DNA from: Dehalococcoidia bacterium
GTDB taxonomy: Bacteria; Chloroflexota; Dehalococcoidia; Lucifugimonadales; UBA826
NCBI GenBank assembly: GCA_029936675.1
Contig: JAPYSB010000005.1
Span: forward strand, 76,104 to 140,103
DNA: 64,000 bases
Reading direction: 5' to 3'
This document shows positions 1-64,000 of this stretch, piece by piece. The notes under the pieces are model-generated. The model did not search any database. It saw only the letters and a list, made by a program, of their open reading frames with translations, and was not told the DNA's origin. Each line of letters begins with the position of its first letter. The first letter of the stretch is position 1. The position numbers and the translations under genes are program-made.

Positions 1-2
1 AT

Positions 3-92
3 ATTTATATGCTCGGGGTATCCATTGTTCTCGTTGCTCTGATGTTGATGGTTGGGTGGATTATGATGAAATTAATTGATATCGTTTCGTGA
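3..92 (+). CDS. C-terminal end of a truncated membrane protein (window edge)
   Basis: Frame 3 reads IYMLGVSIVLVALMLMVGWIMMKLIDIVS*, a single hydrophobic helix ending in TGA at 90-92; 5' part is outside the window. Confidence 0.35.
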   Translation: MYMLGVSIVLVALMLMVGWIMMKLIDIVS

Positions 93-129
93 TACCGGTA
101 TTTCTCAACGGGTCAGTATGATGATTCTA

Positions 130-552
130 TTAGAACTTGAGCTTTCGGAACCGAGGATCCTCGGAAGTGCCTGACAATTCAATTTCCGTAATTATTTCTT
201 TCACTGCTTTCATCTCGATATCGGCTTTGTTAGGGAAATAGTATTGGTTTACCCAGATTCCGCCCAGGGTAGCAACAATTTCTAGGTTATCGTCAATGAC
301 CATATTGGGATGATCCTCTGTGGGCAACCTGGAGGTATTTGCCCAATAATCATGAACAGGTTTTTCAAAATACCCTTTCACGAAATTAGATAATCTATGT
401 TTTTCTATATCCTTTGTTCGTATACCGTTGCCGGACCAGATATAAATGCTGTGACCTCTATGGGTTAGATATTGAAATAATTCCCCTACGTGGGGCCTGA
501 GGGATCCATCGACCCCCAATATCGTGTAATCAGTGTCAAAAAATATGTTCAA
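130..552 (-). CDS. HAD-like hydrolase/phosphatase-like protein
   Basis: N-term FFDTDYTILGVDGSLRP (DxD-type motif), IWSGNG, later VIDDN; about 140 aa. Confidence 0.6.
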   Translation of the reverse strand: MNIFFDTDYTILGVDGSLRPHVGELFQYLTHRGHSIYIWSGNGIRTKDIEKHRLSNFVKGYFEKPVHDYWANTSRLPTEDHPNMVIDDNLEIVATLGGIWVNQYYFPNKADIEMKAVKEIITEIELSGTSEDPRFRKLKF

Positions 553-561
553 TGGGTAGTT

Positions 562-1734
562 CTATGCGTGGACCCCACCAGGGTTCAAAATTTCTCTAGC
601 GATAACCATTTTTTGAACCTCAGTTGGGCCTTCCCCAATTCTACGGATTCGTGCCTCTCTATACCATCGTTCCAAGGGCAGCCATTCCGTTACGCCCATC
701 CCCCCGTGAATTTGTATCGCTCGGTCAACTACATTACCCAAAGTTTCGGCAGAATGTATCTTAGCTACAGAAGCCGCTTGTCTGAAGTCTTCTCCGTTAT
801 CGAATTGCCACGCGGCTTCCCAAACAAGCCATCTACAAGCTCTTATTTCTATTTCACTATCAACAAGCATCCATTGAATTGCTTGACGGGATGCCAATGG
901 GGCTCCGAAAGTTTCCCTTGTTTTGGAATATTCCACTGCCATTTTATGGGCGGCAACGGCTACTCCTAAGTTAGATGCTGAATAAGGTATTCGTGCTCTG
1001 GCCAATAATTTATTTGCAAGTAGATCCCACCCACCGTCCACTTCACCCAATACGTTTTCGCTTGGGACCCGCAAATCATCAAAAAATAGTTGGCCTGGAT
1101 AATATGCTCTCATTACAGGCACTGGTTCCACTGTGAGGCCCGGCCAATCATTTTCCACGATGAAAGCTGTTATTCCTCTCCTGCTTTCTGAGTCCGTACG
1201 TGCAAACACGATTCCCCAATCCCCCCATGGAGATCCACTTATGAATATCTTGCTTCCATTTATAATCCAGTCGTCCCCATCTCTTTTGGCATGAGTTTGT
1301 ATGGCCCTAGCTGGGTCGGAGCCACCACTGGGTTCTGTGATCGCAAACCATCCTTTTAGTTTGTGCTCTACAGTAGGGAGGCCATATTTTTTTATCTGAT
1401 ATTCGTCTCCAGCCCATATAATTTCCGGAGGGGCATCACCCATTGTTCCGTAAGCAGGACAATAGAGACCGGCAGCGTGTTGAACCATTTCCTCGGTAAT
1501 GACCGCATTTGCAAATAGAGAAAGGCCTGCCCCACCATGTCTTTCAGGAACGGCTAAACACCATAAGCCCATTTCTCTAGTTTTCTGAGAAAGCCTTGAA
1601 AAATCGTTTTCAGAAATGGTTATAGAATCGTGAGGTATTTTTTGTTCCAAGGGTATTATTTCATTTTTGTTGAAATCCCTGACCAAGTTTCTTGTCAGTC
1701 GTAATTCCTCTGGTAGTTCATATCTTTCTGTCAT
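562..1734 (-). CDS. acyl-CoA dehydrogenase
   Basis: WFAITEPSGGSDPARAIQTHAKRDGDDWIINGSKIFISG and C-terminal QIHGGMGVTEWLPLERWYREARIRRIGEGPTEVQKMVIAREIL motifs. Confidence 0.93.
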   Translation of the reverse strand: MTERYELPEELRLTRNLVRDFNKNEIIPLEQKIPHDSITISENDFSRLSQKTREMGLWCLAVPERHGGAGLSLFANAVITEEMVQHAAGLYCPAYGTMGDAPPEIIWAGDEYQIKKYGLPTVEHKLKGWFAITEPSGGSDPARAIQTHAKRDGDDWIINGSKIFISGSPWGDWGIVFARTDSESRRGITAFIVENDWPGLTVEPVPVMRAYYPGQLFFDDLRVPSENVLGEVDGGWDLLANKLLARARIPYSASNLGVAVAAHKMAVEYSKTRETFGAPLASRQAIQWMLVDSEIEIRACRWLVWEAAWQFDNGEDFRQAASVAKIHSAETLGNVVDRAIQIHGGMGVTEWLPLERWYREARIRRIGEGPTEVQKMVIAREILNPGGVHA

Positions 1735-1758
1735 ATTGGTTTGATACCTTAGTTAATG

Positions 1759-2532
1759 TTATTTCCCTTGGAATATCGGTTTTCTTTTCTCTGCGAAAGC
1801 TTTCGGACCTTCTTCGGCATCTTCTGTGGTTTTTAAAAGAGATTGCATCATTACTTCCATTCTAAGCCCTTGTTCTAGTTGCATGTACTGGCTTTTGACT
1901 GCTAATTCTTTGATAGCTCTGACTGCTAAAGGTCCGTTCTCACAGATTATTGATGCTCGTTTTTCAGCTTCACCCATTAGTTCTGAAGTGGAGACTATTT
2001 CGTTTATCAGCCCGTATTTGAGGGCTTCTTCCGCAGATAAACGCTCCCCACTTAGTAATAACCACATGGCTACAGGGTAGGGGAGTTGTCTTAATGTCCT
2101 TTGGGTACCCCCATTTCCAGGTAAGATACCTCTTTTTACCTCAGATAAGCCGAATGATGCATTTTCTGTTGCTAGCCTTATGTCTGTGGCCATTAGAAGT
2201 GTCATTCCACCTGCAAGGCAGTACCCGTTGACGGCAGCTATGACAGGCTTCCATACTTCCAAACCTCTATTAAGTATCTGCTCGTCCTGAGTTTGCCATA
2301 ATTCCCATTTTTCGGGATTTCTTGGGATAGTTTTTTTTAAATCTGCCCCTGCTGAGAATGCTTTATCTCCTGCACCCGTTATTATCGCGCACCAAATATT
2401 CGGATCGTCTCTAATTTCTATCCAGGCTTGAGATAATTCACTGTATGTCTCGGGGTCCATAGCATTCATAACTTCCGGTCTGTTAATGGTTAAATAGGCG
2501 ATTTTATTTCGTTTTTCAAATATTAGAGCCAC
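1759..2532 (-). CDS. enoyl-CoA hydratase/isomerase family protein
   Basis: INRPEVMNAMD, GAGDKAFSAGADLK, AAVNGYCLAGGMTLLMATDIRLA crotonase motifs. Confidence 0.93.
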   Translation of the reverse strand: MALIFEKRNKIAYLTINRPEVMNAMDPETYSELSQAWIEIRDDPNIWCAIITGAGDKAFSAGADLKKTIPRNPEKWELWQTQDEQILNRGLEVWKPVIAAVNGYCLAGGMTLLMATDIRLATENASFGLSEVKRGILPGNGGTQRTLRQLPYPVAMWLLLSGERLSAEEALKYGLINEIVSTSELMGEAEKRASIICENGPLAVRAIKELAVKSQYMQLEQGLRMEVMMQSLLKTTEDAEEGPKAFAEKRKPIFQGK

Positions 2533-2618
2533 TGTTTCTTCCCTTTATTTGGGTGAGATTTAAATGATATGAGTGATTGTATCCAATTTAATGTCAAATA
2601 CGTCATTTTCTTATTTAT

Positions 2619-3866
2619 CTAAGAGTAGACCCTGTCAATTGGCTCAAGCGGGGTGGTGCCTTTGTCAATAAGCGAATCGATAGTGGACATATCTCTTGCC
2701 AGTAGGTCCGAGAGTATAGGCAGGGTGTGCTCTGAGAACATCGGAGCCCTGATACCTAAATTCGTCGAGGATTTATCGAATTTAAAAGGCAGGCCTGGGC
2801 TGGTATACTCGCCCGCATCGGGATGTTCAACAGTGTCCAGATAGTTTCGTTCAGAGACGTGAGCATCAGAGAGTATGTCAGAGGCTTTAGCCACCATTCC
2901 AGCTCGTATACCTCTGATTTGCATTAAATGCATAGCTTCCTTGTTACTTTTGCTCTTAGTCCAACTAGTTATTTCTAATTCTATTTTTTCTCTATTCAAT
3001 CTCCGCAAACTTACTTCAGATAAGTTTTTGTCATTTCTCAATTCAGTGGATTCAATTACTTCACATAATGCCTGCCACTCCTGATCTGACTCGACTGAGA
3101 TCGCAATCCAGGAATCATCACCCTTGCATTGGAATATTCCATGTGGATAGAAGACTGGGTGATCGTTACCGATTCTTTCTGGTTCTTTTCCAGTGAATTG
3201 ATACTCTATGAAATATTCACCAATTACTGACATTGTTGCTTCTCTTAGGACAATCTCTAGATGCTGCCCTTCACCTGTTTGGTACCTACGGAAAAGGGCG
3301 GCCATTATTCCAGTGGCGACATGAAATCCAGAATTGTGGTCGGCATAGAAATTACCTGGTTTGTGAGGTTGGCCATTTTTGTATCCTGTTATCGATGATA
3401 GGCCTCCCAATGCATCTGTACCTGGTCCGAATGAAATGTAATTGCTCCATGGCCCTTCAAGTCCTAAAGCTGGCATAGATACCATTATCACGTCTGGCTT
3501 CACGGCTCTAAGATCTTCATAGGTAAGACCTAAATTCCCCATGACCCTTGGGCTGTAATTTTGGATCACTATGTCACTGATACTTACCATTTCTTTGAAC
3601 AATTCTTTGCCTGTAGCTTGTGTCAAATCTATAGCTATACTTTTTTTGGTTCTGTTTACCTCATTGAATGTGCTCACTTTGTTATATGCCCTGCCTTCTT
3701 CGTCGTCACCGTGCATTGCAATGTTTCCAATAGCTCTGCCCCAAGGCAGTTCCACTTTGAGTATTTCAGCGCCCATGTGACCCAGTATTCGGGTGGCTAC
3801 AGGGCCAGCAATAACATTAGTAAGGTCAGCAATCCTGATATTGGACAACGGAGTTGATTTTGGCAT
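2619..3866 (-). CDS. CaiB/BaiF family (class III) CoA-transferase
   Basis: RIADLTNVIAGPVATRILGHMGAEILKVE; NRTKKSIAIDL; adjacent paralogue. Confidence 0.92.
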   Translation of the reverse strand: MPKSTPLSNIRIADLTNVIAGPVATRILGHMGAEILKVELPWGRAIGNIAMHGDDEEGRAYNKVSTFNEVNRTKKSIAIDLTQATGKELFKEMVSISDIVIQNYSPRVMGNLGLTYEDLRAVKPDVIMVSMPALGLEGPWSNYISFGPGTDALGGLSSITGYKNGQPHKPGNFYADHNSGFHVATGIMAALFRRYQTGEGQHLEIVLREATMSVIGEYFIEYQFTGKEPERIGNDHPVFYPHGIFQCKGDDSWIAISVESDQEWQALCEVIESTELRNDKNLSEVSLRRLNREKIELEITSWTKSKSNKEAMHLMQIRGIRAGMVAKASDILSDAHVSERNYLDTVEHPDAGEYTSPGLPFKFDKSSTNLGIRAPMFSEHTLPILSDLLARDMSTIDSLIDKGTTPLEPIDRVYS

Positions 3867-5084
3867 TTACACAACACCTTTGGTTTTCAAATCAATTATT
3901 TTGGAGACGCAAATCTTTAGATCTTGTTCATATATCTCGTGATTATTTTGTCCGAGTATTGGGGCAGGTAAAGCCTCCCATTCAGCTGTTTTTAGGCGAA
4001 AAGGCGAGGTTGGGTAGGACATTTTACCTACTACTTCATGCTCTATTGGGGCGAAAAATTTCCTATGCTGGTTTTGAGGATCTGACATGGTTTCCTCAAT
4101 TGACTGAACCATAGTAAAAGGTACCCTGACTTCTTGAGCAAGAGTCTGGACCTCCTCGCGAGTGTGATCTCGCAACCATTCGGTTATGAGTTCATCAATC
4201 TCATCGGCGTGTTCTCTCATTCTGCTCATAACCTCATCATCTGCTAATCGCTCGTTTCCTGTCAGGAAGCCTATTCCTTCCGGATTACTGGGAGAATAAT
4301 GGACATGCACCCACCCATCCTTGCAAGGTAAAAGGGTAGAGGGATAGGCCCCTGTTGGTTCCCGAGTTATGAGTCTGGTGCCAGCTCTAGTCGGATCGGA
4401 GCCGGTTTTATGATATGTTTGGAAATAAGCGACACCGTCAAAGGTACTGGTTAGAGCCTCAGTCGCTGACACATCTATGTGGTCTCCATGGCCTGATAGT
4501 GACCTAGCAATAAGGGCGGCTATTATGGACATAGAACCAGCTAATCCACATTGGTATTCTGCTTGCCTACCGCCAGCTTTCATTGGCTCTTTATCTTCGT
4601 CTCCCGTCAGGTGCATGTAGCCGCTCATCGCGTAAGACACAATGTCTGAGCCTTCAAAGTTGCTGTATGGGCCAAATTGTCCAAAATAGGTTAGAGAACA
4701 CATTATCAACCCAGGGTTTGGCTTAGATAATTCATCGTATCGGAATCCCATCTGACTCATTAATCCTGGTTTGAAATTTTCAACAAGTATGTCTGACTCA
4801 GTGCACAGTTTTAGGAAAATATCTTTGGCTTCTGGATTCGTGACATCTAGGGTGATGCTTTTTTTCCCAGCATTAAGGTATAGGTGTGGCGCACTCGTTT
4901 CTATGTTCGGCTCGTTGTTAAAGAATGGACCGAAAGATCTGCATATGTCACCAATCTGTGGTATTTCGACTTTAATAACATCGGCCCCCAGGTCTCTTAA
5001 TACTTTGGTGCAATAGCCTCCGGCATAGCCACTGCTAATGTCTAATATTTTTATACCGCTTAAAGCTAGTTCAGATTTTGCCAC
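3867..5084 (-). CDS. CaiB/BaiF family (class III) CoA-transferase
   Basis: KILDISSGYAGGYCTKVLRDLGADVIKVE; NAGKKSITLDVTNPEAKDIFLKL; DILVENFKPG. Confidence 0.92.
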   Translation of the reverse strand: MAKSELALSGIKILDISSGYAGGYCTKVLRDLGADVIKVEIPQIGDICRSFGPFFNNEPNIETSAPHLYLNAGKKSITLDVTNPEAKDIFLKLCTESDILVENFKPGLMSQMGFRYDELSKPNPGLIMCSLTYFGQFGPYSNFEGSDIVSYAMSGYMHLTGDEDKEPMKAGGRQAEYQCGLAGSMSIIAALIARSLSGHGDHIDVSATEALTSTFDGVAYFQTYHKTGSDPTRAGTRLITREPTGAYPSTLLPCKDGWVHVHYSPSNPEGIGFLTGNERLADDEVMSRMREHADEIDELITEWLRDHTREEVQTLAQEVRVPFTMVQSIEETMSDPQNQHRKFFAPIEHEVVGKMSYPTSPFRLKTAEWEALPAPILGQNNHEIYEQDLKICVSKIIDLKTKGVV

Positions 5085-5207
5085 GTTATTGATTAACCTT
5101 TTCCAGAGACACTTAGTGTAGTAATTCCTATCACCGATAATAAATGATAAATAAATTCAACTGACATTATAATCCGACTAAAGGTTTGAATCCGAGGAGA
5201 CCTATTA

Positions 5208-6275
5208 ATGAATATTCACATTCCAAAATTTGGATTGAACAGAAACGACACAAGCTCAATATCGGCTTTTGCTGCTGATGTTGTGAGAGCAGAAGAAGCG
5301 GGTTGGGATTGCGCATTTCTACCTGATTCTCAGTTACGCCGACGAGATACGTATGTTTTGCTTTCAGCTGCGGCTCAAGCGACTTCGGAAATAACGATTG
5401 GAACATTGCTAGCAAACCCAGTGACTCGACATCCTTCAGTAACAGCCTCCAGTATAGCCACAGTGGCTGAATTAGCTCCCAATAGGACTATTTTGACCAT
5501 GGGTATAGGAGATACAGCAGTGCGGCTTGCTGGACTACGCCCTGCTCGAATTAAGGAGCTGGAATCTAGTGTTCACATGATGAAGTCATTGTTAAATGGC
5601 GAACCTGTAGATGTAGGAGCGGTACAACCTGCCAGGTTGCCATTTCCCCAAGAGGTGCCAATATGGCTTGCAGCAGGCGGTCCTAAAACTTTGGAAATGG
5701 CAGGTTCTTGTGCAGATGGAGTTTTTATAAGAGTTGGAACTGATATCGGGAACATTGAAACCGCGGTAAAGAAAATAAGATTGGGTGCCTTAAAGTCCAA
5801 TGGTGATCCAAATTCAGTGAAAATTGGAGCGGTTTTTCATACAGTATTTTTTGAAGACGAAAAATCATCTCTTTTGATGGCTAAATCTATGGCCGCAGGA
5901 TACTACGAATACTCGCCAATGTTGCTGGATAATATTGGCCTTACTTGGGAAGGCCCTCATCCGGAAGAATTAAAAAAACAAGGAAAAGTTTGGCCTGATT
6001 TTCACCACGCACCTGACTTAATTGAAAGTGGGCGGACGGTAGATTTTTTAAGCCAAAGACATGCTGATGCCTTTTGCCTAAGAGGTGATGCCCCTCAGAT
6101 CGCTAATCAGATAATTAGGATTTTGAAGGAATGTAAAATGCTAGATATTGAATTTGAATATGTTGTTTTGCAACCGATACCTAACCCTCCGACACCAGAT
6201 TTAGGTAAAGAATCATATATTGAGCGGGTACCTGAGCGTATTCTTTCTACTGTAAGAAACTCTCTTATTAAATAA
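5208..6275 (+). CDS. LLM-class (luciferase-like) F420/flavin-dependent oxidoreductase
   Basis: AEEAGWDCAFLPDSQLRRRDTYVLLSAAAQATSEITIGTLLANPVTRHPSVTASSIATV; PIWLAAGGPKTLEMAG. Confidence 0.88.
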   Translation: MNIHIPKFGLNRNDTSSISAFAADVVRAEEAGWDCAFLPDSQLRRRDTYVLLSAAAQATSEITIGTLLANPVTRHPSVTASSIATVAELAPNRTILTMGIGDTAVRLAGLRPARIKELESSVHMMKSLLNGEPVDVGAVQPARLPFPQEVPIWLAAGGPKTLEMAGSCADGVFIRVGTDIGNIETAVKKIRLGALKSNGDPNSVKIGAVFHTVFFEDEKSSLLMAKSMAAGYYEYSPMLLDNIGLTWEGPHPEELKKQGKVWPDFHHAPDLIESGRTVDFLSQRHADAFCLRGDAPQIANQIIRILKECKMLDIEFEYVVLQPIPNPPTPDLGKESYIERVPERILSTVRNSLIK

Positions 6276-6388
6276 ATTACACATATTTCTTTATGACTGT
6301 TAATCTACTGTTAATCTATGACTAACTAGGAGTTATGTGTATTTTATTACACCATATTTGACATATATGGAAATATGGTCAAAGGTGT

Positions 6389-6820
6389 ATGTATCAATAT
6401 TTTAGAGAAACGCCCTTGATAGAAGAAAACATTGAATTGAATACACGTGCATCTGCCTGTCCGCATTGCGGAGGGAAAATGATGTTGCGATCTGAAGAAA
6501 TCATTTGTTTGATGTGTGGCAAGACTAATTATTTACCTATCAAAACACTGGCGGCAATTCCCAGGCCAGAATACAGAGAGGAATTAATTACATCCTTGGA
6601 TAAAACATCATTTAAGATTAAATATAGAATCATGAACCGCGCTTTGTTATCGCGATTGCCTGAAAAGGGTTCCGGTACGATCCAACCCTATGCTTCTTGT
6701 GTGAATATTTCAGGGCCTACTCGAACGTTGACTGCCGCTCATTCAAGGGAAAACTTAAAAAAAGGGTTTTATAGAGCTACGGGTTTGAGATTGAAAGATT
6801 TAGAAGAGGCTCTGAGTTGA
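6389..6820 (+). CDS. small zinc-ribbon protein, function unknown
   Basis: CPHCGGKMMLRSEEIICLMCGKTNY four-cysteine zinc ribbon in a 143-aa ORF. Confidence 0.6.
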   Translation: MYQYFRETPLIEENIELNTRASACPHCGGKMMLRSEEIICLMCGKTNYLPIKTLAAIPRPEYREELITSLDKTSFKIKYRIMNRALLSRLPEKGSGTIQPYASCVNISGPTRTLTAAHSRENLKKGFYRATGLRLKDLEEALS

Positions 6821-6963
6821 ACCTTGGGATCGTGAAGTTTTTTTTGGCCAATCGCATCCATCATTCCTTTGAAAATGAAGGTATGTAGTGGGAAACCGGT
6901 ACCAATAACCGGTAATGTACTCTTGGACCATTCGATATTTGCTTAAAACTGTCGGACTAAAGC

Positions 6964-7140
6964 CTACCTCTTGGCGTACCTTGTAATCTCTAGTGTTTTC
7001 ACTTCACTTATTTGATCGGAAATTAAGTTTTGATCAACGCCTAAGTCTAAAAGTATGTTTTTGAAAAGGTCAGGATAGCGGGATTTGTCAGGTTCCCATA
7101 AACCAACCACGTAATTTTTCAGACAGTCAAAAGAAAACAT
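6964..7140 (-). CDS. possible small protein (58 aa), function unknown
   Basis: Below the track's length cut-off: ATG at 7140 reads MFSFDCLKNYVVGLWEPDKSRYPDLFKNILLDLGVDQNLISDQISEVKTLEITRYAKR*; AGGG upstream. Confidence 0.35.
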   Translation of the reverse strand: MFSFDCLKNYVVGLWEPDKSRYPDLFKNILLDLGVDQNLISDQISEVKTLEITRYAKR

Positions 7141-7270
7141 TTCGGATCCCTATCTTGTATATTCCTAAATACTGTTGAATTAAAAATTGCGTTATAATAC
7201 AACTTAATCAAAATAAGTGCGCCAAGATACTCTGTTTTGGGCACTGAGCAAATTCAGAGGAATCTTTTTG

Positions 7271-8731
7271 ATGAATATAATCATCGCTGGTGCCACAGGA
7301 TTTATTGGTAGTGAACTGGTTGCTTTTTTGAAAGGGAGGGGGCATGTCCTCACCGCGCTTGTCCGAGATGTAAGTAGAGCGTCGGAACAACTTGGAACCG
7401 ACGCCAAATTGATTAGTTTTGGAAGCACTGACAAAGAGTTAATAACTGAATTTGAAAACTCTGAGGTAATAGTTAACTTGGTTGGCCGCCCATTGGCTCC
7501 CTCTAGGTGGTCGAAAGCAAAAAAAGAGGAATTTTTTGACAGTCGAGTTGGTGTTACCAAAAGAATGGTGTCAATCATGGGGGAGTGTAAGAATCCACCA
7601 TCTATTTTGGTGTCGGCTAGCGCTGTTGGTTATTACGGAGACCGCTTTGACGAAGAAATCACGGAGGCCTCTAAGAAAGGTGATGGATTCCTAGCTGATC
7701 TTTGCGATTTATGGGAAAAAGCAGCTTTCGAGGCGGAAAATTTTGGGACTAGAGTGTGCACCTTGCGGATTGGTGTGGTTTTAGGAAGGGAAGGTGGGTT
7801 TTTGAAGCAGATGTCATTACCTTTTGAAATGGGTATAGGGACTTACACTGGCAATGGTAATCAATGGGTTCCATGGATTCATTATTTAGATCTTTTAAGG
7901 ATCATAGATCTAGGTATAAATGATGAAAGCATATCTGGACCGATAAATTGCACTTCACCCAAGCCGGTGACGGGTAAAAGTTTTGCAAAATCTTTGGCTT
8001 CTATTCTGGGCGCCAAGATACTTATTGGGTTACCCGCGTTATGTCTCAGGCTTGTTTTTGGAGAGGGAGAAAAAGTATTAACGAGTAGCCAAAAAGCTTA
8101 TCCAAATTTCTTACAGGAAAAAGAATTTCAGTTTGTTCATGAAGATTTAGTACATGCTTTGAATGAGGAATGTTCTCCTAAAGGAGTCAGTATCACCAAA
8201 ATAGATATTCGGGAAATACACTCTGGTAATTCAGCTAAAAATTTGCCTGAACTGTCTCGGGCTCAATACAAAATTGAGACCTCCGTAAAATTGGAGGTAG
8301 ACTCCAAAGTGGCTTTTGAATTTTTTTCCTCTCCTTTTAATTTGGGACTGACTACTCCCAATTGGATGGGATTCTGTATAACTGAATCTTCCCCCGATAT
8401 GGGTGAGGGTTCAGAATTTGAATACAAAATCAATCTTGGGCCTATTCCGATGAAATGGAGAACAAAAATAATTAAATGGGCGCCCGACGATTTATTTGTG
8501 GATTACCAAAAGAAAGGACCATACAGGCTGTGGTGGCACCAGCACCGTATTATTACGGAAGAGGCTTCTACTTGTCGTATGGAAGACAAAGTTCTTTATA
8601 GTATCCCGGGATGGTTTTTAGGTAGGGTAGCTCACAAATACATAATTAAAAGCATCTTAGTAAGGATATTCGCTCACAGAATGAAAGTTATACAAATGCG
8701 TTTTGGGGGTAGTAATTATGACTCGTCGTAA
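7271..8731 (+). CDS. TIGR01777-family SDR (nucleoside-diphosphate-sugar-epimerase-like) with C-terminal SRPBCC-like domain
   Basis: MNIIIAGATGFIGSELVAFLKGRGH; VSASAVGYYGDRFDEEITE; GNGNQWVPWIHYLDLLRII. C-term YKIETSVKLEVDSKVAFEFFSSPFNLGLTTPNWM... is SRPBCC-like. ATG at 7271 preferred over the track start at 7217. Confidence 0.85.
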   Translation: MNIIIAGATGFIGSELVAFLKGRGHVLTALVRDVSRASEQLGTDAKLISFGSTDKELITEFENSEVIVNLVGRPLAPSRWSKAKKEEFFDSRVGVTKRMVSIMGECKNPPSILVSASAVGYYGDRFDEEITEASKKGDGFLADLCDLWEKAAFEAENFGTRVCTLRIGVVLGREGGFLKQMSLPFEMGIGTYTGNGNQWVPWIHYLDLLRIIDLGINDESISGPINCTSPKPVTGKSFAKSLASILGAKILIGLPALCLRLVFGEGEKVLTSSQKAYPNFLQEKEFQFVHEDLVHALNEECSPKGVSITKIDIREIHSGNSAKNLPELSRAQYKIETSVKLEVDSKVAFEFFSSPFNLGLTTPNWMGFCITESSPDMGEGSEFEYKINLGPIPMKWRTKIIKWAPDDLFVDYQKKGPYRLWWHQHRIITEEASTCRMEDKVLYSIPGWFLGRVAHKYIIKSILVRIFAHRMKVIQMRFGGSNYDSS

Positions 8732-9608
8732 TAATGACGATTTTGTTTTATTGAACCGCTTCAGAGGGCGTTTGCTCAACCATTTGACTTCGGTTGATCG
8801 GACTGGAAGTGTCTCGGTGATTGAGGAGGCATTGCGTTATAACTGTACACCAGCTTCTATTTACAATTCAGTTATAACTCCTGCAATGGTGGAACTAGGA
8901 GAGCTATGGCATGGAGGACGAATCACTATTGCCCACGAACATCATGCCAGCCAGATCGTGGACGGTCTTATAAACATGGTGGTCCAAAAATCGCAAAGGT
9001 TCTCGGTTAATGGTCTCCGTGCCTTGGTTACATCTCCTTCTGGTGAAAATCATTGGATTGGGGCAAAAGTTTTCGCTAATTTGCTGTTTCTAGAAGGTTG
9101 GGATGTTGAATATATAGGAGTGGATACCCCGGCGGCAGATCTGGCCAAATATCTTACTGAGATTGAGGTAGATGTTGTTGCGTTGTCTGTAGTTTTACCC
9201 AGTAATATTCTGAGTGTAGAGGATGCTGTTTCAATAATCGAAGCTATGGACAATCCACCTTTTGTGATCTTGGGAGGTCCAGCTTTCAAGGGATTTGTTG
9301 ATGAAATCGGGAAAGCGGCAATTGTGGACAATTTTGCTACGGGGCTGACAGTTTTACAGGATGCTATGGGAATAGGGGCTAGCAACTTATCGTTACAAGA
9401 CACACTTCTAGGTGTAGGTGGAAAAGTTTTGGAGATCCGAAGAACCAAAGGTATGAACCAAGGTGAATTAGCGGTTCTTGCAGGGGTTGATAGGGCTTAC
9501 ATAAGTCTGGTTGAAAACGGTAAACAAAATTTAACGATGGGAGCTTTATTCAAACTGGCGGAAGCCTTGGGAACGTCAGTAAATACGTTAATGGCATCTT
9601 CAAAGTAA
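8718..9608 (+). CDS. B12-binding CarH-like sensor module with C-terminal XRE/Cro-CI HTH (putative cobalamin-dependent regulator)
   Basis: Four-helix-bundle signature GELWHGGRITIAHEHHAS (W-H-x8-E-H), B12-binding GENHWIGAKV (ExHxxG) with downstream SVVLP and LGGPAF, then C-term KVLEIRRTKGMNQGELAVLAGVDRAYISLVENGKQNLTMGALFKLAEALGTSVNTLM. ATG at 8718 overlaps the upstream stop (8731). Confidence 0.85.
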   Translation: MTRRNNDDFVLLNRFRGRLLNHLTSVDRTGSVSVIEEALRYNCTPASIYNSVITPAMVELGELWHGGRITIAHEHHASQIVDGLINMVVQKSQRFSVNGLRALVTSPSGENHWIGAKVFANLLFLEGWDVEYIGVDTPAADLAKYLTEIEVDVVALSVVLPSNILSVEDAVSIIEAMDNPPFVILGGPAFKGFVDEIGKAAIVDNFATGLTVLQDAMGIGASNLSLQDTLLGVGGKVLEIRRTKGMNQGELAVLAGVDRAYISLVENGKQNLTMGALFKLAEALGTSVNTLMASSK

Positions 9609-9696
9609 TCCCGTAAATATATTTCAGTGTGGGTTGAAGAAAACTTAGCTGTGAATCTTTCGGAGAATTGATACTGGTGCACTAATACCAGAAGAG

Positions 9697-9929
9697 GTGT
9701 GTGTGTTTACCTCGCTTCTTAATTGGGCTGTTTCTTGTTTTATGTTGGGTGTGACCTGGTTGATTTATGTTGTTTTTTTACCCGTTATATTCATATGTAA
9801 ATCCTAACGATTTTAAGGAACATAATTCTGCCTATGGAGAAAATTTCCCCTATGGTGCCACCTGTTATGACTATTGAAGTCGTAATAGCTTTAGGCGGTT
9901 ACTTTAAATCCCAAGGGAATCAGGGGTAG
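9697..9929 (+). pseudogene. frameshifted remnant of a small membrane protein
   Basis: Consecutive frames give VCVFTSLLNWAVSCFMLGVTWLIYVVFL / PLYSYVNPNDFKEHNSAYGEN / KISPMVPPVMTIEVVIALGGYFKSQGNQG*; needs two frameshifts. Confidence 0.5.
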
Positions 9930-10116
9930 TATTAGCCATTAATTTGCCTCTGGTGAGGCTGGTTTGTATGTAGACAATATTGTTCAAATTTCTTACCATC
10001 GGAGTTTGGAATTTCCAGTAACCCAAATTCCATACACAAAAATTTTAATTAGCACCAATTAAATAAGAATTGTTCTACGAACTTTGAGGACCTTTTGGGA
10101 ACTATGGGTTATGATC

Positions 10117-10692
10117 TCATTGGTGGGGATCTAACCCCCTGTATTGGAATTGAAATTTAACTAACACAGCGCCAGCCAAGATAATTACAGTAGTTGTGGC
10201 GATCAAATCGAAACGTATTAGCCATCCTGCAATTATTGTGGATACAAAGGCGAAAACACCAGCGTATGCTGGCCTTCTTGTAATTATTAATATCAAGAAA
10301 GAAGGTAAAACTGCTATCAAAGCACCGACTGGAAGGAGAACAATTCCGGCTCCCATAGTGGTGGCCATCCCAACCCCACCTGGTTTCCCCCATGGTTTTA
10401 TAACCATATGGCCTATAAGGAAAAAGATGATTCCGATGGTTGCAATCCACGTTGGGTATCCTAAAAGGATAACAGGGAGAGTGATTAATAAACCTTTGAC
10501 TATATCAATAAAAAAAACTGAGATTCCATATATTGGCCCGATCTTTGCATAAATATTTGAGGCTCCAGGGTTACCTGTTCCTATGGAACGGATATCGACA
10601 TTTTTAAATTTTGATATCAGATCGCCGACGGAAATGGTTCCTATGAAGTAAGATGCGAGTCCCCATATGGTTGATAGGATGATGTAGTTCAA
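10117..10692 (-). CDS. plsY: glycerol-3-phosphate acyltransferase PlsY
   Basis: Multi-TM with IGTGNPGASNIYAKIGPIYG and IGHMVIKPWGKPGGVGMATTMG motifs. Confidence 0.88.
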   Translation of the reverse strand: MNYIILSTIWGLASYFIGTISVGDLISKFKNVDIRSIGTGNPGASNIYAKIGPIYGISVFFIDIVKGLLITLPVILLGYPTWIATIGIIFFLIGHMVIKPWGKPGGVGMATTMGAGIVLLPVGALIAVLPSFLILIITRRPAYAGVFAFVSTIIAGWLIRFDLIATTTVIILAGAVLVKFQFQYRGLDPHQ

Positions 10693-10806
10693 ATTTACAA
10701 TGCTCTCGTATTCGGATGATTCTTGTTAAACGTTATCACACGCGTATAAGAACAATAAATGTACCTGATAATCAAAATATTATGAAACAACAAAAAAACC
10801 AAAAGA

Positions 10807-11184
10807 TTGATGGATGAGAGGGATAATATTAATATTCCGCCCGAAGTTGTAAAAGATAAATCAATAACTAAAGGACTACTTGGGTGCCTGCCATTCATTT
10901 CGTCCTCGATATTTTTGCATGCAAGTTTTTATTATAAAAACAATATTGTTGCTAATCATTCCTTGTTCAATTCAAATCCTGAAATATTACTGTGGACGGC
11001 GAATCTATTATGGGTTTTTAGTTTCCTGATTATTTTTTTATTCATTTATCACTCTTTATCAATGACTAGACGAAGTCATTTTCATAGCATAGTTCCTTTG
11101 GGTTTGGTAGTGGTGATCGGCATTACATGTACATCGATTAATACTTATATTCTTTGGTACTACAACGCCGTATCATTTAATTAA
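10807..11184 (+). CDS. hypothetical membrane protein
   Basis: 125 aa with about 3 predicted TM helices; no family recognised. Confidence 0.4.
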   Translation: MMDERDNINIPPEVVKDKSITKGLLGCLPFISSSIFLHASFYYKNNIVANHSLFNSNPEILLWTANLLWVFSFLIIFLFIYHSLSMTRRSHFHSIVPLGLVVVIGITCTSINTYILWYYNAVSFN

Positions 11185-11210
11185 TTCCACACAATTAAGA
11201 AGATATATGA

Positions 11211-11603
11211 TTGATTATGCCACTAGCTAATGGAGATAAAATACCTTATACATTCTTCCCAGGAACTTTCACAAATTCATCCGCCAAAGAATTATGCCAA
11301 CTCGATGGGGTTACGGATAAATTCAATAGGATTGACGTTAAAATGATTGGAATTTCATGTGATTCGCCTTTTCTGAAAACACGGGCACCCCAAATTACAT
11401 TGACTTCACCTTAATAATTGATCACAACCTGGATTGCATTGATGCTTTTGTGGTCATTTGTAGGCCTGTCAAGAATGGAAGGTTATAAGAGTGCAAACCG
11501 TGCGGTGTTCATTTTAGCTGAAGACGGAACCATTATTTCCAGTTGGATAGGAGAGCATCTAGTGATGGTTCCAGTTCATGGCCTTATCCTTCGCCATATT
11601 TAA
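11211..11603 (+). pseudogene. decayed peroxiredoxin (AhpC/TSA family)
   Basis: Split pieces: FFPGTFTNSSAKELCQLDGVTDKFNRIDVKMIGISCDSPF ... GYKSANRAVFILAEDGTIISSWIGEH; internal stops; peroxidatic Cys position reads Ser. Confidence 0.75.
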
Positions 11604-11868
11604 CTCTTTCATACGTACCTCCAATTAACGAAAAGGCAGTATTTAAAATATTAATATTAAGTATTCAGACCCAGTCATTGACAGCGCTATTTCACAGTGA
11701 TTAAATCGTTTGATTGTATATACTAATAAATATACTTAGTACGTACTTACTTTATCAAAATATATGCACGAAATATGAGTAATGGCTAGCCAATGTCCAG
11801 CAGTTACTGTTGCCAACCCGTGAATAATGTCATGGGTCAACAGAATAAATAAGGAGTAAACGGTAATC

Positions 11869-12969
11869 ATGAACAGCATCGTTGTTACAGTAGCCCTGTT
11901 TGTAGCAGCTTTCGCAACAATCTTTGCTGGTTGCACTACAGAAGTACTGAAGGCAGTACCTGTAGAGGTAGTCGCCGAGAAAGAAATTGTAAAAATAATA
12001 GAAGCCCCTATGGTTGGAACTATAGTCAAGGATCTTGACCCTGGTGAATTAGTTCTTTATTCCGGAAGGTCTGAGAGCCTTGTTGGGAACATAGTCAAAC
12101 AGTTTGAACAAGTGACTGGAATAGACGTACAGGTCAAATATGGCAAAACCTTTCCGATTGCTACCATGATTCTTGAAGAGGGGCTTAATAGCCCTGCTGA
12201 TGTATATTTCGCACAAGACCCGGGGGGTCTGGGGTTTTTAGCCAAGGAAGGTCGCCTTATTGCGATTCCCAGGAGTATAACTGACCGGGTTGCCGACTGG
12301 GCGAAGCCAAAGGATGGTAAATGGGTTGGTATATCTGGTCGGGCTAGGACCTTGGTTCATACGGCTACAATCGAATCCGCTGATTTACCTTCGTCTCTTG
12401 ATGATTTAACAGATCCTAAATGGAAAGGTAAATTGGGATGGGCTCCCACAAATAGCTCCTTCCAGACGATGGTTACTGGAATGAGAGCCAGCTGGGGAGA
12501 AGCAAAGACAAAGCAATGGTTGACGGATATGTTAGCCAATGAACCTATTGTTTATCCAAAGAACACTCCTCAGGTGGCTGCTGCTGCTGCTGAGGAAATA
12601 AGTATAGGTCTGGTTAACCATTATTACCTGCACCGTTTCATTTCAGAACGAGGTGACACATTTAATGCCCGAAATCTTTTTTTGAGTGACGGTGGCCCCG
12701 GCAGTTTGGTAATGGTAGCCGGCGCAGGAATAATCGATACAGGAAAAAATCGTGTCAACGCTGAAAAGTTTCTTACTTTTATGACCTCAAAGGTAGCTCA
12801 GCAATATTTCACCGAGCAAATATATGAATATCCAGTTGTTGAGGGAGTAAAAACTCACAGGTTACTTACTCCGTTGGCTGATCTCAACAAACCAGATTTG
12901 ACGATAGAAGACTTATCAGATTTGGAAGGAACCCAAGTCATTTTTAGAGATTTAGGAATGCTGGATTAG
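11869..12969 (+). CDS. extracellular solute-binding lipoprotein, iron(III) ABC transporter type
   Basis: Lipobox-like ATIFAGC; LVLYSGRSESLVGNIVKQFEQVTGIDVQVKYGKT; DVYFAQDPGGLGFLAKEGRL. Confidence 0.87.
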   Translation: MNSIVVTVALFVAAFATIFAGCTTEVLKAVPVEVVAEKEIVKIIEAPMVGTIVKDLDPGELVLYSGRSESLVGNIVKQFEQVTGIDVQVKYGKTFPIATMILEEGLNSPADVYFAQDPGGLGFLAKEGRLIAIPRSITDRVADWAKPKDGKWVGISGRARTLVHTATIESADLPSSLDDLTDPKWKGKLGWAPTNSSFQTMVTGMRASWGEAKTKQWLTDMLANEPIVYPKNTPQVAAAAAEEISIGLVNHYYLHRFISERGDTFNARNLFLSDGGPGSLVMVAGAGIIDTGKNRVNAEKFLTFMTSKVAQQYFTEQIYEYPVVEGVKTHRLLTPLADLNKPDLTIEDLSDLEGTQVIFRDLGMLD

Positions 12970-12978
12970 AAAAACTAG

Positions 12979-13053
12979 CTGGACTTTGTGGTTGTAACAC
13001 ATGATACGGGATTGGCTAGGGCCTATGCAGATAAAATTGTCAGAGAGCGGTAG
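12979..13053 (+). pseudogene. remnant of ABC-transporter ATPase C-terminal part (H-loop region)
   Basis: Reads LDFVVVTHDTGLARAYADKIVRER* in frame to TAG at 13051-13053; resembles ABC ATPase 'vvTHD...a...aDriv' segment. Confidence 0.55.
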
Positions 13054-13241
13054 GGTTGCTTTTGATGGATCTCTGAGGGATATCTGTAGGTTATAAGGAT
13101 TAATTCTTAGATATCTTCTAAAAATAGGATATTGGTAATTTGAAAACGATGCGTTGATTTATTTGTCATGATTAAGGCACTCCCATATGATCTCATATAT
13201 TATGAAACTTCAAGATTAACGAAGTGCGTAGGATATGTGAT

Positions 13242-14417
13242 ATGAATCTACCTGAAAAGATGAAATTCGGTATATTTCTGGGCCCTTTCCACAGGGTGGG
13301 TGAAAATCCCACTTTGGCTTTAGAGAGGGATATGGAGTTGATTCAATGGTTGGATAAGCTGGGATATGATGAGGCATGGATAGGAGAACATCACAGCGCA
13401 GGCTGGGAAACTATTTCGTCTCCTGAGCTATTCATAGCTGCAGTAGCAGAAAGAACGAGGCATATAAACCTCGGTACAGGGGTTGTAAGTCTTCCTTATC
13501 ACCATCCTTTTATGGTTGCTAACAGAATGGTCCAATTGGATCATATGACTAGAGGTAGAACCATGTTTGGTGTGGGTCCAGGAGCTTTGCCTACAGACGC
13601 ATATATGATGGGCATTGATCCAACCACCCAGAGAGAAAAAATGGATGAGGCCCTAGGGATTATACTGAGGTTATTTACAGAAATCGAACCAATAACATAT
13701 AAGAGTGATTGGTTTGAACTAAATGAGGCTTTGCTGCAACTCAGACCTTATCAGAGGCCGCATATGCCGATCGCTGTTGCGTCGATCCAATCTCCTTCTG
13801 GGGTTCAGCTAGCTGGTAAACATGGAGCTTCTGTTCTAACTATCACCGTACCGAGGGACCCTCTGGCTGATCGTGCAGACTTCGGGAAGTTATGGGATAT
13901 AGCAGAAGAGTCGGCTGAACAACATGGGAAAGTTGTAAAAAGAGAGGATTGGCGATTGGTGGTACCAGTACACCTGGCGGAAACCAGAGAGAAGGCCCGG
14001 GAACAGGTCAGAGAAGGAGCTGCAGGGTTCTTAAGGGACTATTCCGAAGGTACTAATGGGAGGAAACCAGTATTCGACGGACCAAGGGACCAAGTTGTCG
14101 ATTGGATGTCTGATAACGGGTTTTGGATAGTCGGAACCCCCGATGACTGTATTGAAGGCATTAATAATTTGGCTGAAGAGAGTGGTGGATTTGGTGGATT
14201 TCTGGTGCAGACCATCGATTGGGCTCCACGTGACAGCATTCTCCGTAGCTATGAGCTTCTAGCGAGATATGTGATGCCGCAATTTCAAGGCTCCGTTACA
14301 GGATTGGAAATTTCAAATCAGTGGGCTAAAGACAGGGTAGATGTTCTTTTGGATGGTAGGGTCCGGGCTATCGAAAAAGCCAAGTCAGATTATGGAGGGT
14401 CGGTGAATCTTTCCTAG
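13242..14417 (+). CDS. LLM-class flavin-dependent oxidoreductase
   Basis: KFGIFLGPFHRVGENPTLALERDMELIQWLDKLGYDEAWIGEHHSAGWETISSPELFIAAVAERT; GRTMFGVGPGALPTDAYMMGID. Confidence 0.92.
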   Translation: MNLPEKMKFGIFLGPFHRVGENPTLALERDMELIQWLDKLGYDEAWIGEHHSAGWETISSPELFIAAVAERTRHINLGTGVVSLPYHHPFMVANRMVQLDHMTRGRTMFGVGPGALPTDAYMMGIDPTTQREKMDEALGIILRLFTEIEPITYKSDWFELNEALLQLRPYQRPHMPIAVASIQSPSGVQLAGKHGASVLTITVPRDPLADRADFGKLWDIAEESAEQHGKVVKREDWRLVVPVHLAETREKAREQVREGAAGFLRDYSEGTNGRKPVFDGPRDQVVDWMSDNGFWIVGTPDDCIEGINNLAEESGGFGGFLVQTIDWAPRDSILRSYELLARYVMPQFQGSVTGLEISNQWAKDRVDVLLDGRVRAIEKAKSDYGGSVNLS

Positions 14418-15226
14418 AACAGGTTTGTGGAAGCCACGATTTGGTCTGTTTTTACCATGGCAGACTCATAGCCAGTTGTGAGTGCAGTTACATCATGACA
14501 GCAGTTGAGCCAAGTGGCTCCTCTCGCTACTGCCATACCCATTGATTCACCCGGATCTACAGCTGTGCCCATGAACTTGCCATGTAGTTTGCACGCTGCC
14601 CCAACCTTATCAAAGGCCTCTAATATGACGGGTTTAGTGACTGGATCCCCTGGGTCTCTGTGGACACCATAGCTTTGAGAAAGGTCTCCGGGTCCTACAA
14701 AAAGCAAATCAATACCAGGAACTGAAGCAATCTCATCGCATGCTTCTACTCCCTCCTTATCTTCTATCATCACACCAAGAAGCACATTTTCATTGGCAAT
14801 GTCGTAATAGGCCGGTTTTTCACTTTTACCAAAGGAGGAATCTCTGCCACCACCCATCCCTCTCATACCTTCAGGATGATACTTGGCCATTTCAACGAAC
14901 GCTTCAGCCTCTTCTTTACTTTTACAATGAGGCCAAATTAAACCAGATGCCCCAATTTCCAACGTTTTTATTATTTGGTTATAAGGTCCGTGAGGTATTC
15001 TGACGAATACATCTATTTCGCAGGCGCGTGCTGCTAATACCAGTGTGGCAAGATCTTTGAAATCTGCGTGGCTGTGCTCCATGTCAACCCAAACGCACTC
15101 GTAACCAACTGATGCGATTGTTTCGACTACGGTAGGGTCGAAAACTCTATTTATCTCCGGTACTTTGATGGTTTTACCATTCAATAAGTCAGACTTCGTA
15201 CGGTTTTTTCGATAACTATTAATCAT
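14414..15226 (-). CDS. HpcH/HpaI aldolase/citrate lyase family protein
   Basis: YECVWVDMEHSHADFKDLATLV; GLIWPHCKSKEEAEAFVE; GIDLLFVGPGDLSQSYGV. Confidence 0.9.
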   Translation of the reverse strand: MINSYRKNRTKSDLLNGKTIKVPEINRVFDPTVVETIASVGYECVWVDMEHSHADFKDLATLVLAARACEIDVFVRIPHGPYNQIIKTLEIGASGLIWPHCKSKEEAEAFVEMAKYHPEGMRGMGGGRDSSFGKSEKPAYYDIANENVLLGVMIEDKEGVEACDEIASVPGIDLLFVGPGDLSQSYGVHRDPGDPVTKPVILEAFDKVGAACKLHGKFMGTAVDPGESMGMAVARGATWLNCCHDVTALTTGYESAMVKTDQIVASTNLF

Positions 15227-16343
15227 ATGAATTCTCCGGGGTGATCAATTGGTTAATGCTGGAACTTAGCTTGGGAATTACTTCATTTTGAAAAAGAGCC
15301 ATGCTGTTTAACCAGTCTCTTTTATCAGATTCATCTATCCAGTCGAATGACATATTTATCAGTGTGCCGAAAGGACCGAGGTATTCTGAGATTTCTTGCA
15401 GGCGAGTAATTACAGTTTCGACTGATCCGGCGATGACTAATTCGTTGATGATGTAATCTTCAGTTATCTCGCTATCTGGTTCGTTAGGGTCGGATTTCAT
15501 AATCGCAAGGCCAGGGCCTTTTTTTATGGCTGATGCTAAGTATTTATAGGCTTTGAGTATACTGTTATTTTTTGCTTTTTTGATCGCTTCCTCGTCAGAA
15601 TCAGCGATGAATATGGTCCGCGCAAGTTTCCAATTAGACCTGTCGGGTTCGGCATTTGCCAATCTTCTAGACCTTGAATAAGTTCTCCAGTTGTCTTTTA
15701 GAACGGGTAAGGAAGTTATCGAGTGGCTGAAGGGGGAAAATCCGTATTTAGCAGCTATTTTCGCCGAATTCGAGTTATACCCTGTGATTGGAACAGAAAT
15801 CGGAGGATAAGGTGTTTGTAATGGTTTTTGAATTTTCCCGTAGCCAATAGCTTCATCGCTACTTTTCAACACTATATTCCAATATTTGCCTTTTATTTCG
15901 TAGGGAGGCTCTTTTTCCCACATCTCCAATATCATGCCCATCGCTTCCTCTGACATTTTCTGCATTTCTGAACTTTGAAGGTCGTACAGTTCAAAATCTG
16001 AAGGAGCCCCACCATGCCCAAAGGCAATGTTAAGCCGGCCATGCGAAAAATGGTCCAAAAATGAAAGCCGATTTGCTACTTGGGCGGGATGATGAAAATT
16101 CAAAAGAAGAGGTGCAGGTCCAATTCTTATTTGTTCTGTTTGCCTGAACCCGGCAGCTATGAACATTTCAGGGCTGACGATTGGTTCCCATGACAAAGTG
16201 TGATGCTCACCAACCCAAAACTCATCGATTCCTAACTTATCCGACTCAATTAGCAGTTCCATGTCCTCATCGTGGCATTGAGCTAATTCTTTGCCCGGAG
16301 GATGGAAAGGCATTATGAAAATTCCAGATTTTATGTTAGGCAT
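15219..16343 (-). CDS. LLM-class flavin-dependent oxidoreductase
   Basis: GIFIMPFHPPGKELAQCHDEDMELLIESDKLGIDEFWVGEHHTLSWEPIVSPEMFIAAG; GRLNIAFGHGGAPSDFELYD. Confidence 0.9.
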   Translation of the reverse strand: MPNIKSGIFIMPFHPPGKELAQCHDEDMELLIESDKLGIDEFWVGEHHTLSWEPIVSPEMFIAAGFRQTEQIRIGPAPLLLNFHHPAQVANRLSFLDHFSHGRLNIAFGHGGAPSDFELYDLQSSEMQKMSEEAMGMILEMWEKEPPYEIKGKYWNIVLKSSDEAIGYGKIQKPLQTPYPPISVPITGYNSNSAKIAAKYGFSPFSHSITSLPVLKDNWRTYSRSRRLANAEPDRSNWKLARTIFIADSDEEAIKKAKNNSILKAYKYLASAIKKGPGLAIMKSDPNEPDSEITEDYIINELVIAGSVETVITRLQEISEYLGPFGTLINMSFDWIDESDKRDWLNSMALFQNEVIPKLSSSINQLITPENSYD

Positions 16344-16510
16344 ATCAGGGCCCCGCTAGATTGAATAAGCTAAAGTTCAGCATGCCGGCAGTATAAATGC
16401 AATTAAACAAATCTAACAAATTCTTAAAACTCCGGCTTTCCCGTGTTTTCAGCTATAATCGCATAATTAGGCATTACGTCGATTAATGAAAATCATATGA
16501 GGAATAAGGA

Positions 16511-17308
16511 ATGGCAGGAGAATTTTCCAAATTTGAAGTGCAAGAAATAGTGATTCCTGAAGGAAAACTTCAGATGCGGATTGCTGGGGAAGGAGAGCCA
16601 TTGCTGTTGCTCCACGGTGAGTTGGGTTTTCCCGGTTGGATGGGGTATCACAGAACATTGTCAGAACAATTTAGAGTTATGGCTCCAAGTCACCCTGGGT
16701 ATGATGGGTCAGATAGACTGGACTGGGCTATGCATGTAAGCGATATAGCCGGAGTGTATCTTCAGATTCTGGATGATCTTGAATTATCGGGAATCAAGAT
16801 GATGGGCTTTTCAATGGGAGGTTGGCTGGCTGCGGAAATGGCTGCAATGGATCCAGGTAAGTTTTCAAAACTTGTACTTGTCGGACCTATGGGAGTTAAA
16901 CCAGAGAAGGGTGAGATTTACGATCTTTTTCTTAATCTGGCCACTGAATTCTTAGAAGAAAGTTTTTTGGACCCAGATTCGGTGGAAGAGTATGCCACTA
17001 TAAGACCTAGTGAGCCTTCTCCAGAACAGGAAGAAGTGTGGGAAGTGGGACGGGAGCAGTCTGCCAGATTGGCATGGAAACCTTTTATGTACAACCCGAC
17101 ATTGCCTCACTTATTGCGAAGATTAAAAACACTTCAAACACTCATAATTTCAGGTAAACAAGATTCTATAGTTCCTTTCGATTCATTAAGAATATACAAC
17201 GAATCTATACCAGGATCTTCACTAAGCTTAATAGACCAAAGCGGACATAGGCCAGAGATAGAAAAACCTGAAGATTTTCTTAAAGTAGTAACAAATTTCC
17301 TTAAGTAA
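16511..17308 (+). CDS. alpha/beta-fold hydrolase
   Basis: PLLLLHGELGFPGWMGYHRTLSEQFRVMAPSHPGYDGSD; MGFSMGGWLAAEMAA nucleophile elbow; DQSGHRPEIEKPEDF. Confidence 0.9.
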   Translation: MAGEFSKFEVQEIVIPEGKLQMRIAGEGEPLLLLHGELGFPGWMGYHRTLSEQFRVMAPSHPGYDGSDRLDWAMHVSDIAGVYLQILDDLELSGIKMMGFSMGGWLAAEMAAMDPGKFSKLVLVGPMGVKPEKGEIYDLFLNLATEFLEESFLDPDSVEEYATIRPSEPSPEQEEVWEVGREQSARLAWKPFMYNPTLPHLLRRLKTLQTLIISGKQDSIVPFDSLRIYNESIPGSSLSLIDQSGHRPEIEKPEDFLKVVTNFLK

Positions 17309-17338
17309 TGGTAAATTACCCCAGATAGAGAGGAGCAT

Positions 17339-18613
17339 ATGTTCATAGGACATTTTACGGAGAGGCCATACCAAGATCCAAAGTCCGGCTACTTTGGGGC
17401 CACCGGCAAGTCGATCAAAGACTTGACCGTTAGCAATGATATATACGATCCAATGTTGGGATCTGACCTGTACAACAGGTACTTAGATGAAAAAATTTAT
17501 GCAGAGGAGATGGGTTTTGATGGACTGATGTTAAATGAGCACCATAGCAGCCCTTTCTGCATGGGTAGTACTGTTAACGTAGAAGCCTCCATTCTTGCTC
17601 GTATTACGAGTAAGGCAAAGATAGTACTTTTGGGCAATGTTCTTCCTATTTGGGATGACCCGCTTTGGTTGGTTGAGCAACTAGCAACCATTGATATGAT
17701 TTCCAAAGGCCGGTTGGTTTCAGGATGGGTTAGGGGTACTGCCAGAGAGAGTGTTGCTCATAATTCCCCTCCTGCATATAACTGGGAAAGATTTCAAGAG
17801 GCACATGAATTTATCATTAAGGCATGGACTGAACCAGGACCTTTTAGATGGGAAGGGAAACATTACCAATACCGATACGTTAATCCTTGGGTGAGACCAT
17901 ACCAAAAGCCCCATCCCCCAATAATGCTACCGGGGGTAGTAAGCAGAGATTCAGTGGTATGGGCTGCTAGACAACGAATACCGTATGTAATGCTGGCAAC
18001 TCAACTTGAACCAACAAGACAATCTTTTGAAGTTTATAAAGAGACAGCCAGAGAAGAAGGTTATGAAGCAGGCCCTCAGAATTTTGGATACCTATGGAAA
18101 GTTCACGTGGATGAAACTGAGGAACTTGCAGAAGAAGTTGCAAGAAAGTTTGTGCAAGGCCCCAGTAACCCGTTCAACGCGGGGAATGAAGGTACTGCCA
18201 ATCCGGCTTTAAATAAACTTCCAGGCATGACTTCACGTAGAAGGACACTTCCAACTGCACAGGTTGCTACTGCCAATCGAGGTGGCCAACTTTCGAGGTC
18301 CTTCGAAGACCAAGTAGACGACCACACCATAATATTCGGTACTCCCAAAACGGTAATTCCCAAAATACGACATGTATTGGAATACCTTAGACCAGGATCT
18401 GTGTTTTTCTGGGACGGAGACGGGGCGATGACACATGATGACCAGATGAGGAGTCTTCGATTAATGGGTGAAGAAGTCTTACCTGCTGTTAGAGAAATAG
18501 CAGATGAACTTGAACTTCCTAGCTCGTTTGAGGTTGACCCCAAAACAGGGAAAAAATTTGATGCAATGGAATCTGAGACCCCCGACGAAATTGCTGCTAC
18601 CCCTGGAGACTGA
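17339..18613 (+). CDS. LLM-class flavin-dependent oxidoreductase
   Basis: YAEEMGFDGLMLNEHHSSPFCMGSTVNVEASILARITSKAKIVLLGNVLPIWDDPLWLVEQLATIDMISKGRLVSGWVRG. Confidence 0.92.
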   Translation: MFIGHFTERPYQDPKSGYFGATGKSIKDLTVSNDIYDPMLGSDLYNRYLDEKIYAEEMGFDGLMLNEHHSSPFCMGSTVNVEASILARITSKAKIVLLGNVLPIWDDPLWLVEQLATIDMISKGRLVSGWVRGTARESVAHNSPPAYNWERFQEAHEFIIKAWTEPGPFRWEGKHYQYRYVNPWVRPYQKPHPPIMLPGVVSRDSVVWAARQRIPYVMLATQLEPTRQSFEVYKETAREEGYEAGPQNFGYLWKVHVDETEELAEEVARKFVQGPSNPFNAGNEGTANPALNKLPGMTSRRRTLPTAQVATANRGGQLSRSFEDQVDDHTIIFGTPKTVIPKIRHVLEYLRPGSVFFWDGDGAMTHDDQMRSLRLMGEEVLPAVREIADELELPSSFEVDPKTGKKFDAMESETPDEIAATPGD

Positions 18614-18622
18614 AGAAAATAA

Positions 18623-18666
18623 TATGAATCTCTCTGAGAATTTCAATGATCTCAGAGAGATTCATA
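18623..18666. terminator. probable bidirectional terminator hairpin
   Basis: 17-bp perfect inverted repeat TATGAATCTCTCTGAGA / TCTCAGAGAGATTCATA with 10-nt loop between convergent genes. Confidence 0.65.
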
Positions 18667-18676
18667 CATTTTGATC

Positions 18677-19408
18677 CTACGCGAACCGGTTCCAGGTTGG
18701 GTTAATTAAAACCTCATTTATTGTTACGTGTGGTGGTTGCTTTGCGAGAAACAATATGAGCTCGCCAAGATCTTCTGATTGAAGTATTCTGGCCTGATCC
18801 TCTGCACTCACAGGTACGGGACGTTGTTCTAAGATCGGTGTAGCGACTTCTCCGGGACATAATGCTGTTGCCCGGATCCCGTTGTTTCTTTCCTCGATGA
18901 TTAAACTGGCAGTCATTGCGTTCATTGCATGTTTCGCAGAAGTGTAAGCGGGTCCTGTTAAGGCTCCGGCACTTTTAGCCGCCATGGAAGAAATATTAAT
19001 GATAAGCCCGCCTCCAGTGCTTCTCATCGAAGGTAGTACCGCTTGGCAACAGTAGAAAGCTCCATTCAAGTCTATATTTATGACTTTATTCCAGTCTTCA
19101 ATCGAGACTACCGGCCAATTGCGTTCTCGGACATTAATGCCTGCGCTGAATACACCTATGTCTATCTGACCATATTGGTTCAATATCGAGTCGGCGACTG
19201 ACACCACAGCATCATTGTCCGAAACATCCAGAGGGTGTATCGAAACATCTCCTGAGATTTTTGAGGCTACATTTTCCAGCACATCCTGTCTTCGCCCTGA
19301 AAGGATCACTTTGCAGCCAGCTTCCGCCAATTTTATGGCACCTGATTCCCCGATGCCTGTTCCTGCACCGGTTATCCAGGCGACTTGGCCTTGAATATCT
19401 TCTAACAT
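18677..19408 (-). CDS. SDR family oxidoreductase
   Basis: VAWITGAGTGIGESGAIKLAEAGCKVILSGR; INISSMAAKSAGALTGPAYTSAKHAMNAM. Confidence 0.92.
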   Translation of the reverse strand: MLEDIQGQVAWITGAGTGIGESGAIKLAEAGCKVILSGRRQDVLENVASKISGDVSIHPLDVSDNDAVVSVADSILNQYGQIDIGVFSAGINVRERNWPVVSIEDWNKVINIDLNGAFYCCQAVLPSMRSTGGGLIINISSMAAKSAGALTGPAYTSAKHAMNAMTASLIIEERNNGIRATALCPGEVATPILEQRPVPVSAEDQARILQSEDLGELILFLAKQPPHVTINEVLINPTWNRFA

Positions 19409-19438
19409 AGTTTTCTCCTTAATTGTTATTTAATTGCG

Positions 19439-21052
19439 TTAATCGAGACTATCTATAACTCCTTCTATAAAAAGAATACTTATCGCTTCAATACTATATT
19501 TTAATAATTGTTTTTGGGTGTCTTCACTGGTAGATGCTGAAAGATCTTCCACTATTTTTCTTATTGACTTTTCCCCGTCTATTTCCATTAATAGATTCGC
19601 CACTAAATTGCTACATGGCACTCCTTCTTTTCGGTATGGTGTTGTTATAACTGTCCCCAATTCAAATTCTCCTTCTGATAGAACTGGTTTTTTTTCTAGT
19701 TTTGCTTCTGATGCTAGGCATGGTATTTTTTCCAAAATTGAATCTTGAATGAAATGTAATTCTACGTTTCTGTCCTCAGAATTTTTGTTGTGGAGGCTTA
19801 TGGCAGACATGAATTCATTTGGTAATTCGCCTCTCTCTAAAGCCACCCGTTCATACCCACGGACAGATTGTCCGGACACTGCTCTGATGAATGAGACCCT
19901 GTCAGAAAAATAATTTTCCTCTTTAAATATTCGCCGAGCTTCCCAGAAATAGGAATCTACGGTTCTATTGCTTGAATAGAATAATAGGGCTAGGTCCCGA
20001 AAATGGTCATACTCTTGTCGAAATATGGTTTCGTATACTAACGCGCTTTCTTTGCCAAGAGCCTTATCTTTTAAGTATGTAACAGCATATGCTGAAGCAA
20101 GTACACCAGACATCATAGCTAAATGAACACCTGAAGAAAATAATGGATCTATAAAACATGCCGCATCCCCGGCTAGTACCCAACCGTCACCAGCCATCTT
20201 CGAGGTTGTATACGACCAGTCTTTTAATATTTTCACATCACTTTTTAGCTCTGCCTGCGAAAGCATATCTGATGTTCTATTTGTCAATGATATTTGGTCT
20301 TTTAAGAAGGTTATTGGATCGATTTTCAGTAATTCCGCAGCGCTCTCATTGGAATCGACTACCGCTCCGACGCTGGTAATACCACCATTTAAGGGAATTA
20401 TCCAAACCCATCCGTTTTCATATGACTCGATGAATATATTGTTTTCATCAGGGGTGGGCAGTTTTTTTGCACCTGTAAAATATCCGTAAGCGGCGAGGTT
20501 TTGAAAATTGTCATCCCATTGTCTCAACTTTAAATTCCTCGCTAGAAGAGCGGATTGTCCACTGGCATCTACTATGAATTTGGCAGGTTGGAAATACTTC
20601 TGGCCATTGTTATTTATGACGACAGCTCCTCTGTTTGAATCGTCTGTCATTATCTTTCCTACAAATGACTCTTCTTCTACCACAACACCTAGTTCTGCTG
20701 ACCTTTTAAGTAGTATTTCATCAAATATAGGCCTTGAAACCTGATATGAATGAATATTCTGTTTATTGGTTTCACTAAATCTCCATGACCAGGGTGTTTC
20801 ATCCTTGCCCCATACCATGGTTGCCCCGTATTTAGGTAAGAACCCGGCGTTTGATATTGCTTCTTTTAAACCTAATTCTTCCAATATAGCTATGCTTGCT
20901 GGAAGAAGGGATTCTCCTACATGTTCCCTTGGAAATTTAGATCTTTCACATACCTTGACTGAAAGACCTGATTTAGCTGCCATTGAGGCCGCAGTGCTAC
21001 CTGCTGGTCCTCCTCCTATTACCAATATGTCCACTTCATCTGATTTTTGCAA
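19439..21052 (-). CDS. flavin-dependent halogenase-like FAD oxidoreductase with PqqD-like C-terminal region
   Basis: DILVIGGGPAGSTAASMAAKSG (GxGxxG), FPREHVGESLLPAS, FLPKYGATMVWG, ENGWVWIIPLNGG (WxWxIP), DPLFSSGVHLAMMSG; C-term LLMEIDGEKSIRKIVEDLS...EGVIDSLD resembles PqqD-like domains. Confidence 0.78.
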   Translation of the reverse strand: MQKSDEVDILVIGGGPAGSTAASMAAKSGLSVKVCERSKFPREHVGESLLPASIAILEELGLKEAISNAGFLPKYGATMVWGKDETPWSWRFSETNKQNIHSYQVSRPIFDEILLKRSAELGVVVEEESFVGKIMTDDSNRGAVVINNNGQKYFQPAKFIVDASGQSALLARNLKLRQWDDNFQNLAAYGYFTGAKKLPTPDENNIFIESYENGWVWIIPLNGGITSVGAVVDSNESAAELLKIDPITFLKDQISLTNRTSDMLSQAELKSDVKILKDWSYTTSKMAGDGWVLAGDAACFIDPLFSSGVHLAMMSGVLASAYAVTYLKDKALGKESALVYETIFRQEYDHFRDLALLFYSSNRTVDSYFWEARRIFKEENYFSDRVSFIRAVSGQSVRGYERVALERGELPNEFMSAISLHNKNSEDRNVELHFIQDSILEKIPCLASEAKLEKKPVLSEGEFELGTVITTPYRKEGVPCSNLVANLLMEIDGEKSIRKIVEDLSASTSEDTQKQLLKYSIEAISILFIEGVIDSLD

Positions 21053-21238
21053 TTGTTTAGATACCTAGATATGTTGCTTGAGTCTAGCTTAATTACCGTA
21101 GAATAACTTTAATTACATTGGATGCCTACGGTCTATTTTTCATATGCTGATGTGATTACTTTAAGGATAAAAGGGATTTTAGATCAAGCATTTAAAATAT
21201 GAGAAACACTTTGACATTAGCAAAATGGTTGGCGAGTT

Positions 21239-21340
21239 GTTGGAAATGAGCACGTGCTTGAGATGAACTGTGGAACAGGTGTCACTTACATATCTTATAA
21301 TCGCCGGGCCGGCTCAGTAATAATTTTTGAGGAGGGTTAA
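21239..21340 (+). pseudogene. remnant of SAM-dependent methyltransferase (motif I)
   Basis: Frame at 21239 reads VGNEHVLEMNCGTGVTYISYNRRAGSVIIFEEG*; another frame just upstream reads HFDISKMVGELLEM. Confidence 0.45.
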
Positions 21341-21341
21341 C

Positions 21342-21527
21342 ATGTCTGAATTGAATGAAGATGAGATTCGTGGATTAGCTAAGGCCGTGAACATAGAAAT
21401 ACAGGACTCCGATATCACGGATATTAGCTACAGCTTGAATGCCATGTTGGAAGCTATCGATAGTATTAATCCTGAAGGTATTAATGCTGTTGAACCTCTG
21501 CCGATTATTTTACAAAAGGGGGATTAA
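21342..21527 (+). CDS. GatC/AtzG-like small subunit
   Basis: GAGGAGGG SD; MSELNEDEIRGLAKAVNIEIQDSDITDISYSLNAMLEAIDSINPEGINAVEPLP; directly precedes amidase. Confidence 0.6.
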   Translation: MSELNEDEIRGLAKAVNIEIQDSDITDISYSLNAMLEAIDSINPEGINAVEPLPIILQKGD

Positions 21528-21532
21528 AGGTT

Positions 21533-22960
21533 ATGAGCGATCAAGAATTAATTTTTATGTCAGCAGCAGATTTGGCTACTAAAATAAAGGAAAAGCAAAT
21601 TTCTCCCGTGGAGGCTGTAAAAGCATACCTTGATAGGATAACCGAGGTGGATAGCAAGATAAACGCATATATTACTGTTTTGGCGGGCCAGGCACTAGCG
21701 GAAGCCCAACAGGCAGAAATTGATATAAATGCAGGGTTGATCAAGGGCCCTTTGCATGGAGTTCCAGTTGGGGTGAAGGACCAGATATATACAAAAGGTG
21801 TACGAACATCAAGCGGGTCAAAAATCCGTTCAGACTTTGTGCCGGGTTTTGATGCGACAGTGGTGGCAGGACTTAAGAGATCGGGGGCAATAATCCTTGG
21901 GAAACTGAACATGACTGAATTTGCTATGGGTGACCCGATAACATCTGCCTTTGGGGTAACACACAATCCTTGGGATCTCACTAGGAACCCTGGGACATCA
22001 AGTACTGGTTCTGGCGCAGCCACGGCATCTTTTATGTGCGCTACCTCACTTGGCGAGGATACAGGGGGGTCAGTACGGGGTCCTGCTTCCAATTGCGGGT
22101 TAGTCGGAATTAGACCTTCCTGGGGTCGAGTTAGTAGGTACGGAGTAGACGGAGCGTCATGGTCCTTGGATACGATAGGTCCAATCTCTCGTACGGTTGA
22201 GGATTGTGCATTGACCTTGAGAGCAATTGCTGGATTTGACCATAAAGATCAGTACATGAAAGATGTACCGGTGCCAGATTATTGTGCTGCGCTGACTGGA
22301 GATATAAAGGGAGCTAAAATAGGGGTAGTGAAAGAATTTTTGGACCCTGATGTTATGGGGGTCACTAAACCGGTGAGACAAGGAGTGTTACAGGCGACTG
22401 AAGTGCTTGCTACTCTTGGGGCTGAAGTGGAAGAGATATCGCTCCCATTAGCCCCCGTCGCGGGTGTTGCAAGCAGGATAATAAGTGCTGTTGAACGCTC
22501 AAGTTTGCACCCGGAATGGCTTCGTAACAGACCAAATGAGTTTCATCACAATACTCGTGTTGCCTTTACTACTGGGGAATTGATTCCGTCACAGGTCTAC
22601 TACAAGGCACAGAAGATACGTACTTTGGTGCGCAAACAGGCTTTGGAAGCACTCGAACTATTTGATGTACTTATAATGCCCGGCGCCTCAGAACCGGCTA
22701 CAGTCATGAATTTAGAGCCTGGGATACGAAGTAAGGAGGTAGCTGCTCGTGCTTTAACTGAGGCATCGTATCGAGGTTTTTTTAGTCTAGTAAGTGGCCC
22801 GGCTCTGTCCATCTGCTGTGGATATACAGCAGATGGGAATAACAAACTTCCTCTGGCAATCCAGATTGCAGGGCGGCCATTTGATGAAGCTAGAGTGATG
22901 AATATTGCCTATGCGTATGAGCAAAATACGAATTGGCACCTTGAGCGTCCTTCATTGTGA
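21533..22960 (+). CDS. amidase (GatA/AtzE-like amidase signature family)
   Basis: GPLHGVPVGVKDQIYTKGVRTSSGS; RNPGTSSTGSGAATASFMCATSLGEDTGGSVRGPASNCGLVG. Confidence 0.92.
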   Translation: MSDQELIFMSAADLATKIKEKQISPVEAVKAYLDRITEVDSKINAYITVLAGQALAEAQQAEIDINAGLIKGPLHGVPVGVKDQIYTKGVRTSSGSKIRSDFVPGFDATVVAGLKRSGAIILGKLNMTEFAMGDPITSAFGVTHNPWDLTRNPGTSSTGSGAATASFMCATSLGEDTGGSVRGPASNCGLVGIRPSWGRVSRYGVDGASWSLDTIGPISRTVEDCALTLRAIAGFDHKDQYMKDVPVPDYCAALTGDIKGAKIGVVKEFLDPDVMGVTKPVRQGVLQATEVLATLGAEVEEISLPLAPVAGVASRIISAVERSSLHPEWLRNRPNEFHHNTRVAFTTGELIPSQVYYKAQKIRTLVRKQALEALELFDVLIMPGASEPATVMNLEPGIRSKEVAARALTEASYRGFFSLVSGPALSICCGYTADGNNKLPLAIQIAGRPFDEARVMNIAYAYEQNTNWHLERPSL

Positions 22961-23077
22961 CTGTACAGGGGCTTATTTTTTTAGCACGGGCAGTTCCTCT
23001 TATATAGGAAGGTGAGTACACGTCGATCGTAAACGGAGAAGTGTTTCTATCTCGATTAGATAGGTAATCCATTTATT

Positions 23078-23095
23078 GTGCGGGTTTTCCCACAC
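23078..23095 (-). terminator. possible terminator downstream of tmRNA
   Basis: GTGCGGG-tttt-CCCACAC hairpin (one mismatch) just past the tmRNA 3' end. Confidence 0.35.
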
Positions 23096-23120
23096 GGAAC
23101 ACGGGTGCTATTTATATTCA

Positions 23121-23468
23121 TGGTGGAGACGGGGGAGGGTCGAACTCCCCGTCCAGAAAACACCCCGACGAGATATACTACAGGTTTAGCCGGACGTTAA
23201 ATTCGACTGCTCAAGCCCCGACCGGCTAGCGCTTGAAACAGACTAGCCGATAGTCTTTAGCCAGATATATCGGCATCTAACTGACTGCACCCCGTCTATT
23301 GTCGCCCTTTCACTACCTTCGGGGATCGGACGTGAAGGACGTAGCCGCTTAAGCGGCTAGTGCTAGCTGTTTGTTGCCAGTTACTTTTTTGCCATCTTTT
23401 TAACGAGGATGAAGGCGCCCCGACCTGCAATCTCGCGGTGACATCCCCTGTCGAATCCGCGCGTCCCC
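23121..23468 (-). ncRNA. ssrA: transfer-messenger RNA (tmRNA)
   Basis: Minus strand 5' GGGGACGCGCGGATTCGACAGGGG pairs with 3' GGACGGGGAGTTCGACCCTCCCCCGTCTCCACCA (7-bp acceptor stem, T-loop, encoded CCA). Tag ORF ends ...KQLALAA-stop. Confidence 0.95.
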
Positions 23469-23621
23469 ATGTGGTAGCAAATTCTATCATGATTGGGTTT
23501 CTCCGATACTTTGTTGCGGGTTGTTATGATTGGATAGCATGCTGTGTTTAACTTGGAAAGTAGATATACAATCTAGACACCCCAATAGGCAAACTTTTAA
23601 GCTAATAAATAAGGAGAAGAA

Positions 23622-24401
23622 ATGCCAAACTTTGCAGCTAATCTAAGCATGATGTTCAACGAGGTAGATTTTATTGATAGGTTTAAAGTTGCCTCTGAGT
23701 CAGGGTTTAAGGCTGTGGAATATCTATTCCCCTATGACTATTCTAAGGAACAATTGGTTAATCTTTTAGGGGAAAATAATTTGGTACAAGTCTTACATAA
23801 TTTGCCAGCTGGTGATTGGAATGCGGGGGAAAGAGGGATTGCTTGCCATCCTGGTCGGGTGAACGAATTCCAAGAAGGTGTTGGCTTAGCCGTAGAATAT
23901 GCCTCCGCTCTAAATTGCCCACAGGTGAATTGTTTAGCTGGAATAAAACCAGAACTAATGTTGGACCAAGAAGCTCAGGATACCTTGGTGACCAACCTCA
24001 GGTACGCGGCGCCGATTTTTAAGGAAGCAGGAGTGAAGCTCATTGTGGAAAGCATAAACACTTTGGATATGCCGGGCTTTTTCCTCAATCGAACGGATCA
24101 GGCCTCCTCATTGATTAAAGAAGTTGCATCTGACAATTTATACTTGCAGCACGATATTTACCATATGCAAATTATGGAAGGCGATTTGGCAAGAACGATA
24201 GAGGCAAATATTGATCAGATAAGCCATATGCAATTAGCGGATAATCCTGGGCGGCATGAACCTGGAACTGGGGAAATAAATTACAAATATTTATTTGAAT
24301 TCATCGATGCTCTTGGATACGAAGGGTGGATAGGATGCGAATATGTCCCTGCAGATACCACCGTTGCCGGTCTCGATTGGATAACTTCCTACCTAGATTG
24401 A
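23622..24401 (+). CDS. hyi: hydroxypyruvate isomerase family TIM-barrel protein
   Basis: NFAANLSMMFNEVDFIDRFKVASESGFKAVEYLFPYDYS; LHNLPAGDWNAGERGIACHPGR; EYVPADTTVAGLDW. Confidence 0.88.
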   Translation: MPNFAANLSMMFNEVDFIDRFKVASESGFKAVEYLFPYDYSKEQLVNLLGENNLVQVLHNLPAGDWNAGERGIACHPGRVNEFQEGVGLAVEYASALNCPQVNCLAGIKPELMLDQEAQDTLVTNLRYAAPIFKEAGVKLIVESINTLDMPGFFLNRTDQASSLIKEVASDNLYLQHDIYHMQIMEGDLARTIEANIDQISHMQLADNPGRHEPGTGEINYKYLFEFIDALGYEGWIGCEYVPADTTVAGLDWITSYLD

Positions 24402-24471
24402 TAGACTTTAGGTATCGAATAAAATCACCAATGCTATACTCTTTCAAAAGGTATTTCAGAGGCAGTGAATA

Positions 24472-26847
24472 GTGGCAAGTGATATTGATTCAGTTGAAAT
24501 TGAACCCCAGCTTTCGATAGAACTTTTGGAGTCGGTACAGGACCATGTGCTTTGGCTGGCAATGCAATTGGTTCATCATGCCAACAACATTAGAAAAAAT
24601 CCTGATGGGACAAAGGTTGGTGGTCATCAAGCATCCAGTGCATCAATAGTTACATTGATGACCTCCCTGTACTTTGATTTCATGGATAAGCAGGACAGAA
24701 TTTCAATAAAACCACATGGATCTCCGGTTTTTCATGCAATTCAGTACCTTTTAGGGAACCTGGATGCATCGTATCTAACCGAATTGAGAGCCTACCATGG
24801 CCTACAGGCATACCCCAGCAGAACCAAAGATCCAGATTCAGTTGATTTTTCAACTGGTTCGGTTGGCCTAGGCCCAGTAGCTCCAAATTTTGCGTCCTTA
24901 GTACGTTCCTATAACAATTCCCATAATCATGGGGATAACCTCAAAGGAAGATACATATCGATAGTTGGAGATGCAGAATTAGATGAAGGATCTGTATGGG
25001 AGGCAATAGCCGAACCTGCTATGCAGGATGCTTCGGATATATTGTGGATTGTTGATTTAAATCGACAAAGCCTAGATAGGATTATTCCTGGCATAAGGGT
25101 TGGTGCGTGGAAAGATATGTTTGTGGCCAATGGTTGGCATGTGGTGGAAGCTAAATACGGAGCTCTGCTGGAGGATGCTTTTCGACTCCCAGACGGTGAA
25201 ATGTTACGGGAAGCCATAGACAGTATGAGCAATCAGGTCTACCAACGTCTTTTGAGGGTGAATTCAGAAGAACTCCGCGCATGGTTGCCTACTTATACCG
25301 CCTATCCGGACGAAATGAAAAAATTCATATCTGACTGGAATGATGAGGAATTAAGCCGCCTTTTCCATAATTTGGGAGGTCACGACTTCTCAACCCTTAG
25401 GAAGGCTTTCCAAGAGACAGATAAGACAGATGAGCCAAGTGTGGTATTTGCTTATACCTTGAAAGGATACAGGTTACCCTCTGTCGGTGATCCTCAGAAC
25501 CACTCAGTTACATTGTCAGATTCCCAAATGGAGGAACTCAGAAAAAATTTAAATATTGAGCCCGGCAACAGGTGGGGTGGGTTTGATAGTGAGTCGGTAG
25601 AATCGCAGTTTCTTAGGTCTATATCAGAAAAACTGAGCAGACCTGATGTAATAACTCCTCCACCCAAAGAAGATATCCCTCGGGATTTTGGAAGGAGATA
25701 TTCGGGATATATGTCGACTCAACAAATTTTCGGGTTAGTACTAACTGATATGTCTAGAAGTTTGGGGGACTTGTCTCGAAGGATAGTTACAGTGAGTCCC
25801 GATGTAGCAAGTTCCACAAATTTAGGTGGTTGGATAAATAGAGTTGGTGTCTGGAAGCCGAATGAAACCGAATCTCTTCCAGATGAGGGTATTGTAAGAG
25901 CCCTAAAGTGGGAAGAATCTAAGAGTGGACAACATATTGAATTAGGTATCTCTGAGAATAATTTGTTTATGATGCTCGGTCAGCTCGGGCTTTCTAATGA
26001 AATGAATGGGGAAATGCTATTTCCTATTGGTACCCTCTACGATCCCTTCATAAGGAGAGGACTGGATGCATTCGTGTATAGCGTTTACTCAGGTGCTAAA
26101 TTCATTGTTGTAGGGACACCGTCTGGATTGAGTTTGGCCCCTGAAGGAGGCGCACACCAATCGATGATGACAGCATCGATCGGTGTTGAAATGCCTCAGC
26201 TGGACGCATATGAACCTTGCTTTGGCCAAGAGCTGGAGTGGATCATGTTATCCGCCTTGCACCAGATAAGAAAAAGGGGACAGTCAACTTATTTGAGACT
26301 CACAAGCAAACCAGTTGATCAAAATTTATTACTGCTTCCATCAGACGCTTCGCAAATCGAATCTTTGAGATTGCAGGTTTTGAGAGGAGCTTATTGTTTA
26401 AGGGATCGAACCGCTGATTCCTTTTCAAGTGTGAATGGGAGTGGTATAACAATTGTGAGTGTGGGAGCCATGATTCCTGAGGCATGTGAAGCTAGTGATA
26501 TTTTACTTGAGGAAGGTGTCTTAGCCAATGTCATTAATGTTACCGGCCCCGGCCCTTTGTATCGACACTATAGAGATTTAGTGAAGGAATCTATTGAAAA
26601 AGGTTATGGCTTGTCTGAAGGCCTGGCAACGCTGCTGCCGGGGCATATTGATGGCGCACCGATTTTGACTTTGGCAGATGCGCATCCACATTCACTTTCC
26701 TGGATTGGGGGAGCCTTCGGTAGTAAAACAGTGTCTTTGGGGGTTGATGATTGGGGGCAGTCTGGCAGTAGGGAAGATCTTTACCGAGAATACGGAATTG
26801 ATGTCGAAACAATCGTAAATGCTGCCTTATCTGCTTTGGAACTTTGA
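24472..26847 (+). CDS. transketolase/homodimeric pyruvate dehydrogenase E1 (AceE)-like ThDP enzyme
   Basis: GGHQASSASIVTLMTSLYFDFM; HGLQAYPSRTKDPDSVDFSTGSVGLGPVAPNFASL; GDAELDEGSVWEAIAEPAMQDASDILWIVDLNRQSLDR. Confidence 0.82.
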   Translation: MASDIDSVEIEPQLSIELLESVQDHVLWLAMQLVHHANNIRKNPDGTKVGGHQASSASIVTLMTSLYFDFMDKQDRISIKPHGSPVFHAIQYLLGNLDASYLTELRAYHGLQAYPSRTKDPDSVDFSTGSVGLGPVAPNFASLVRSYNNSHNHGDNLKGRYISIVGDAELDEGSVWEAIAEPAMQDASDILWIVDLNRQSLDRIIPGIRVGAWKDMFVANGWHVVEAKYGALLEDAFRLPDGEMLREAIDSMSNQVYQRLLRVNSEELRAWLPTYTAYPDEMKKFISDWNDEELSRLFHNLGGHDFSTLRKAFQETDKTDEPSVVFAYTLKGYRLPSVGDPQNHSVTLSDSQMEELRKNLNIEPGNRWGGFDSESVESQFLRSISEKLSRPDVITPPPKEDIPRDFGRRYSGYMSTQQIFGLVLTDMSRSLGDLSRRIVTVSPDVASSTNLGGWINRVGVWKPNETESLPDEGIVRALKWEESKSGQHIELGISENNLFMMLGQLGLSNEMNGEMLFPIGTLYDPFIRRGLDAFVYSVYSGAKFIVVGTPSGLSLAPEGGAHQSMMTASIGVEMPQLDAYEPCFGQELEWIMLSALHQIRKRGQSTYLRLTSKPVDQNLLLLPSDASQIESLRLQVLRGAYCLRDRTADSFSSVNGSGITIVSVGAMIPEACEASDILLEEGVLANVINVTGPGPLYRHYRDLVKESIEKGYGLSEGLATLLPGHIDGAPILTLADAHPHSLSWIGGAFGSKTVSLGVDDWGQSGSREDLYREYGIDVETIVNAALSALEL

Positions 26848-26907
26848 TTTGCACCCTGTGCTAAAATTTGGCACTGTTCTGACAGAATTTCGTTTGGAGA
26901 AAGATTG

Positions 26908-27336
26908 ATGACCAAAATATTAGTTGTTCATGGGGCGGGGATTAATATGCGAGGTAAGTCACAGGTGGAAATTTTCGGAAGTGACACAATGGAAGATTAT
27001 AGTAACCAGATTAAAGAATATGCTAAACAACTGGATATGACCGTTGATATTTACCACTCAAATATCGAGGGGGAAGTCATAAATAAGTTTTATCAGGCTC
27101 ATGAAGATAACTACGATGCAGCTATTATTAACCCGGCCGGTTATTCTTCAGGCCATCCCGCATTGGCAGCTGCTATAACTCAAGTAGAGTATCCAACAAT
27201 CGAAGTCCATATTTCCAATCCTTCGGCGAGAGGTAATGTTTCCCAAATAGCGCCCTCCTGCAAAGGCGTTATCACTGGATTTGGATTATTTGGGTACTAC
27301 ATAGCGTTGAAAGCGATTAAAAACATAGCAGGATAA
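26908..27336 (+). CDS. type II 3-dehydroquinate dehydratase (AroQ)-fold protein, divergent active site
   Basis: ILVVHGAGINMRGKSQVEIFG; AAIINPAGYSSGHPAL; IEVHISNPSARGNVSQIAPSCKGVITGFGLFGYYIALKAI aligns without gaps to the AroQ scaffold. Confidence 0.75.
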   Translation: MTKILVVHGAGINMRGKSQVEIFGSDTMEDYSNQIKEYAKQLDMTVDIYHSNIEGEVINKFYQAHEDNYDAAIINPAGYSSGHPALAAAITQVEYPTIEVHISNPSARGNVSQIAPSCKGVITGFGLFGYYIALKAIKNIAG

Positions 27337-27361
27337 TGTTAAAGGGGTAGATTTACAAAAC

Positions 27362-28018
27362 ATGAGATTTTCAATACCAATTGCCACACCGATCTCAATA
27401 TTAGTATTAATGGCATTGTTTCTTGTATATATGTCTTGCGAAACTAGTCAGGAAAGTTCCGAAGTCAAGTCTTACGCTAACCCTCCGTCCATGGCTATAG
27501 ATACTACTCAGGACTTATCTGCTGTTTTTGAAATGGAAGATGGCGGGCAATTCACCATCGATCTATATGAAAAACTCGCGCCTAATACGGTTAACAATTT
27601 TGTATTTCTTGCAAACGAAAATTACTATAACGGTACGACCTTCCACAGAGTGATCGATGGTTTTATGGCTCAGGGGGGCGATAGAGGAACTGGTAGTCCA
27701 GGGTATTATTTCGAGAATGAATTTCACGTAGATGCCAGGCATGATTCTGCGGGAGTTTTGTCTATGGCTAATAAAGGGTTAGTGGATGGAAAAGCTACCA
27801 ACAGCAGTCAGTTTTTTATAACTTTTTCAGCGACTGAATTTTTAGACGGATTTGATGCGAATGACCAACCTAAGGATTGTGCCTTGGATTCTTGCCATTC
27901 TGTGTTTGGAAAGGTTGTAAGTGGGATGGATGTTGTGACCGGGATATCCAGACGGGATCCTAGTTCTGCTACCAAACTTGGCGATGCTATTAAAACTGTG
28001 ACGATAAAATCTGACTAG
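27362..28018 (+). CDS. cyclophilin-type peptidyl-prolyl cis-trans isomerase, lipoprotein
   Basis: Signal/lipobox FLVYMSC; FTIDLYEKLAPNTVNNFVFLANENYYNGTTFHRVIDGFMAQGGDRGTGSPGY; MANKGLVDGKATNSSQFFITF. Confidence 0.94.
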   Translation: MRFSIPIATPISILVLMALFLVYMSCETSQESSEVKSYANPPSMAIDTTQDLSAVFEMEDGGQFTIDLYEKLAPNTVNNFVFLANENYYNGTTFHRVIDGFMAQGGDRGTGSPGYYFENEFHVDARHDSAGVLSMANKGLVDGKATNSSQFFITFSATEFLDGFDANDQPKDCALDSCHSVFGKVVSGMDVVTGISRRDPSSATKLGDAIKTVTIKSD

Positions 28019-30153
28019 GAATTATGATCCGGGTAAGTTTTCTCTGTTGTGAATCGGAATAACTTCCCTGTTGCTCCAATCCAGGTGCCATCTGAAACAT
28101 ATGCTGATCCGACCAATGGGTGATTGTTTACTCTAATCGTATGTGCAGCAGTTGTTGCCGTTATCAAAAGAGAGCCTTTTCCGAAGACGAAATTGCTTCC
28201 AATAAACTCATCCATTCCAGATTCTGAGCCCGCGACTATATGCCGGGCAAAAATTGACCTAATTACCCTCCTGCTCCGTAATCGGTCGAAGTTTAGAATT
28301 GAGTTTCCCGACTCATCACTAATGAATCCATACGGCTTCGGCAGGGAATTGTGATATATCACAATTATTAATAGTATTATGATTAGAATGGCTACAGGAA
28401 TTATGATTCCTAATGGCATGCTGGTTTTCGAAGTGTTTGTACTTGGGGGAAGGGTATTCGGTTCCGGCTGATAAGGCACATTGGAATATGGTTGTGCTGG
28501 GGCTTGAGGGATCACCCTTGATTCCAAAAACAAATTTCCTGTTGATCGCGAATAATCTCTATCGCCATAGACTAAATCGACATTAAATATAGCTGAAATT
28601 TGGCCTGGCTTATCCGGTGTGAAAACCACATCATACATCCAGGCTTTACCCTCGGAATCAGGCGATCGGGGATTGGTTTTCAAGGTTCCGTGGAATTGTA
28701 AATCGTTAACGATTTGGGGTGTGATGGCGGATGGTAAAACAGCATAAGGGGAATCTTTAATTTTTGTGTATATTGTTGCTACTGTATATTCTTCACCAAC
28801 GAATAGATTAGAGGTGTAAAGTGGGTCCATCTCAATTGTTGGAAATACGTCGGCCTGAAAAGTGAAATCTCGAGTCAGATTGTATTTAATATTCGGCCAG
28901 CCTAAATGGACTGACACCGAATATTTTCCCTCTGATAGAGGTGCAGGAATCTTCGCTGAGTAATACCCGTCACCGGATTTTAAATCACCATCAACTCCCT
29001 TGTCTTTCAATACATATGTTATGGAGGTTTCACCTGGGGAGACAACATCAGCACTGATAGACGCATCCTCGCCCATTATCGATATAGATTGGGCTTCCGT
29101 GACAAAAGCGGAAATAGTAGCTGCTTCATCTGTCGGTACCACTTTCGGCATTTGAAAGTTCAGCCCATATTTATTCGATGCTAAATACCATGAGGATACA
29201 AGGCCACTTAATCCTGTCACATCGACATTCCAATTGCCGGGGGCAGGATCATTAATTATCCATACCACAGCATTAGGAGTTTCAAGTACGGAAGAAGAGG
29301 ACCTGTCACCTGTGGAAGCTTCGAGGCCATCGGGGTTTTTAAGCCTAAAGGAACCAGCGTTTCTTTCTCTGAAGAACAAAGCCATCACATATTCAGTACC
29401 AGGTAAAACCGCTATATCTGAGATTAGTAGATTGCTAAAAGTCAGCTTCTTTTCTCCAGAGGAAATTAATGTTCCTCGGTTATCGGTTGTTAATAAGTAA
29501 TCTGTAAATAATTTCAATCCTCCAATATCTTGCAATTGGAATATGTTTCCCTCAGAAGTAGCCGCAAGATTAGTGGATACTTCTAAATTGGACGCCGGAA
29601 TTCCTGACAACACGAAAGCAGATATATGCCAGCCCCTTTCATAAAAAAGACCGGCTAAAGGGTCCAACCTATGGCCCACATAATCTTCATGGTTTGGATA
29701 TTCGTTAGTACTGATGAGATATATTCCTGACCCTGGAGGGGCACTTTCTATATCTAATAGGCCGTAAGATTCTCCAAGTATCTGATCGACTGCTACGCCC
29801 AAAGAGGAATTGGCTTCGGAATTTGAAATTATGTCCTGCACTTTTTTAGGAAACTCTATGAAATCACTTTCCCCAGCCCTATAAGGCCCAATGTAACTGG
29901 CGGGTGAGTCCATTGTCATCAGATAGAAATCATCACCTTGTTTTATTGTCGACATGATTCCAATTATTGAATCCACCATTTCCATATGGGATTCTTTGGA
30001 AACCACAGAATTCGAGTCTATTCCAAGTATTACTATTCGATGGTCTGATTGAGCATTTTGATCGGCGGATATTTGTATTATGCCGTTGAGGGAGGCGAAC
30101 ACAGAGGCAATAAGAACGATACAGCTGAAGACGATCTTACTTGGTGTATTCAT
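28015..30153 (-). CDS. secreted VWA-like protein with Ig-like region, TM helix and degenerate FHA-like cytoplasmic tail
   Basis: N-term signal, HRIVILGIDSNSVVSKESHMEMVDSIIGIMSTIKQGDDFYLMTMDS; TM SMPLGIIIPVAILIIILLIIVIY; tail IRVNNHPLVGSAYVSDGTWIGATGKLFRFT. Confidence 0.65.
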   Translation of the reverse strand: MNTPSKIVFSCIVLIASVFASLNGIIQISADQNAQSDHRIVILGIDSNSVVSKESHMEMVDSIIGIMSTIKQGDDFYLMTMDSPASYIGPYRAGESDFIEFPKKVQDIISNSEANSSLGVAVDQILGESYGLLDIESAPPGSGIYLISTNEYPNHEDYVGHRLDPLAGLFYERGWHISAFVLSGIPASNLEVSTNLAATSEGNIFQLQDIGGLKLFTDYLLTTDNRGTLISSGEKKLTFSNLLISDIAVLPGTEYVMALFFRERNAGSFRLKNPDGLEASTGDRSSSSVLETPNAVVWIINDPAPGNWNVDVTGLSGLVSSWYLASNKYGLNFQMPKVVPTDEAATISAFVTEAQSISIMGEDASISADVVSPGETSITYVLKDKGVDGDLKSGDGYYSAKIPAPLSEGKYSVSVHLGWPNIKYNLTRDFTFQADVFPTIEMDPLYTSNLFVGEEYTVATIYTKIKDSPYAVLPSAITPQIVNDLQFHGTLKTNPRSPDSEGKAWMYDVVFTPDKPGQISAIFNVDLVYGDRDYSRSTGNLFLESRVIPQAPAQPYSNVPYQPEPNTLPPSTNTSKTSMPLGIIIPVAILIIILLIIVIYHNSLPKPYGFISDESGNSILNFDRLRSRRVIRSIFARHIVAGSESGMDEFIGSNFVFGKGSLLITATTAAHTIRVNNHPLVGSAYVSDGTWIGATGKLFRFTTEKTYPDHNS

Positions 30154-30312
30154 AAACCACTTTTGAGTTATACGCCCCTGGTGACTTTTTTATAGGCAGC
30201 GATAGTTGAATTTATATAAAGTTAAAACATAATCTTTATATAAATTTATGTTAGATTGAACCTGTTGTGAGTTCAATCTAATTTAGGAACTATTTTTGCC
30301 GAACATGTATGA

Positions 30313-30705
30313 ATGTTTGCAGGTAGTGGCAGTGTAAAAAATATATATATGTATCGTCGGATGTGTAAACCATTTTCCTATAATGTGCCTTTGATGTGGA
30401 TTCTTTTATTGATAGGGAATTTATCTTGTGGTGGGGAACGTATGGATATAATTGATGTGTCACTTGTGGAAGTGTCTGGCTTGGTTACCGAATTCAAAGC
30501 TCGTTCCCTTACGGAGATAGATTCCCTCTCCTTAGAGACAATGGAGGGACAAATTTATAATTTTAAAGTCGGTAAAAATTTGGGAAAATTCACACCATCT
30601 CATATACGACAACATATGGTGCATGGAGATTTAGTGGAAATATCATACTTTCGACGTGACGGTGAGAATTGGCTAAGAAGCGTACAGGATTTCACTCTTC
30701 GCTGA
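30313..30705 (+). CDS. hypothetical lipoprotein/secreted protein
   Basis: Hydrophobic N-term MWILLLIGNLSCGG (lipobox-like); 130 aa. Confidence 0.5.
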   Translation: MFAGSGSVKNIYMYRRMCKPFSYNVPLMWILLLIGNLSCGGERMDIIDVSLVEVSGLVTEFKARSLTEIDSLSLETMEGQIYNFKVGKNLGKFTPSHIRQHMVHGDLVEISYFRRDGENWLRSVQDFTLR

Positions 30706-31237
30706 TGATTTTGTTTTTGGATTTTCTTCCGTAACGCACATATAAAAATACGGAACCCGTTATAAGCACTGAAAATACAAAAAGGAAGAATATTCCTGCG
30801 GCATTGCTTGTGGCACTACCAGAATCCAGAATACTCAATTTAAAATTGATTTTATCTTCAATATTTAGTTTAGTGGAAATTTTTATTTCCACTTCCCATT
30901 CGCCAGAGGTTTCAAAGGTCAAATTTGCATCATAGATAGCTGGTGAGGATGGGGAATTTACAGCTCTCGATTGAAAAGCGTCTTCTCCTTGTCGAATTAT
31001 GACTGTGATAATAGCTTTTTCAATGGGTTCTGTTGTAGATGACAAGGTTGGTTCAATGTGAAAATGAACTGAGCCCGATACTGGTTCGTGAGGAATAATA
31101 CTTATTTTTAAATCATATTCTCCAGTTGTTCCATAGTGGATATTTTTCATATTTCCATGGGCCTCCAACCGAACTGTTTCCCCCCATGACATAATCAAAA
31201 TGGCTGCCAATAAAGTCAGTAAAATTAACTTGGACAA
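30692..31237 (-). CDS. exported protein with C-terminal TM anchor (beta-sandwich, YtkA/FixH-like)
   Basis: N-term signal, TFETSGEWEVEIKISTKL, C-term TM GIFFLFVFSVLITGSVFLYVRYGRK. Confidence 0.45.
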   Translation of the reverse strand: MSKLILLTLLAAILIMSWGETVRLEAHGNMKNIHYGTTGEYDLKISIIPHEPVSGSVHFHIEPTLSSTTEPIEKAIITVIIRQGEDAFQSRAVNSPSSPAIYDANLTFETSGEWEVEIKISTKLNIEDKINFKLSILDSGSATSNAAGIFFLFVFSVLITGSVFLYVRYGRKSKNKIISEE

Positions 31238-31260
31238 TCAGAATTTGTTCCTTTTTGTAA

Positions 31261-31336
31261 TGGTGGGCCCGGCAGGGATCGAACCTGCGACTAATCGGTT
31301 ATGAGCCGACCGCTCTAACCACTGAGCTACGGGCCC
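31261..31336 (-). tRNA. tRNA with CAU anticodon (Met, or Ile2 if lysidine-modified)
   Basis: GGGCCCGTAGCTCAGTGGTTAGAGCGGTCGGCTCATAACCGATTAGTCGCAGGTTCGATCCCTGCCGGGCCCACCA cloverleaf with CCA. Confidence 0.95.
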
Positions 31337-31458
31337 AAATGTGAGTCGTACCTACTACTAATCTATAGTACGAACAAAAATTTGCGTCGTTAATTGTCCT
31401 GTAACCAAAGGTCGTAGTCAAGGAAACGCTTTGATATTATAGGTTTAAATTAATCCAC

Positions 31459-32103
31459 ATGGAAAATGACGTAGGCCGGGTATCCGGTAAGGTCGCGATA
31501 ATTTCAGGCGGTGCTAGAGGGGAAGAGGAAGAAGAGGCACGCCTCTTTGTTTCCGACTGCGCAAAAATAATCATAGGAGGCATACTTGATTCAGAAGGAA
31601 TTCAAGGAGAGTCTGAAACTGTTGACCAAGATGGAGAGGCTAAGTTCGTTCGTTTTGACGAGTTAATAAAGGATGATTAGTCAAAATCTGTTCAATTGGC
31701 TGTATCTGAGTATGCCAAGCTGAATATATTGATTAATAATGCCGGTATTTTGCTGATGGAAGGGGTTGAGGGTACCATTAGTGAAGAATGGGATCCCCTT
31801 GAGAATAATAATTCTAAAGGAGTTTTTGGGGACAAAGCTTTGTCCCCAGGTTTGATGGACTCTAGATTTAATGCCTACGGTGCTAGTAAGGGACTTGTTA
31901 GGACATTAACAAAATCTATAGCTGTGAATCATGGGTATGAGAATATAAGATGTAATTCCGTTCATCGTAGAATTATCGATACGGATGTAGTTTCAGAAAT
32001 GATTGGGAGTAAAGAAGGCCAGGATTTTCAGTTGGATAGGACACCTCTAAAGGCCATCGCTAATTCTAAGGGCGTTGGGGGTTCTGTATTTGGCCAGAGA
32101 TGA
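31459..32103 (+). pseudogene. decayed SDR dehydrogenase
   Basis: VSGKVAIISGGARGEEEEEARLFVSD...; in-frame stop TAG at 31678; then LNILINNAGILLMEG...AYGASKGLVRTLTKSIAV with missing central segment. Confidence 0.7.
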
Positions 32104-33065
32104 ATCTAGATATGTCACAGGCTCAGAATCGGTTATATATGGTGGAATCACTGCCCAATAAATTTTTCTCCGCTAACAATCTGTATAAGGTTGCCTTATT
32201 CCCATTGTGTTTGGCCTTATTCGCTTTGCTGATAGGGTGCAGCACTGAGGCAGAGTCTGCCGCCAATGTTATTGCTGAACCGGAGATTTCGAAACTTCAG
32301 GTTACGTTTGACAACACACTTGTTAGCGGTACGAGGGATTTGTCGGCTCCAAAAACCGTCATCGGTGCACCTAGTGGCCCACCACCTAAAAGGGAAGAGC
32401 CGCCTAGGCCAACCCCAACAATTGTCTCCAATATTGTGTCTAAATCTCTCAAATCACTTAACGATAAAAAACTCGCAACAGGTTTTTCAATTGCTGTTGA
32501 TGAAACCCTTGAAAATGGAATAATTAAATCCTATGAAGAAGAAGGGTTTTACAGGGATGTAAAGGCACAAATTAAAGGTAAATACCTACCAAAACTGGTT
32601 CAAGGGTATGATGATTCGGCATTAGGCTGGGCCGCTCCTGAGGTAAAAGCTGTTGGTTTGGATGGAGAAGAGATTTATATTGGCGGTGAGGGGCCAACGA
32701 CATTAATAATGGTTCTCGCACACTGGTGCCCTCATTGTCGAAATGAGGTGAGAGAATTGGCGCCATTTTTGAATGACTCTGATTCTTTAGATAGGGTTAG
32801 GATGGTTACTTTATTGACTTCAATTAACGAGGATAGGCCCAATTTTCCACCTCATACATGGCTGGATCTCGAAAAATGGCCCGTTTCTTCAATAGTAGAC
32901 ACTCCCTCTAGCCAAATTGCTACTGCTTACGGTGTGAGTTCCTTTCCATTCTTCATCGTAATAAACGATAGAGGTGAAATAGTACTTAGAATGCCAGGAA
33001 GACTTGGGGTTGAAACTTTAGGTAGATTATTAGATGCAATAGGCGATATGGGTGAAGAAAACTGA
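32100..33065 (+). CDS. TlpA/thioredoxin-like lipoprotein
   Basis: Lipobox LLIGCS; TTLIMVLAHWCPHCRNEVRELAPFL (CxxC); SSFPFFIVINDRGEIVLRMPG. Confidence 0.85.
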   Translation: MNLDMSQAQNRLYMVESLPNKFFSANNLYKVALFPLCLALFALLIGCSTEAESAANVIAEPEISKLQVTFDNTLVSGTRDLSAPKTVIGAPSGPPPKREEPPRPTPTIVSNIVSKSLKSLNDKKLATGFSIAVDETLENGIIKSYEEEGFYRDVKAQIKGKYLPKLVQGYDDSALGWAAPEVKAVGLDGEEIYIGGEGPTTLIMVLAHWCPHCRNEVRELAPFLNDSDSLDRVRMVTLLTSINEDRPNFPPHTWLDLEKWPVSSIVDTPSSQIATAYGVSSFPFFIVINDRGEIVLRMPGRLGVETLGRLLDAIGDMGEEN

Positions 33066-33092
33066 TGGTTACAATCCAAATTTTCCAAATGA

Positions 33093-34292
33093 TTGAATGG
33101 AGCTAGCAAAATGGCAATTTCTAATAAAATTCGTGGGTTCATGGAAAAAGGTTCTTGGATAAGAAAAATGTTCGAAGAAGGAATTGCTCTTAAGCAGCAA
33201 TATGGAGAAGAAAATGTTTTTGACCTGTCTCTAGGTAATCCTGTGATGAACCCCCCTGAACGATTTTATACAGAGTTAAAAAAGATATCGGAAAATCCTA
33301 TAAATGGCATGCACAGGTATATGCCCAATGCCGGGTTAACTGAAACTAGGTCAGCGGTGGCGAAAGGACTTTCTAATGAGACAGGGTTGTCGTTTACTTC
33401 AAACGAAATTGTGATGACTTGCGGTGCTGGCGGTGCCCTCAACGTAGTTATGAAAACTCTTCTGGATCCTGGCGAAGAATTTGTAATTTTTGCTCCTTTC
33501 TTTGTTGAATATAATTTTTATGCTGACAACCACGGTGGTTCTTGCAAAGTAGTACCTCCCGATGAGGATTTTCTACCTAATATGGAAATTTTCCGTAGCT
33601 CCATCAACAGTAATACAAAGGGGGTATTGATAAATTCACCAAATAATCCGTCAGGGATTGTTTATGCGGATAAAACCTTGTCGGAAATTTGCAGGATCAT
33701 AAAAGAAAAGGAAGTCGAATTCGGTACTGAAATATATTTGGTTAGTGATGAACCGTACAGAAAAATCATATTTGACAATCTCGAATATACTCACATATTT
33801 AAGTACCATGACAGGAGTATAGTCGCTACTTCTCATTCGAAAGATCTTGCGTTGCCAGGCGAAAGGATCGGCTATATTGCGGTCAACCCAAGTTGCCCTG
33901 ATATTGAGGAACTGGTCAACGGGTTAGTGTTTTGTAATAGAACTTTGGGATTTGTGAATGCCCCCGCTCTTATTCAACATCTGATAACACATCTACAAGA
34001 CACAACGATAGACGTGAGAGTATATGAAAAGAAAAGAGATTATCTATACAAAGAGCTAACAAATATGGGATATTCATTGATCAAGCCTCAAGGTGCTTTT
34101 TATATGTTTCCCAAATCCCCTATAAAGGACGATGTCCAATTTTCGGAGGAGTTAAAGGAGAATAAAGTTCTTGTAGTGCCAGGTCGTGGCTTTGGGTTGC
34201 CTGGGTACTTTCGAATATCCTATTGTATGGAGGACGCTACCATACAGGGGTCTCTAGAGGGTCTAGAAAAAACAATATCAAAATATCAGTAA
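33093..34292 (+). CDS. PLP-dependent aminotransferase (class I/II, aspartate aminotransferase-like)
   Basis: LSLGNPVMNPP; INSPNNPSGIVY; YLVSDEPYRKIIF; ATSHSKDLALPGERIGYIAV. Confidence 0.93.
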   Translation: MNGASKMAISNKIRGFMEKGSWIRKMFEEGIALKQQYGEENVFDLSLGNPVMNPPERFYTELKKISENPINGMHRYMPNAGLTETRSAVAKGLSNETGLSFTSNEIVMTCGAGGALNVVMKTLLDPGEEFVIFAPFFVEYNFYADNHGGSCKVVPPDEDFLPNMEIFRSSINSNTKGVLINSPNNPSGIVYADKTLSEICRIIKEKEVEFGTEIYLVSDEPYRKIIFDNLEYTHIFKYHDRSIVATSHSKDLALPGERIGYIAVNPSCPDIEELVNGLVFCNRTLGFVNAPALIQHLITHLQDTTIDVRVYEKKRDYLYKELTNMGYSLIKPQGAFYMFPKSPIKDDVQFSEELKENKVLVVPGRGFGLPGYFRISYCMEDATIQGSLEGLEKTISKYQ

Positions 34293-34299
34293 TAGACCC

Positions 34300-35415
34300 T
34301 TATTCAGGGAAAACATCTTTTAGCCCAGAGCCGGTAACCGGGATTAAGACTCTTTCATTTTTGTTAATCTGTTTTTTATTTATGAGATTTTCAAGGCCAG
34401 CAAATGCCGCTGCAGAAGTTGGTTCGCAAAAAAGGCCCTCATATTTTGCTAATTTAATCTGCCATTTTACAATTGATGCTTCAGTGACTGAACTAGCGGT
34501 TCCTTCTGATTGACGCAACACACTCTGAACTTCTGATTTTCTAGGAGGAGACCCGACTGCTATTCCTCCTGCCACAGTTGGTTTTATTTCAGACTTGTTC
34601 CAGGGTTTATTTGACGCTATAGGATTTACGTTTTCAGCTTGGATACAATGCATTTTGGGTAGAGTTTTGATTAGACGCTTTTCTTTCAGCTCTTCAAGCG
34701 CTTTCCAAATCCCTAAATAAAGTGACCCATTTCCTACAGGTACAACAATGTTTTCTGGTATTTCCCTGTCGAAATCATTAAATATTTCGTAGCCGAATGT
34801 TTTTGTCCCCTCTACGAAAAATGGACTGAGGTTATGTGATGCATAAACGAGTGATTTATTTTCAACGAATTCTTCTGCCGCTTCAGTAGTTTCGTCACGA
34901 CTGCCGTCTATTGCATGTAAAACCGAACCATAAATTTTAATTTGATTTAGTTTCGTTTGTGGGGCTGACAAAGGTGCAAATATGTGAGCTTTCATTCCTG
35001 CTCTAGTTGCATATGCTGATACGGAAGCTCCGGCATTTCCAGAAGAATCCTCTACAATTTCACTGACGCCTTTAGATTTCAAAGCAGATATCATCATTGC
35101 AGTGCCTCTGTCCTTAAAAGACCCTGTAGGATTCATAAATTCAAGCTTCGCGTAAATTGCAGTTTCAAGCATAGCGGAAATTTTGGGCATAGATACAACA
35201 GGGGTGCTTCCTTCCCCGAGCGAGAGGTATTCGGAGAGAGAAGATAAAGGAATAGGCATTTCTAGGGTCCCACCACCGACTAGAATACTAACCGGTCTCT
35301 TCGAATCGTCATATTTGACCGACAAGGTTCCAGAACAAGTTTCACACCTGAGGGTTTGGGGATCAGCTTTATGACTTTTAAAACATTCGGTACATTTAAA
35401 TTCAAAATGAGACAT
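34300..35415 (-). CDS. threonine synthase-like PLP enzyme with N-terminal zinc ribbon
   Basis: CTECFKSHKADPQTLRCETCSG; LGEGSTPVVSMPK; LEFMNPTGSFKDRGTAMMIS; EDSSGNAGASVSAYATRAGM. Confidence 0.9.
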   Translation of the reverse strand: MSHFEFKCTECFKSHKADPQTLRCETCSGTLSVKYDDSKRPVSILVGGGTLEMPIPLSSLSEYLSLGEGSTPVVSMPKISAMLETAIYAKLEFMNPTGSFKDRGTAMMISALKSKGVSEIVEDSSGNAGASVSAYATRAGMKAHIFAPLSAPQTKLNQIKIYGSVLHAIDGSRDETTEAAEEFVENKSLVYASHNLSPFFVEGTKTFGYEIFNDFDREIPENIVVPVGNGSLYLGIWKALEELKEKRLIKTLPKMHCIQAENVNPIASNKPWNKSEIKPTVAGGIAVGSPPRKSEVQSVLRQSEGTASSVTEASIVKWQIKLAKYEGLFCEPTSAAAFAGLENLINKKQINKNERVLIPVTGSGLKDVFPE

Positions 35416-35421
35416 ACTTGT

Positions 35422-36609
35422 TCAATTCCAGTCCTCATCAAGATGGGCTTCAATGAATTCTATATCTAACTCAATTCCTAATCCCGGTTTTTCAGACATT
35501 TTTAATTTGCCGTCCACGATATCCAAAGGCATGTCTATCAAGGAATTATGGCAATCGAGTTGGGCATGATTAAATTCCAATTTATAAAAATTGGGTACAG
35601 TCATCATTGTATGGGCGCCGGCCATAATGTTAATGGGACCACTGGCATCGTGGGGACTGACGGGTACGTAGAACGATTCAGCCAGGTTGGCTATCTTATA
35701 GAACTCACTGATCCCTCCAGTCCATAGAATATCAGGCATCAAAAACTCTGCTAGCCGATCTTTTAGAACAGGTATGAAATCCCATCTGGTATACAACCGT
35801 TCTCCTACACAAATAGGTACCGATACGGATTCTTTGACATGTTTCAGGGCTTGATTACTGTTGGGCTGCACAGGCTCTTCATACCACCCTATGTTATATG
35901 GTTCTAGTTTTCTAGCCATGGCTATCGCTGTAGGAACATCGAAATTTCCGTGGCAATCTATCAATATATCTATGCTCTCTCCAACACCTTCTCTGATAGC
36001 AGATATTGTTTCTATAGCGAGTGCCGCCCCTTCTGGAGATATGGAGCCTTGCATATATTTCCTATGGTGTTGTCGCATCTCAGGCATGAAGGGATCGGTT
36101 TTAAGCGCTTTGAATCCTTGTTTTACTAACATTTTCGCTTGATTCGCTGCCTTAACAGGGTCTCCTGGTGCCACATGAGTATATAGCTCTATTTCTTTCC
36201 GAAGTGGGCCGCCACCCAATATTTCATATATTGGTTTGCCTGCAGCTTTGCCCTTTATGTCCCAGAGAGCAATATCTATTCCACTCAACATTGTCGTAAC
36301 AAAACCGCCGAACCCACCACCACCTGTAAATCGCCTAAATAATTTATGCCAAATCAGTTCTGCGTGTTCAGGATTTTCACCTATAATCGTTTCCCTGAAA
36401 TCCCTTTCGGCAGTCGAATTTCTCAGAAATTCGATCATATTACCTACTACGATACTTCCTCCGCCTCCTGAGCTAGTAGCTTCCCCAAAACCGGAAATAC
36501 CCTCATTAGTGTCTATTCTTAAAAATACATAACTTCGGCCTTTCGGGGACCCATCGACGGAAGATCTCTCAGGAACTGTTACCCAAACTTTTAGATCTGT
36601 TATTTTCAT
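35422..36609 (-). CDS. mandelate racemase/muconate lactonizing enzyme family (enolase superfamily)
   Basis: SGIDIALWDIKGKAAGKPIYEILGG; LIDCHGNFDVPTAIAMARKLEPYNIGWYEEP; PDILWTGGISEFYKIANLAE. Confidence 0.93.
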   Translation of the reverse strand: MKITDLKVWVTVPERSSVDGSPKGRSYVFLRIDTNEGISGFGEATSSGGGGSIVVGNMIEFLRNSTAERDFRETIIGENPEHAELIWHKLFRRFTGGGGFGGFVTTMLSGIDIALWDIKGKAAGKPIYEILGGGPLRKEIELYTHVAPGDPVKAANQAKMLVKQGFKALKTDPFMPEMRQHHRKYMQGSISPEGAALAIETISAIREGVGESIDILIDCHGNFDVPTAIAMARKLEPYNIGWYEEPVQPNSNQALKHVKESVSVPICVGERLYTRWDFIPVLKDRLAEFLMPDILWTGGISEFYKIANLAESFYVPVSPHDASGPINIMAGAHTMMTVPNFYKLEFNHAQLDCHNSLIDMPLDIVDGKLKMSEKPGLGIELDIEFIEAHLDEDWN

Positions 36610-36701
36610 GAATAAAAGCCTTGCATAATCCTCTAAATTTTATTCGATAAAAAGCATTGCAAAACCTGTGACTTCAACATCTTTCTGTTACCATCTTCAG
36701 G

Positions 36702-38018
36702 ATGCAACTTCCGGGACATAATGACACTGAATCTTTAGGACAAGATTCTCAATCAACAAATGTTTTTTATGGTTGGTATCTTGTCGTTGTAGGTGTTTTT
36801 TTACTGTCCATTAGCTCACTTGGTGTTTTTAGGGGCATGAGCCCTATGATGCCCGTACTTCAGAATACATTTGGCTGGAGTAGAACACAAATTTCTTTAA
36901 GTTCTCTTTTAACCCGAGTAGAAGGAGCTGCGTTAGGACCTGTTGAGGGTTTTTTTATTGATCGGATTGGTGCTCGAAAAATGGTACTAATTGGATTTTC
37001 CATTATGGCTGTTGGGTTCACACTTTTCTCTTCCATTCAATCATTGTGGCAGTTTTATGCTGTTTTTGTTTTGATAAACCTTGGCAACGGTATTGGGGGA
37101 TGGCTGGCAGTAGTCACTATTTTAAATAGCTGGTTCAAAAAGAAACGAACAATAGCGATGGCTGGTGCAATGTCAGGTGTTCTCATTGCCGGTATTTTTG
37201 TTCCACCCTACACAATCGCGCTGAACCATAGTTTTCGGCTCACGGTGTTTTTATTTGGGCTGATAATTATTGCGATTGCGCTGCCTTGCGTGAAAATCAT
37301 TAGGAACCACCCTGAAGAATTGGGCCTCCAGCCAGACGGGGAGAATTCAAGTTCACATGAGCCGAAACCAGTTTCACAGGCCTCAGATAATAAAACCTCT
37401 GAAGACGGCGAGGTGGAATTTACAGTAGGACAGGCTTTGAGGACCTCAGTTTTTTGGATTCTCACGGTTGCACATGTATCTTCTACTATTTCTCTAGCTA
37501 CTCTGTCGCTTCATTTAATGGCCAGACTACAGGATATTGGCCTAACTTCAACTACCGCTAGTTATATAGAATTGACATCTTCCGTAGTTGCACTACCTAG
37601 CCTTTTTATAGCGGGATGGTTGGGAGATAAATTATCAAAAAAATACCTGGTGGCATTTTTTTTATTTTTGCAGGGGATATCCACCATAGTATTGACCATG
37701 GCAAATGGTTTGCCGATGGCTTTATTATTCGCGATATTGTATGGAACGGCCTTTGGAGGACGAATACCTTTAATGACTGCGATAAGGGGAGATTATTTTG
37801 GTAGAAAAGCTTTCGCTTCCATAATGGGTTGGTCTATGCTGCCAAACGGCGTTTTAATGGCCATCGCCCCAGTATGGGCAGCATGGATGTTTGATAATTA
37901 TGGTAGTTATACGATCCCATTCATTTCATATGCTGTAATAAATTTGGTTGGTGCTTTTGTCATGTTGCTTGTTAAAAGGCCGAATCTGTCACGCCCGACT
38001 AATTCTTTGATTTCCTAA
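36702..38018 (+). CDS. MFS transporter
   Basis: 12-TM pattern; FGWSRTQISLSSLLTRVEGAALGPVEGFFIDRIGARKMVLIGFSIMAVGF. Confidence 0.92.
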   Translation: MQLPGHNDTESLGQDSQSTNVFYGWYLVVVGVFLLSISSLGVFRGMSPMMPVLQNTFGWSRTQISLSSLLTRVEGAALGPVEGFFIDRIGARKMVLIGFSIMAVGFTLFSSIQSLWQFYAVFVLINLGNGIGGWLAVVTILNSWFKKKRTIAMAGAMSGVLIAGIFVPPYTIALNHSFRLTVFLFGLIIIAIALPCVKIIRNHPEELGLQPDGENSSSHEPKPVSQASDNKTSEDGEVEFTVGQALRTSVFWILTVAHVSSTISLATLSLHLMARLQDIGLTSTTASYIELTSSVVALPSLFIAGWLGDKLSKKYLVAFFLFLQGISTIVLTMANGLPMALLFAILYGTAFGGRIPLMTAIRGDYFGRKAFASIMGWSMLPNGVLMAIAPVWAAWMFDNYGSYTIPFISYAVINLVGAFVMLLVKRPNLSRPTNSLIS

Positions 38019-38027
38019 AGTGTCTTA

Positions 38028-39413
38028 ATGCAGCGAGCCAATTCTAGTGTGAAGGACGGCAACGCCTCCAGGCGAGATCTGACACAGGGCAGCGTACCTC
38101 GAAACTTGTGGAACATGGCCTGGCCTCAAATGGCTGATAGCGCACTTACAGTTGTGGACCAGATTGCAGATCTTTTTTGGGCTGGAAGAATGGGGTACAG
38201 GACCATAGCTGGCCTTGGGGTAGCGCAAACTTATATATTGATTTACTCCACGGCTAGGATCGGCTTGGATGCTGGAATGAGGGCCATGATATCTCGGGCT
38301 ATTGGGGCCAATGATAGAGAGTACGCAAACCATGTGTTACTACAAGCCTTAACAGTGACTTTTATTTGGACTTTACTGGTTGGCGGGCTGGGAATCGTTT
38401 TCACAGATAAGTTATTGTCAATGGTAGGAGTGAGTGGGGCTGTGATTGAGTCGGCCACCACATACATGCAACTTCAATTCGTTGCGTACTCGATGCAGAA
38501 TTTCATACGTCTCACGGGGGGGGCCTTGAACGCAGCAGGCGACAGTATTAACCCACTGAAGGCCGTAACTGTAAGCCGCGGAGTTCACATACTGTTTAGC
38601 CCGTTTTTTATATTTGGGTGGTTATGGTTTCCTGATATGGGTATAGCTGGGGCAGCTGCGGCAAATATCGTAGCTCAGCTCCTCGGCATGATTATGAATT
38701 TAGTGGTTTTATATAAAGGGAATTCAGGTTTAAAATTGTCTTTTAAATCCTATCGAGTTGATATCATTTTAATATGGAGATTGTTTCGGATTGGGCTGCC
38801 GGCCGCCATGACATCTATGCAGAGATCCGTTTCTCAGTTGGTCCTTTTAATTTGCGTCTCAAAATTCGGTGATGCTCCAGTTGCAGCCTTTGCTTTGTCA
38901 AGGAGGATTGAAAATATAGTCAACAACACCAGTAGAGGCTTAGGTCGAGCCTCAGCAGCAGTGGCAGGGCAGAATTTAGGGGCTGGGAACATCGGCAAAG
39001 CTAAAAGCTCTTTGAGCTGGGCATTAGCATATTCTGCCATTTTAAGTGCTATAGCAATGACTTTATATTTATTGTTTACAGAAGAGATCGCTACTGTATT
39101 TAATGGGGACCCCAATTTTATAAGTCACATGACCACCTGGTTGTTCATACTTGCCATAGCCACTTTTCCTATGAGCTCAGTCCAAGTTTTGACACATGGG
39201 ATAAGTAACACAGGGGCAACTGTTGCTCCAATGAATATAACACTGACAACTATGTGGTTAATTGAAATACCTATGGCCTTTGGGTTGGCCTTTTTAACGC
39301 CCTTAGATTCTGGAGGAGTCCCGTGGGGCATTGCTTGTGGCAATGTGGTGAGATGTTTAGCGTTCTTTTGGTATTTTTATAAAGGGAGTTGGCTCAAACC
39401 GGGTGTAATTTAA
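38028..39413 (+). CDS. MATE family efflux transporter
   Basis: NMAWPQMADSALTVVDQIADLFWAGRMGYRTIAGLGVAQTYI; ALNAAGDSINPL; AAVAGQNLGAGNIGKAK. Confidence 0.92.
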   Translation: MQRANSSVKDGNASRRDLTQGSVPRNLWNMAWPQMADSALTVVDQIADLFWAGRMGYRTIAGLGVAQTYILIYSTARIGLDAGMRAMISRAIGANDREYANHVLLQALTVTFIWTLLVGGLGIVFTDKLLSMVGVSGAVIESATTYMQLQFVAYSMQNFIRLTGGALNAAGDSINPLKAVTVSRGVHILFSPFFIFGWLWFPDMGIAGAAAANIVAQLLGMIMNLVVLYKGNSGLKLSFKSYRVDIILIWRLFRIGLPAAMTSMQRSVSQLVLLICVSKFGDAPVAAFALSRRIENIVNNTSRGLGRASAAVAGQNLGAGNIGKAKSSLSWALAYSAILSAIAMTLYLLFTEEIATVFNGDPNFISHMTTWLFILAIATFPMSSVQVLTHGISNTGATVAPMNITLTTMWLIEIPMAFGLAFLTPLDSGGVPWGIACGNVVRCLAFFWYFYKGSWLKPGVI

Positions 39414-39487
39414 ACCCGCTACAATGATGGTGTAATAACAATTGTTGTTAAGTAAAGTGTTCACAAATTCATCGAAGTTTTAAGAGT

Positions 39488-39982
39488 ATGATTTGGTATA
39501 AAGACTGGTTTTTCTACACCATAGTTATCGCAGTATTTGGGTTGGATCAAATCTCGAAAGAGGTGATTCGTCGTCAGCTTCCCTTATATGGGTCTTGGCC
39601 AGAAGAGGGATTTTTAAGAATCGTTCACGGGTTGAACACAGGGTCTGCATTTGGGCTTTTTTCTGGCTTCACTAGCCTTTTGATCATAGCATCTATAGTT
39701 GGAATTGGGGTGGTTTTGTATTATTTTCAACAACAACAAATTACAGTTATATGGTATCGACTGAGCATAGGATTGGTAGTTGGAGGGGCTTTAGGAAATT
39801 TGGCTGATCGTTTGAAAGATGGTGCTGTCGTGGACTTCATAAGTGTAGGATGGTGGCCTGCTTTTAATGTGGCAGATTCTTCGATTAGCGTCGGAATGGT
39901 TTTATTAATTATTACCCTGCTGCTTGGAGAAAGATTTGGTTGGATCTCCGTTCCAGATAAAACTCAATCTGATGATTCATGA
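39488..39982 (+). CDS. lspA: lipoprotein signal peptidase (signal peptidase II)
   Basis: VFGLDQISKEVIRR; HGLNTGSAFGLFSG; GNLADRLKDGAVVDFI; FNVADSSISVG catalytic Asp motifs. Confidence 0.93.
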   Translation: MIWYKDWFFYTIVIAVFGLDQISKEVIRRQLPLYGSWPEEGFLRIVHGLNTGSAFGLFSGFTSLLIIASIVGIGVVLYYFQQQQITVIWYRLSIGLVVGGALGNLADRLKDGAVVDFISVGWWPAFNVADSSISVGMVLLIITLLLGERFGWISVPDKTQSDDS

Positions 39983-40872
39983 ATGAATTAAAGTTTGTGG
40001 CCCAGCAAGACGGCATTAGATTGGACCAAATGATTTCGTGTGTTATTGAAGCTTATTCTCGTTCTAGTGCAAGAGATCTGATAAAAAAAGGCCTAGTAAA
40101 AGTGGATGGGAAGATAGGAAAACCTTCCACAAGAGTAGCTGCGGGACAACAAATCACAGCTATTATTCCTGAGTACCAAAAAACTTCCTTACAGCCACAG
40201 AAAATAGAATTATCAGTGATCTACGAGGATGAATCACTCATCGTTATTGATAAACCTGCTGGGCTTTCTGTTCATCCGGGACCTGGCCACCCTGACGGCA
40301 CGTTGGTCAATGCCGTAATGGCTCTTTGTCCCGACATAACGGGAGTAGGTGAGGAAAATAGGCCAGGTATTGTACATCGACTAGATATGGATACTTCTGG
40401 AGTAATCGTTGTTGCCAAAAACGACCGAAGCCATAGGTCTTTATCCGATCAGTTTAAGAATCGTACCGTTACTAAAAAGTATGTGGCCTTAGTTGAAGGA
40501 AATATGGATCAAAAAAAAGCAATAGTTGATGGTCCAATAGGACGAGACCCACACGATAGGAAGAAAATGGCAATCGTCGAAAATGGACGAGATGCTAAGA
40601 CGGAATATGCCGTCAACGAAAGATTTGCACAGTTTGATTATCTGGGAGTGAAACCCAAAACAGGTCGGACTCATCAAATACGGGTTCATTTGTGTTCAGT
40701 AGGCCATCCGGTCGTAGGGGATATTTTATATGGCACTAGGGTTGCTGGGCTCGATAGGCAATTCTTACATGCGGAAAGTATTTCTTTATCACACCCTATC
40801 AACGATATTCTGATGGAATTTAAATCACCATTACCGCAGGACCTGCTTAAATTTAAACACTCTCTAAGTTAG
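39979..40872 (+). CDS. RluA/RluD-family pseudouridine synthase
   Basis: S4-like N-term; VIDKPAGLSVHPGPGHPDGTLVNAV; PGIVHRLDMDTSGVIVVAKND; KPKTGRTHQIRVHL. Confidence 0.95.
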   Translation: MNELKFVAQQDGIRLDQMISCVIEAYSRSSARDLIKKGLVKVDGKIGKPSTRVAAGQQITAIIPEYQKTSLQPQKIELSVIYEDESLIVIDKPAGLSVHPGPGHPDGTLVNAVMALCPDITGVGEENRPGIVHRLDMDTSGVIVVAKNDRSHRSLSDQFKNRTVTKKYVALVEGNMDQKKAIVDGPIGRDPHDRKKMAIVENGRDAKTEYAVNERFAQFDYLGVKPKTGRTHQIRVHLCSVGHPVVGDILYGTRVAGLDRQFLHAESISLSHPINDILMEFKSPLPQDLLKFKHSLS

Positions 40873-40935
40873 AATTTGGTGAGTGTTAGTATTCAAATTA
40901 ATTTTTTGAACAATAATTGAGTTTTTGGTTAGATT

Positions 40936-42393
40936 ATGGACTTTTCCAAGATAAGAGTTAGATATGCCCCAAGTCCGACAGGTGAACCTCATGTTGGAAA
41001 TATAAGAACGGCTCTTTTCGACTGGCTGATAGCTCGAAACAGTTCAGGGCAATTCATAGTAAGGGTTGAAGATACAGATCAAGCCAGGAAAGTGGAAGGG
41101 GCTATCGAATTACAAAAAGCCTCTCTTAAATGGTTGGGACTCGATTGGGATGAAGGGCTTGGATTGGATGGTAAATACGGTCCCTATACCCAATCAGAAA
41201 GACTGACTTTATATACTGATGTAGCAGAGCGTCTCTTGCAAAACGGAAAGGCATATAAATGTATTTGTAATGCGGAGAGATTATCAAAGTTGAGGAAGAA
41301 ACAACTTGAAAATAAGGTGGCTTTAGTAGGATACGATGGGCACTGTAGGTCTAAGAAACTGGATGGATCTGACATACCTGGTTCTTTCGTTGTGAGGTTT
41401 AAAATGCCAGATGTGGGTATATCAGAAATGGAAGATCTGGTGAGGGGCCATTTGGAATTCGATAATTCTCTTTCTGACGACTTCATAATATTGAAATCGG
41501 ATGGATACCCTACATACCACCTAGCCTCGGTTGTTGATGATCATTACATGGAAATATCCCATGTGTTGAGAGGTGAGGAATGGGTGTCTAGTGTCCCACG
41601 ACATATTCAGCTTTACTTGGCTCTTGGGTGGGAAATGCCACTATTTGCTCATCTACCGACTATACTTGCCCCTGATAAATCTAAGCTTAGTAAACGCCAT
41701 GGGGCAACCTCTGTTTTGGAATATAAGAAAGCAGGCTATTTACCAGAAGCCATGTTTAATTTTTTAAGTTTACTTGGCTGGTCTCTTGATGGAGACACTG
41801 AAATAATATCCAAAGAAGATTTGATTAGTAAATTTGATCCCAGCCGGATAAGTTCTGCAAGCGCCATTTTTGATATAGAAAAGTTAAATTGGATGAATGG
41901 GCACTATATTCGGTCTATGAGCAGCTTGGAATTATCACAAATACTTGAAAGCTATTGGAAAGAATTCCCTCCAGAAAATTTTGATAGAAACCCAAGTTCG
42001 GGTGAAGTGGATAAAATCTCCAAATTAGTTCAGGAAAGAATTAAAGTTCTTTCTGAGGCTTCCGATTTAGTGGCCTTTGTTTTCAAGAATGAAATAACCT
42101 ACGATCCAAACGAACTAATACAAAAACAGATGGATGCGGAATCTACCGTCCAAATATTAGACAGAGTGGATAAATTGGTTTCAACAATCGAGATTTTTTC
42201 CTCTAGTACCATTGAAGTTGAACTAAGGGCGTTGGCCGATTCGATGGATGTTAAGGTTGGGACTTTACTTGGAACCGTTAGAGTCGCTACCTCAGGACAG
42301 AAGGTATCACCACCGCTATTTGATTCATTGGAAGTGTTAGGACGTAATAGAGTTTTGGAATTATTACATGTTGCCAAATCCAAATTGGCATAA
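40936..42393 (+). CDS. gltX: glutamate--tRNA ligase
   Basis: VRYAPSPTGEPHVGNIRTALFDWL (HIGH region); DKSKLSKRHGATSV (KMSKS region). Confidence 0.95.
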   Translation: MDFSKIRVRYAPSPTGEPHVGNIRTALFDWLIARNSSGQFIVRVEDTDQARKVEGAIELQKASLKWLGLDWDEGLGLDGKYGPYTQSERLTLYTDVAERLLQNGKAYKCICNAERLSKLRKKQLENKVALVGYDGHCRSKKLDGSDIPGSFVVRFKMPDVGISEMEDLVRGHLEFDNSLSDDFIILKSDGYPTYHLASVVDDHYMEISHVLRGEEWVSSVPRHIQLYLALGWEMPLFAHLPTILAPDKSKLSKRHGATSVLEYKKAGYLPEAMFNFLSLLGWSLDGDTEIISKEDLISKFDPSRISSASAIFDIEKLNWMNGHYIRSMSSLELSQILESYWKEFPPENFDRNPSSGEVDKISKLVQERIKVLSEASDLVAFVFKNEITYDPNELIQKQMDAESTVQILDRVDKLVSTIEIFSSSTIEVELRALADSMDVKVGTLLGTVRVATSGQKVSPPLFDSLEVLGRNRVLELLHVAKSKLA

Positions 42394-42403
42394 TTGAATG
42401 AGC

Positions 42404-42434
42404 ATTGACCTGCGGGTCAATCAAAATTTATACT
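42404..42434 (+). promoter_or_regulatory. candidate promoter with inverted repeat over -35 (upstream of yqeY-like gene)
   Basis: ATTGACC-TGCG-GGTCAAT inverted repeat; TTGACC, 18-nt spacer, TATACT. Confidence 0.35.
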
Positions 42435-42481
42435 CGGAATTGCGATTTCGAAATCAAAAACTAGGAGAATAAATAAAAGCA

Positions 42482-42928
42482 ATGCTACGTGAGACTTTAG
42501 ATTCAGATCTCAAAGATGCTATGAGAAACAAAGAGGCTTTAAAGCGGACAGTGTTACGAACAATGCTTTCTGAAATACGTAACGCGGAAATTAATTCTCA
42601 GACCACTTTAGATGATGAGGGAATAATTGCTGTTCTTACTAAGCAAGTGCAACAACGCAAAGACAGTGTAGAAGCATACGTTGCTGCCAATAGAAACGAT
42701 CTGGTTGATAAAGAAACAGAAGAGATCAAGATTATATCGGTGTATCTCCCGGATCAACTCCCTACAGAAGAAATCGAAGAGATTATTAAAGCTGCTATAT
42801 TAGAGACAGGAGCTTCAAGTTTGAGCGATATGGGAAAGGTTATGGGTTTTGTAATGCCTCAAGTTAGAGGTCGAGCCGACGGTAAAATTGTAAATACGAT
42901 CGTAACTGAAAAATTGAGAGCATTGTAA
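42482..42928 (+). CDS. YqeY/GatB-domain protein
   Basis: LRETLDSDLKDAMRNKEALKRTVLRTMLSEIRNAEI; GKVMGFVMPQVRGRADGKIV. Confidence 0.93.
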   Translation: MLRETLDSDLKDAMRNKEALKRTVLRTMLSEIRNAEINSQTTLDDEGIIAVLTKQVQQRKDSVEAYVAANRNDLVDKETEEIKIISVYLPDQLPTEEIEEIIKAAILETGASSLSDMGKVMGFVMPQVRGRADGKIVNTIVTEKLRAL

Positions 42929-42933
42929 ACGTT

Positions 42934-43632
42934 GTGAAATTTGGAGTTGTTGTTTTCCCTGGGACCTGGAGCGAGGTGGATTGTTACACCGTGTTGGATG
43001 AGGTGTTCAACGTCTCGGTTGAGTACGTTTGGCATAAGGAGACAGATCTTTCAACTTATGACTGCATCATATTACCAGGTGGATTTTCATACGGTGATTA
43101 CCTAAGATGCGGGGCTATTGCTAGATTTTCTCCTGTGATGGAATCCTTAATTAAATTTGCTCGGTCTGGTGGATTAGTTTTCGGGATATGCAACGGGTTT
43201 CAAATTTTGTGTGAAGCTGGGTTGCTTCCCGGGGTTTTGGTTCGTAATGACCATCTTGAGTTTCGATGCCAATGGACTGATTTAAGAGTTGATAATATTT
43301 CCACACCATTTTCCGCCAGAGCGAACCCAGGGCAAGTTATTTCAGTCCCAATTTCGCATGGCGAGGGAAACTACTTTGCTCCACACGAAACCTTGAGAGA
43401 GATTGAAAACAATGGGCAGGTGATATTTCGGTATAGTGCTCCGAATGGTGATATGGCCATTGTTAATAATCCAAACGGGTCTATAAATAATATCGCGGGT
43501 GTGATTAACCAGGAAGGAAACGTCCTTGGCATGATGCCCCACCCCGAACGTTGCTGTGATTCGCTGCTGGGAGGAACCGACGGCAAATTGATATTCGGAT
43601 CTGTAGTTGATTATCTATGGAAGAAAACGTAG
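42934..43632 (+). CDS. purQ: phosphoribosylformylglycinamidine synthase subunit PurQ
   Basis: KFGVVVFPGTWSEVDC; ILPGGFSYGDYLRCGAIARFSPVM; FGICNGFQILCEAGLLPG; GMMPHPERC. Confidence 0.96.
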   Translation: MKFGVVVFPGTWSEVDCYTVLDEVFNVSVEYVWHKETDLSTYDCIILPGGFSYGDYLRCGAIARFSPVMESLIKFARSGGLVFGICNGFQILCEAGLLPGVLVRNDHLEFRCQWTDLRVDNISTPFSARANPGQVISVPISHGEGNYFAPHETLREIENNGQVIFRYSAPNGDMAIVNNPNGSINNIAGVINQEGNVLGMMPHPERCCDSLLGGTDGKLIFGSVVDYLWKKT

Positions 43633-43633
43633 G

Positions 43634-44059
43634 TTGATTACCGGGATATTACTTTCCTTGATGGCCGCCTTAGGTTTCGGGCTGAGCGCAGTTTTTATAA
43701 AAGCAAGTATGTCCTCTGTGAGTGTAAAAACAGCCACAGTGATATCACTCATTTCTTCAAGCGCAGTCACCATGGTGATAGCCCTTTCTTTGCATTATGA
43801 AGAAATTTTATCCTTAGCCCCGATGGCCTTTATCTGGTTTCTTTTGGCTGGGCTAATTACTTTTTTGGGAGGCCGATTTCTTAATTTTCACGCCATTAGC
43901 CTGATGGGCGCCTCAAAAGCATCGGCAGTGGTGTCATCGACTCCGCTATTTGCCGCTATATTGGCTGTGCTTTTCCTGGGAGAGACTATTGGGTTCATGC
44001 TAGGGGCTGGTACCTTGATGATAGTTGTTGGGATTACGTTGGTGGTAGTTCAAGAATGA
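43634..44059 (+). CDS. EamA/DMT-type transporter half (5 TM)
   Basis: GILLSLMAALGFGLSAVFIKASMSSVSVKTATVISLISS; C-term LFLGETIGFMLGAGTLMIVVGITLVV; TTG start just after purQ stop. Confidence 0.75.
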   Translation: MITGILLSLMAALGFGLSAVFIKASMSSVSVKTATVISLISSSAVTMVIALSLHYEEILSLAPMAFIWFLLAGLITFLGGRFLNFHAISLMGASKASAVVSSTPLFAAILAVLFLGETIGFMLGAGTLMIVVGITLVVVQE

Positions 44060-44511
44060 GGGAGACTGTAAAAAAAATCACTTATTATGGGTTGCTTTTT
44101 GCCGTCTGTGCAGCTTTCTTATATGCATTGTCGGCCTTGGTGGGGAAGAAAATTACGAATGATTTCTCATCTCCAATGGTTGCCTCAGCATTTTCGATTT
44201 TGTTTGGGTTGATCGCAACGGGGTCAGTGTTCTTCAGTACGGTAAGCAGGGAGGCTAGAAATCTGTCTGGTCGGTCTTGGGCACTAATTGGGCTATCAGG
44301 ATGTGCTTCTGCTTTAGGGGTCTCTGGGTGGTACTTGGCTCTAAATGTAACCCAGGTAGTAGTTGTAGCCCCTATAGTAGCTGTCTATCCTCTAATAACA
44401 ATATTAATGGCATCGCTATTTTTGCGTGGAATTGAGAAGGTTACAAAACAAACTGTCGCTGGGGGGATAATTGTAGTCATTGGAGTATTGTTTGTAGGGT
44501 TTGGAACTTAG
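44056..44511 (+). CDS. EamA/DMT-type transporter half (5 TM)
   Basis: GLLFAVCAAFLYALSALVGKKITNDFSSPMVASAFSILFG; LFLRGIEKVTKQTVAGGIIVVIGVLFVGF; ATGA overlap with preceding ORF. Confidence 0.75.
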   Translation: MRETVKKITYYGLLFAVCAAFLYALSALVGKKITNDFSSPMVASAFSILFGLIATGSVFFSTVSREARNLSGRSWALIGLSGCASALGVSGWYLALNVTQVVVVAPIVAVYPLITILMASLFLRGIEKVTKQTVAGGIIVVIGVLFVGFGT

Positions 44512-44520
44512 TGAAGGTGT

Positions 44521-46728
44521 ATGGATTGCAAAAATATGGCATTTGACAAGGATGTATTGGACGAGCTCGCAATATCCCCCGCCGAATACGAGCTCATTAT
44601 AAAAAGATTAGGAAGAGAGCCAAATCACCTGGAACTTGGATTGTTTGGATCTCTTTGGAGCGAGCATTGTGGGTACAAGCATTCAAAGCCGTTACTTAAG
44701 TTGTTTGCGTCAGATAATCCGAGACTTTTGGTAAATCCTGGGGAAGAAAATGCCGGGGTAATTGATATAGGAGATGGGTATGCGATTGTTTTTAAAATAG
44801 AGTCTCATAACCACCCATCTGCTATAGAACCATATCAGGGGGCCGCCACTGGAATAGGGGGGATAGTACGGGACATATTTGCCATGGGCGCGAGGCCTAT
44901 TGCGCTGTTGAACTCACTCAGGTTTGGGCCTTTGTCACATGAAAGAAATAAATATCTTTTTGACGGGGTCGTATCCGGTATTTCAGGGTATGGAAATTGT
45001 ATAGGGGTTCCCAATATTGGAGGAGAGGTGGTTTTTGCTGAGTGCTATTCTGGTAACCCATTGGTAAACGCCATGTGCATAGGGTTATTAAGGGTAGATG
45101 AGCTTGTTAAAGCTACTTCCGGAAGCAGCGGGAATTTATTGATACTAGCGGGGTCTGGGACAGGGAAAGATGGGATTCATGGAGCCTCTGGCCTGGCTTC
45201 AAGGAGCTTTGAATATGAAAGAGAATTAAGGCCGACAGTCCAAGTTGGAAACCCTTTCCTCGAAAAAATACTGATTGAATCTTGTCTTGAGGTTGCTAAA
45301 TCTGGAAAGATTGATGGGATGCAAGATTTAGGGGCGGCTGGCCTAACGAGTGCCTCAGTCGAATGCGCTGCTAGTGGGTTAACTGGTATTGAGATTGATA
45401 TTGATTTGGTTCCTCGGAGAGATGATGACATGTCCCCATATGAGGTTATGTTGTCTGAGACCCAAGAGCGCATGTTAATTTCTGTTAAACCTGAGAATGC
45501 TGAAAGTGTGAAAGAAATATTTGACAGATGGGACATTGATAATTCGGTAATAGGCAAAGTTACTGCAACCAATTCCGTTCATATTGTCAGCGGAACTCAA
45601 TTATTGGCCGATCTACCGGTAGGATTGCTGACAGACCCTCCACAGTATGTCATTGATTCGGTTACCCCTCCATATCTGGAACAATTACAAAACTATGATT
45701 TAAATAATATAAATGTCCCAGACACTTCTCCGAATATGGTTTTAATGAGGCTTCTGTCCACTTCTAATTTAACTTGTCGTCAATCTGTGTACCAAAGGTA
45801 TGATCATCAAGTTCAAACTAATACGGTAATACCGCCTGGTTCCGACGGGTCGCTTATTCGCATAAAAGGAACGGAGAAAGGTATAGCAGCCTCCACTGAT
45901 GGGAATGGGCGTCTTGCATATCTGGATCCCTATGTAGGTGGCCAAATAGCTGTCGCTGAAGCTTGCAGGAATGTGTCTTGTACCGGGGCCGAACCAATAG
46001 CCCTCACAAACTGTCTGAATTTTGGGAATCCTGAAAAACCGGAGGTATATTTCCAACTTGAGAATTGTGTTAAGGGTATGGCAGATGCCAGTACAAAATT
46101 TTCTACTCCTGTGATAAGCGGAAATGTGAGTTTATACAATGAAACACAAAATACCCCTATATATCCCACCCCTGTTGTAGGAGCCGTAGGCCTCACTGAG
46201 AATGTCAGAAATTATGTAGACATGAGCTTTAAAAATGATGATGATGTGGTGCTATTGCTGGGAGCCTCTGAGGTTGTCTGTGACGTTGACTACCTCGCCG
46301 GAAGCGAATACCTTGAAATTTTCCACGATTTAATTGCCGGTCAGCCCTCAATAGATTTGGAGAAAGAAATTTCGGTACAAAAATTATGTAGAGATCTTAT
46401 TCAATATGATTTATTAAAATCGGCCCATGATTGTTCAGAAGGTGGATTGGCAATAGCAATAGCAGAATCTTGTATAAAAGGTGAGATTGGCTTCAAAGGT
46501 GAATTTGAAACTAGAGGACGGTGGGATGTTCAACTTTTTGGAGAACAACAGTCTAGAATAGTGATTTCTGTTAAGAAAGGTAATGTTGCCGAGGTGATGC
46601 GGTTCTGTACTGACTATCAGGTCGAAGTGCTAAATTTGGGTAAAGTTGGTGGGGAGCGATTGTATGTTCCAGAGCTGCTGGATGTTTCAGTTGCGGAAAT
46701 TTCCGAGGCTTGGATGGTCGGGGTTTAA
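44521..46728 (+). CDS. purL: phosphoribosylformylglycinamidine synthase subunit PurL
   Basis: LGREPNHLELGLFGSLWSEHCGYKHSKPLL; VFKIESHNHPSAIEPYQGAATGIGGIVRDIFAMGARP. Confidence 0.96.
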   Translation: MDCKNMAFDKDVLDELAISPAEYELIIKRLGREPNHLELGLFGSLWSEHCGYKHSKPLLKLFASDNPRLLVNPGEENAGVIDIGDGYAIVFKIESHNHPSAIEPYQGAATGIGGIVRDIFAMGARPIALLNSLRFGPLSHERNKYLFDGVVSGISGYGNCIGVPNIGGEVVFAECYSGNPLVNAMCIGLLRVDELVKATSGSSGNLLILAGSGTGKDGIHGASGLASRSFEYERELRPTVQVGNPFLEKILIESCLEVAKSGKIDGMQDLGAAGLTSASVECAASGLTGIEIDIDLVPRRDDDMSPYEVMLSETQERMLISVKPENAESVKEIFDRWDIDNSVIGKVTATNSVHIVSGTQLLADLPVGLLTDPPQYVIDSVTPPYLEQLQNYDLNNINVPDTSPNMVLMRLLSTSNLTCRQSVYQRYDHQVQTNTVIPPGSDGSLIRIKGTEKGIAASTDGNGRLAYLDPYVGGQIAVAEACRNVSCTGAEPIALTNCLNFGNPEKPEVYFQLENCVKGMADASTKFSTPVISGNVSLYNETQNTPIYPTPVVGAVGLTENVRNYVDMSFKNDDDVVLLLGASEVVCDVDYLAGSEYLEIFHDLIAGQPSIDLEKEISVQKLCRDLIQYDLLKSAHDCSEGGLAIAIAESCIKGEIGFKGEFETRGRWDVQLFGEQQSRIVISVKKGNVAEVMRFCTDYQVEVLNLGKVGGERLYVPELLDVSVAEISEAWMVGV

Positions 46729-46774
46729 AGGGCTATTTTCTCCCTTTATTTATTTGTAGTTTCAGTAAGCGGGT

Positions 46775-46803
46775 TTGACACGGCATATACCCAATGCTAG
46801 ATT
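46775..46803 (+). promoter_or_regulatory. candidate sigma70-type promoter upstream of fmdB-like gene
   Basis: TTGACA - 17 nt - TAGATT. Confidence 0.4.
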
Positions 46804-46844
46804 AATTGTTTGAATGTAATAATGATAACGGGACGGTGTTAAGG

Positions 46845-47201
46845 TTGCCGACATATGATTATAAATGTGAAGAGTGTGGCTCAGAATTTGAGCTGAGGCT
46901 TCGTTTTAGCGACTCTGTGGATCAACCTTGTAACAGCTGTGACAAGGTGGCGACAAGGCAATTTTCCGTGGTGCCGATAGTTTTTAAAGGTAGCGGTTGG
47001 TATGTTAACGACTACGGTAAAAAGGGTAGTTCGTCAGGTAAGAACACTAATTCCTCTGAAACCGAAGGGACCACTAGTGAATCGAGCTCAGACACGAAAT
47101 CCTCTTCTTCAACAGAGCCGAAGTCGGGAAGCGACACAAAATCTTCTTCATCGGATACTTCTGCGTCATCAGGGTCTAAAACCACTTCTCAGCCGGAATA
47201 A
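46845..47201 (+). CDS. FmdB-family zinc-ribbon protein with Ser-rich tail
   Basis: LPTYDYKCEECGSEFELRLRFSDSVDQPCNSCDKVATRQFSVVPIVFKGSGWYVNDYG; low-complexity Ser/Thr/Glu/Lys tail. Confidence 0.85.
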   Translation: MPTYDYKCEECGSEFELRLRFSDSVDQPCNSCDKVATRQFSVVPIVFKGSGWYVNDYGKKGSSSGKNTNSSETEGTTSESSSDTKSSSSTEPKSGSDTKSSSSDTSASSGSKTTSQPE

Positions 47202-47644
47202 TGAGGGTAATTCTGCAAAGAGTTAACTCTGCAAATGTGAAAATTTCAGATTCTGTTGTTGGGGAAATTCAAAAAGGACTCTTGGTTTTTGTCGGAATCG
47301 CCACCGAGGATAATACCGAAGATGTCGACTACATTGTAGGTAAAACTCTAGGACTTCGCATTTTTAACAACCAGAAGGGTAAATTTGACTTGTCTGTTCA
47401 AGACATAAAAGGCGATTTATTAATAGTGAGCCAATTTACGTTATATGCGGATACCAAGAAAGGTAAGAGGCCGAGTTTTATAAGTGCTATGGAACCGAAC
47501 GATGCGTCAAAACTTTTCAATATGACGGTAAAAAAATTCAGAGCATCCGGATTAAAAGTGGAGACTGGAAAATTCCAGGAGGAAATGCATGTTTCTTTGA
47601 TTAATGATGGCCCTGTTACCATATTTATCGATTCAAAGAACTAG
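47201..47644 (+). CDS. dtd: D-aminoacyl-tRNA deacylase
   Basis: MRVILQRVNSANVKISDSVVGEIQKGLLVFVGIATEDNTEDVDYIVGKTLGLRIF; LLIVSQFTLYADTKKGKRPSF; NDGPVTIFID. Confidence 0.95.
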   Translation: MRVILQRVNSANVKISDSVVGEIQKGLLVFVGIATEDNTEDVDYIVGKTLGLRIFNNQKGKFDLSVQDIKGDLLIVSQFTLYADTKKGKRPSFISAMEPNDASKLFNMTVKKFRASGLKVETGKFQEEMHVSLINDGPVTIFIDSKN

Positions 47645-47676
47645 TTAGATATGCGACTTAATATGCAATCCTTCTA

Positions 47677-48522
47677 TTAATCAATATCTAAACTCAAATC
47701 TAGGTTCGGTGCCGAGTGAGTTATCGCCCCCACTGAGATTAGATTTACCCCGGTTTCAGCGACCGATTTGACAGTTTCCAAATTAATACCTCCGGAGGCT
47801 TCAGTGACAGCTCTATCCGGACATGATTCAACAGCTTTCTTCATCTCTTCAGTCGACATATTATCCAACAATATTATGTCAGCTCCGGCAGATGCAGCCT
47901 CTACAGCCTGTTCTACCGTTTCGACTTCAACCTCAACTTTTATAGTATGAGATGCATTGGATTTGGCTTTTTGTATTACTCCTGTCAGGTTCAAGCCCTC
48001 CAGTTTTAATGTTTTTACATGGTTGTCTTTTATTAGAATTCCGTCAGAGAGGTTTTGTCTGTGATTATGACCACCACCCATTCTCACAGCATACTTTTCC
48101 AAAGCTCGGTACCCCGGAGTGGTTTTCCTAGTATCGACGATTCGGGAACTTGTATGAGATATTTCATTGACATATTTGGCGGTTTCAGTGGCCACTCCAC
48201 TCAATTTCCTTAGGAAATTAAGCGCAGTTCTTTCGGCTGTCAGAATTGATGACAGATACCCGTTAATTTCAAGTACACGGTCATTCTTAGTTACTTCTGA
48301 CCCATCTGGGATCAATATAATGGTTTCAAGAGATGAGTCCATTTTTTGGAACACCCTCACAGCGAGGTTTAAACCCGCTATGGTCCCTCCCTCATCTGCG
48401 ACTACCGTAGCACTGCCGATAGTTTCATTTGGAATCAGTGCATCAGTGGTAGCGTCACCCATGGAGTAGTCTTCCATGATGGCTAAATCAATGAGTTTTT
48501 CAATATCGGGTGTTAGTTGCAC
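47677..48522 (-). CDS. nadC: nicotinate-nucleotide diphosphorylase (carboxylating)
   Basis: LNFLRKLSGVATETAKYV; IVDTRKTTPGYRALEKYAVRMGGGHNHRQNLSDGILIKDNH; EASGGI. Confidence 0.95.
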   Translation of the reverse strand: MQLTPDIEKLIDLAIMEDYSMGDATTDALIPNETIGSATVVADEGGTIAGLNLAVRVFQKMDSSLETIILIPDGSEVTKNDRVLEINGYLSSILTAERTALNFLRKLSGVATETAKYVNEISHTSSRIVDTRKTTPGYRALEKYAVRMGGGHNHRQNLSDGILIKDNHVKTLKLEGLNLTGVIQKAKSNASHTIKVEVEVETVEQAVEAASAGADIILLDNMSTEEMKKAVESCPDRAVTEASGGINLETVKSVAETGVNLISVGAITHSAPNLDLSLDID

Positions 48523-48536
48523 TTTTGTCTCCTAAC

Positions 48537-48572
48537 AAAATGCCCAGCCTGTGTCTGAAGGCGGGGCATTTT
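48537..48572 (-). terminator. hairpin terminator candidate between nadA and nadC
   Basis: AAAATGCCC ... GGGCATTTT inverted repeat, T-rich flank on both strands. Confidence 0.5.
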
Positions 48573-48599
48573 GAGTGTGTTTAGGGTCAGGAGGATATT

Positions 48600-49805
48600 T
48601 TATTTTATAGATAGCATCCGATCCAGTGCTATCCTCGAATATTTTCTAGTGTTTTCATCTACTGTTATCTGGTTTACCACGACCCCTTCTAGTAGCCCAT
48701 CCAGAACCCAGGCTAGATAAGCGGGATGGATCCGATACATTGTAGAGCAAGGGCAGACAACCGAATCCAGGCAAAAAACATTTTTATCCGGGTTTTCAGT
48801 GGCAATTCTATTCACTAAACTTATTTCAGTGCCTACCGCCCAGGTTGTTCCGGGCTCTCCTTCATTAATTATTTGCCTTATGTATTCTGTTGAGCCTACA
48901 TAATCTGACGACTCTACTACATCTAATGTGCATTCTGGATGTACTACGACAGAGACATTTGCATGGGATTTTTTTGCAGCATTTATTTGGTCAACCGTGA
49001 ATCTAGTGTGAACTGAGCAATGGCCTTGCCATAGAATCATTTTGGAATTCTTAATAGCTTCAATCGAATTTCCACCCAGTGGCTTAAAAGGATTCCAAAT
49101 TATCATCTCGTTAAGATTTACGCCTTTTGTTACAGCTGTATTCCTTCCCAAATGTTGATCTGGAAGAAATAGGATTTTCTCTCCTCTTTCAAAAGACCAA
49201 TCAAAGGTAGCTGAAGCATTGGAAGATGTACAAACGACTCCACCATTTTCCCCACAGAGCGATTTTATTGCGGCGGTGGAGTTCATATAGGTCACTGGTA
49301 TAACAGACCCTTCGCCAAGGATTTCTGTGAGATCGTCCCAACAATCCATTACATCATCAATGTGCGCCATGTCAGCCATGGAACATCCAGCAGTAAGGTT
49401 GGGTAGGATGACTTTTTGTCTTTGGGTACTCAATATATAAGCAGTTTCGGCCATGAAATGAACACCACAAAAGATAATGTATTCGGGGTCTTTTAATTCC
49501 GCAGCATGTTGGGATAATTTGAAGGAGTCACCCCTAACATCCGCAAACTGGATGACCTCATCCCTTTGATAATGATGACCAAGTATTACGATTTTATTAC
49601 CAAGCTTCTTTTTTGCTGCAGAGATCTTTTGTTCAAGTTCTTCCGGGCTGGTTCGCATATAACTTACTGGAAGTTTTTGCCAACGAACACCGGAATTAAA
49701 CTCCTGTTCTAAAGTTTTTGAGGCTAGCTCTTCGTCAGTTTGACAGAAGGCCGATTGTTCTATTTCTGTAATTGGTATGGGTTGTTTATCTATTTTTATA
49801 ACCAT
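48600..49805 (-). CDS. nadA: quinolinate synthase
   Basis: VILGHHYQRDEVIQFADVRGDSFKLSQHAAE; FCGVHFMAETAYILS; VHPECTLDVVESSDYVGSTEYI; SVVCPCSTMYRIHPAYLAWVLD. Confidence 0.95.
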   Translation of the reverse strand: MVIKIDKQPIPITEIEQSAFCQTDEELASKTLEQEFNSGVRWQKLPVSYMRTSPEELEQKISAAKKKLGNKIVILGHHYQRDEVIQFADVRGDSFKLSQHAAELKDPEYIIFCGVHFMAETAYILSTQRQKVILPNLTAGCSMADMAHIDDVMDCWDDLTEILGEGSVIPVTYMNSTAAIKSLCGENGGVVCTSSNASATFDWSFERGEKILFLPDQHLGRNTAVTKGVNLNEMIIWNPFKPLGGNSIEAIKNSKMILWQGHCSVHTRFTVDQINAAKKSHANVSVVVHPECTLDVVESSDYVGSTEYIRQIINEGEPGTTWAVGTEISLVNRIATENPDKNVFCLDSVVCPCSTMYRIHPAYLAWVLDGLLEGVVVNQITVDENTRKYSRIALDRMLSIK

Positions 49806-49822
49806 CTTATATGTATTCCTTG

Positions 49823-51109
49823 TTACTTTCGGATGTCGTTACTCATAGAGCCTTCCAAATACCATGGGCTCGTCTCTTTTATTTTTACGTTGATCATGTC
49901 GCCAGCATTCACATTGTCACTATCAAGAAAAACCAGCTTATCATTCCTGTTTCTGCCAAACCATTTCCCTTTTTTCCGCCCCTCGACAAGGATGTCCTGA
50001 GTCTTTCCTTTGAGGTTGGAATTAATGCCGGCCACTATTTTCTCTTGTTCATCGTTAATTATTTTTAGGCGCTCTTTTTTTATGTCTTCTTCTACGTCGT
50101 CGATCATTTTCCTTGAGGCTATAGTACCTTCTCGGGTGGAATACGCCGCTGAATGAACCTTGTCGAATTTCACGTCTTTGATCATTTCAAGAGTGTTTGC
50201 AAATTGTTCCTCAGTCTCTCCGCAGAAACCAACTATTAAATCTGTGCTTACACTCACACCGGAAACCCTATTTCTGATTTTATCTATTAGCCGCCTGTAC
50301 TCTTCGTTTGTGTAGCCGCGTCGCATAGTGCGCAGAATCTCGTCATCGCCGGCCTGAAAAGGTAAATTTATGTGCTCGCAAACTTTTTCTAGACCATTCA
50401 CGGCTTCTATTATGCTGTCTTCCATATCATTGGGATGTGAGGTTAGGAATCTTATTCTTTCCAAGCCAGATACTTCATTTACAGCTACCAACAAGTTTGA
50501 AAGGTTAATTGCTCCTTCCAGATCGTGGCCATAGGAATCTACATTTTGACCTAGCAATGTAACTTCCTTAACTCCCCTTTTTACCAACATTTCAGTTTCA
50601 TGAACAATCTCTTGCACAGATCTACTTTTCTCCCTTCCACGACGATAAGGAATAATACAAAATGAGCAAAATTTGTCACACCCATGAATTATTGGGATAT
50701 AGGTGCTTATTGCGGGAGCAGCAGTTAAAGGACCTATACAGCCGTCTGTATCAATTTTTAACTTTTCTCCGAGATATTCAATTAATGGGTTGTACTGCTG
50801 GGGTGCCATAAATACGTCTACGTAGGGGAAACGTTTTTCTAAAGCACTCGTGTTGGGCCCAACCATACACCCCATTAGAGCAATAACTTTTTCTGGATTC
50901 AGCTCTTTACTCGGCTTTAAGCTGGTCAAAGTTCCTACGGCTTTGTCTTCAGCGTTCTGTCGGACAACGCATGTGTTAAGCACAACTATGTCGGCTGCCT
51001 CTTTTGATTCCGTTGACACAAGACCCATCTGATTTAGAGCACTGCTTAGTCGCTCTGAATCTGCCTTGTTCATTTGGCATCCTGTAGTCCAAATGTGATA
51101 GCTTTGCAT
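49823..51109 (-). CDS. miaB: tRNA-2-methylthio-N6-dimethylallyladenosine synthase
   Basis: MQSYHIWTTGCQMNKADSERL; IIHGCDKFCSFCIIPYRRGREKSR radical-SAM CxxxCxxC; C-term TRAM. Start moved to 51109; upstream ORF extension lies in tRNA-Ser. Confidence 0.93.
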   Translation of the reverse strand: MQSYHIWTTGCQMNKADSERLSSALNQMGLVSTESKEAADIVVLNTCVVRQNAEDKAVGTLTSLKPSKELNPEKVIALMGCMVGPNTSALEKRFPYVDVFMAPQQYNPLIEYLGEKLKIDTDGCIGPLTAAPAISTYIPIIHGCDKFCSFCIIPYRRGREKSRSVQEIVHETEMLVKRGVKEVTLLGQNVDSYGHDLEGAINLSNLLVAVNEVSGLERIRFLTSHPNDMEDSIIEAVNGLEKVCEHINLPFQAGDDEILRTMRRGYTNEEYRRLIDKIRNRVSGVSVSTDLIVGFCGETEEQFANTLEMIKDVKFDKVHSAAYSTREGTIASRKMIDDVEEDIKKERLKIINDEQEKIVAGINSNLKGKTQDILVEGRKKGKWFGRNRNDKLVFLDSDNVNAGDMINVKIKETSPWYLEGSMSNDIRK

Positions 51110-51142
51110 CTTTTTATTGCAGGCTCCTTGATTTTTCAGTTG

Positions 51143-51234
51143 TGGCGGAGGGAATGGGATTCGAACCCATGAGAGGACTTTCATCCCCTAACCGCTTAGC
51201 AGGCGGCCGCACTAGACCTCTATGCGATCCCTCC
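51143..51234 (-). tRNA. tRNA-Ser (GCU anticodon)
   Basis: GGAGGGATCGCATAGAGGTCTAGTGCGGCCGCCTGCTAAGCGGTTAGGGGATGAAAGTCCTCTCATGGGTTCGAATCCCATTCCCTCCGCCA, long variable arm. Confidence 0.95.
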
Positions 51235-51537
51235 AATTAATTGAACTTCAATTATAGGTTTGAGTATCTAGTCGTGGCAAGACAATTAATTGTGAAATCC
51301 GGAACTAATCTAAATATATATACGAATACCGTAATATAAACAGAAAATATAGGAATTAACATTTAGTAGTTTTGTATAAATTATACGATATACGTACCCT
51401 AATCTAATGTGTATGCCGAAATACCTGAAAATATACTTTCATAGTAAAAGTAATGGATTAGGAATATTTTTCCTTTTTTTGATCCCACCTAAACAGGTAT
51501 TTTCCTATATTTTGCCGCCAGAAAATTTAGTATAAGT

Positions 51538-51987
51538 TTATCCAGGCAGCGGTCTAAATCCTTCTGCATCCCCAATCCAGACTTCTCCACCGTCAAAATG
51601 CTCCTTTTTCCAGATAGGAACTATTTGTTTTATTCTATCTACTGAATACTGGCTGGCTTGATAAGCAGATGCTCTGTGTGGGGACCCAACTGACACTATT
51701 AGGCTAGATTCCCCTATATCTACTCGGCCAACCCTGTGGGCTATGACTACAGATACGTCCCATTTATCACACATTTCTTTAGCGACGTCGTTGAGTTTGG
51801 CTTTGGCCATTGGAAGGTATGCTTCATACTCGAGGAACAAAACTTTTCTTCCACCTGTGTGATCCCTGGTTATCCCATTGAAAACTACAACAGCACCGTT
51901 GCGATCTTCAATGACCTCTGCTGATAATTCTTCAATGTTCAACTCATTTTGGGTTATGAATGTTTCGTAGCTAATCTTCTTAGACAA
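51538..51987 (-). CDS. moaE: molybdopterin synthase catalytic subunit MoaE
   Basis: GAVVVFNGITRDHTGGRKVLFLEYEAYLPMA; VVIAHRVGRVDIGESSLIVSVGSPHRASAYQASQYSVDRIKQIVPIWKKEHF. Confidence 0.93.
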   Translation of the reverse strand: MSKKISYETFITQNELNIEELSAEVIEDRNGAVVVFNGITRDHTGGRKVLFLEYEAYLPMAKAKLNDVAKEMCDKWDVSVVIAHRVGRVDIGESSLIVSVGSPHRASAYQASQYSVDRIKQIVPIWKKEHFDGGEVWIGDAEGFRPLPG

Positions 51988-52004
51988 ACTGGCTCCTGGT
52001 TGAT

Positions 52005-52250
52005 TTATCCACCGCTCACAGGGGGTATCAGCGCCACAATATCTCCTGCAAGCAGCACCTGGTCGTGTGTTTGATACTCTTCATTCACCGCTGCAACCAT
52101 TCTTTCAGGGGAGCATTTTATTCCTATATTTGCTTCTAAAACACGAGCAACAAGATCAGCCAATGTACTTTCTTTAGGCAATGCAAATGTTTCTGTATTT
52201 TTCCCACATTGTTCTCTGTAGGATGCGAAATAAAGTACTTTAATTTTCAG
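52005..52250 (-). CDS. moaD: molybdopterin synthase sulfur carrier subunit MoaD (apparent CTG start)
   Basis: Not in ORF track. Minus strand: CGGAG-CTTCAAA-CTG AAA ATT AAA GTA CTT TAT TTC GCA..., LKIKVLYFASYREQCGKNTETFALPKESTLADLVARVL...GDIVALIPPVSGG*; C-terminal Gly-Gly; immediately upstream of moaE. Confidence 0.8.
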   Translation of the reverse strand: MKIKVLYFASYREQCGKNTETFALPKESTLADLVARVLEANIGIKCSPERMVAAVNEEYQTHDQVLLAGDIVALIPPVSGG

Positions 52251-52285
52251 TTTGAAGCTCCGAAAGAGTCACTATTCGCCTCTGC

Positions 52286-53035
52286 TTAATAAGTAAATGC
52301 CCCGCCATTTACATGTATTGTTTGCCCGGTGATGAAGTTGTTTTCAGGCGATACCAAAAAATCTACTGCCGAGGCTATCTCAACTGGATATCCGAGTCGG
52401 CCAACAGGTATGTTTGTAACGACCGGTGTCGGATTGCTTCCGGATGCATCGGAAGTGTCAAACGCACCTGGGACTATGTGGTTGACCAATATGTTATTTG
52501 CTGCAAGTTCGATTGATAAGGCTCGTGTTAACCCTATTGCTCCCATTTTCGAGGCACAGACGTGTCCCCATCCATCCTTTCCTTTAAATGAATTCAAGCC
52601 AGATACATTTATTATCCTTCCCCAATCAGCTTCTATCATTCCTGGTATAGCTGCTCGGCTACAGTAAAAAGGGCCATCAAGGTTTACGGATAAAACCCTA
52701 CGCCATTCCTCGGTTGTCATTTGGGAAGTAAACTGATCTTCTCTGAGCCCTGCGTTATTTACCAGTATGGTGACGTTTCCTAATGTTCCTTCAATTTTTT
52801 CAAACATTGACTTCACTTCACTCTCTGATCCAACGTTTCCCAACACCGCAACGGCCTGTCCACCATTGTCTGTAATTTCTTTCTCCACTGACTTGGCTTC
52901 TGATTCGTTTGTTCTGGCATTTACTGCCACTGCAGCACCCAAAGAGGCTAATCGTAACGCAGTTGCTCTTCCTATATTCCGGCCGGAACCGGTTACTAAA
53001 GCCACCTTCCCGTTTAACGATTGACTATTCTGCAT
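52286..53035 (-). CDS. SDR family oxidoreductase (FabG-like)
   Basis: VALVTGSGRNIGRATALRLASLGAAVAVNAR; LVNNAGLREDQF; CASKMGAIGLTRALSIELAANNILVNHIVPGAF. Confidence 0.93.
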   Translation of the reverse strand: MQNSQSLNGKVALVTGSGRNIGRATALRLASLGAAVAVNARTNESEAKSVEKEITDNGGQAVAVLGNVGSESEVKSMFEKIEGTLGNVTILVNNAGLREDQFTSQMTTEEWRRVLSVNLDGPFYCSRAAIPGMIEADWGRIINVSGLNSFKGKDGWGHVCASKMGAIGLTRALSIELAANNILVNHIVPGAFDTSDASGSNPTPVVTNIPVGRLGYPVEIASAVDFLVSPENNFITGQTIHVNGGAFTY

Positions 53036-54086
53036 AATATGTCCTTACAATATTTGAAACTCTATGTATATTATCCATACCCACTTCAAATTCTCCTAAT
53101 TCCACTCCCTTAAGTATTTGGGTAACAGCGTCACTATAAGGAGTTGGTATTCCTATCTCCTTACCCTTTTCTGAAACCATACCGTTTAGGTATTCGATTT
53201 CTGTTTTTCGGCCCTTAATAACATCTTGGGCCAAAGAGGGACGACCCGGCACCTCAGGAGGGTTGCCTTGGAGAACTTTGTCGAGTTCTTCATTGCCTTC
53301 TGGTCCAGCTCCTTTCTCCATGTCTTCAAGGGAAAATTCACCCATCGGAGGTTTCACATTGTAGCCAAGCGCCCTGCCAACTTTCACAGTTTCGATGGCT
53401 AAGTGGAGTATTTGATTACGGGTTTCTTTGTTAGCCCTTACTTCATGGCTGAGAAGGCCTGTCATACCTGCTGTCGCATTGACCATGCAATTGGTTACCA
53501 TTTTGGACCAGCGTTGCCCCCATAAATCGTCTGTAACCAAAGTTTTCCCTGCAGGTGTGAAGAGGTCAGCTATTGTCTGAACTCTTTCGGTGATTTCTCC
53601 GTTCAATTCTCCCACCGTGAAACAGATTGGTTCTTTCTGTAGAGATTGGGAAACACTTCCGGTACGAGTTATGTGTGCGGGTTCATACATACCAGCAGAA
53701 ATCGTTGTTATACATCCGACGGTTCGATGAGCGCCTACAAGGGGAGCTATTAGTATTTCATTTATACTGTTTTGAGGACTCACCACCCAGGTATCTTCTT
53801 TCATGAAAGGTAGCATCGCGTTAACGGCATTTTCAGTGTCATAGGACTTTACTCCTATAATCACCATATCAAATTTATTCTCTATATTTGGGATTTCGTC
53901 GGTGTGTATAGCTTCGACTTTGACAATATATTCTCCCACTATGCCATCCAAGGTCAGTCCTTTTTCGTTCATGGTATCCACATGTTCTTTCCATGAATCT
54001 ATCATTAGTACATCATCGCCTTCGTTAGCCATAAAACCAGCTAATGTTCCTGCGATTGCTCCTACTCCAATGGCTGCCGTTTTCAT
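53025..54086 (-). CDS. ketopantoate reductase (PanE/ApbA)-family dehydrogenase
   Basis: KTAAIGVGAIAGTLAGFMANEGDDVLMID; MVIIGVKSYDTENAVNAM; WGQRWSKMVTNCMVNATAGMTGLLSHEV. Confidence 0.87.
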   Translation of the reverse strand: MKTAAIGVGAIAGTLAGFMANEGDDVLMIDSWKEHVDTMNEKGLTLDGIVGEYIVKVEAIHTDEIPNIENKFDMVIIGVKSYDTENAVNAMLPFMKEDTWVVSPQNSINEILIAPLVGAHRTVGCITTISAGMYEPAHITRTGSVSQSLQKEPICFTVGELNGEITERVQTIADLFTPAGKTLVTDDLWGQRWSKMVTNCMVNATAGMTGLLSHEVRANKETRNQILHLAIETVKVGRALGYNVKPPMGEFSLEDMEKGAGPEGNEELDKVLQGNPPEVPGRPSLAQDVIKGRKTEIEYLNGMVSEKGKEIGIPTPYSDAVTQILKGVELGEFEVGMDNIHRVSNIVRTYYAE

Positions 54087-54171
54087 ATCCTAATCTCCCT
54101 ACTCCAATTACGGTTCAACTTTATTTTGTTCTGATAATTCGACACACAACCAGCCATTTGTCTTTGTTGAT

Positions 54172-54939
54172 CTAAGCTTTTCTACCTTTGCGGTCTATAA
54201 AAGGTTTAAATCCTTCCAATACTGGTGTAGGTTCAAGTTCATTGGCTTGAGCATTCAACTCCTTTTGATAGGTGCTCTCCCAGTTTTCGCCTATATCTTC
54301 GATCAAAAGTTTTTTGATTCCTTGCACCATGCGAGCGTCGTTGCCCACAATCATTTTGGCCAGTTCGTTGGCTTTATCTAGGAGCTCAGTAGACTTAACC
54401 AGATGATTTATCAATCCTATTTGAAGACCCTCTTCGGCTTCTACAACCCGGGCCGTGAATAGCAATTCCTTGGCTTTAGGCCAACCTACTTGCATAGGTA
54501 AACTCCATGTTGAATTTACTCTTCCATATGCAGCTGCAAGAAATCTAAATTTTGTTCTTTCACACCCAATTCTTATATCCAAACTGGAAGCTAAAACAGC
54601 GCCTCCTCCGTAGGCCAAACCGTTAAGGGCTCCTATGGTTGGTTTTGTGCAGCTTCCAATATGCCAGGCATAAGTAGGTCTGTTAGGGTCTTGGTCAGGG
54701 GGATTGTCACTTTCGGCGTTTCTTGTCATCTCGTGGATATCTGCCCCCGCAGTGAACGCTCTGTCCCCAGCACCAGTGATTATTACTGCTTTAACCTCGT
54801 CATCCGACTCAACCTCTGTTATGGCTTGATCTAGTTCACGATACAGAGTCGTGCTGAGGGCATTCATTACCTCAGGCCTATTGAGGGTTATAGTGCCTAT
54901 TCCTTCAAATTTGTCATATAGGATTGTTTGGTAGGTCAA
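54172..54939 (-). CDS. enoyl-CoA hydratase/isomerase family protein
   Basis: GTITLNRPEVMNALS; ITGAGDRAFTAGADIHEM; GALNGLAYGGGAVLASSLDIRIG. Confidence 0.93.
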   Translation of the reverse strand: MTYQTILYDKFEGIGTITLNRPEVMNALSTTLYRELDQAITEVESDDEVKAVIITGAGDRAFTAGADIHEMTRNAESDNPPDQDPNRPTYAWHIGSCTKPTIGALNGLAYGGGAVLASSLDIRIGCERTKFRFLAAAYGRVNSTWSLPMQVGWPKAKELLFTARVVEAEEGLQIGLINHLVKSTELLDKANELAKMIVGNDARMVQGIKKLLIEDIGENWESTYQKELNAQANELEPTPVLEGFKPFIDRKGRKA

Positions 54940-55031
54940 TACTGGCTCCTTCTGGTTGATTGCTGGTGGTGAAAGAATTATAGGAAGCTTTTTTCCAAGG
55001 GGTCAAGAAATTGAATATAAGGTCTTGGCCA

Positions 55032-55325
55032 CTACCACTGATATACTTTCAAATTAATGCGGTCCTTTTCACTAAATGCTATCCCCTCCGATTTCAGCAG
55101 ATTTTTTTGCAAACCTGGTCCTCCTCCCTCTCTGTAACTTATTGCTCCATCTCGGTTCACTATTCTGTGCCATGGAATTTCTGTATTGGCTTGGAGATTG
55201 GAAAGGGCGTAACCCACCAACCTAGCATTATTGACACCGGAAAGTTGGGCAACCTTACCGTAGGTAGCCACCATTCCAAACGGGACCAGCCTAACTACCT
55301 CATAAATTTTTTCGAAAGTATCCAT
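55032..55325 (-). CDS. alkyltransferase-like protein (ATL; MGMT-fold, Cys to Trp)
   Basis: VPFGMVATYGKVAQLSGVNNARLVGYALSNLQANTEIPWHRIVNRDGAIS: PCHR of MGMT replaced by PWHR. Confidence 0.88.
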   Translation of the reverse strand: MDTFEKIYEVVRLVPFGMVATYGKVAQLSGVNNARLVGYALSNLQANTEIPWHRIVNRDGAISYREGGGPGLQKNLLKSEGIAFSEKDRINLKVYQW

Positions 55326-55461
55326 ATGAAATATCTCAAAATATTGTTCCTAATTAGCACTTCTAACATTTCTTTTCAGGACAATGATAGAAAGTTAGCA
55401 CTATAAACCATGATCCTGATAATATTCCCATTCTACACAAATGATTTATGAGGTTAGTTCT

Positions 55462-57219
55462 ATGGCAGAGGCAAATTTCAAACCTATAAAAAAAACTTCA
55501 GTGGAAAAAATGGAGGTTAAGCCTAATCTCGATCTTGAAGAATCGTATAAAGATTTTGATTGGGAATCCCTTTATAAGCAGTTGGACTGGTTGCCCGGAG
55601 GAGGGTTGAATAAAGCTCATGAAGCTATTGATCGACATGCTAATGGTGATAAACGAGACAAAATAGCTATGATTTGGGAAGGCAAAAACGGGGAGCGTGA
55701 AGATTACACGTTCGGTGATATGCAGCGCCTGACTAATAAATTTGCAAATATACTGCAAAGTCTTGGAATTCAAAAAGGTGACAGGGTATTTATATTTATG
55801 GATAGGCTTCCTGAGCTTTATATAGCCTTTTTTGGGGCTCTGAAGGCAGGTGCTGTTGTAGGACCTCTTTTTTCCGCTTTTGGCCCGGAACCAGTTAGAG
55901 ACAGGATGCAAGATAGTGGGGCTAAAGTGTTAGTCACCCAACCGGACTTGAGAAGAAAAATTGCTGAAATCATTCCTGAATTATTTGATCTCCAACACAT
56001 ATTGATAGTAAATAAAGATTCTAGGGATCCTGCTCCTATTGATCCACAGGATCTTTCTTATCATGAAGAAATGGATAAGGCATCTGAAGATTTCACCACA
56101 GTAGTTACAGGCCAATACGATTATTCGATAATGCATTACACCTCCGGAACTACGGGTAAACCGAAAGGTGCAGTGCATAGGCATCAAGCTGTAGTGCAGC
56201 AAATGGCCACCGGTCGATGGGCATTGGATCTGCATGACGATGACATTTATTGGTGCACAGCAGACCCGGGATGGGTGACCGGAACTTCATATGGGATGCT
56301 GGCGCCTTGGACGAATGGTGTAACTCAGTTGATTTACGAAGGAGGATTCAGCGCCAGTAGATGGTACGAACAGATACAAAAGCATAAAGTCACAGTTTGG
56401 TATACGGCCCCAACTGCCATTCGAATGCTTATGAAGGCGGGAGAAGAAGTTCCGACAAGGTTTGACCTCTCTTCTTTAAGATATATGTGCAGTGTCGGTG
56501 AACCGTTAAACCCTGAGGCGGTTGTGTGGGGTGATGACGTTTTCGGAATGCCTTTCCATGACAACTGGTGGCAAACAGAGACTGGGGCAATTATGTGTGC
56601 CAATTATCCAAGTATGGAAGTGAGGCCTGGATCTATGGGTAAACCTATACCTGGCGTTCAACTTGCCATAGTAGATGAAGATTTCAACGAGGTGCCAGAT
56701 GGAGAAGACGGGAATTTGGTCGTTAAACCCGGATGGCCGTCAATGTTTCATGGATATTGGAACAATGCTGAAATGTATAACTCCAGATTTAGAAAAGGGT
56801 GGTACATAACCGGCGACACCGCTAGGAAGGATTCTGACGGATATTTTTGGTTTGTTGGAAGGGCTGATGATGTAATAAATACAGCCGGCCATCTCGTGGG
56901 ACCTTTTGAAGTTGAAAGCGCTTTGATTGAACATCCAGCAGTGGCTGAGGCCGGTGTAATTGGGAAACCAGACGAAATTGCTATGGAGATAGTTAAGGCA
57001 TTTGTATCTCTTAAAGATGGGTATGAAGAATCCACCAAACTTAGAAATGAGATCATGCGGTTCGCCAGAGAGAAACTATCAACCGCAATAGCTCCTCGGG
57101 AAATAGATTTCATACCGTCACTGCCAAAAACTAGGAGCGGAAAGATCATGCGTCGACTTTTAAAGGCTCGCGAGCTGGGACTACCAGAAGGAGATACCTC
57201 AACCTTAGAAGATGATTAA
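55462..57219 (+). CDS. acetyl-CoA synthetase-like acyl-CoA ligase (AMP-forming)
   Basis: [102 protein letters not shown]. Confidence 0.9.
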
Positions 57220-57259
57220 TTTTATATCGACTGGTTAATTTAATTGGGAGTGTTGGATT

Positions 57260-58585
57260 TTGGATCTAGAAAGAATTAAATCTTTGGTTTGCGACGAAAT
57301 TGAAAGAAATGGGGATAAATTAATTTCCATTGCCAAAGAGATACTGAAAAACCCTGAGCCAGGATTTAAGGAATTTAAGACTGCAGAAATCGTTTCTCGG
57401 GAATTTGAAGCTTTTCAGATGCCCCATGAAAAAGGTTTAGCAATTACAGGCCTTAAATCTTCCTTGGATACTGGGACCCCTGGCCCAAACATAGCTGTCA
57501 TTGGTGAATTAGATTCACTTAAAGTACTGGGGCATCCATATGAGGATAAAGAAACTACAGCCGCGCACGCCTGCGGGCATCATTGTCAGATAGCCATGAT
57601 GTTGGGTGTCGCTGTCGGATTGAAGGCAGCTGGGGTGTTAGATGAATTGGCGGGGAAAATCACCTTTATGGCGGTGCCAGCCGAGGAGTATATTGAAGTC
57701 GAATATAGGGATGGCTTGAGGAGAAGTGGCGAAATAGAATTTTTGGGTGGTAAACCGGAATTTGTAAGACTCGGACATTTTGATGATGTTGATATGGCGA
57801 TGATGACTCATACCTCGGTGCCATCAAATAATTGCAAAATATCGTTTGGTGGAACTAACAATGGATTGGTTGCAAAATCGATCAAATTTTCAGGAGTTGC
57901 TTCTCATGCCGGAGGAGCACCTCATATGGGAGTCAATGCTCTAAATGCTGCTATGGTGGCTATGTCTGCTATACATGCCCAAAGGGAAACTTATAGGGAT
58001 CAAGATACGATAAGAATACATCCGATTATCACAAAAGGGGGAGTGGCTGTGAGTTCAGTGCCAGCCGATGTTCGGATGGAAACCTACGTTAGGGGCTCAT
58101 CAATAGAGGCGTTTTTATCTGCATCCGAAAAAGTTGATAGGGCTTTAAGGGCAGGTGCGATGGCTGTGGGAGGATCAGTGGACATTACAACTCTACCGGG
58201 ATACCTTCCTATTCAAAGTAACGAGACTTTTTTAGATCTTTATCAAGGGAATGCGGCTGAATTAGTTGGTTTTGAAAACCTAGGCCGACTTACCCATCGG
58301 ACTGGTTCAACTGACATGGGTGATATTTCTCAGCTAATGCCAGTGATACATCCATACGTTGAAGCCGCATCTGGTAACGGGCATGGTATTGACTACGTGA
58401 TAGAGGATTATCAGTTGGCAGTTCTTACTGGGGCAAAGGCAATGGCAATGACCGTTGTAGATCTATTGACCGAAGGGGCTTCTAATGCGTCTAAAATAGT
58501 GTCTGGGAATGAGCCTCCACTCACCAAATTTTCATACCTTTCCCTTTTGCGAAGCATGACTAAAGAAGAAAGTTTTAAAGAATAA
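57260..58585 (+). CDS. M20-family amidohydrolase
   Basis: LKNPEPGFKEFKTAEIVSREFEAF; IGELDSLKVLGHPYEDKETTAAHACGHHCQIAMMLGVAVGL; FSGVASHAGGAPHMGVNALNAAM. TTG start. Confidence 0.9.
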   Translation: MDLERIKSLVCDEIERNGDKLISIAKEILKNPEPGFKEFKTAEIVSREFEAFQMPHEKGLAITGLKSSLDTGTPGPNIAVIGELDSLKVLGHPYEDKETTAAHACGHHCQIAMMLGVAVGLKAAGVLDELAGKITFMAVPAEEYIEVEYRDGLRRSGEIEFLGGKPEFVRLGHFDDVDMAMMTHTSVPSNNCKISFGGTNNGLVAKSIKFSGVASHAGGAPHMGVNALNAAMVAMSAIHAQRETYRDQDTIRIHPIITKGGVAVSSVPADVRMETYVRGSSIEAFLSASEKVDRALRAGAMAVGGSVDITTLPGYLPIQSNETFLDLYQGNAAELVGFENLGRLTHRTGSTDMGDISQLMPVIHPYVEAASGNGHGIDYVIEDYQLAVLTGAKAMAMTVVDLLTEGASNASKIVSGNEPPLTKFSYLSLLRSMTKEESFKE

Positions 58586-58607
58586 TTGTGTATTAGAGAA
58601 AATAAAA

Positions 58608-59942
58608 ATGGATTCTAATTCCCTTAAATCGAAGTGTTGGAAGATTATTGATAGTCGTGCTGACTGGTTGGTAAATATATCGAAACATATCCTTCTAAAT
58701 CCTGAACCAGGCTTCCATGAGTTTGAAACATCCAAATTTGTGAGCCAAAAACTGCAGGAACTTGGCCTGCCGCACCAAAAAGGAATTGCACTGACGGGAA
58801 TAAAGGGAATTATAGATGGTGGATTGCCTGGACCAACTATTGCCATAATCGGAGAATTGGATTCTTTGAGGGTTGCAGGGCATTCACATGCTAATCCGGA
58901 AACCGACGCTGCCCATGCATGTGGCCATCATTGCCAAATTGGGATGATGCTGGGGGTTGTTGCTGCTTTCCAGGAAATTGCCAAGAATTCAAAAATCCCG
59001 GGTAAGTTGGCATTTATGGCTCTTCCTGCAGAGGAGTTTATTGATGTTGAGTATAGATATGGTCTCCATAAGGAAGGTCAAATTGAATTCATGTCTGGGA
59101 AACAAGAATTTTTGAATATGGGAGCATTTGACGATGTGGATATGGCTGTCATGGCACACACCTCCAAAATTGAAGAAGGAAAATTTTCAATTGGAGGCAC
59201 AAGTAATGGTCATGTGGTGAAATACGTGCGATTTATAGGTAAGGCTTCTCACGCCGGAGGCTCACCTCATGAGGGTATTAATGCCCTACAGGCTTCAATC
59301 GTTTCATTAAACGCTTTAAATACCCAAAGGGAGACCCTGAAAAATGAGGACACCATAAGGCTTCACGGTATTATGACCAAAGGGGGCGTTTCCGTTAGTT
59401 CAATACCTGCTGAAGTTAAATATGAAGGGAGAGTAAGAGGTGGCACAACTGAAGCAATTGCAGATGCTAATTTGAAAATGGACAGGTGTTTGAGAGCGGG
59501 TGCACTTGCCATAGGCTGTGAGCTGGAAATAATCACATTACCAGGATATATGCCAATCAAAAATAATCCTCAGATGTCCGGTATTTTTATTGGCAACGCT
59601 GCCTCTTTGGTAGGGGATAATCATGTGATCCAGAAATCCCCGACTCACAATTCCGGTGGCAGTACTGATATGGGCGATCTCAGTCAAATCATGCCTGTAA
59701 TTCATCCATACACAGGAGTCGCTACGGGCACTGGCCACGGGGATGACTATTTAGTGCAAGATTACACTCAAGGTGTGGTAAATCCAGCGAAGGCGCTCGT
59801 TGGAACGATAGTTGATTTGCTTTGCCGTGAAGACAATCCAGCAAATAAGATATTGAGTGAATTTCTGCCCGATTACTCAATCAAGTCATACCTCAAACTT
59901 CAAAGGTCGAGACTAACTGAAGAAATCTATAAACCTAAATAA
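58608..59942 (+). CDS. M20-family amidohydrolase (tandem paralogue)
   Basis: LLNPEPGFHEFETSKFVSQKL; IGELDSLRVAGHSHANPETDAAHACGHHCQIGMMLGVVAAF; GKASHAGGSPHEGINALQAS. Confidence 0.9.
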   Translation: MDSNSLKSKCWKIIDSRADWLVNISKHILLNPEPGFHEFETSKFVSQKLQELGLPHQKGIALTGIKGIIDGGLPGPTIAIIGELDSLRVAGHSHANPETDAAHACGHHCQIGMMLGVVAAFQEIAKNSKIPGKLAFMALPAEEFIDVEYRYGLHKEGQIEFMSGKQEFLNMGAFDDVDMAVMAHTSKIEEGKFSIGGTSNGHVVKYVRFIGKASHAGGSPHEGINALQASIVSLNALNTQRETLKNEDTIRLHGIMTKGGVSVSSIPAEVKYEGRVRGGTTEAIADANLKMDRCLRAGALAIGCELEIITLPGYMPIKNNPQMSGIFIGNAASLVGDNHVIQKSPTHNSGGSTDMGDLSQIMPVIHPYTGVATGTGHGDDYLVQDYTQGVVNPAKALVGTIVDLLCREDNPANKILSEFLPDYSIKSYLKLQRSRLTEEIYKPK

Positions 59943-59946
59943 GGTT

Positions 59947-62556
59947 CTACCGCAAAAAATCTGATATTTGGCCAGAATATTTTGAAAGCCAAGCTTGGTT
60001 TAATCGTATTCGTTCCTTAGCCTGTCTTATAGTCCTCTCCGCCGCTGGAGTTGGATTCTCTGCAAAGAAGAGTTCGACTTCTTTCAATCTTTCTCTGGTT
60101 GTAAACCCGGAAACTATTGATACAAGGCGCATCAATGCAAATCCTCCGTCACCGTATCTCCGGTCAATTTCTTTCCAATTGTTCCGTATAAAATCCCAGG
60201 CCAGTGATCTTCCTAATACTGAGCCTGCTACTGTCACAATTACTCTTATGGAGTCTTGTACACGGATATCTTCGCTAAGTGATTTTTTCAAAGTTTCCTG
60301 CAACAAATCTTTATCCTTAAAATTAGATAAGGCTGAATGGAGCCTAACTTTCTCTTCCTGAAGATCCGAGGCTTTTTCCAAAGCCCACATCTTATCGTAA
60401 ACTACCTTATCGCCTTCTTGGGCCGCCAAGTTGAAAACAACTGTTCGTATGTCAGGGTGTATGACTTGCCGTTCAGATACATGATTGTCATATTTGATGC
60501 GAGCTTCTTCAAGGACGGATTTATCACCATAGTGTCCAGAATTCCCAAGAGATGTGCTTCTTAAAAGTGCGTCTAAATGGCCATCACCTAATCGTTTTTC
60601 CCATCCCATCTTTTCGCTTATGGCCGAGAATATGTTCCTACAGAAAATTTGATATTCAGCGTGGCAACCTAATTCGGAAATTAGGTTTTCAATACCCCTA
60701 AGCCCAGTTGCAAGGTCAGAAAGTACGGAAGCATCAGACTCATTAGAATACCCCGTGGCAAGATTAAGGAAATTCTCCACTGGTGTATACCCCGCCCTGA
60801 CAAGAGCGTAATAATCTCCTTGCACCCCTAGTCTATCTCTAGGACTGAGTTCACCGGCTGTGATTGCGTTTTTTAAATTTCCCAGATCCGATTCCGTGTA
60901 TTTAGTTCGATAAAACCCTGTTTGGTTTGGGTTTAATTTAATCCATGAGACATTGCCTTTTTCATTGGTCTCCAATTGTATTTTTAGATCACTCGATTCC
61001 ATCAACAGAGTTTGAAGGTTATCTTCAAGGTTGCTGCCGATCTTTATTGGGACAAACCAAGATGTATTTTCTTTGTCGCCCAGCTTGCCTTCTATGTGGT
61101 CATATAAAAATCTTGTTTGGGAAAGATTTATGTTATTGGAATCCTGGGCCCTGTCGGCTGAAATCATAGGAAATCCTGTTTGTTTAACCCAGGAATCCAT
61201 CACCTTGCCAACTGGTTTACCAGAAGAAACTTCGAGGGCGCTCCACAAATCTTGAGTTTCTGCGTTTCCGTAGGAATTGTCTGTTAAGTAGGCTCGTATA
61301 CCTTTTTGGAAATCTGAAGCTCCTATGAAGTCCTCCAGCATCCGTAAAATCGAGCCCCCTTTGCTATAACTGATCGCATCAAACAACTGGCCAATTTCTG
61401 CCGGATTATTTACTTCTTGTTCTATCGGATGTGAATTTGAGAGACCATCCAGAGAAAAAGCTGAGGCGGTGTCTGCAGTTAAAAACTGCGTCCACATATC
61501 CCATTCAGGATGGATAGCGTCTACTGCTTTATCTCCCATCCATGAAGCGAAGCTCTCATTGAGCCACAAATCATTCCACCACCTCATCGTTACCAAGTCA
61601 CCAAACCACATATGGGCCATTTCATGGGAAATTATTGCAGCCACTATCTGCCTCGTCCCCGCTGAACTATTATCAGGGTCGACTAATAGGGCTACCTCTC
61701 GATATGTGATGGCTCCCCAATTCTCCATGGCACCGGCTGCAAAGTCGGGAATAGCCAGATGATCTAATTTAGGCAGAGGAAACGGAATGCCAAAATAGTC
61801 ATTGTAATAATTAAGCAATTCCACAGAGGTCTGCAATGCAAACCGCCCCTGTTCCTCTTTTCCGGATGTGGTCCAAACTCGCATTAATGTTCCGCTATCG
61901 GTCGATTGTTCAATGCATCCTAATTCTCCAATAATGAAAGCAAGTAAATAAGTGGACATAACCGGGGTGGTATCAAAAACTATGGTTTTTCGATCATCTC
62001 TTCCTGGGGATTCGGAAGCAATAGGCATATTTGAAACAGCCTTCATTTCCCCTGGTATGACTAGTGAGACGTCAAAAGTCGCTTTTGTAGAGGGTTCGTC
62101 CCAACATGGAAAAGCTCTCCTCGCGTCGGTGGATTCGAATTGAGTGGCTGCCAAATATTTTTCATTTCCATTAATATCAGTGTATTGGCTTCTGTAAAAA
62201 CCAAGCAATCTATCGTTGAGCTCACCAACAAATGAAATATGTAACTGTAAGTTGGATTCGCCTTTTTTGATTGTGTCGTCGAGAGTGATGGTGAGTGTTT
62301 CATGATTCGGATCGGTGGAAATATTGGACACTTCTAAATTGTGGCCTTGAGAAATTGCTGATACAGCAGTGATTTCAAGTTCGGCCGAGTTAAGCGTTAC
62401 CGAATCTGTGTTTTCATTAACGCTAGCTTTGATAATGACTTTCCCATTGAAAGTGAAAGTTTCAAAGTTAGGTTCTAGTTCAATTTGATAGTTGTCTGGG
62501 GTGACGCTTTGGGGGAGTACTAATCTGTTTTCTGTTGTCATATTGGTTGAGTGCAA
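59947..62556 (-). CDS. M1-family aminopeptidase
   Basis: FAAGAMENWGAITYREVALL; IISHEMAHMWFGDLVTMRWWNDLWLNESFASWM (HExxH...E); QFESTDARRAFPCWDEP. Confidence 0.95.
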   Translation of the reverse strand: MHSTNMTTENRLVLPQSVTPDNYQIELEPNFETFTFNGKVIIKASVNENTDSVTLNSAELEITAVSAISQGHNLEVSNISTDPNHETLTITLDDTIKKGESNLQLHISFVGELNDRLLGFYRSQYTDINGNEKYLAATQFESTDARRAFPCWDEPSTKATFDVSLVIPGEMKAVSNMPIASESPGRDDRKTIVFDTTPVMSTYLLAFIIGELGCIEQSTDSGTLMRVWTTSGKEEQGRFALQTSVELLNYYNDYFGIPFPLPKLDHLAIPDFAAGAMENWGAITYREVALLVDPDNSSAGTRQIVAAIISHEMAHMWFGDLVTMRWWNDLWLNESFASWMGDKAVDAIHPEWDMWTQFLTADTASAFSLDGLSNSHPIEQEVNNPAEIGQLFDAISYSKGGSILRMLEDFIGASDFQKGIRAYLTDNSYGNAETQDLWSALEVSSGKPVGKVMDSWVKQTGFPMISADRAQDSNNINLSQTRFLYDHIEGKLGDKENTSWFVPIKIGSNLEDNLQTLLMESSDLKIQLETNEKGNVSWIKLNPNQTGFYRTKYTESDLGNLKNAITAGELSPRDRLGVQGDYYALVRAGYTPVENFLNLATGYSNESDASVLSDLATGLRGIENLISELGCHAEYQIFCRNIFSAISEKMGWEKRLGDGHLDALLRSTSLGNSGHYGDKSVLEEARIKYDNHVSERQVIHPDIRTVVFNLAAQEGDKVVYDKMWALEKASDLQEEKVRLHSALSNFKDKDLLQETLKKSLSEDIRVQDSIRVIVTVAGSVLGRSLAWDFIRNNWKEIDRRYGDGGFALMRLVSIVSGFTTRERLKEVELFFAENPTPAAERTIRQAKERIRLNQAWLSKYSGQISDFLR

Positions 62557-62577
62557 ATGCCTTTACTTAATGTTTCC

Positions 62578-63381
62578 TTAGGCCCCGATCCAATTTGGTT
62601 TTCTTTTTTCTGAAAAAGCCAATGGCCCTTCCCTTTGATCAGCTGATCCGAGGTAATTATTTTCCTCCGAATATTTTCTTTGCAGTGCATTATCAAGAGG
62701 CCAGCCAAGGCCTTCATAAGCCATTTGTTTAGAAGCTCGGACAGAAAGGGGAGCCGCCTCTAAAATCTCATTTGCCCATTTTTCCGCTGTGGGGACAACT
62801 TCAGCTAAAGGTACTATTTCGTTCACTAACCCTAATTCGTAGGCTTCTTGTGCACTAATTCGCCTTGCGGTTAGCATCATGCCCATTGCTCTTTTCAACG
62901 GTACATGCCTTGGTAATCGATGGACTCCTCCTGCGCCTGCAATTAACCCAACTCGCGGTTCCGGGAGTCCAACTTCTGCATGGTCGGCAATGATTATTAT
63001 GTCGCAGGCCATAGCAAGTTCAAGGCCGCCTCCTAAAGCGTACCCATTGACTGCAGCTATTATTGGTTTCCAGCATTTGAAGTCTGTGTCTGTAGTTATT
63101 CCTCCGAATGCCGCTCTTATACGGGCTCCTGTTGTGGCTTCTTTTTCTCGTTCTCCCCAGTTTTCCGCTGTGTATCTAAGATCATTACCAGCACAAAAAG
63201 CTCTTTCACCGGTTCCAGTAACTATTGCTACCCAAGCATCAGGATCATTTTCAAAAGTCATAAAGGCGGTTTTCATCTCTAGATTAGCGGGAGGATGAAG
63301 CGCATTCAGCCTTTCTGGCCGATTTATTGTTATATAGACTATCTTGTCCTTTTTTTCGTAATTTATGAATTCGTACTCCAT
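62578..63381 (-). CDS. enoyl-CoA hydratase/isomerase family protein
   Basis: VYITINRPERLNALHP; VTGTGERAFCAGNDLRYT; AAVNGYALGGGLELAMACDIIII. Confidence 0.94.
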   Translation of the reverse strand: MEYEFINYEKKDKIVYITINRPERLNALHPPANLEMKTAFMTFENDPDAWVAIVTGTGERAFCAGNDLRYTAENWGEREKEATTGARIRAAFGGITTDTDFKCWKPIIAAVNGYALGGGLELAMACDIIIIADHAEVGLPEPRVGLIAGAGGVHRLPRHVPLKRAMGMMLTARRISAQEAYELGLVNEIVPLAEVVPTAEKWANEILEAAPLSVRASKQMAYEGLGWPLDNALQRKYSEENNYLGSADQREGPLAFSEKRKPNWIGA

Positions 63382-63410
63382 GGTCTATCTCCTCTTCAAT
63401 TTTTAATTAG

Positions 63411-64000
63411 TTATTTGAAAGGATTTCCCCAACTATCTTGATAGGTAATTTGGTTTACGGATTCCCTTTTGGTGGGACCGTAGTTTACTTTTTCATCCAA
63501 ATAACCCACAGGTAACAAAGCAGCAGTTTCAGTATTATCTGGGATGTTTAGCAGTTCCTTCACTTCCTTTTCGTACCTTTTGTGTAATGTAGTTATGACG
63601 CTCCCTAGTCCAAATTCCATGCAACCCAGCAAAAAATTTTGCACAGCAGGATAGATTGACGCCCCCCTCCCCATGTGGGAATCGCTCCCATCATGGTTGA
63701 GGCAGGCCATTACCCAAACTGGAGCCTTAGCAATATTTTCAGCCAAGTATGAGGCAGAGGTCATAACTTTTTGTTCTAGATTCCTTTCTCCTTTCGAGCC
63801 GGTTCCATAAGCTTGATTCCATGATTGGAGATATAGTTTTCCAATTTCGTTTTTCACGTCTTGATTCTTAATCACCAAAAATCTCCATGGTTGGCTATTG
63901 CCCCCACTGGGCGCTTTAGTGGCGATTTCTATCAACCTATAGATTATTTCGTTTGAGATGTCTTGGTCTTTGAAATATCTTATGGCTCGCTGACTGTAAA
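63411..64000 (-). CDS. nitroreductase family protein, 5' end truncated by window edge
   Basis: In-frame sequence continues upstream of the track's ATG to the window end: YSQRAIRYFKDQDISNEIIYRLIEIATKAPSGGNSQPWRFLVIKNQ. Confidence 0.88.
   Translation of the reverse strand, partial: YSQRAIRYFKDQDISNEIIYRLIEIATKAPSGGNSQPWRFLVIKNQDVKNEIGKLYLQSWNQAYGTGSKGERNLEQKVMTSASYLAENIAKAPVWVMACLNHDGSDSHMGRGASIYPAVQNFLLGCMEFGLGSVITTLHKRYEKEVKELLNIPDNTETAALLPVGYLDEKVNYGPTKRESVNQITYQDSWGNPFK

Follow-up and report, generated by a model that had tools for sequence, protein, structure and literature searches.

A gene in a 64,000-nucleotide stretch of the genome of a marine SAR202 bacterium (Dehalococcoidia; contig JAPYSB010000005.1, positions 76,104 to 140,103; here called the window) encodes a protein in which a CarH-type B12 sensor module (CBD) is followed by a C-terminal Cro/CI helix-turn-helix (HTH) (Table 1). 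Judging from its sequence and those of its relatives, we estimate at roughly 70% the probability that it is an adenosylcobalamin (AdoCbl)-based light-responsive transcriptional regulator, a dark repressor released by light. Because the relatives lie beside light-damage-protection genes and have a predicted target site in common, the family probably represents an uncharacterised kind of B12-based light switch.

Table 1. Regulator, predicted operator and neighbouring features in the window
Feature	Position	Strand	Details
Frameshifted remnant of u361 of the divergent operon	6893..7149	-	Identity 57% in one frame, 51% in another
Predicted operator TTGCGTTATAATACAA	7187..7202	+	Overlaps TATAAT -10-like element of the regulator's operon
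Co-operonic TIGR01777 SDR gene with C-terminal SRPBCC-like part	7274..8731 (alternative start GTG 7217)	+	Gene order same in SAR202 relatives
CBD-HTH_3 regulator gene	8718..9608	+	ATG start, 296 aa; B12-binding_2 (4-helix), B12-binding (Rossmann), C-terminal Cro/CI HTH
GxxW...EH signature	8898..8942	+	G61, W64, H65, E74, H75 = CarH G128, W131, H132, E141, H142 (TtCarH alignment)
GENHWIG cobalamin motif	9042..9062	+	Axial His H112 = CarH H177 (alignment); His invariant in 34 members
GxxxP signature element	9117..9131	+	G134-P138 = CarH G199, P203 (alignment; element from PMC11796333)
HTH_3 domain (residues 239-289) of regulator	9432..9584	+	Joined to CBD by low-confidence linker, residues ~221-223 (AlphaFold model)
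Remnant of a decayed membrane gene (~150 aa; next after the regulator in relatives)	9685..10128	+	32% identity over 161 aa, broken
Redoxin (AhpC/TSA) remnant	11232..11600	+	Internal stops; intact in L049

The initial annotation had read the protein as a CarH-type sensor with an XRE HTH at its C terminus and no MerR domain, and all three elements were borne out. Pfam matched B12-binding_2 at residues 18-85 (1.6e-12), B12-binding at residues 101-196 (3.4e-14), and HTH_3 at residues 239-289 (2.8e-12; 46.9 bits against a gathering score of 23), and found no MerR domain in this product or in any of the 34 family members, whereas TtCarH itself gave a MerR_1 match. With only 17 residues before the CBD match and HTH_3 after it, the protein is also without a bilin-binding globin-like domain. 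The NCBIfam CarH model matched the CBD only (6e-22, 78.1 bits), far under its equivalog cut-off of 400. The fold check named in that annotation recovered a cobalamin-binding fold: the best PDB matches of the AF2 model (pLDDT 89.5, pTM 0.72) were all B12 photoreceptors, namely, the photocobilins 8j2w and 8j2y, CtMerR (8jbs, TMt 0.81), and TtCarH (8c31, TMt up to 0.79). Given the CarH-model match over the CBD and the presence of all three Pfam domains in 34 of 34 aligned members, the assignment is not due to chance.

All five CarH photochemistry residues are matched in the regulator (W131/W64, H132/H65, E141/E74, H142/H75, and H177/H112), as had been claimed. In addition, G109 aligns with TtCarH G174, and the GxxW/EH/GxxH/GxxxP signature is complete (G61-W64, E74-H75, G109-H112, G134-P138); Yu et al. 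2024 used this signature (SignatureFinder, PMC11796333) to find, and partly verify, light-responsive CBDs. The tryptophan lies 48 residues from the axial His, compared with 46 in CarH, within the two or so residues first stated. The codon positions given for W64 (8907), H65 (8910), E74 (8937), H75 (8940), and H112 (9051) were also correct, while the range of the GELWHGG segment, GELWHGGRITIAHEHHAS, had to be moved by three bases, from 8901-8954 to 8898-8951. In the family alignment the tryptophan, E141, H142, and H177 (CarH numbering) are invariant in 34 of 34 members. H132, which is important for disassembly of the CarH tetramer (PMC10442372), is present in 29 and missing in five; L036/L062 carries Leu in its place. 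Some verified B12 photoreceptors also lack H132 (PMC11796333). One relative, L077, lacks the Wx9EH motif.

Across 399 genomes from the phylum of the window organism, a protein search returned 11 full-length homologues (30-38% identity). Scanning 85,462 species genomes brought up 36 (L047-L082), a set that overlaps with the first and in which every member keeps the C-terminal HTH; the architecture search proposed earlier, for a CBD with C-terminal HTH_3 and no MerR, thus found it in 36 other loci. All three Pfam domains matched in each of the 34 aligned members, which include the window regulator. Hosts are mostly SAR202, Dehalococcoidia, and other Chloroflexota MAGs; the architecture also occurs in one MAG each under the labels Planctomycetota, delta-proteobacterium, and Thermoanaerobaculia, though such contig labels do not prove origin. 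The Thermoanaerobaculia MAG has, close to the cobalamin-binding regulator, a second ORF similar to it (L082:9621-10682). Viral contigs yielded no relative, and plasmids yielded CBD-only matches and no full-length one. In a midpoint-rooted CBD tree with a small outgroup sample (three MerR-CarH rows), all 34 members form one clade (support 97/96), sister to MerR-CarH including TtCarH (95/88), with photocobilin-like proteins on another branch. Within this tree sample, the CBD-HTH_3 architecture arose once.

The strongest functional clue, by association, is the company that the family keeps. The stop of the SDR-SRPBCC gene overlaps the regulator ATG by 14 nt; since this gene ends inside the regulator start region, the pair is probably cotranscribed and translationally coupled. 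Eight SAR202-type loci (L049, L050, L051, L053-L056, and L081) have this pair together with a divergent operon of a membrane gene, u361, two CFA-synthase-like genes (CMAS), and an FAD amine oxidase gene, plus DUF1365 in all except the truncated L051; in L056 and L081 it also includes a pyrimidine-dimer glycosylase (Pyr_excise). The divergent operons of L036/L062, L044, and L073 contain DNA photolyase, DUF1365, FAD oxidase, SDR, and SRPBCC genes, and in L058 a photolyase gene lies downstream. In one set of Chloroflexota loci (L035-L043, L063-L066, L068, L069, and L071), the gene divergent from the regulator encodes a fasciclin lipoprotein. A single SAR202 genome (G403) has a bacteriorhodopsin-family gene (L137:11823-12503) on the strand of the divergent photoprotection operon, between DUF1365 and an NAD_binding_10-DUF2867 gene. 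No marker was recognised within range of several distant members. The 22 control windows, most of which come from these same genomes, gave only two weak generic SDR matches and none of the non-SDR photoprotection markers.

These neighbours belong to gene families of a known photo-oxidative regulon. The singlet-oxygen RpoE regulon of R. sphaeroides includes photolyase, CFA synthase, UfaO (DUF1365), SDR, and fasciclin genes (PMC7074977 Table 1, PMC7380195), the fasciclin RSP_1409 being strongly induced by singlet oxygen (PMC7074977); in Pseudomonas, LitR homologues govern the light induction of photolyase and UfaM, whose cluster also includes SDR and FAD-oxidoreductase genes (PMC9758184). Three conserved families without Pfam matches lie beside the regulator in SAR202: u361 (L049:5772-6854, minus strand), mem176 (L049:6892-7419, minus strand), and mem150 (L049:9968-10417, plus strand). 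They are candidates for new photoprotection proteins.

The same neighbourhoods bear on two other readings of the sensor. It might report B12 availability, with AdoCbl as a corepressor whose level, rather than light, is read. The window genome encodes a PduO-type adenosyltransferase, which makes AdoCbl from cobalamin, and the C-terminal domain of an AdoCbl-dependent type of methylmalonyl-CoA mutase (MCM), and any CarH-type protein needs AdoCbl too; nevertheless, the neighbours are light-damage genes, no B12 synthesis, transport, or B12-dependent gene was recognised among them in any relative, and the positions that surround the adenosyl group show strict conservation, so that we hold an AdoCbl-level sensor to be improbable. 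The AdoCbl supply indicated by the adenosyltransferase and the MCM domain equally suits the light-responsive reading. Far less probable still is a nonphotosensory corrinoid protein of the methyltransferase type with an incidental HTH, the outcome against which the initial annotation had set its proposal. Corrinoid methyltransferase-type profiles (MtbC/MtgC/MetH) do match the regulator, weakly and far under their cut-offs, but its top sequence and fold matches are photoreceptors, the HTH is present in 34 of 34 members, no methyltransferase partner gene was recognised at the family loci, and a separate corrinoid protein with its own partners is encoded elsewhere in the window genome. We rejected the methyl-carrier role on fold, tree, and context; these, with the photoprotection neighbours and the predicted operator, make a light-sensing regulator more likely than a metabolic corrinoid protein.

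A palindrome-constrained motif search of SAR202 upstream regions gave TTGTatTATAatACAA, whose match in the window, TTGCGTTATAATACAA, lies within the region 7141-7270 proposed earlier for EMSA. This predicted operator is unique in the 2.19-Mb window genome (G000) at ≤1 mismatch, at the regulator's promoter. It has its sole site at the regulator's operon in five of eight sister genomes as well, whereas G400 has two sites; the second strict match there, upstream of a Zn-ribbon gene, was dropped for one mismatch in its centre. The strict operator is absent from the SAR202 relatives G405 and G406, both of which have ATGTACTATAATACAT instead. A reversed-pattern control gave one match, in one of nine genomes. 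Photolyase genes elsewhere in G400, G402, and G403 were considered as targets and discarded, as no operator lies upstream of them within three mismatches.

Diverse homologues gave the motif TGTntAaTATAtTanACA, often ∼50 bp upstream of the regulator, with an LLR of 78, compared with 30.3 ± 2.4 (maximum, 35.8) for 25 control sets built from the sequences upstream of other genes at these loci; the same motif shape emerged when the palindrome constraint was dropped. TGT, TATA, and ACA are common to the SAR202 and distant motifs, with different spacing. Shuffled controls are unfair for the SAR202 and fasciclin/photolyase sets because their upstream regions are partly orthologous; hence, the operator argument rests on the distant set, for which real upstream regions served as controls. 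Promoters were no more numerous in a sigma-70 consensus scan than in shuffles, and we therefore do not count that scan as evidence. Elsewhere in the window, at 28349-28364, a perfect palindrome, TTGTGATATATCACAA, lies two mismatches from the operator consensus and may be the site of another regulator or a chance occurrence.

Because the predicted operator lies over a TATAAT-like -10 element in the window, repression is the favoured sign of regulation. HTH_3 proteins can act as activators, which lends something to a light-dependent activator, or else a repressor whose binding improves after light. Both the position of the operator and the precedent of LitR, a dark repressor with the same type of sensor (PMC9758184), make such a reversal unlikely. 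We infer instead that the regulator binds AdoCbl, responds to light with a change of oligomeric state, and represses; the best reading is of a local repressor that depends on AdoCbl and is released by light. AdoCbl would sit in the CarH-type module in the dark, with His112 below and the adenosyl group against Trp64 and Glu74, and the assembled protein would place paired C-terminal Cro/CI HTHs on the palindrome TTGTRYTATARYACAA over the -10 of its own operon. In relatives, it would bind between the regulator operon and a divergent photoprotection operon, and both would be repressed in the dark. Illumination would break the Co-C bond, cobalt would be ligated from above by His65 (bis-His), and once the assembly had changed or come apart the genes would be derepressed.

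In the window lineage itself the regulated set may have shrunk. The remnants of u361 and of the membrane gene (Table 1) show that the CFA-synthase/DUF1365 photoprotection operon and the flanking membrane gene were lost while the regulator was kept. Photolyase, DUF1365, Pyr_excise, and rhodopsin genes are absent from the window genome (96% complete) and likewise from that of the near relative L047. With the divergent operon decayed and these markers missing, the present output may be just the SDR-SRPBCC gene and the regulator. It is therefore possible, though we doubt it, that in this lineage a family photosensor is a leftover or has been repurposed, controlling only its own SDR-SRPBCC operon, perhaps through AdoCbl level or other cues. 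Against that, the regulator's dN/dS is 0.10-0.17 relative to L047 and L048, in the CBD and the HTH alike, so that it is still under purifying selection; its signature is complete, and its predicted operator is retained. We found no MerR-CarH among the four B12-binding domains of the window genome. A leftover role is compatible with the photosensor reading of the family and questions the window lineage alone; our estimates for the alternatives do not exclude the main one.

At the level of the family, and with somewhat less confidence, we think it probable that these proteins form a distinct, hitherto uncharacterised B12 photoreceptor class. In SAR202 and related bacteria, a CarH-type sensor would act through a C-terminal Cro/CI HTH, bound to a palindromic operator, to switch a photoprotection operon of the furan/cyclopropane-lipid, photolyase, or fasciclin type, with an assembly unlike the CarH tetramer. 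If so, the CarH light switch can operate through an unrelated DNA-binding domain placed at the other terminus. This would inform the question of how output is coupled to B12 photochemistry, and it would provide a simple green-light gene switch whose palindromic operator is short. Cultured SAR202 strains are inhibited by light (PMC10444878), and SAR202 would gain a candidate light sensor besides heliorhodopsin. Text searches of the open-access literature, which takes in only a minority of subscription papers and bioRxiv preprints, turned up no account of a B12 photoreceptor of the Cro/CI type, of an operator for one, or of its occurrence in SAR202.

The sensor type itself is already known. CarH and class I LitR (Thermus TtCarH, B. 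megaterium LitR) share with the regulator a CBD with W131, H132, E141, H142, and H177, and the TtCarH locus, like the family loci, has photolyase and SDR genes nearby; unlike them, the regulator has no N-terminal MerR domain, a C-terminal Cro/CI HTH, a predicted palindromic operator, and a separate CBD clade. Yu et al. 2024 (PMC11796333) described light-responsive CBD fusions, CtMerR among them, that have the full GxxW/EH/GxxH/GxxxP signature in common with it. That survey already mentions CBD-HTH fusions at both the N and the C terminus, and the architecture is accordingly less unprecedented than the initial annotation held, even though the absence of MerR and the C-terminal XRE HTH stand. 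The survey characterises no member with a C-terminal HTH, and the passages of its main text on these fusions name no Cro/CI family, taxon, operon, or operator. Photocobilins, the closest PDB folds, carry a bilin-binding globin-like domain that the regulator lacks, and photocobilin-like CBDs fall on a different tree branch. The RpoE-ChrR and class II LitR regulons resemble the family loci in their photolyase, CFA/UfaM, UfaO (DUF1365), SDR, and fasciclin genes; they are controlled by an ECF sigma/anti-sigma pair or by a B12-less LitR with LOV, whereas here a B12 sensor joined to a Cro/CI HTH would take that part.
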